IMG/VR virus record: IMGVR_UViG_3300003885_000499
Location: 1 to 22,005 of that record
Strand: one strand, 5' to 3'
Length of the DNA stretch: 22,005 nucleotides
DNA from: a virus
The position numbers and the translations under genes were made by a program. Position 1 is the stretch's first letter; the number at the start of each line of letters is the position of its first letter. Under the pieces are notes generated by a model that was given only the letters and a program-made list of their open reading frames with translations, did not search any database and was not told the origin of the DNA. Shown here piece after piece: positions 1-22,005 of the stretch.

Positions 1-803
1 CTATCAAGGTCTACGCCAGACACCAAAGCTGACAGCCTATGTAGCTGAGTATCACTTGTAAGTTCTGTGTCTAGATATAAGACTGGTATTCCATTCTCAG
101 CCATGTTACGAGCTACGTTGATGCAGAAGAACGACTTGCCCTGCTTTGGTCTTGCTCCCACTACATTTACAGTTGCTTGACGGAAGCCACCACCTATAGA
201 AGCGTCCCACGCTGGGAAACCAGTTGGCAACCCTATTATATCCTGTGGATTTTCTGCCAGGGTGGTCATTACATTGCTAAAACGTTTTCCCAGAGATACA
301 ACGCTAGCACCCTGATCCATAATCTGTCCTGTAAATTCAAAAATCGGTTCTTCGATTTGTCCAATGATACTGTCAACATCTTCTGCGCCAGTGATTTTTT
401 TGAGATTGTCTTGTACAGTAGCCGCAGCCAGATATCCACGTCTAGCTAAAGAAAGTTTGTATACAGCTACAACCAAAGAGCGAATATTGTCTTTTGACGA
501 CCCAGCTTCTTCAACAACAGCATCCAAATATTCAGAATGTTTGCCGCTACTTGTGAAGTTGTCGTGTCCCAAAATCTTTGCTATCGCTTGGATACTAGGT
601 ATGTCGAATGTTTTTGTGTCTTCGTTATGAACAAGATGCGACAGAATTTTGAATAATTCCTGATTGCATGTCCAGTAAAAATCCTTAACACTTATTATGT
701 CTTCTACTTCGAAAAAGCATTCGGAACCATACGTCGTTATACCAGCAAGAATGGCTCGTTCCATCCCTGAATCCTGAAGTATAGCATTAGCTTTATTGCC
801 CAT
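1..803 (-). CDS. dnaB: DnaB-type replicative DNA helicase, N-terminal part (3' end beyond window)
   Basis: Hexameric 5'-3' replicative helicase of the phage fork. The gene starts with ATG at 803 and runs off the left edge, so about 267 residues are visible. Residues 1-100 fit the helical DnaB N-terminal domain. A linker then leads to the RecA-like motor, with a typical motor entry GLPTGFPAWD, Walker A GARPKQGKS (about residues 216-224) and the following beta strand VLYLDTE, whose Glu matches the conserved catalytic Glu after motif 1 in DnaB. Walker B and the DNA-binding loops lie outside the window. The start overlaps the stop of the preceding zinc-ribbon gene by one base (TAATG), so the two are probably translationally coupled. 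An AAAGGT element about 12 bases upstream could serve as a weak ribosome binding site. The family assignment is firm; a DnaB-like primase-helicase fusion is unlikely because the N-terminus is helicase-like. Confidence 0.93.
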   Translation of the reverse strand, partial: MGNKANAILQDSGMERAILAGITTYGSECFFEVEDIISVKDFYWTCNQELFKILSHLVHNEDTKTFDIPSIQAIAKILGHDNFTSSGKHSEYLDAVVEEAGSSKDNIRSLVVAVYKLSLARRGYLAAATVQDNLKKITGAEDVDSIIGQIEEPIFEFTGQIMDQGASVVSLGKRFSNVMTTLAENPQDIIGLPTGFPAWDASIGGGFRQATVNVVGARPKQGKSFFCINVARNMAENGIPVLYLDTELTSDTQLHRLSALVSGVDLD

Positions 804-1387
804 TATGCAAATCTACCTTTTAGGCCACTTAGACATTTGGGACATTTCTGTCCCATCTCCCCCTTTGGTCTAGTTGATTTGAAAGTGTTGCTACATTCGT
901 TGCATTCAACATTATAGACTGTTGGTACTTTTCTTTTAATTTTCAGTTTGTTCCTGTTAACTTTTGCAGCCCTGGCTTTGTTCGCTTCTACTTCGGCTGG
1001 ATCAGGATCATTGGTTATCAACTGTGTATTGCCAACCTCTTTTTGAACTATTGTCTTGTTTGCGTCGTCTAGTATGATGGATGAATCTTCTCCATCCTTG
1101 TTGATTGTTGTTTTATTCTTGGTTTTTTTCTTGCTACTTATCCTTTTTCGACACGTCTTCTTTTTAGTAGATTCGATAGTTGTGTTACAAATTTCTTCTA
1201 TTTGTCCAGCAAGAATAGATGATGCAATATTGACTATTTGTGAAAGTGCTTCTTTGGCTTGTCTAACTTCACCTAGACGGTCTACCGGTAATCGTAACGA
1301 TTTTCCAGTAAGTCGTTCATATCCTTCACAAACGGTTTCCCAATTACCATTTAGGATACCTTCTTCAATGTACTCCAAAGGACTCAT
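803..1387 (-). CDS. Hypothetical protein with C-terminal zinc ribbon
   Basis: Protein of 194 residues, function not recognised. The first 65 residues look helical and soluble. A central stretch (about 74-155) is very rich in Lys, Asn, Thr and acidic residues and looks disordered. The C-terminus holds a four-cysteine zinc ribbon, C162-x2-C165 and C182-x2-C185, of the kind used for nucleic-acid or protein contacts. The ATG at 1387 overlaps the upstream stop as ATGA and has a GGGAG ribosome site. It sits directly before the DnaB gene and overlaps it by one base. A helicase-associated role (loader, single-strand-binding partner) can be inferred from position only; no loader motif such as a Walker A box is present. 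Confidence 0.8.
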   Translation of the reverse strand: MSPLEYIEEGILNGNWETVCEGYERLTGKSLRLPVDRLGEVRQAKEALSQIVNIASSILAGQIEEICNTTIESTKKKTCRKRISSKKKTKNKTTINKDGEDSSIILDDANKTIVQKEVGNTQLITNDPDPAEVEANKARAAKVNRNKLKIKRKVPTVYNVECNECSNTFKSTRPKGEMGQKCPKCLSGLKGRFA

Positions 1388-1803
1388 TGATTTCTCCCTT
1401 CATTATATCTGGCTCGGACGAGACCACCAATGCTTTGTCCGATCAGTTCTATCCGACGTGCAAGATATTCTGTTCGTTCTATTCTAAGTTCAGCTTGACG
1501 TACCCAACTGTTCAGTTTTGGACGATCATCACCAAATAGACGGCTTATTACCTGATTTGCCCATTTTAAGAATGTCTTACATTCATTTGTCTTTTGTTGT
1601 AAAAATAATACGTATTGAGCAAGGACAATAGCATCTTCTGATAGGTGTACAGAAGATTGTTCTCTCAATAGTTCTCTTGTGAAACCCAAAATTGTTTCTA
1701 CTTCATCATTAGGTGGTTGATGTTGTGGCAGACCTAGAGCTTTGATCCATTGATCAAGCTGTTTAGTATATGTTTCTGTCTCATCTTTCAAGCTACTCAT
1801 CAT
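1384..1803 (-). CDS. Hypothetical helical protein in replication operon
   Basis: Protein of 139 residues with no family recognised. Composition suggests an all-helical soluble protein, with amphipathic stretches around residues 30-80 and 90-135 and no Cys cluster, signal or membrane segment. There are two adjacent ATG codons at 1803 and 1800. The upstream nuclease gene ends inside this start region (11-base overlap), and its own stop overlaps the next gene as ATGA. It is therefore locked into the recA-like/deaminase/nuclease/helicase operon. A replication accessory role is inference from position. The coding call rests on tight overlaps at both ends and protein-like composition. Confidence 0.78.
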   Translation of the reverse strand: MMSSLKDETETYTKQLDQWIKALGLPQHQPPNDEVETILGFTRELLREQSSVHLSEDAIVLAQYVLFLQQKTNECKTFLKWANQVISRLFGDDRPKLNSWVRQAELRIERTEYLARRIELIGQSIGGLVRARYNEGRNQ

Positions 1804-2152
1804 AAATCTCTAATAATCTAAATCCATTCAACTCGCACCAGTCACGCTTTTTTTGATCTGTGTCCTGTTGATTGTGGAAGTCATGTTTGGTTTTGTGGAA
1901 ATGCTTGACATGTTTTGTGTGTTGTCTTCCGTGACACTCAACCACCAAGTCTATAGATGGAATAAAAAAGTCGAGTATGAATCCATCTCCAGGTATACGT
2001 ACTTCTTCGAAGATCACATCGTGTGGATATTGTTCTGCCAACTGCCTGCCAACTTCATGTTGAAATTGCGACTTTGATTTCCCCTTGATTCGAAGCCGTT
2101 TATTGTTTAGGCGAATCCTAGCTGTTCCACCTTTGAGTAGTCGCACTTCCAT
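1793..2152 (-). CDS. Small PD-(D/E)XK-like endonuclease
   Basis: Probably a small restriction-fold DNA endonuclease. I choose the ATG at 2152, giving 119 residues. A longer form from TTG at 2173 would overlap the deaminase gene, whereas 2152 lies right behind the deaminase stop (TAATATG). The core matches the Vsr/DUF559/DUF2726-like pattern: E33 in a helix, then D61 in ILDFFIP, a strand ending in E72 within VVECHGRQH, and a C-terminal helix-strand WCELNGFRLLEI. The usual catalytic Lys after E-x is replaced by a His/Gln-rich segment (H74, Q77, H78), as in Vsr-like nucleases. The loop 79-95 is unusually rich in His and Lys. It sits between dCMP deaminase and the helicase genes, which suggests DNA processing. 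A homing-type nuclease is an alternative. Confidence 0.7.
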   Translation of the reverse strand: MEVRLLKGGTARIRLNNKRLRIKGKSKSQFQHEVGRQLAEQYPHDVIFEEVRIPGDGFILDFFIPSIDLVVECHGRQHTKHVKHFHKTKHDFHNQQDTDQKKRDWCELNGFRLLEIYDE

Positions 2153-2153
2153 A

Positions 2154-2675
2154 TTACACCGATGCCATAACAAGCCGTCTAACTATTTCAAGTTCTTCCT
2201 TGATTAGTTCACAATTGTTCGGCACCCACCGAACTACTTCTATATCTTGATTTTCCAACATATCGGCAACAACTTTATTTTGGCTATCTAATTGTGCATC
2301 GGAATACATTCCCTTTGGGGATGTTGTAATAGGTCCATATACAACTCGTTTGATTCCCTTTTGAATAATATGAGCCCAACAATGGGTGCATGGTGGTCCA
2401 GTTACATACACAGTAGCTCCTTCGAGGTCTCCTGTGGAATTAGATATTGCATTTTCCTCGGAATGTAGTATTGGTGGATATTTTTCAGGTCTCGTTTGTG
2501 GCATTTTGCTGTCATCGATGTTTCTTGGATATGCATTGTACCCTTGGCCTACCACTCGACCACGTTTATCTACTAAAATACAACCACATTGCGTGCTACC
2601 ATCTGGACTACGAACCTTAGCCCATAGAGCCTGTACCATAAAATAGTCATCCCAGTTGATTCTGTTTCTAAGCAT
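2154..2675 (-). CDS. dCMP deaminase family protein
   Basis: Zinc-dependent cytidine/deoxycytidylate deaminase fold of 173 residues. dCMP deaminase converts dCMP to dUMP, the substrate of the ThyX also encoded here. The zinc site is visible as H71-S-E73 (variant of the usual HAE, with E73 as proton shuttle) and P95-C96-x2-C99. The N-terminal part carries the conserved SPDGSTQCGCILVD strand region. Start is ATG at 2675 with CAGGAG upstream; it overlaps the recA-like gene end by eight bases. Length fits phage dCMP deaminases (about 150-190). ComEB-type or other deoxynucleotide deaminase specificity cannot be excluded, but position in a replication operon with ThyX and RNR in the same genome favours dCMP. 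Confidence 0.88.
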   Translation of the reverse strand: MLRNRINWDDYFMVQALWAKVRSPDGSTQCGCILVDKRGRVVGQGYNAYPRNIDDSKMPQTRPEKYPPILHSEENAISNSTGDLEGATVYVTGPPCTHCWAHIIQKGIKRVVYGPITTSPKGMYSDAQLDSQNKVVADMLENQDIEVVRWVPNNCELIKEELEIVRRLVMASV

Positions 2676-3717
2676 TGTTTATCTCCTGCGGAAGTACAAC
2701 GTCTCTAACTTCTTTTTCAAGCTTTTCTAGCTTATCTGGATTATCTCTGAGAAAATTAGACAATCGTGCAAGTCCTTGGAACTTCGGTGTCTCATCGTTG
2801 TTTGCAAACATTGGGATTGAGTACCAAGCGCCTGCCTTTTCTATCAATCCAAGGTTCTCTGCTGTTGTCACAATATCTTTAACGACATCTATACCAGTTC
2901 CATATCGTAATGGTAATACACAAGGCAACAATGGTCTGCCCAAAGCAGATGACTGTACCGTAATGTGCATATCGTGGCCATCTGGAGCATTTGTTTCAGC
3001 GTTACGCTCCCACTGTTGAGTCCATGTAACTTTTAACCAAACAGAACAAGCGTACTGTACTGCTATTCCACCCTTTTCTACATACTTAGGACCGCGAGGC
3101 TCTCTGTTTGTCATCATCTGGGATATAAAAATAAGAATGACATCGTTAGAATCTACAATCTGTTGTGCGCGTCTGAAGAATGCAGATAGTAGCTTTGCTG
3201 GTCCAGCCATATCTTTGTTTGATCCAATCTGCTCTTCCTGTTCTGTCATTGTAGACAATGCTGCTATGCTGTCAATAACCACAACAGCTTTTTTCTGTGT
3301 TTTGCAAATACGCTCTATGATATTTAGATAGTCTTCGGCTGTTAGAGGTTTGTCTATCTGGTGTGGGACAACCTGGAGTTTTGCTGGGTCTAGCCCTTTG
3401 ATAGTAGACAACAGTGCTGGTGTGCATCGTTTTTCAATATTGATATAGAATGCTGGACGATTAAGAAGTTGTGCGTTTCTGAGCAACTCTAAACACAGAG
3501 TTGTCTTTCCGCTTTTTGGTTTTCCTGTAATTAAACAAATGGTTCCATCTGGTATCCCACCGCTCAATGCAATATCTAGAGAAAGAGGTGTTGGGAGAAT
3601 ATCTCTAGTGCTTACAGGTAGTGCTTCGTCTGCTGTTGCGATGATTCCCTCGCCATGCATTCGTATAAGAAACGCATCGAGCGATTCATCTTCAATCTTT
3701 GCTTTCCTCTTGGCCAT
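2668..3717 (-). CDS. RecA/UvsX-like recombinase
   Basis: ATP-dependent strand-exchange protein of 349 residues for recombination and repair. It shows Walker A GKPKSGKT (65-72), a following strand YINIEKR with E95 at the catalytic-Glu position of RecA, Walker B VVVIDS (146-151), and the L1/L2-flanking segment FISQMMTNREP (about 198-208), where the Gln matches the allosteric Gln of RecA. After about residue 230 it departs from bacterial RecA, as is usual for phage homologues. ATG at 3717 is preceded by AAGGA. The N-terminal 26 bases overlap the end of the upstream unknown gene. Downstream comes dCMP deaminase. RecA-type is preferred over RadA/Sms because no zinc finger or Lon-like domain is present. 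Confidence 0.9.
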   Translation of the reverse strand: MAKRKAKIEDESLDAFLIRMHGEGIIATADEALPVSTRDILPTPLSLDIALSGGIPDGTICLITGKPKSGKTTLCLELLRNAQLLNRPAFYINIEKRCTPALLSTIKGLDPAKLQVVPHQIDKPLTAEDYLNIIERICKTQKKAVVVIDSIAALSTMTEQEEQIGSNKDMAGPAKLLSAFFRRAQQIVDSNDVILIFISQMMTNREPRGPKYVEKGGIAVQYACSVWLKVTWTQQWERNAETNAPDGHDMHITVQSSALGRPLLPCVLPLRYGTGIDVVKDIVTTAENLGLIEKAGAWYSIPMFANNDETPKFQGLARLSNFLRDNPDKLEKLEKEVRDVVLPQEINNA

Positions 3718-4180
3718 CCTCTGTTTTCCTTATTTTCGCCAAAACACCATTCTTTCCAGTATCAACAAAGGTGGAGTTTTTCTTAACATCTATCGTCTGT
3801 GGTATTGGCTTGGATTGGAAGTTTTTTCTTTGTTGTTCTAATTGTGCTTTCCTTTTTAGAACATTTTTAACAACTCTCTTAACTGTAGTCTTATACATCA
3901 GAGATTTGATATTGTGTTCTCTTACTATTTGTACAAAAGCTGTCTGTAAAAGAATGTCTTCTGATCCAATTTGTTTGATAACATTATCAACACCCTTAAC
4001 TTCACGACCGAATTTTGGTCCCCACTTCTTTTTGTCAGACCAAAATCGTGGACCTAGCTTGTTGTTGACATTTAGACACAGTAGCTCAATAATATATGCA
4101 CGAAATGTGACATACAACCCAGGAGTTGTCGGAGAAGCATATGGGAATGTACCGCTTTGTGGTTGGTTTCTGATAGCCAT
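3692..4180 (-). CDS. Hypothetical protein
   Basis: Protein of 162 residues, unrecognised. The N-terminal half contains aromatic and Pro-rich segments (FPYASPTTPGLY) followed by a WSDKKKWGPKF stretch. The C-terminal half is basic and probably helical (about 105-130), ending in a charged tail. It has no Cys cluster or membrane segment. ATG at 4180 directly follows the stop of the upstream gene (TAAATG). Its last 26 bases overlap the recA-like start, indicating coupled translation. Basic charge and position beside the recombinase are compatible with DNA binding, but that is only inference. Confidence 0.78.
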   Translation of the reverse strand: MAIRNQPQSGTFPYASPTTPGLYVTFRAYIIELLCLNVNNKLGPRFWSDKKKWGPKFGREVKGVDNVIKQIGSEDILLQTAFVQIVREHNIKSLMYKTTVKRVVKNVLKRKAQLEQQRKNFQSKPIPQTIDVKKNSTFVDTGKNGVLAKIRKTEDGQEESKD

Positions 4181-4606
4181 TTAAGGGTTCTGAATCAGAA
4201 AAAATCCAGCGTTAGCAACAGTTCGTTCTTCTGTGAACGAATGGTCGAATTTTGGTTGCCGATACCAAGCGACGTTTATTGTTTGTCCGTCGTAATAGCC
4301 AATTCCTACATAGTTATATTGGAGACCACCCCATACTGCATGTTGTTTCTGTCCGAAGAAATATCCTTTTTGATTTGGAGGCATCTTTAGATCGACACCA
4401 TTCGGTCCCTGAAGTCTAACTCCAGATATAGTAATGCGTGTATTACCCTTTAGCCATTCAGCAAGTCTAGCCCAAGCATGTCTCTGTTTCTGCCTATTGT
4501 CTTGTATGACAGTTCGTCCGTCAGATAAAGATGCAATAAATTTAACTGTCGGAGTTGCATCAGTAACACTGAATGCCAAAGTTGAATCATTTGCAGTTTT
4601 ACTCAT
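4181..4606 (-). CDS. Hypothetical beta-rich protein
   Basis: Protein of 141 residues, unrecognised. I use the ATG at 4606, which lies directly after the stop of the upstream gene (TAGAATG) and behind a strong purine-rich GGGAAAGGAAG site. A longer frame to 4681 exists, but it would overlap the upstream gene by 74 bases. The sequence alternates hydrophobic and polar residues and is rich in Gly, Tyr and Trp in its second half (YNYVGIGYYDGQ), suggesting a beta-sandwich-like soluble protein. There is no signal peptide. No function can be assigned. The surrounding block 3692-5576 holds several equally unknown small genes in one transcript. Confidence 0.75.
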   Translation of the reverse strand: MSKTANDSTLAFSVTDATPTVKFIASLSDGRTVIQDNRQKQRHAWARLAEWLKGNTRITISGVRLQGPNGVDLKMPPNQKGYFFGQKQHAVWGGLQYNYVGIGYYDGQTINVAWYRQPKFDHSFTEERTVANAGFFLIQNP

Positions 4607-4607
4607 T

Positions 4608-4955
4608 CTACTTGCTTCCCTTTCCCTTGCGATCAGTAAACGGTGAACGATCCAATTGTTCATCTGCCCTAGCAGATTCACTTGATGTCATAGCGTGGAC
4701 ACCTTTTCCAATATTAAGAGCTTTCTTTGGGTCTTCTGGCTTGATTCTCATAACGCTGCCACTGAGTAGATGCTCATTCTTTGATGTTTTTTCAACAACC
4801 TCATCAACCTGATCGGAATCATCAATAAGTGTATCGAACTTAGCCGCAGCTTCAGCGAGAAACACTTCTCTTGTCTTTGTAGCCCTTCTTCCAAGATTCA
4901 CAGTTGAATTTTCCAAAAACGCTAAAAAGTCTGATTTGAATTCATCGAAAGTCAT
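4608..4955 (-). CDS. Hypothetical charged protein
   Basis: Protein of 115 residues, unrecognised. The frame is open up to 5108, but ATG at 4955 is the better start: it has GGAG eight bases upstream and overlaps the preceding gene by only 14 bases, while the 5108 start would overlap it by 167. The N-terminal half (MTFDEFKSDFLAFLENS) looks helical and acidic. The C-terminal third is Lys-rich and probably disordered, ending FTDRKGKGSK. The stop is one base before the ATG of the next gene. Confidence 0.72.
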   Translation of the reverse strand: MTFDEFKSDFLAFLENSTVNLGRRATKTREVFLAEAAAKFDTLIDDSDQVDEVVEKTSKNEHLLSGSVMRIKPEDPKKALNIGKGVHAMTSSESARADEQLDRSPFTDRKGKGSK

Positions 4956-5253
4956 TTCGAAATCTCCGTTGAGCCAAAAGGTATGGCGTTCTGCTTTTGC
5001 TACGCAGAAATGTAGTATATTGCTCATAACACTCTTGGCTACATGTCCGTAATCTCCAGAACATACCACCACGCTCTTTATCTTTCTTGCTGATATTGTC
5101 GTTAACATCTAATGGATTGAATAAGTCACCATCGTTGGAAGCCATCGCTAGAAATCTATTTCCAGACCATCTAGCGAGAACAACAAAGTCTTGCTGTGCT
5201 CCCTTTTGTACCTCATGTGGTGTTCCGTTTATATCAACAACAATTACGTTCAT
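4942..5253 (-). CDS. Hypothetical protein
   Basis: Protein of 103 residues, unrecognised. It begins with a beta-like segment MNVIVVDINGTPHEV and ends with a basic, aromatic C-terminus containing a Cys pair (CSQECYEQY) and RRFRNDFR. Start ATG at 5253 overlaps the stop of the upstream zinc-ribbon gene as ATGA. The last 14 bases overlap the next gene. Coding status is supported by these junctions. No function is inferred. Confidence 0.72.
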   Translation of the reverse strand: MNVIVVDINGTPHEVQKGAQQDFVVLARWSGNRFLAMASNDGDLFNPLDVNDNISKKDKERGGMFWRLRTCSQECYEQYTTFLRSKSRTPYLLAQRRFRNDFR

Positions 5254-5576
5254 TTACTCCACGCCTTGAAAAGAATATCTGCCTCTGGAGCACCAGTATC
5301 GTCATCCAATATGTCAAAAGCAGTACCGTCACTCGGAGCACCTGGGTGAAACTGGCCTGGGATTTGTTGCGCACACGAGAACCCGCCGCACCTACAGCAT
5401 TTAACAGCAACTCTTGTCAACACATCAACACTCGGGGCGTTTTCAACCGCAGTCAATTGTAAAACAAGTAATCGTGTATGACAATAGGCACAATCAAAAT
5501 TGACTATGCCTCTATTTTGCAGTCCTTTCAAGGCTTTGTCTTCTGTATTAACCTGTCTGGCATTAAATTCTACCAT
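5250..5576 (-). CDS. Small cysteine-containing (zinc-ribbon-like) protein
   Basis: Protein of 108 residues, unrecognised. It contains C29-x2-C32 and C60/C61-x-C63, with a further C68 (CCRCGGFSC), a spacing that suits a zinc ribbon with two knuckles about 30 residues apart. The tail is acidic. ATG at 5576 overlaps the stop of the FmdB-type gene as TAATG, with GGTGG upstream. Two zinc-ribbon genes side by side are common in phage accessory operons, but the role is unknown. Confidence 0.72.
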   Translation of the reverse strand: MVEFNARQVNTEDKALKGLQNRGIVNFDCAYCHTRLLVLQLTAVENAPSVDVLTRVAVKCCRCGGFSCAQQIPGQFHPGAPSDGTAFDILDDDTGAPEADILFKAWSK

Positions 5577-5908
5577 TAGTCCACCTTCCCTTTTTTGATA
5601 TACTGTTCTGGATTTTTAAGTATGTCTTTTTTTACAGGACCATCTCTCCAGAACGGCTTCTCACTTTTATTTTTGCCTTCACCAAGTTTGTCCAATTTCT
5701 TTCGCGGCGTCTTATTGTTCGTCTTGCCCACTGTACCCCTACAAGGGTTCTTAGTACCCCTTACAATCACCGCCGCACCTGAACCAATCAGCTTAACTAG
5801 CTTTTGCTCATGGCACCCTGGACACTCAGTAAGAGACTTTGCCGACATGGCATGAAACGCCTCAAGTTCGTAACCACAGGCTTTACATTCGTAGTCGTAG
5901 TGAGGCAT
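5576..5908 (-). CDS. FmdB-family zinc ribbon protein
   Basis: Small putative regulatory zinc-ribbon protein of 110 residues. The N-terminus is the classic FmdB/CxxC_CxxC_SSSS pattern: MPHYDYECKACG with C8 and C11, then CPGC with C29 and C32, followed by KLIGSGAAVIVRGT, which matches the conserved strand after the second knuckle. After residue 50 a Lys-rich, probably disordered tail replaces the Ser-rich tail of bacterial members. Start ATG at 5908 lies five bases after the previous stop, with GGGAGG upstream. Family members are thought to act in regulation; no target is known here. Confidence 0.8.
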   Translation of the reverse strand: MPHYDYECKACGYELEAFHAMSAKSLTECPGCHEQKLVKLIGSGAAVIVRGTKNPCRGTVGKTNNKTPRKKLDKLGEGKNKSEKPFWRDGPVKKDILKNPEQYIKKGKVD

Positions 5909-5914
5909 ACTATA

Positions 5915-6487
5915 TTATACCTCCCAAGGTGGTTTGTGTTCCACAAAAGTTCCAGCCTTCTTTGCAAAATCTCCCAAACTTTTTATGTCACTGTGGGAAT
6001 GATAACCATCATGTACACACTTTTTAAGATTTCGTTTGATCTTTACGACCGTGTCCCCGCCTGATTTCTTGACGGCACGTGTGAGCATAGATAACATGTT
6101 CCCTCTTTTCATGAACGCTCGAATCAACAATAAGCCCGCGCCGACAAATATAAGTGAGATTATTCCTGTACCGACTACTACCCATCCGGCTCCACCATAA
6201 TTGATTGTCTCTGCTTGTACACTTTTCTTCCACAAGGATAACTCTTCGGCAAGTTGCGTTGTCTGTTCAATCTTGTTGTTAATCTGATCGACATGATCAG
6301 CAACAACAGTGTTGTCGGCTTTTTGTTCGACTACCTTCTTAAGTTGACCCATGTTATTTCGAATACCCTGAATCTCCATTTTGACAGCTTCGGGTGAGAC
6401 ACACCCTGGCAAGACACAAAAGAGTAATACTAAGACTGTCGCTTTCGCAATGTCTTTCGATGTTCTTTTTTTTGTTGTTTTGAACAT
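5915..6487 (-). CDS. Lipoprotein with coiled coil and C-terminal membrane segment (u-spanin-like)
   Basis: Protein of 190 residues with an unusual topology. A basic N-terminus and hydrophobic core end in a lipobox LPGC with C29. This is followed by V at +2, which in diderms does not signal inner-membrane retention. Residues 35-95 form a helical, Gln/Asn-rich, coiled-coil-like stretch. Residues about 101-124 (GWVVVGTGIISLIFVGAGLL) are a clear membrane helix. The remaining 65 residues are basic and would be cytoplasmic. A lipid anchor at one end and a membrane helix at the other matches unimolecular spanins, which bridge outer and inner membranes during lysis, although T1 gp11-type proteins have almost no cytoplasmic tail. 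ATG at 6487 has GGAG nine bases upstream and overlaps the RNase H gene by 58 bases. It could instead be an envelope-remodelling or exclusion protein. Confidence 0.75.
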   Translation of the reverse strand: MFKTTKKRTSKDIAKATVLVLLFCVLPGCVSPEAVKMEIQGIRNNMGQLKKVVEQKADNTVVADHVDQINNKIEQTTQLAEELSLWKKSVQAETINYGGAGWVVVGTGIISLIFVGAGLLLIRAFMKRGNMLSMLTRAVKKSGGDTVVKIKRNLKKCVHDGYHSHSDIKSLGDFAKKAGTFVEHKPPWEV

Positions 6488-6891
6488 TTAGCTTTTCTCC
6501 GTTCGAAGACCTGATTCACCAAGGAATCTGCTCTTTTGTTATCCCTTCTTGGTACCCACATGATTGTGTAGTCTTCTAGTTGTTCTAGTAGTTCTAGTAC
6601 ACAATCTCTGTGGCTTTTTAGTTCTAGTTTGTTGACTTTGAATACTTTAGTTACTTGCTTAATTATAAGCTGACTATCTCCTATGATGTGTAGTATGTCT
6701 ACTCCAGCCTTTAAGCTTCCCTGTAATCCAGCGATCAAAGCCCTATATTCTGCAATGTTCGATGTCCCAACGCCGCACGTTCTGTTGCCAGACACTATCA
6801 CTTCAGCTTCATCTTTAGAGTCAACTAAAAGCCACCCATACGCCATAATACCCTGTCTAATACCTCCGTCGAAATATAGAGTAGCCTCCAT
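6430..6891 (-). CDS. rnhA: Ribonuclease HI
   Basis: Endonuclease that cuts RNA in RNA:DNA hybrids, for primer removal and R-loop clearance. All four catalytic acids are visible: D8 in YFDGG, E48 in NIAEYRAL, D72 in IIGDSQL and D122 in NKRADSL. The length of 153 residues is normal, with an added Lys/Arg-rich tail (about 130-153). The RNase HI class with a FDGG start and NIAEYRAL motif resembles the bacterial/archaeal Rv2228c-type group rather than E. coli RnhA with its basic protrusion. ATG at 6891 overlaps the upstream nuclease stop (TAATG). The 3' end overlaps the start of the spanin-like gene by 58 bases, all within the basic tail. Confidence 0.92.
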   Translation of the reverse strand: MEATLYFDGGIRQGIMAYGWLLVDSKDEAEVIVSGNRTCGVGTSNIAEYRALIAGLQGSLKAGVDILHIIGDSQLIIKQVTKVFKVNKLELKSHRDCVLELLEQLEDYTIMWVPRRDNKRADSLVNQVFERRKAKCSKQQKKEHRKTLRKRQS

Positions 6892-7844
6892 TAGAAAGGT
6901 GTCTCCCCTTCTTGTACTTCAGTTTTCGCACCAGGACACATGTCTCTGAAAAAACAACGAGTACAAGCGTGTTCGTTGTCTGTCTTGACAAAATAAGATG
7001 GGTTGTCCTTGTTTTCAAATGCCTTAGTTAGTAGAGGATACTCACTACGGATGATTCCAGCCTGCCTTTTCATGTGTTGTATTGTAACATCTAGGTGTGG
7101 CGTTGCTCGTTCTCCGAGTTCTGCATACGCGGCAAGATATATAGGAATGATTATTATGTCTTCTGGCTTTTTCGCCCATCCCTGTTTCATAGCATACATG
7201 CTATATGTTGTTAGTTGATCGATTACACTATCGCTTACTCTCCCGGTTTTCCAATCTAAAAGATAAACCTTCCCATTGTATCGGAATCCACAGTCGATCT
7301 TCACCGCAACTTCTTCTCCGGTATTCAGTTGAAATTTTTGGAAATCTTCGAGAGTGAGCCAGTCGTCTTTTTTTAGGCTTTGCAAAACTTTGAACAGCGG
7401 CATCTCATAGAATGCCTTAAGTGATACGAGCACCTTCTGTTTGAATGAACCTAGACGATCTTTATCTACTTCTTCCTGATAGAAGTGTTCTGCTAGATTG
7501 ATGTTTTTCTTGGGGCTTCCCTGCCACCTCTTATCTGTGGACTGTTTCCACCCCTTGCGAAGAGCTTGAACCCCATCATGTTGGGCTTGTTCGAGAGTTT
7601 TCCATTTACCAGTCTGGCGACCAGTGGTGATTACATCTTCGATAATATTATGGACAATACTGCCGACCCACATAGGAAGATTGGTCATCTGTTTAAGTGT
7701 ATAAGCTCGTCTTTTTTCTTGAGGAGCACTAGTCAGCCAGCCTTCCCAGGCACAAAAGTAAGTTAGATAATATTTCCAGGCACATTCACGAAGACACCTA
7801 ACTCGTGATTCGCTCCATGCATACGTCAATTCTATTTTTCCCAC
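6891..7844 (-). CDS. PD-(D/E)XK nuclease with Fe-S cluster motif (Cas4/RecB-like)
   Basis: Exonuclease-family protein of 317 residues. The RecB-like catalytic motifs are in order: H65 in SIVHNIIED, D184 in VKIDCGF, D197-W-K199 in LLDWKTG, and the QLTTY motif (Q210, Y214). One N-terminal Cys (C17 or C21) and C294-x2-C297-x5-C303 at the C-terminus form the four-cysteine pattern that binds an Fe-S cluster in Cas4, AddB and related nucleases. Translation starts at a GTG (7844) with AAGGAG seven bases upstream, immediately after the metallophosphoesterase stop. No cas1 or CRISPR array is visible in the window, so a role in recombination or end-processing with the RecA-like protein is more likely than adaptation. 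Confidence 0.88.
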   Translation of the reverse strand: MGKIELTYAWSESRVRCLRECAWKYYLTYFCAWEGWLTSAPQEKRRAYTLKQMTNLPMWVGSIVHNIIEDVITTGRQTGKWKTLEQAQHDGVQALRKGWKQSTDKRWQGSPKKNINLAEHFYQEEVDKDRLGSFKQKVLVSLKAFYEMPLFKVLQSLKKDDWLTLEDFQKFQLNTGEEVAVKIDCGFRYNGKVYLLDWKTGRVSDSVIDQLTTYSMYAMKQGWAKKPEDIIIIPIYLAAYAELGERATPHLDVTIQHMKRQAGIIRSEYPLLTKAFENKDNPSYFVKTDNEHACTRCFFRDMCPGAKTEVQEGETPF

Positions 7845-7846
7845 CT

Positions 7847-9037
7847 TTATTCTCCTTGGAGACGTTCTGTAATCCCATCTCTCTTTAGATAGTATCCACG
7901 ATCAAAGAATGGGAAAAATTCTGGAATGAATCTAGTAATGCTACCTCCTATATCCTGTTGTAATGTTACTATACAGAAACCAACATGTGCTGCTAACTTT
8001 CTCTTTCTCATGAACATCGTTTGATCTTGTATACATCCAGCCTGAATACAATGAACGTTTCTCGGATAACAATATTCAAATTTATGATAATGTCCTATGA
8101 TACACACTGCTGGTTTTTCTCCACCCTGGAAGCTTTCTACAAGCTTCTGAGAGGCATAGCTGAACGCATAGCTTGATCCACCTCCAGCATGGATAACCTT
8201 GATAACAGCACTGCCCTTTGGAGCTTTCAACTCAAAGTCTGCTTCCATATATCCCATATAAACCAAGTCGTCTCGTCCTTGAGCCTGGGCTTCCATCATT
8301 AGATATCGTCCGAATTCGATTCCCTCTCTTTGGTGAAACCAACCTTCGTGGTCGTCTCCATCAACAAAATATGTTTTGATACCGGGTTTAGATGGCCAAT
8401 GATCTATGGCATGTTGACACTGGTCTGCAATACCGTGTGCCAACAATTCATGTGTATTGAATCTGCATTCACCATCTATGTAATTCCCTGGGCAGAATAC
8501 TGTAGTAATACCTTGATTTTCGAATTCATCGTATGCAGCAGATAATACATCAAGTCTTTCTGCTTTACTGCACATGTGCATATCTGCAACAATACCAAAT
8601 TTAATTGGTTTTTGGTGGAAATGATTTGCTACAACAATCCCCTGTGGAACATGTTCTACAGATTTGCCAAGCTGAACACTACTGCCACGTCTATTGATGA
8701 TATATCCACTGTCTTCCATGTCAGATATGACTGCAAGGACATCTTCTTCGCTGGTGTGCATTGACTGGGCGACCTTGGCTATCGTTGTTTTCTTCTTGAT
8801 TCTTCGTGATACTTCTGATCTGAACATTGGGTCACTTGGGTCTATACCTACTTGTGGTATACCATCAAGCATTGTTTCTGCTTGTGTGATAAGCTTTCTT
8901 GCTTTCCACACTGTAACACCTAGCGACTGAGCGACTTCTTCACGAAGCACACCAGTGTTTCCTGCTTTACTGTGCAGCCTAATAAGCTGGATAACCTCCT
9001 GCATCTGTTCAGTTAGTTGGGGTTTCTCTTTTGCCAT
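7847..9037 (-). CDS. Metallophosphoesterase with N-terminal HTH region
   Basis: Protein of 396 residues. Residues about 10-60 read as a winged-helix-like domain (LREEVAQSLGVTVWKARKLI), with a second similar segment at 75-115. From residue 145 a calcineurin-like phosphoesterase follows: D152-x-H154 (ADMH), G184-N185-x2-D188 where GDxxD is expected, D229-H230-E231 where GNH(D/E) is expected, H283 and G315-H316-x-H318. So the Asp of motif II is Asn while the Asn of motif III is Asp. Such enzymes include nucleases of the Mre11/SbcD type and nucleotide phosphatases; the HTH portion suggests DNA targeting. ATG at 9037 overlaps the RNR stop (TAATG) with AAAGGTGAG upstream. The substrate is unknown. 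Confidence 0.83.
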   Translation of the reverse strand: MAKEKPQLTEQMQEVIQLIRLHSKAGNTGVLREEVAQSLGVTVWKARKLITQAETMLDGIPQVGIDPSDPMFRSEVSRRIKKKTTIAKVAQSMHTSEEDVLAVISDMEDSGYIINRRGSSVQLGKSVEHVPQGIVVANHFHQKPIKFGIVADMHMCSKAERLDVLSAAYDEFENQGITTVFCPGNYIDGECRFNTHELLAHGIADQCQHAIDHWPSKPGIKTYFVDGDDHEGWFHQREGIEFGRYLMMEAQAQGRDDLVYMGYMEADFELKAPKGSAVIKVIHAGGGSSYAFSYASQKLVESFQGGEKPAVCIIGHYHKFEYCYPRNVHCIQAGCIQDQTMFMRKRKLAAHVGFCIVTLQQDIGGSITRFIPEFFPFFDRGYYLKRDGITERLQGE

Positions 9038-10818
9038 TACTTCTCACCTTTCATAGTATCACATGTGCCAGTTGGGCAGTCATCGACAGCCGCTTCTTCT
9101 GTCATGTGGTCCAAATGTTTCTTAGCTTCAGACAAGGGTAGCGGAACCAATGGTGATTCTCCTTTACTACCGTCACGATACACGGTAATACCTTTGAGTT
9201 CACCTATATATTTTCTCATCTCTGCCGATAATTGTGCAACAGAGTAATCTTTAGGCAGGTTGATAGTCTTCGATATTGAATTGTCTATATGCTTTTGGCA
9301 AATAGCCTGCATTGCCAAATGGGCGTTTGGCTGAATATCATGAGCGCCTTGAAAATGTTTAGTCGATCGTTTAGCTTTCAGAAATTTTTTCAGAAGAGGG
9401 TGAACTACAATTTCCATAGTTTTGTCTCTTGCTTTATTGTTGTGCATATCTTTGTGTGTATTGAACCTTCGTTCATAAACAGGTTGGAATAACGGCTCTA
9501 TTCCCGAAGAACAGCCAGCAACAATAGATATGGTTCCTGTTGGCGCAATTGTCAACAAAGCACAATTACGAAGACCATGTTCTTTTATCAAACGATGATG
9601 TCTACGCGGTAAACACTTTTTGACAAATCCAGTCCTTATATGTTGGTCAACGTCGAATGCATGAAATGACCCCTTCTCTACTGCCAAGATTATACTTGCA
9701 TGATATGCTTGCTTCTTTACGAAATCCATCACCTTATCGACAACATCGATTGCTGCCTGACTCGAATATTTAAGATCAAGCTCAAGTAACATATCGTGTA
9801 GACCCATAACGCCAAGGCCGATTCTTCTATATTTTTGACATGTTTCCTTAATTATTGTCATTGGATAATTGTTCTGATCTAGAACATCATCCAGGAATCG
9901 AACACTCATTGCAACAGTTTCTTCCAACATATCCCAGTCTATATCTCCATCTATGATATGTGTATGTAGGTTGACAGCACCAAGACAGCAACAGTCATAT
10001 GGTGGCATCCAAATTTCACCACATGGATTTGTGCTTACTAGATCATGTCTATAAGATATAGTGTTCATTGTATTGGCTAAACCAATATTCAATATGCCTG
10101 GATCACCACTTTCTAAGGCATTTTCTACGATTTTTTCCCAGATATCCTTTGCTGGCACACGTCTCATCTCATCCCCGTGCCACTTAAACACTACATCTTC
10201 TTCTGCGTCTAGAAGTTTCAAAAACGTATCATCTATTACAACAGAGATATTCGCGTTGTTCAATTCCTTCTTGTCTAATTTCGATTCTAAAAATTCCATC
10301 AAATCTGGGTGGTCATATTTAAGACAATACATTAAAGCAGATCGCCTTCCGCCACCTTCTCTCAATTCGTTACAAACAGCGTTTATTGCTCGCATTAGAC
10401 TAACCGCACCAGTAGCCTCACCTCCTGTGCCACGGATGAGAGTGCCTCTTGGACGAACTCGTGAAAAGTTGATCCCGACACCACCTCCAGTACCAGAGAT
10501 AATAGTAACACCCCTCAGAGCATCTCCCCATCCTTCTCTGGAATCCAAGTCGTCAGTCCAAACGAAACAGTTGAGCATTTGCCCTCTTTGTCGTCCTGCT
10601 CCTCTCCATATTCTCCCACCTGGAGAGAATCTATTTGTTTGCAAAATATCTAAGAATCTAACGAAATATTCATCTCGTTTGGTCCCCATCTCTGCGTCTG
10701 CAATTGTCCTAGAAACTCTCTCACATGCTTGAGCAAAAGTTTCTTCTTCGTGTATAGCATATCTATCCCTGAATATGTTAAGTGCAAAACCGTTTGGTGA
10801 ATATTCTTTAATACTCAA
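9037..10818 (-). CDS. nrdJ: Adenosylcobalamin-dependent (class II) ribonucleoside-diphosphate reductase
   Basis: Reduces ribonucleotides to deoxyribonucleotides using a cobalamin-generated thiyl radical. The 593-residue sequence shows the first redox Cys C84 (QMLNCFV), the active motif N264-P-C266-G-E268, a CCC cluster 277-279 containing the second redox Cys, the radical-site loop APTGTISIVAGCSSGIEP (425-442), and a C-terminal CPTGTC pair (581-586) suited to thioredoxin-type re-reduction. There is no ATP-cone, and no small subunit gene is nearby, as expected for class II. The start is a TTG at 10818: an in-frame TAA precedes it, no ATG occurs before residue 44, and GGAGAGGG sits upstream. It overlaps the HD gene by four bases. 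Dependence on cobalamin implies a host that makes or imports B12. Confidence 0.95.
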   Translation of the reverse strand: MSIKEYSPNGFALNIFRDRYAIHEEETFAQACERVSRTIADAEMGTKRDEYFVRFLDILQTNRFSPGGRIWRGAGRQRGQMLNCFVWTDDLDSREGWGDALRGVTIISGTGGGVGINFSRVRPRGTLIRGTGGEATGAVSLMRAINAVCNELREGGGRRSALMYCLKYDHPDLMEFLESKLDKKELNNANISVVIDDTFLKLLDAEEDVVFKWHGDEMRRVPAKDIWEKIVENALESGDPGILNIGLANTMNTISYRHDLVSTNPCGEIWMPPYDCCCLGAVNLHTHIIDGDIDWDMLEETVAMSVRFLDDVLDQNNYPMTIIKETCQKYRRIGLGVMGLHDMLLELDLKYSSQAAIDVVDKVMDFVKKQAYHASIILAVEKGSFHAFDVDQHIRTGFVKKCLPRRHHRLIKEHGLRNCALLTIAPTGTISIVAGCSSGIEPLFQPVYERRFNTHKDMHNNKARDKTMEIVVHPLLKKFLKAKRSTKHFQGAHDIQPNAHLAMQAICQKHIDNSISKTINLPKDYSVAQLSAEMRKYIGELKGITVYRDGSKGESPLVPLPLSEAKKHLDHMTEEAAVDDCPTGTCDTMKGEK

Positions 10819-11453
10819 TTACCCTCTCCCCCTTTTATCTGTATAACCCCAGTGTCTCTAGGGTTCTCAAGTTCCAGTTGACCTAGACTTGGTTGTTGGT
10901 TTATGTACGAAGTTACGGCTCTGCGAAACGGCTCTATGAAATGATTGCGATATTTCCGTTGTGATGAATACGAACGAGAATCAGCAACGCGGACAGCAAA
11001 CCAGTTGTCCAGATTATCCACTCCTACATCTGCTACAAATTTACGAATAGTTTTTTCTCTCATTGCGTCACTAATGTCGAACATATGAGTTGAGACTAAA
11101 CGAAAAACGCGATCTACAACATAAGATGTAGCACCCCATTCAGACAATCTTGTTCTTACAATATTGGCAGATTCATTTGCGTGACCTGGGAATCTTGAGA
11201 AAGAACTGTCATCTACAGGAGCTATACACCCCTTGCCTAGATCGTGGAATAAGCCAGACAACAAAGTGATGGGGTTCTTAATATTCAGCAGGTCTATCAC
11301 ACACATTGTGTGTTCCCATACAGATTGCCCATTGTGTTGTATAACAGTATGAACAGCATCTAGTTCTGGAAATTCAATAACTGGGTCTGACCAATAACTA
11401 CTTGGCAAATTAGCTTCTTGCATTCCCTGGATTACTTTGTCAATTTGATTCAT
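10815..11453 (-). CDS. HD-domain phosphohydrolase
   Basis: Metal-dependent phosphohydrolase of 212 residues. The HD metal site is visible: H48 (VWEHT), H70-D71 (FHDLGK), H91 (FPGHA), H123 (STHMFD) and D158 (VADSR). The spacing and the VWEHTM...FHDLGKG...GHANESA order resemble the HD domain attached to bacterial CCA-adding enzymes, but no nucleotidyltransferase domain is present. Such stand-alone domains hydrolyse nucleotides or cyclic nucleotides. Placement directly before RNR, with overlap, favours a nucleotide-pool function. ATG at 11453 overlaps the upstream protease stop as ATGA. The substrate cannot be deduced. It is not a clear match to the phage dATPase DatZ. Confidence 0.85.
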   Translation of the reverse strand: MNQIDKVIQGMQEANLPSSYWSDPVIEFPELDAVHTVIQHNGQSVWEHTMCVIDLLNIKNPITLLSGLFHDLGKGCIAPVDDSSFSRFPGHANESANIVRTRLSEWGATSYVVDRVFRLVSTHMFDISDAMREKTIRKFVADVGVDNLDNWFAVRVADSRSYSSQRKYRNHFIEPFRRAVTSYINQQPSLGQLELENPRDTGVIQIKGGEGN

Positions 11454-12307
11454 GGGTTTGTTACCGCATTCTGGTCAATAAAACCAAACGCTGATGTCAT
11501 TGATACTGCATATGCTAAATGAGGGAACATTTGGCCATTCTTCTCTGTCATCGCTCTAAATGGTATGCCAACCAAGTAGTAGTTGTTGTCGTATTTTTTG
11601 AATAATCCACCACCACTTGACCCTGGTGTTATTTGCGCTGTAGTTCCGTAGATCAGCCATTCTTTTGTTCTTCTTCCTCTGTCTAATATTTGAGATATAA
11701 TACCAACTGTTGGAGATGGATTTCTACCAAGTTGACACCCTATTGCGAAAACTTCATCAAATACACGAACCTGTTTCAACATTTTTTTAGTAGGGATATT
11801 CGAGATATCCAACTCTTCCTTGGAAACGAAAGAAATCATTGCTAAGTCTTTTATTGCACTCTCTGATATGACTTTCGCCATGTATCCCGTCTTGTTTCTT
11901 TTTTCATAATCGAATGTTATCACCCAACACCCAGTATCAATAGTGCCTGTATGAATCTTGCCTGTCATTGAATCAACTTTAAGTATGTGTTTAGTTAGTC
12001 TTGAATGTGTAACATGTGCGTTGGTAAGTACGCGATATTCATACTCACCTTCTTCGTCTGTATCAATGCGATCTATAATGGTTCCCGACCCACTTCCTTG
12101 ATGGGTTTGTATTTGGACTACTGTATTCCGCATTTCTGTCTGTTTTAGAGCTATGTCATCAACAATAGATACTGTTTCTTTTGTGGTTTGTGAGCATTTT
12201 AATTCTTGTTCGTTACCTATTGCAGTAACAACGACGTAGGTTGTAGATAAAATATATCCAACATACAACATTGTGATTAACAAGATGATCTTATGTTTTG
12301 AAGTCAT
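11450..12307 (-). CDS. Membrane-anchored trypsin-like (HtrA-type) serine protease
   Basis: Serine endopeptidase of 285 residues that should act outside the cytoplasm. I start it at ATG 12307, which has GGAG seven bases upstream; the frame extends further but without a ribosome site. Residues about 6-28 form an N-terminal hydrophobic anchor or uncleaved signal. The chymotrypsin-fold triad is visible: H98 (TNAHVT), D154 (IKDLAMI) and S231 (TPGSSGGG). The domain begins with VVQIQTHQGSGSGTII, as in HtrA/DegP, but there is no PDZ domain after the catalytic domain. The stop overlaps the HD gene as ATGA. It is 63 bases downstream of a lipoprotein gene. An exported protease is rare in phages; possible roles include processing envelope proteins, superinfection exclusion or damaging a competitor. 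Confidence 0.87.
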   Translation of the reverse strand: MTSKHKIILLITMLYVGYILSTTYVVVTAIGNEQELKCSQTTKETVSIVDDIALKQTEMRNTVVQIQTHQGSGSGTIIDRIDTDEEGEYEYRVLTNAHVTHSRLTKHILKVDSMTGKIHTGTIDTGCWVITFDYEKRNKTGYMAKVISESAIKDLAMISFVSKEELDISNIPTKKMLKQVRVFDEVFAIGCQLGRNPSPTVGIISQILDRGRRTKEWLIYGTTAQITPGSSGGGLFKKYDNNYYLVGIPFRAMTEKNGQMFPHLAYAVSMTSAFGFIDQNAVTNP

Positions 12308-12370
12308 ATTGTATCTCCGGTAAAAAACAACGGCGACTAGAGTGGACAACACCGATACTCAAAATTTGAA

Positions 12371-12820
12371 TTATCCAGCAAATTCTTTCACTGCCGCTAG
12401 TGATCCATCAATTCCACCAGAGAGTAGAGCAAGAATTACCTCTTGGTCTTCTGTGATATTAAGATTGGCTGTTTGCAGATATCTTTCTAACACATCGATG
12501 ATTGTAAATCCATATACTTGATATTTTTCAGGCAGTTTGATTTCTACAAGAGACCTTGCTCCAGAGAAATTTGGTTGACCGGGTACTGCCAATAAATCTC
12601 TCAGAGCCACTAAATACCCCTTTATAAGATCGACATCATCTGCCGACATCTTTGCTTCTGTCAGTGCGATTCGTGTAGCCAGCTTAGAAAACATAAAAAT
12701 ATCTGCCTTTAACTGAGGCACATTTTCTTGCCAATTACCACCACCACGAGGTGCAACACACCCAACCATTGGCAAAACCAAGGCGACCAACATTATATTA
12801 ACCATGAACCATTTCTTCAT
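12371..12820 (-). CDS. Predicted lipoprotein
   Basis: Protein of 149 residues, function unknown. It has a short basic N-terminus, hydrophobic core and lipobox-like MVGC with the lipidated Cys at 21, followed by VAPRGGG, a typical flexible tether. The mature domain appears helical and mildly acidic, with no further membrane segment or Cys. ATG at 12820 has GGAG about seven bases upstream. It precedes the exported protease gene by 63 bases, so the two envelope-directed products may be made together and act together. An outer-membrane spanin is unlikely because no proline-rich or coiled-coil pattern is seen. Confidence 0.78.
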   Translation of the reverse strand: MKKWFMVNIMLVALVLPMVGCVAPRGGGNWQENVPQLKADIFMFSKLATRIALTEAKMSADDVDLIKGYLVALRDLLAVPGQPNFSGARSLVEIKLPEKYQVYGFTIIDVLERYLQTANLNITEDQEVILALLSGGIDGSLAAVKEFAG

Positions 12821-12892
12821 TTTTCTCTCCTTCTTTTTTTGCAGTAACCAAACAACCAGTTATTGTGTTATACACCTAGTTATGACCAACCA

Positions 12893-13216
12893 CTAAGAAT
12901 TATCTCTGTCTATTTTGTCTCTGCGGTGTTCCTTATTTAGTTTGTTTTCGTTTCCCTCTTTTTGACGACCAAATCTCCACCCCCTCTTTGGACGAGTGGG
13001 ACTACCTTGTTTAACTTCTGAATGTTCGATACGATACATCTCAGTGCATTCAACTCGTTCTGTATTAGTATCCGTGTGACTATTTCTACATACGCCATCA
13101 CATCGTAATCTGTGATTACCGACACAAGCGCATAGGTCTATACCGAGAAGACGTCTAAGTCTTTCTATCTTTTTCAATTCTCGCTTCTTTTTGTTTCTAC
13201 CCTGTTCGTTTGCCAT
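12893..13216 (-). CDS. Basic Cys-containing hypothetical protein
   Basis: Protein of 107 residues, unrecognised. It is strongly basic at both ends (NKKKRELKKIERLRR; KEHRRDKIDRDNS). A cysteine-rich stretch lies between, with C29, C31, C39, C43 and C57 plus nearby His, which might bind one metal ion. ATG at 13216 has AGGA about seven bases upstream and follows the sigma-factor stop by nine bases. A second frame is open inside it (12937-13125) but starts with GTG and lacks a ribosome site. Position after the sigma factor would fit a transcription-related or DNA-binding role, by inference only. Confidence 0.65.
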   Translation of the reverse strand: MANEQGRNKKKRELKKIERLRRLLGIDLCACVGNHRLRCDGVCRNSHTDTNTERVECTEMYRIEHSEVKQGSPTRPKRGWRFGRQKEGNENKLNKEHRRDKIDRDNS

Positions 13217-13225
13217 TGTTTGTTC

Positions 13226-13732
13226 CTATGCAATCCCGCATTTATGCCTTATTTTTTCGATAGCCCTTGTCTTTATTCTACATATAGTTGAAGCGACAAC
13301 CCCTTTATCTTTTGAAACCTCTCTCATTGTCTTCTCGTTGAAAAACAATTCTGTTATAACATCCCTCTCTTCATTATCCAGATAATCTAGATACTCTTGG
13401 ATCATCATATCTCTATTTATGTCGTATTCTGGACCAGCAACATTGACAACCGATTCCATCGATACGCCCTGATTTCTTTTGGCTCTATTCTCCGTATCTC
13501 TGAGATGCCTGAAAATACCATACAATCTAAAATATACGAACGTCATAAAGGAACCACTTTTGTCGTAACAGATCATACATTTGAGTATTTCATCATCTGC
13601 TCTCGACTTGAGTTCTTCTGTATGTATATTGTCTACACCTATAGTGAATGCCAATTTTTGAACCAATGGTGCATATTGCTCACGAGCCCGATAGAAATAT
13701 GACTTAGTGATACGACGCTTTGTTTTCATCAT
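13226..13732 (-). CDS. Sigma-70-like RNA polymerase sigma factor
   Basis: Small sigma factor of 168 residues. Residues about 40-85 resemble region 2 (ADDEILKCMICYDKSGSF followed by an aromatic-rich helix ending in LRD), which binds core polymerase and the -10 element. Residues about 115-165 form region 4, with LDNEERDVITELFFNEKT and the helix-turn-helix VSKDKGVVASTICRIKTRAIEKI. Region 3 is short, as in ECF-like or phage sigmas. ATG at 13732 overlaps the ClpP-like stop (TCATGATG). It should direct host RNA polymerase to a set of phage promoters, possibly middle or late genes. No cognate promoter motif could be defined from this window. Confidence 0.82.
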   Translation of the reverse strand: MMKTKRRITKSYFYRAREQYAPLVQKLAFTIGVDNIHTEELKSRADDEILKCMICYDKSGSFMTFVYFRLYGIFRHLRDTENRAKRNQGVSMESVVNVAGPEYDINRDMMIQEYLDYLDNEERDVITELFFNEKTMREVSKDKGVVASTICRIKTRAIEKIRHKCGIA

Positions 13733-14382
13733 GATTTCGGCCCCTTGTCTATTAACCTTTCCATTCTCGGAGTCCAGATATCGTCTATAACCCCTATTTT
13801 CATTGCTTGTTTGGGAGACATCCAGCTTGTAGTTTTCATTAGTTCAAGCAGTTGTTTTGTCGTCAGTTTAGTCCTTTTGGCTAGGTCAGCTATCTTGAGA
13901 CGATAATCTGTTTGAAAATACTCTGTCATTTCGTTGTGCTGTTCTATCGACCCTGGTAAACTATGAACAACCATAGAATGCAACATTAATGACGAGTTGG
14001 GTGTAGCATATCTGTGTCCCTTAGCTCCAAATGCAGCTATGATTGCACCCATAGAATGACCCTGACCACGAACGATGGTGTAAATAGGACATCTACAAGC
14101 AAGCATTTGATCGATAATCGCATATCCAGCAGAAAGACAACCGCCAGGACTATTTATATACATATAAACAGGGTGTGGTCTCAAGGAGAATAGTTGTAAA
14201 TAACTGCAAATATGCGATGACAATACTTCATCGATTTCTCCCACGACAAGTAATCGCCGGGTTTTTACCAAAAACTCTTCTACCAATTCATTCAAAACAA
14301 TCGGCACAGTAACTTCTACTTCCTCTTCGCATTGACACTCGGTTTTACAACCATCTCGTGGCTTCTTTCTGTTGGACTTCAT
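13729..14382 (-). CDS. clpP: ClpP-like serine protease
   Basis: Self-compartmentalising protease subunit, 217 residues from ATG 14382. I chose this ATG because AGAGGA lies just upstream and the preceding stop is adjacent (TAGAATG); an upstream extension would overlap the recombinase gene. The fold is shown by YMYINSPGG (74-81), the nucleophile S110 in GQGHSMGAII and H135 in SSLMLHSM. The third triad residue is normally the Asp of an RDxFMS motif. Here the aligned segment is KTTSWMS, with T185 at the Asp position. A charged N-terminal extension (1-25) with three Cys (C12, C16, C18) is unusual. It may pair with host Clp ATPases or be a capsid-type protease; no structural genes lie nearby, so the first is preferred. 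Confidence 0.87.
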   Translation of the reverse strand: MKSNRKKPRDGCKTECQCEEEVEVTVPIVLNELVEEFLVKTRRLLVVGEIDEVLSSHICSYLQLFSLRPHPVYMYINSPGGCLSAGYAIIDQMLACRCPIYTIVRGQGHSMGAIIAAFGAKGHRYATPNSSLMLHSMVVHSLPGSIEQHNEMTEYFQTDYRLKIADLAKRTKLTTKQLLELMKTTSWMSPKQAMKIGVIDDIWTPRMERLIDKGPKS

Positions 14383-14383
14383 T

Positions 14384-15256
14384 CTATTTTCCTCTTGGGT
14401 GACAACACTTATAGACTTCAACAAGACGATCATAGCTTATGGCCAAATATGTTTGAGTAGTTGACAAATGTTGATGACCAAGCAACTCTTGCACAAGTTC
14501 CAAATCCACACCACGGTTCATCAATGATGTAGCACAACTTCTGCGCAATACGTGTGGTGTTGTGTGGCTTACGCCAGCACGACGAGAAAGAGACATGAGC
14601 ATATCACTAATAGCTCGGCGTGTTATTCTCTGACCATTGGCTTTTACAAACAAAGCTTCTGTTTCAGATTTTCGTTCGTTGTCTATGTATACCTGTATTG
14701 ATTCTGCGCACTCTGGGGTAGTTGGGACCATCCTTTCCCTACCACCTTTCCCTCTGACTCTCAGAGTCCTTTTTGATAAATTGACATCGGGTAAATTGAG
14801 ACCGCACAATTCAGAGACTCGCAGCCCACTATGATACATGGTTAATATAACAGCGACATCCCTGCGAAAGTTAGTGGCTCTACATATAGGTACACGCTTT
14901 TCAACAGCAGCAATAAGGACATCCACAGCTTGAGGTTCCAATGCATCTGGTATTCTCCTGTTGATTCGGATTGGGTCTATCATATTGAGGATGTTTGGGT
15001 CAAGCAGACCAAGGCTTATAAGATGGTGATAAAAACAGCGGATAGACATACATTTTCGCCTAACCGTGGTTGGTTTACGGCCATTATGTCTCAAGTGATT
15101 TACAAATGTTTCTGTCAGTTGTGCGGTCAATTTTTGATCCCCGACGAACTCAAGGAATTCTTCAACATCTCTTGTGTACGCAGAAAGTGTTTCCTGTGAC
15201 AAACCAAGTTCGGTCCTAACATACGTTTCGAATCCGCTCATAATCAATGAGGACAT
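14384..15256 (-). CDS. Tyrosine recombinase (XerC/XerD-like)
   Basis: Site-specific DNA recombinase of 290 residues, full length. An N-terminal SAM-like core-binding domain (about 5-95) precedes the catalytic domain. All catalytic residues are present: R146 (SGLRVSEL), K170 (VRGKGGRER), H235-x2-R238 (PHVLRRS), H261 (LGHQHLS) and nucleophile Y270 (TQTYLAIS). The length and motif wording are closer to Xer than to lambda-type integrases. It is the first gene after a candidate promoter, with AGGA before ATG 15256. It could resolve genome dimers or integrate the element. No att or dif-like site was recognised nearby. Confidence 0.92.
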   Translation of the reverse strand: MSSLIMSGFETYVRTELGLSQETLSAYTRDVEEFLEFVGDQKLTAQLTETFVNHLRHNGRKPTTVRRKCMSIRCFYHHLISLGLLDPNILNMIDPIRINRRIPDALEPQAVDVLIAAVEKRVPICRATNFRRDVAVILTMYHSGLRVSELCGLNLPDVNLSKRTLRVRGKGGRERMVPTTPECAESIQVYIDNERKSETEALFVKANGQRITRRAISDMLMSLSRRAGVSHTTPHVLRRSCATSLMNRGVDLELVQELLGHQHLSTTQTYLAISYDRLVEVYKCCHPRGK

Positions 15257-15273
15257 CTTAATCCTTTCATGTT

Positions 15274-15304
15274 ATTATACGTCAAGTAACGATGTTTGTT
15301 GCAA
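15274..15304 (-). promoter_or_regulatory. Candidate promoter for recombinase/clpP/sigma operon
   Basis: In the 61-base gap between thyX and the tyrosine recombinase, the minus strand reads TTGCAA (15304-15299, four of six), a 19-base spacer and a perfect TATAAT (15279-15274). The predicted start is about 10-15 bases before the AGGA ribosome site of the recombinase gene. The spacer is longer than ideal, so activity may be weak or need an activator. Confidence 0.45.
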
Positions 15305-15317
15305 AGATTCTTTTTTA

Positions 15318-16142
15318 TCATACCCTACGATGAGACGATTCAACCCATTCTGTCCCGTCGTCTAGTTTTGAGATAGTCATCCCATGAACAAACAGTGGGG
15401 CTTTATTTTGGATTATCTTGTACATCTTGACAGCAAGGCTTCTGATTTCAACGTCCGCTGATGGATTCGCACGAAGTTCTATAAAATGTCTAACGGCCCT
15501 GGCGTTCATCGTCACGAATATCTTGGTTTCTGTTGCATTAGGAAGCACAGACCTAGCGGCTTGACGAGCTTTTTTCCTTCTCTCAAGATTGCTCTCAATA
15601 TCGTCATACATATTTGATAGCTTGGTGGTAAGTTCCTCGTAAACCTGACGAGACTTTTCACAATGCTCAATCCACATTCTATAAGCATCAGGGTCTATAT
15701 TCGCTAATTCTTGAATAGCAGGAGGAACTACGAACGAAACACTAGACGAATCTACATACCTCTGGCTTAGTTGTGAGTATGATGCAAGACGATGCCTAAC
15801 TAATTCATGACTAAGGCTGCGAGATATATTCCATATTGCGAAGTTGAAATTTGCATGTTCTATACATGCACCGTGAGCTACTTCTATAAGATGTTGAATG
15901 TGAGCATCGTGAGACCTACCCTTTTTCGTCTCGCCTTGTTTTGGCCATGACTGGTAACACATCCTTCCTCCCATTTCTACCAACCATTCACCGTCGTCGT
16001 CTCCAAGAGAAACCATAGAATCCAGCTTCTTTTCAAGCTCCGGCCACTGATATCCATGATCTTCAAGGAATTTCATAACTCCATCAATTTCCATGATAGG
16101 TTTTCCGACTAATGCTATTTCCGGCTCAGTAACAAAACTCAT
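15318..16142 (-). CDS. thyX: Flavin-dependent thymidylate synthase
   Basis: Makes dTMP from dUMP using FAD, NADPH and methylene-tetrahydrofolate. The 274-residue protein starts at ATG 16142, directly behind AAAGGAG and the stop of the BrxL-like gene (TAGAATG). The ThyX signature RHRx7S is visible as RHRLASYSQLSQRY. Upstream lies the conserved WNISRSLSHELVRHR helix, and downstream the MNARAVRHFIELR segment that binds dUMP. It contains an N-terminal 40-residue extension relative to short ThyX. Together with dCMP deaminase (2154-2675) and RNR it forms a complete dTTP branch. The AAA+ gene just upstream is not an expected partner. Confidence 0.95.
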   Translation of the reverse strand: MSFVTEPEIALVGKPIMEIDGVMKFLEDHGYQWPELEKKLDSMVSLGDDDGEWLVEMGGRMCYQSWPKQGETKKGRSHDAHIQHLIEVAHGACIEHANFNFAIWNISRSLSHELVRHRLASYSQLSQRYVDSSSVSFVVPPAIQELANIDPDAYRMWIEHCEKSRQVYEELTTKLSNMYDDIESNLERRKKARQAARSVLPNATETKIFVTMNARAVRHFIELRANPSADVEIRSLAVKMYKIIQNKAPLFVHGMTISKLDDGTEWVESSHRRV

Positions 16143-16143
16143 T

Positions 16144-17601
16144 CTATTCTCCTTTGACTTTGTAAGATAGTTTAACACCACTAAATTCACTGGGGAGTAT
16201 CACAGCCAACTGATCGACTACACGACCACGAAGATCAACGGCCATATCTAACACCTGCTTCAATTCATGCGAAACAATAGTCGTTGCTGTTTTGTGTGGA
16301 AATATCAGCTTCAGTAATCCTGAGCCAATACGAATCAACGACCTTTGATTTCTTTGAGACATATCACCAAAATCCACATTATGGAGAATAACAGGAGCGT
16401 AGTTTCTTCCTCTCATTTGGTGCATGATTTCACTTATATAATCAGCCATGAACCCCGGCCCTTTAGCGAAATTAGATTCCCTTATTTGTTCAAATTTCCA
16501 ACCGGGTACGAATCCATGTATTCGATCCAAAAATGCGCGGTCTTGATTAACAGCTTGTGGAAGTGGAGAAAATAGACTTCTGTATCTAGATGATACCGTT
16601 TTGTTTTTTCTATCACAATCTATGTTTCCTGCGAACACGATAGAACAGTCAGAAGCAAACTCTGCGGTTCCACGACCAAACCGACCACTGTTCATAAAAT
16701 CTTTCAGCATATCTATAAGATCACCATGACTAGACCATTTACTTCCTCCGCGACCCGATGCAAATTCGTCGAACATTACTACGTCACGGTATCCGACAAG
16801 ACCAAGCTGACGCCGAAGTTTGTCGTAAAACAACGATGCGACAGTTGTTTGTCCACCAGATACCACAAAACCATGGGAACTAAGGGATTGATATGCAAAC
16901 GTTTTACCTGTTTCTGGTGGTCCTAGTTCACAAAGATTAACGTTAGCCTCTATAAAAGGAACAAGCCTAGTCATGTATAACAACTTCTCTTCATTAGACA
17001 AGCAATTTGGGTCAAATCCTATGCTTGTGATCATCACATCAAGCCATTCTTCATCTGTAAACTGTGCTCTACGACTAATCCATGTGTCTAGGTTAATTCC
17101 TGTTATTTGCATAGGACGGAATTCTGTTACTAAAAACGGATACAGTTTTTTTCTTATTGTGTATGATTCGTCGTACACGATTTTGAAGACACCCCAGGCT
17201 CCGGTTGTTAAAAGCGTTTCTCCATATTCTGCAATAAGATGTGGGTCTATTCGAACATATTGATTACCAAGAGATGTGACATCAACCCAATATTCGTCTT
17301 TACCCTCATCGAACCGACATCTTATACGACCTATAAGAGTATATTCCCCCTGTTCGCGGATACGACTTTTAACCAACTCCTTTTGGTCCGATTCCATAAA
17401 GTGAGCATCAAGCAATTTGCTGATACGATCCAACCCAGGAACAGGGTCTTCCGAATTAACCATCTCAGCAATAAGATAGTCAACGACGAATGTCGGAAGC
17501 TTGCGGAATTGCTCATTTAGACAAGCAAGACCTTTGTCTACGACGATACCGCGTTCTTTGAAAACCATTGAGACTTTATTATTTGTCTCGGTTCCAACCA
17601 T
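16144..17601 (-). CDS. BrxL-like AAA+ ATPase without Lon-type C-terminal domain
   Basis: Protein of 485 residues resembling BrxL, the MCM-like DNA-binding ATPase of BREX phage-defence systems. Residues about 30-150 match the BrxL N-terminal domain layout (FRKLPTFVVDYLIAEM, then LIGRIRCRF and a beta-rich segment). The ATPase domain has NLCELGPPETGKTF (Walker A 227-234), VSGGQTTVASLFYD, LGLVGYRDVVMFDEF (Walker B 275-279), a DFMNSGRFGRG segment and sensor IVFAGNID. The phrase order SGGQTT...LGLVG.DVV.FDE...GRF.RG is typical of the family. BrxL is usually about 680 residues and ends in a Lon-like domain, which this protein lacks. No other BREX gene is in the window. ATG 17601 has AGGAG. It may remodel or translocate DNA in replication, or act as a counter-defence decoy. 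Confidence 0.8.
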   Translation of the reverse strand: MVGTETNNKVSMVFKERGIVVDKGLACLNEQFRKLPTFVVDYLIAEMVNSEDPVPGLDRISKLLDAHFMESDQKELVKSRIREQGEYTLIGRIRCRFDEGKDEYWVDVTSLGNQYVRIDPHLIAEYGETLLTTGAWGVFKIVYDESYTIRKKLYPFLVTEFRPMQITGINLDTWISRRAQFTDEEWLDVMITSIGFDPNCLSNEEKLLYMTRLVPFIEANVNLCELGPPETGKTFAYQSLSSHGFVVSGGQTTVASLFYDKLRRQLGLVGYRDVVMFDEFASGRGGSKWSSHGDLIDMLKDFMNSGRFGRGTAEFASDCSIVFAGNIDCDRKNKTVSSRYRSLFSPLPQAVNQDRAFLDRIHGFVPGWKFEQIRESNFAKGPGFMADYISEIMHQMRGRNYAPVILHNVDFGDMSQRNQRSLIRIGSGLLKLIFPHKTATTIVSHELKQVLDMAVDLRGRVVDQLAVILPSEFSGVKLSYKVKGE

Positions 17602-17610
17602 TGTTTTCTC

Positions 17611-17883
17611 CTACAGACCAAGTAATCCAAGCGCATCTGACCGCTGGACAATCGCTTCTTCCTCAATAGACTCAGGAACCGTCGTATTTGTCGTTCTCGT
17701 ACCCTCTGCTGGACTTTGGAGACAAGATAGATGTATTGTTCCTACCAGTTCTTCTGAGCCATCAGGGTCGCAGAAATCCCAACATCCATTTTCCCAATCT
17801 GAGTCTGTACGGCAAATCCCAACGCTGCCCGTAAATATTCGTTCACCATGTTGGATTTTTTGACGACAAATTAGACATTCCAT
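17611..17883 (-). CDS. Small Cys/His zinc-binding-like protein
   Basis: Protein of 90 residues, not recognised. C3-x2-C6 at the N-terminus and H51-x2-C54 could form a treble-clef or RING-like zinc site, with C24, C34 and C38 as further candidates. The C-terminal 30 residues are acidic and probably disordered. Nine bases separate it from the BrxL-like gene downstream, and its start overlaps a 46-codon ORF by 13 bases, so it is probably cotranscribed with both. The ribosome site is weak, which fits coupling to the upstream ORF. A partner or adaptor role for the ATPase is inference from position. Confidence 0.65.
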   Translation of the reverse strand: MECLICRQKIQHGERIFTGSVGICRTDSDWENGCWDFCDPDGSEELVGTIHLSCLQSPAEGTRTTNTTVPESIEEEAIVQRSDALGLLGL

Positions 17884-18011
17884 CTACGAACCCAATCTAG
17901 TATCGATATTTTCCCTTGATTTCCTATCTGCTGGAATCTTCGATTCTGAGCGCTGTATCGAATTTCTGCGATTTGAACAACTTGTTTCTTATCTATTAGA
18001 AAGTAAATCAT
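17871..18011 (-). CDS. Possible small ORF (46 residues) at operon head
   Basis: An ATG at 18011 opens a 46-codon frame ending in TAA at 17871, 13 bases inside the next gene. The product begins MIYFLIDKKQVVQIAEIR and ends DWVRRWNV, with a basic middle. It looks like a plausible small helix-beta protein or a leader peptide. No family is recognised and the ribosome site is poor. Support comes from the overlap with the following gene, whose own ribosome site is weak, and from a candidate promoter placing the transcript start about 20 bases before the ATG. It may be a leader that couples translation of the 17611-17883 gene. Confidence 0.4.
   Translation of the reverse strand: MIYFLIDKKQVVQIAEIRYSAQNRRFQQIGNQGKISILDWVRRWNV
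17972..17984 (-). promoter_or_regulatory. Possible operator copy 2, related inverted site
   Basis: Minus-strand CAAGTTGTTCAAA shares CAAGTTG with copy 1, and its TTGTTCAA is the reverse complement of TTGAACAA in copy 1. It falls inside the possible 46-codon ORF. Spacing to copy 1 is about 85 bases. Functional status is inferred only from repetition and position. Confidence 0.2.
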
Positions 18012-18037
18012 TTCGTTTATCTAGCAAGACGAAGAAT

Positions 18038-18065
18038 AGTATATAAGATTAGACTAGTTGTTCAA
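18038..18065 (-). promoter_or_regulatory. Candidate sigma-70 promoter for the BrxL-like/thyX operon
   Basis: Read on the minus strand: TTGAAC (18065-18060, four of six to the -35 consensus), a 16-base spacer, and TATACT (18043-18038, five of six to -10). The predicted start of transcription is near 18031. It sits in the longest non-coding stretch of the window and faces the genes 18011 to 15318. The -35 box lies inside a GTTG-AA-CAAC near-palindrome that could bind a repressor. Confidence 0.5.
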
Positions 18066-18069
18066 CTTG
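18057..18069 (-). promoter_or_regulatory. Possible operator copy 1, overlapping the -35 box
   Basis: Minus-strand CAAGTTGAACAAC contains GTTG-AA-CAAC, a hyphenated palindrome with four-base arms, that covers the candidate -35 box. A related site lies about 85 bases downstream in the transcript direction. Two sites eight helical turns apart at a promoter suggest a dimeric repressor, but short arms make chance occurrence possible. Confidence 0.25.
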
Positions 18070-18187
18070 ATGCGGTGTTAATATCTACCATCTTTAATAT
18101 CGGATTATCAGCTACGCTGAGATGTCGATGCGAAAGTAAACTAAACTCTATAGATAGAGGGACGGCAAAATGGCCAAAATGTTCCTT

Positions 18188-18211
18188 AAAAAATCTGAAA
18201 AATTTGAAAAA
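18188..18211. other. Phased A-tracts (predicted bent DNA)
   Basis: The plus strand carries A6 at 18188-18193, A5 at 18198-18202 and A5 at 18207-18211, with start-to-start spacing of 10 and 9 bases. A-tracts in helical phase bend DNA. The block lies about 125-150 bases upstream of the candidate promoter and could assist promoter architecture or protein binding, such as HU/IHF-like proteins. Confidence 0.4.
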
Positions 18212-18288
18212 TCTGATATTAGCCATTATCAATTTATTCTATCAAGTCTCACCGACATACCTCAAATGTGATTCCGTTTATACGATAT

Positions 18289-18477
18289 TTAACTGCAACC
18301 AGAATTGGTTCGTTCATCATCTTCTTTTTCATCTTTGGCGACCAATGTTCCAGTGATTCTCTTGGCAGCGCTTCCTATAAGTAATGGTATAATTGGTCCA
18401 TGCACTCTAATTGTTTCTCTCAATGCTCCAACAATGATCTTGTGGATTTGTTTCCTTTTTGTCTCCTTGTTTTTCAT
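18289..18477 (-). CDS. Small hypothetical protein
   Basis: Protein of 62 residues, unrecognised. A basic N-terminus (MKNKETKRKQIHK) is followed by a moderately hydrophobic middle (residues about 14-46, IIVGALRETIRVHGPIIPLL) and a highly acidic tail. The middle contains Arg and Lys, so a transmembrane helix is doubtful; it may be an amphipathic membrane-surface helix. ATG at 18477 has AAGGTG about ten bases upstream. It is the last gene before the regulatory stretch. Confidence 0.6.
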   Translation of the reverse strand: MKNKETKRKQIHKIIVGALRETIRVHGPIIPLLIGSAAKRITGTLVAKDEKEDDERTNSGCS

Positions 18478-18519
18478 ATATATATCACCTTATTTTTCAC
18501 AAAACAATCACAGACCAAA

Positions 18520-18702
18520 CTAGTCCGACTTTTTCTTTTTATTTGCAGTATCTTTAGATAAATACTCAGTGTTCTCATTCTTTAATCTAAACACCTCTTC
18601 TGTCAGACGATCAACCTCTGCATTCAATGCATCAATTCGTGCTTTTAAGCGTTCCGGATTATCTGCGTCGAATTCTTGTGTTTGTGTCATTGTTTTAACC
18701 AT
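18520..18702 (-). CDS. Small coiled-coil protein
   Basis: Protein of up to 60 residues with a strong heptad pattern from about residue 18 to 45 (LKARIDALNAEVDRLTEEVF), then a Lys-rich tail. This is a likely homodimeric leucine-zipper-like coiled coil. ATG at 18702 is used here; a second ATG four codons in is equally possible, since neither has a clear ribosome site. No function is known. Similar short coiled coils are often structural or adaptor proteins. Confidence 0.6.
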   Translation of the reverse strand: MVKTMTQTQEFDADNPERLKARIDALNAEVDRLTEEVFRLKNENTEYLSKDTANKKKKSD

Positions 18703-18725
18703 TCTAAGTGTTTTTATTTATTACG

Positions 18726-18917
18726 TTAACTAATGATAAATGTCTTTCCAAGAGATGGGTGTCTTTTTACTTCGAAAATAATAGTTGCTCGAAGCTGTGC
18801 TTCTAGCTTTTCAAGAGCATCTTTCGATACCCTTGTTATTGGCATTCCAGGACGAAGACTCCTGAATTTAGCCAATATGAATTTCTTTGTTGCAGCATTG
18901 TTTAGTATACTTGCCAT
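18726..18917 (-). CDS. Small protein with histone-fold-like pattern
   Basis: Protein of 63 residues with a strong AGGAGG ribosome site before ATG 18917, which overlaps the upstream gene end. A basic first helix (about 5-22), a short loop ITRVS, a long helix (about 32-54, KDALEKLEAQLRATIIFEV) and a loop ending GKTF follow the order of the histone fold: helix 1, loop with R-V-S, long helix 2, then G-(R/K)-K/T before helix 3. Helix 3 itself is absent because the protein stops four residues later. Bacterial and archaeal histones have the same RVS and GRKT/GKT landmarks. The assignment is a pattern match by eye and moderate. It could be a nucleoid-associated protein or an unrelated small helical protein. 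Confidence 0.62.
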   Translation of the reverse strand: MASILNNAATKKFILAKFRSLRPGMPITRVSKDALEKLEAQLRATIIFEVKRHPSLGKTFIIS

Positions 18918-19123
18918 TATCTTCCTCCTATTTGACGATCCCTACCCCTAGTTACTTGACGTTGATGATACTCTTGTTTATCTGTTTGTGTAGTCCGTGT
19001 CCCAAGGGCTTCTTCAATCTCTTCTAAGAAGTGACCACATTCTAGGCCTACGAAACCCTCGCCTTCTATTGAACAATTTCCATCAATATCTATATCAATA
19101 ACTATCTGTTTCTGTCCACGCAT
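18917..19123 (-). CDS. DUF2997-like small protein
   Basis: Protein of 68 residues. The pattern IVIDIDIDGNCSIEGEGFVG, then C29 and an acidic helix FLEEIEEALGT, followed by KQEY, matches the layout of DUF2997 proteins: a beta-hairpin with DG turn, EGF-G, Cys, helix ending in LG. Function of the family is unknown; in bacteria it is often found with DUF1257 and an AAA+ ATPase, none of which is seen adjacent here. ATG at 19123 has GGAG nine bases upstream. The Arg-rich tail (residues about 55-68) overlaps the next start by one base. Confidence 0.68.
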   Translation of the reverse strand: MRGQKQIVIDIDIDGNCSIEGEGFVGLECGHFLEEIEEALGTRTTQTDKQEYHQRQVTRGRDRQIGGR

Positions 19124-19176
19124 AATTACTTCTCCGCTTTCTGTAAAAGTTATTCGAAATACGACTGAATATAGTA

Positions 19177-19353
19177 TTATCGTGAATCAGTTACCTCTAC
19201 AGTTTCTACACTAATATCTATAATGTCAAACACATCTCCTTCTCCATCAACTTCTGGTTCGAAATTGGCACCCAGTAGAGAATCTTGGACATCAACACCT
19301 TCATTCTCATGTACCAATATATCTAACACCACTTTGTAATGTACCTTTCTCAT
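19177..19353 (-). CDS. Small acidic hypothetical protein (58 residues)
   Basis: Short gene with ATG at 19353 and AAGGAG seven bases upstream, ending in TAA at 19177. The product starts MRKVHYKVVLDILVHENEGV and continues with many Asp, Glu and Val residues, suggesting a beta-rich acidic protein. No Cys, signal or membrane segment. It lies between the 86-residue gene and the DUF2997-like gene in the same direction with small gaps. No family is recognised. Coding potential is supported by the ribosome site and amino-acid composition. Confidence 0.68.
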   Translation of the reverse strand: MRKVHYKVVLDILVHENEGVDVQDSLLGANFEPEVDGEGDVFDIIDISVETVEVTDSR

Positions 19354-19400
19354 TTTTTTCTCCTTGTTAATCTTCTTAGTTCCATTCTTCTGCTGTTAGT

Positions 19401-19661
19401 TTATAACTGACACTCATAATGTTTACCCCCAGATGAAAAAGAAACAATCTCCCAATTTATCGCAGCTTCCCTACTTTTACTCTTGTGTAAGACTTTTCCA
19501 TCAATGGAAAGAACCTCCCATACTTGTTCGACTTCATTAAACTCCACATTCGAAGCCTTTCGCACGTTGGTGACCCGCTCGATAGAAAACAAATCGATCT
19601 CTTCTGTATACAAACCATGAAGGTCTCCTTCTTCATCTATTTCAAAAATTAAGTCTACCAT
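19401..19661 (-). CDS. Small conserved-looking hypothetical protein
   Basis: Protein of 86 residues. The line DLIFEIDEEGDLHGLYTEEI, then IERVTNVRKASNVEFN, W48 and a C-terminal KSREAAINWE helix, gives a beta-beta-helix look with an RAS-V-like core seen in small phage proteins of unknown role; I cannot name a family. ATG at 19661 has AGGG about nine bases upstream and follows the IMPDH/GMPR-family stop by eight bases. Confidence 0.7.
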   Translation of the reverse strand: MVDLIFEIDEEGDLHGLYTEEIDLFSIERVTNVRKASNVEFNEVEQVWEVLSIDGKVLHKSKSREAAINWEIVSFSSGGKHYECQL

Positions 19662-19669
19662 CTTTTTCC

Positions 19670-20758
19670 CTATGTTTTTGGTAATGTTTCTTCCATAGAA
19701 AGCGAACTTACGATTACATAATTAACATTAGACCGGAGTTCTTTAAGGTTCCTAGCACCACCCATAGCTAGGCCCGAACGGATTCCCTTGATGCAGTCCG
19801 TGATCACTTCTTCTGTCTGGCCCATATCTCCCATCTCGATTTCGATCCCCTCCGGGGCTATATCGTCGCGGTTTGAGACGAGACGAGAACTCATCCCACG
19901 ATAGACTTTCTTACCATCGATTCGTGGTGTAGCATTGGTTCCAGCTAGCATATATCCGATCATACATGCATCTGCACCAGCCCACAAACTTTTTACCATA
20001 TCTCCAGTTGAGCGAAGTCCACCGTCAGCTATTAGTGATATATGCGGATACAGTCTATTTATTGCTTTATATATATCTAAGATAGCTGATAGTTGAGGAA
20101 TTCCAAAGCCGGATACTATTCTTGTTGTACATATTGCGCCTGAACCTATGCCGATTTTAATAGCATCAATTCCGAGTTTTGCCAACCCTATGGCACCATC
20201 TGTAGTGCAAATGTTACCAACAATAAGTGTAAAGGGGTGGTGGTCTTTTATAGAAAGTATTTCCTCGACTCTTTTGTGTACTAATCTATGGTCACCATGT
20301 GCTACATCAACGCATATAACACTACATCCTTCATCTAATAGGGATTTTATGTGGTTAATATTGTTTTGTTTTATACCTACAGCACATCCAGTGTTTACTG
20401 CACCATTTTTGATGGCAAATCTAATTTCGTTTATTTGTCGATTAATTCCATCTTCGTATGGCATAGTAATATAGCGTGTTAATATACCGAGGCCACCACA
20501 CTCCGACATGGAACAAAGCATCTGTGGTCCAGTTATTGTGTCCATTGGTGCGGAGATTAAAGGGGTTTGCAATGTTAGGTGACCTATATTGGTAAATACG
20601 TTGGGTGAATTCCTAGATTGCAGTTCTGAATATCTTGGTACCAGGAGTATGTCATTAAAACATAGTTTGGTTTTGCTGATATCAGTTGGTGTTGTCATAG
20701 TTTTATCTACAGACCATTCCCTACGGAATTCTGTTCTTACTGTAGCATATCTACTCAC
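19670..20758 (-). CDS. IMP dehydrogenase / GMP reductase family enzyme
   Basis: TIM-barrel purine enzyme of 362 residues. The start is GTG at 20758 with AAAGGAG upstream. It shows the barrel opening FNDILLVPRYS, LISAPMDTITG, the NAD/nucleotide segment CVDVAHG, the catalytic loop IGSGAICTTRIVSGFGIPQL with C210, IADGGLRSTGDMVKSLWAGAD, and the flap YRGMSSR. CBS domains found in most IMPDHs are absent and the size fits GMP reductase. The usual GPGS phosphate loop reads GSGA. The flap mixes IMPDH (YRGM) and GMPR (GMSS) features, so direction (IMP to XMP, or GMP to IMP) is undecided. It would adjust guanine nucleotide supply for phage DNA. Confidence 0.88.
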   Translation of the reverse strand: MSRYATVRTEFRREWSVDKTMTTPTDISKTKLCFNDILLVPRYSELQSRNSPNVFTNIGHLTLQTPLISAPMDTITGPQMLCSMSECGGLGILTRYITMPYEDGINRQINEIRFAIKNGAVNTGCAVGIKQNNINHIKSLLDEGCSVICVDVAHGDHRLVHKRVEEILSIKDHHPFTLIVGNICTTDGAIGLAKLGIDAIKIGIGSGAICTTRIVSGFGIPQLSAILDIYKAINRLYPHISLIADGGLRSTGDMVKSLWAGADACMIGYMLAGTNATPRIDGKKVYRGMSSRLVSNRDDIAPEGIEIEMGDMGQTEEVITDCIKGIRSGLAMGGARNLKELRSNVNYVIVSSLSMEETLPKT

Positions 20759-21302
20759 GGTTTTCTCCTTTTCTCTGTGCTTTCAGCCACCTCGCACGAG
20801 CGAAGGCATTCATTGGCTCGAATGTGTCTGCAACGAATTCGTCACACAACTCATCTTCGCAATAACATGTGTCTTCGTAGACACAATCTTCACAAAGACA
20901 ACAGTCATCTTCTTTATCGCTGCAATAATCACAACTAGAACAACATTCTTCGTCACAGTTGTCGTAAGTTTCATCTTCTAGACAGAATTCACAAAGATTT
21001 TCCCCTTCTATTCTGTCGTTCTCGCCACAAGAGTCGCATCCAGCATTGTCATCAAACTCGTCGTATTCATTTTCTTCTTCATCCATTATGACTTCAACCG
21101 GTTTCAGAGCAACTATGAATCGTTTTACATCACGACTTGGATCAAAATCTCTCCTATGTTCTTTTAATGCTTCCCTTGCTCCTCCATTAATGTTTGTAAA
21201 AATTTCCTCGTCAAGTTCTATTTCTCCGCTAGCATAGTAACCAAGAGCATATGCCAGACCCGAATGATAACAACCCCCAAGATACACTTCTTTTTTTGAC
21301 AT
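20751..21302 (-). CDS. Acidic, extremely cysteine-rich protein
   Basis: Protein of 183 residues from ATG 21302, chosen for its GGAG site eight bases upstream. Residues 1-85 form an ordinary soluble domain (VYLGGCYHSGLAYALGYYA). Residues about 88-160 contain 16 Cys, mostly as CxxC or CC pairs, among many Asp and Glu, for example CDSCGEN and CCSSCDYC. The tail (about 162-183) is basic. This suggests several zinc or other metal clusters, or a metal-storage module, rather than a disulfide protein, since there is no signal peptide. No family is recognised. It overlaps the next gene by eight bases. Confidence 0.78.
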   Translation of the reverse strand: MSKKEVYLGGCYHSGLAYALGYYASGEIELDEEIFTNINGGAREALKEHRRDFDPSRDVKRFIVALKPVEVIMDEEENEYDEFDDNAGCDSCGENDRIEGENLCEFCLEDETYDNCDEECCSSCDYCSDKEDDCCLCEDCVYEDTCYCEDELCDEFVADTFEPMNAFARARWLKAQRKGENRE

Positions 21303-21363
21303 GGTTTTACTCCAAAGAAATTTATTACACAAATCAGACTTTTTACAATCTCAGCCGCCCACC

Positions 21364-22005
21364 TCACAAGATGATTTTCCTTTTCAATTCCCCTATAAAT
21401 TTTGATGTATTGTCTACTCCAGCAGCCTTGTTTCGGATAGCTTCGAGCGCCTTAGATATGCTTGTTTTTACAGTGGCGTTATCGAAGTCTTGCGGAGAGA
21501 CCCCAGAATCCAAGAATGTATCTCTAAATTCAGACAGCATCTTTTCAACTTCCCCATCTCCGAAGATGTTCATTTGCCTGAAGCGATCGACATAATTGCG
21601 GAAGCACGAGATAGACTTGGGAGTTAATTTCTTACTATCCATCTCTTCTCCGAAAGGTTTACCGTTAATACGAGCAGCCATTAGATCGCAGAATCGTACC
21701 GTCTCATCCCTCATGGAAGCTACATACTCCCCAACGAACTCGCCTACTTCGTCTTGCATCTGCCGACGCAGTTCGCCTTCTCGTTCGTTCTGTACCTTCT
21801 GTTTAGCAACGACATCTTCTACTGTGGTCTCTTCTATAGACACTATACCTGCGATCTTAAATGTATACCAATCAAACTGGAATCGCCCACGTAGCAACTT
21901 AGGATTTGTTGGGTAGCTACCTTTGAGACACTTGTCCCAGAAGTCAGGATGTGCTTTTTTTACTTTTACTATCAGGTCGTCGAATCTAGATATGAAACTA
22001 TCGAC
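21364..22005 (-). CDS. Hypothetical protein, C-terminal 213 residues (5' end beyond window)
   Basis: The frame stays open to the right edge, so the start is outside the window. Visible features: an N-terminal segment with FWDKCLKGSYP and GRFQFDWYTFKIAG, then a long, charged helical region (about 60-115) and further helices to the end. The layout recalls DUF3150-type proteins, which often sit near MoxR-type ATPases, but this is weak. There is no signal or Cys cluster. A 61-base gap follows before the Cys-rich gene. Function unknown. Confidence 0.7.
   Translation of the reverse strand, partial: VDSFISRFDDLIVKVKKAHPDFWDKCLKGSYPTNPKLLRGRFQFDWYTFKIAGIVSIEETTVEDVVAKQKVQNEREGELRRQMQDEVGEFVGEYVASMRDETVRFCDLMAARINGKPFGEEMDSKKLTPKSISCFRNYVDRFRQMNIFGDGEVEKMLSEFRDTFLDSGVSPQDFDNATVKTSISKALEAIRNKAAGVDNTSKFIGELKRKIIL

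Follow-up and report, generated by a model that had tools for sequence, protein, structure and literature searches.

Large Uncultivated Phages of One Family Carry a Short, Catalytically Intact BrxL as a Core Gene

Introduction

BrxL is limited to BREX types 1 and 4 according to PMC12839542. Several BREX systems depend on it for restriction (PMC10164562, PMC12839542), and it has shown no conclusive helicase or strand-exchange activity (PMC10164562). The type 1 protein, represented by structures 8EMC and 8EMH, combines an N-terminal region and an AAA+ domain with a Lon-like C-terminal domain. The BrxL of type 4 BREX has no C-terminal extension (PMC12839542), e.g., the 474-residue protein of locus L061, encoded in a BrxP/BrxC/PglZ operon, and shortness by itself is therefore not anomalous in this family. 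A further group of short cellular BrxL (L065 to L074, e.g., L068:1-11428), found in Chloroflexota, Planctomycetota, Methylomirabilota, and others, is encoded by the last gene of operons for a BrxC-like protein, a PglXI-like methyltransferase, and PglZ.

Remote relatives are encoded by archaeal rudiviruses. The proteins SIRV2 gp18 and ARV1 gp16 have BrxL_ATPase as their sole Pfam match (44.9 bits against a cut-off of 25), and their alignment with the BrxL profile by hhalign covers the N-terminal region and the ATPase (E = 1e-16; 290 columns; 20% identity). Their genes adjoin a gene for a Cas4-like nuclease. These rudivirus genes are annotated "protease" (L301:1027-2337 and L302:991-2322), but their products belong to the BrxL_ATPase family and have no protease domain match. 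SIRV2 gp18 is called a characterized single-strand annealing protein in PMC8093625, and PMC5537682 mentions that a role in replication has been suggested for it; each cites Guo et al. (2015).

Here we analyze a BrxL encoded in a window of 22,005 bases, which is the whole of contig C11 in a 2.04-Mb MAG of 239 contigs. The window contains genes for RNR, ThyX, DnaB, UvsX, and dCMP deaminase-like, HD, and IMPDH-like proteins, together with ClpP-like, sigma region 4, and tyrosine recombinase genes. Because of these phage-type genes and its synteny with IMG/VR contigs of 110 to 181 kb, we interpret it as a contig of phage origin that fell into a bacterial bin.

Domain composition and predicted fold

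The following features define the protein.

16144-17601, minus strand: short phage-encoded BrxL, an MCM-like AAA+ ATPase of 485 residues (Pfam, TIGR, and PDB matches and predicted fold)
17173-17550, minus strand: BrxL_N region, residues 18 to 143, a helical part and an OB-fold (Pfam, 1.5e-27; AlphaFold model)
16168-17136, minus strand: BrxL_ATPase domain, residues 156 to 478 (Pfam, 5.9e-103)
16900-16923, minus strand: Walker A motif GPPETGKT, residues 227 to 234, with K233 (alignment of BrxL relatives)
16765-16782, minus strand: Walker B region, residues 274 to 279, ending in FDE, with D278 and E279 (alignment)

The product is a genuine member of the BrxL family with an intact ATPase site. Both domains named in the original prediction are present, with Pfam scores of 96.6 bits for BrxL_N (curated cut-off, 28.2) and 344.4 bits for BrxL_ATPase (curated cut-off, 25). 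The protein also scores 434.8 bits against the 449-position TIGR02688 "BrxL" model (cut-off, 329.3) and falls below the cut-off of the long-form BrxL model TIGR02653. Residues 17 to 480 align with 8EMC/8EMH, and although identity to type 1 BrxL is only ∼34 to 36%, the N-terminal region, AAA+ domain, catalytic residues, and fold are shared. The AlphaFold model, which is of a monomer (mean pLDDT, 90), has the BrxL cryo-EM structure 8EMH as its best fold match (TM, 0.85), followed by MCM proteins (TM, ∼0.4). MCM replicative helicases (∼12% identity) resemble the protein in fold only, there being no MCM family match in Pfam.

Residues K233, D278, E279, N326, R360, and R417 are invariant in an alignment of 50 BrxL proteins, and the Walker A, Walker B, GN(I), and DR motifs are all intact in the window protein. 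E279 aligns with BrxL E280, which is needed for restriction (PMC10164562), and the Walker B glutamate is retained in all 33 phage rows of the alignment. In one subgroup (L023), the Walker A sequence reads GGTETAKT instead of GPPETGKT. The counterparts of R104 and K287, DNA-contacting pore residues of 8EMH, are not basic in the window protein, and DNA contacts of the phage BrxL may therefore differ.

The short form is native

Type 1 BrxL has a Lon-like or HKD domain at its C-terminus. The window protein ends at residue 485, and the predicted lack of a Lon-type domain was borne out: its match to 8EMC stops at residue 470 of 679, ahead of the C-terminal domain (domain limits from PMC10164562), and the Pfam and TIGR models revealed no Lon protease domain with a Ser-Lys dyad. 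The next gene begins directly behind it.

15318-16142, minus strand: thyX, neighbor of BrxL, with its ATG at 16142 (no functional link is implied)

The BrxL stop lies at 16144, the thyX start codon lies one base further on the same strand, and relatives at 62 to 84% identity stop at the same point; a Lon-like domain hidden by a frameshift is thus ruled out. Recent truncation of a host type 1 BrxL is likewise ruled out by the tree (see below) and by protein lengths. Among 164 BrxL loci, the closest proteins (∼42% identity and up) are short, mostly 465 to 524 residues, with exceptions of 418 (incomplete) and 685 (open 5′ end) residues, while those of the 35% identity class mostly have 670 to 750 residues. 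The closest cellular relatives of the phage proteins are short too, and a form common to both is therefore not a recent phage truncation.

Phylogeny

In an unrooted tree, which implies no direction of transfer, the 33 phage BrxL rows form one clade (support, 100/100), and its sister (100/99) consists of nine short cellular BrxL. These relatives (within L065 to L074) are similar in length and 44 to 47% identical to the window protein, and where their loci are readable they encode the BrxC-like protein, PglXI-like methyltransferase, and PglZ, in contrast to the phages, which lack PglZ. Type 4 BrxL proteins, from BrxP-containing loci, share the short form but are only 25 to 30% identical and constitute a clade apart with starred support; a type 4 origin of the phage gene is ruled out by the tree.

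A second clade of orphan BrxL (L184, L191, L193, L195, and L200; 100/99) lies beside type 4, and two of its genomes, G029 (L184) and G031 (L200), have almost nothing in common with the lineage of the window. Another orphan short BrxL on a viral contig, L175, is placed elsewhere in the tree. The viral contigs of L175, L184, L195, and L200 are 157 to 260 kb in length, and PglZ was found in none of the four. Two records of the phage collection, L063 and L064, are bacterial type 1 BREX islands.

Genomic context and absence of BREX

No other BREX gene was found in the window, in agreement with the original prediction. BREX components were sought around the 164 loci with profiles grown from three operons: long BrxL loci mostly contain PglZ and PglX, type 4 short BrxL loci contain BrxP, BrxC, and PglZ, and the loci of this lineage have no BREX component within the flanks covered. 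Similarly, PglZ (PF08665) was absent from all 21 BrxL-bearing viral contigs searched (13 plus 8), which comprise 17 of this lineage and 4 other large viral contigs, and control genomes were positive. Absence from contig fragments weighs less than absence from complete genomes; terminal repeats suggest that G005 and G031 are complete. Among 131 proteins (110 to 1,400 residues) of the lineage genome G007, PADLOC indicated no other BREX component, whether BrxC, a methyltransferase, or a PAPS reductase, in the 25 of 41 families listed. The possibility of a defense island with a hidden PglZ was rejected, since none of the contigs searched yielded PglZ. PglZ was also not found in the MAG that holds the window contig, although this MAG need not represent the host.

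The block around BrxL also carries thyX, RNR, and recombination and replication genes, as well as a ClpP-like gene.

13729-14433: ClpP-like protease gene near BrxL

Trypsin-like, sigma region 4, and ClpP-like genes form a conserved block in the window (11450 to 14433). In G007, AAA+ ATPase and DUF3150 genes located upstream of BrxL (L045:3825-6930) are conserved in the lineage and were not found in the sister phages G020 and G023. G007 (L045 to L053) is intein and HNH rich: DnaB, UvsX, and both Pol III alpha pieces contain inteins, and the IMPDH-like gene has an HNH insertion. Scans for promoters and terminators gave chance-level results.

BrxL as a core phage gene

Contigs of the lineage were recruited by an unrelated marker, a tail-tube-like protein encoded ∼90 kb from BrxL in G007. 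Where the marker reached ≥69% identity, all 15 contigs of 119 kb or longer carried BrxL; in sister contigs, where it was 39 to 50% identical, none of the seven of 103 kb or longer did. The 15 contigs are not all independent, as G008 and G010 have identical BrxL, and two shorter contigs (77 and 90 kb; marker identity, ≥81%) without BrxL may be fragments. When G007 genes common to G005, G006, and G017 were ranked by mean identity, with intein-split genes compared over their best segment, BrxL was 11th of 72, above RNR, primase, UvsX, and portal. Strong purifying selection on the phage BrxL was shown by computation, with a dN/dS of ∼0.03 in one close pair, other pairs being saturated at synonymous sites.

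In this family of large uncultivated phages, the short BrxL is a routine and invariably present gene. Neither the major-capsid-like nor the tail-tube-like protein of the lineage had a match in INPHARED, and the open-license PMC literature (subscription papers and preprints being outside the scope) contained no report of orphan BrxL as a core phage gene.

A constant Cys/His partner

Instead of a BREX operon, the phage BrxL is accompanied by a small gene.

17611-17883, minus strand: 90-residue CxxC...HxxC protein with a C-terminal QRSDALGLL tail, constant upstream partner of the lineage BrxL

Proteins of this type have 67 to 103 residues with CxxC and HxxC motifs, and most have a tail of the form R[SN][DN][AI]L, which a few members (L147 and L152) lack or have in altered form. 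In 31 of the 34 loci of the lineage, the gene is located at most 976 bases upstream of BrxL, in some cases with an overlap, and the remaining three loci start close to or at the end of a contig. Five lineage genomes contain a single copy each, whereas searches of G020, G023, G029, and G031 found none. A fold search with the 90-residue protein returned nothing at an E value of <0.9, and a PDB sequence search gave weak matches only (best E value, 0.35). The suggested new defense module of BrxL and its two small neighbors is half right at most: the 90-residue protein is a constant partner, but relatives of the 46-residue open reading frame were detected at just 4 of 24 loci, and nothing indicates defense.

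Proposed function

We propose that this catalytically intact short BrxL, a phage core gene, most likely serves the DNA metabolism of the phage itself. Its constant presence in the phage family suggests use in DNA replication or recombination rather than in defense, although this step goes beyond conservation, from which we infer it, and core status alone cannot separate replication from packaging, transcription control, or other essential roles. The protein probably forms a single ATP-dependent ring on DNA, which would act in phage replication, recombination, or strand remodeling, and the Cys/His protein encoded just upstream would assist it, perhaps as a physical partner. The original prediction stands in part: of its three options, a DNA translocase in replication fits best, because the gene is universal in the lineage and strongly conserved, its catalytic residues are intact, and an archaeal virus encodes a relative within a DNA replication/recombination operon. 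The rudivirus proteins are, like the phage BrxL, virus encoded and short, with a BrxL_ATPase match and adjoining DNA-processing genes, and SIRV2 gp18 may offer a functional lead, not proof. A role as the replicative helicase is disfavored, since DnaB, primase, and Pol III alpha are present in the lineage and in its BrxL-less sisters. In G007, the set comprises DnaB, a Toprim primase, Pol III alpha, and UvsX, and several of these contain inteins; G020 and G023 have the same set.

BrxL, with the Cys/His protein, could alternatively provide phage-borne defense or superinfection exclusion, blocking replication of a competitor phage in the infected cell. The need for BrxL in BREX restriction (PMC10164562, PMC12839542) and the PglXI/PglZ operons of its closest cellular relatives are consistent with this, but it is unlikely given the absence of PglZ from all 21 contigs and of other BREX components from the PADLOC families listed for G007, and BrxL, fixed in the lineage and one of its best-conserved genes, does not resemble a typical accessory defense gene. 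Another essential role for a DNA translocase, such as packaging the genome, taking down the host chromosome, or controlling transcription, would suit a BrxL/MCM-fold protein whose gene is core and whose ATPase is intact. We consider it quite unlikely, as BrxL lies in the nucleotide-metabolism/replication block, outside the structural arm, and sister phages have the same capsid, portal, and tail genes yet lack BrxL.

A dominant-negative role against host BREX, also raised originally, would require a decoy subunit that poisons host BrxL rings, and the phage protein does lack the domain joining two rings in type 1 BrxL (PMC10164562). This is very unlikely: the Walker B glutamate and other ATPase residues are conserved, the gene is fixed, and the nearest cellular relatives are also short and not type 1. 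Mixed rings with type 1 BrxL are doubtful at an identity of only ∼35%, and the MAG, which need not be the host, lacks PglZ. An unfoldase acting with the ClpP-like protease of the same block is scarcely credible, since the AAA+ domain is BrxL/MCM-like rather than Clp-like and the two genes are not codistributed, BrxL-bearing G012 having no ClpP-like match and BrxL-less G023 a weak one.

Implications

Occurrence in this lineage, in a second clade in unrelated large phages, and in archaeal Ligamenvirales prompts a broader and tentative reading, rather unlikely in its entirety, that BrxL-type rings are recurrent viral DNA-processing machines, with the BREX effector drawn from or exchanged with viral replication machinery and the Cys/His protein a dedicated adaptor. 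The mode of BrxL action in BREX is unsettled, and a stand-alone, single-copy, conserved BrxL with one small partner would be easier to study biochemically. PADLOC and PHROG names label such viral genes as defense or protease; if BrxL is indeed a phage core gene serving phage DNA metabolism, then the label "defense" does not fix function.
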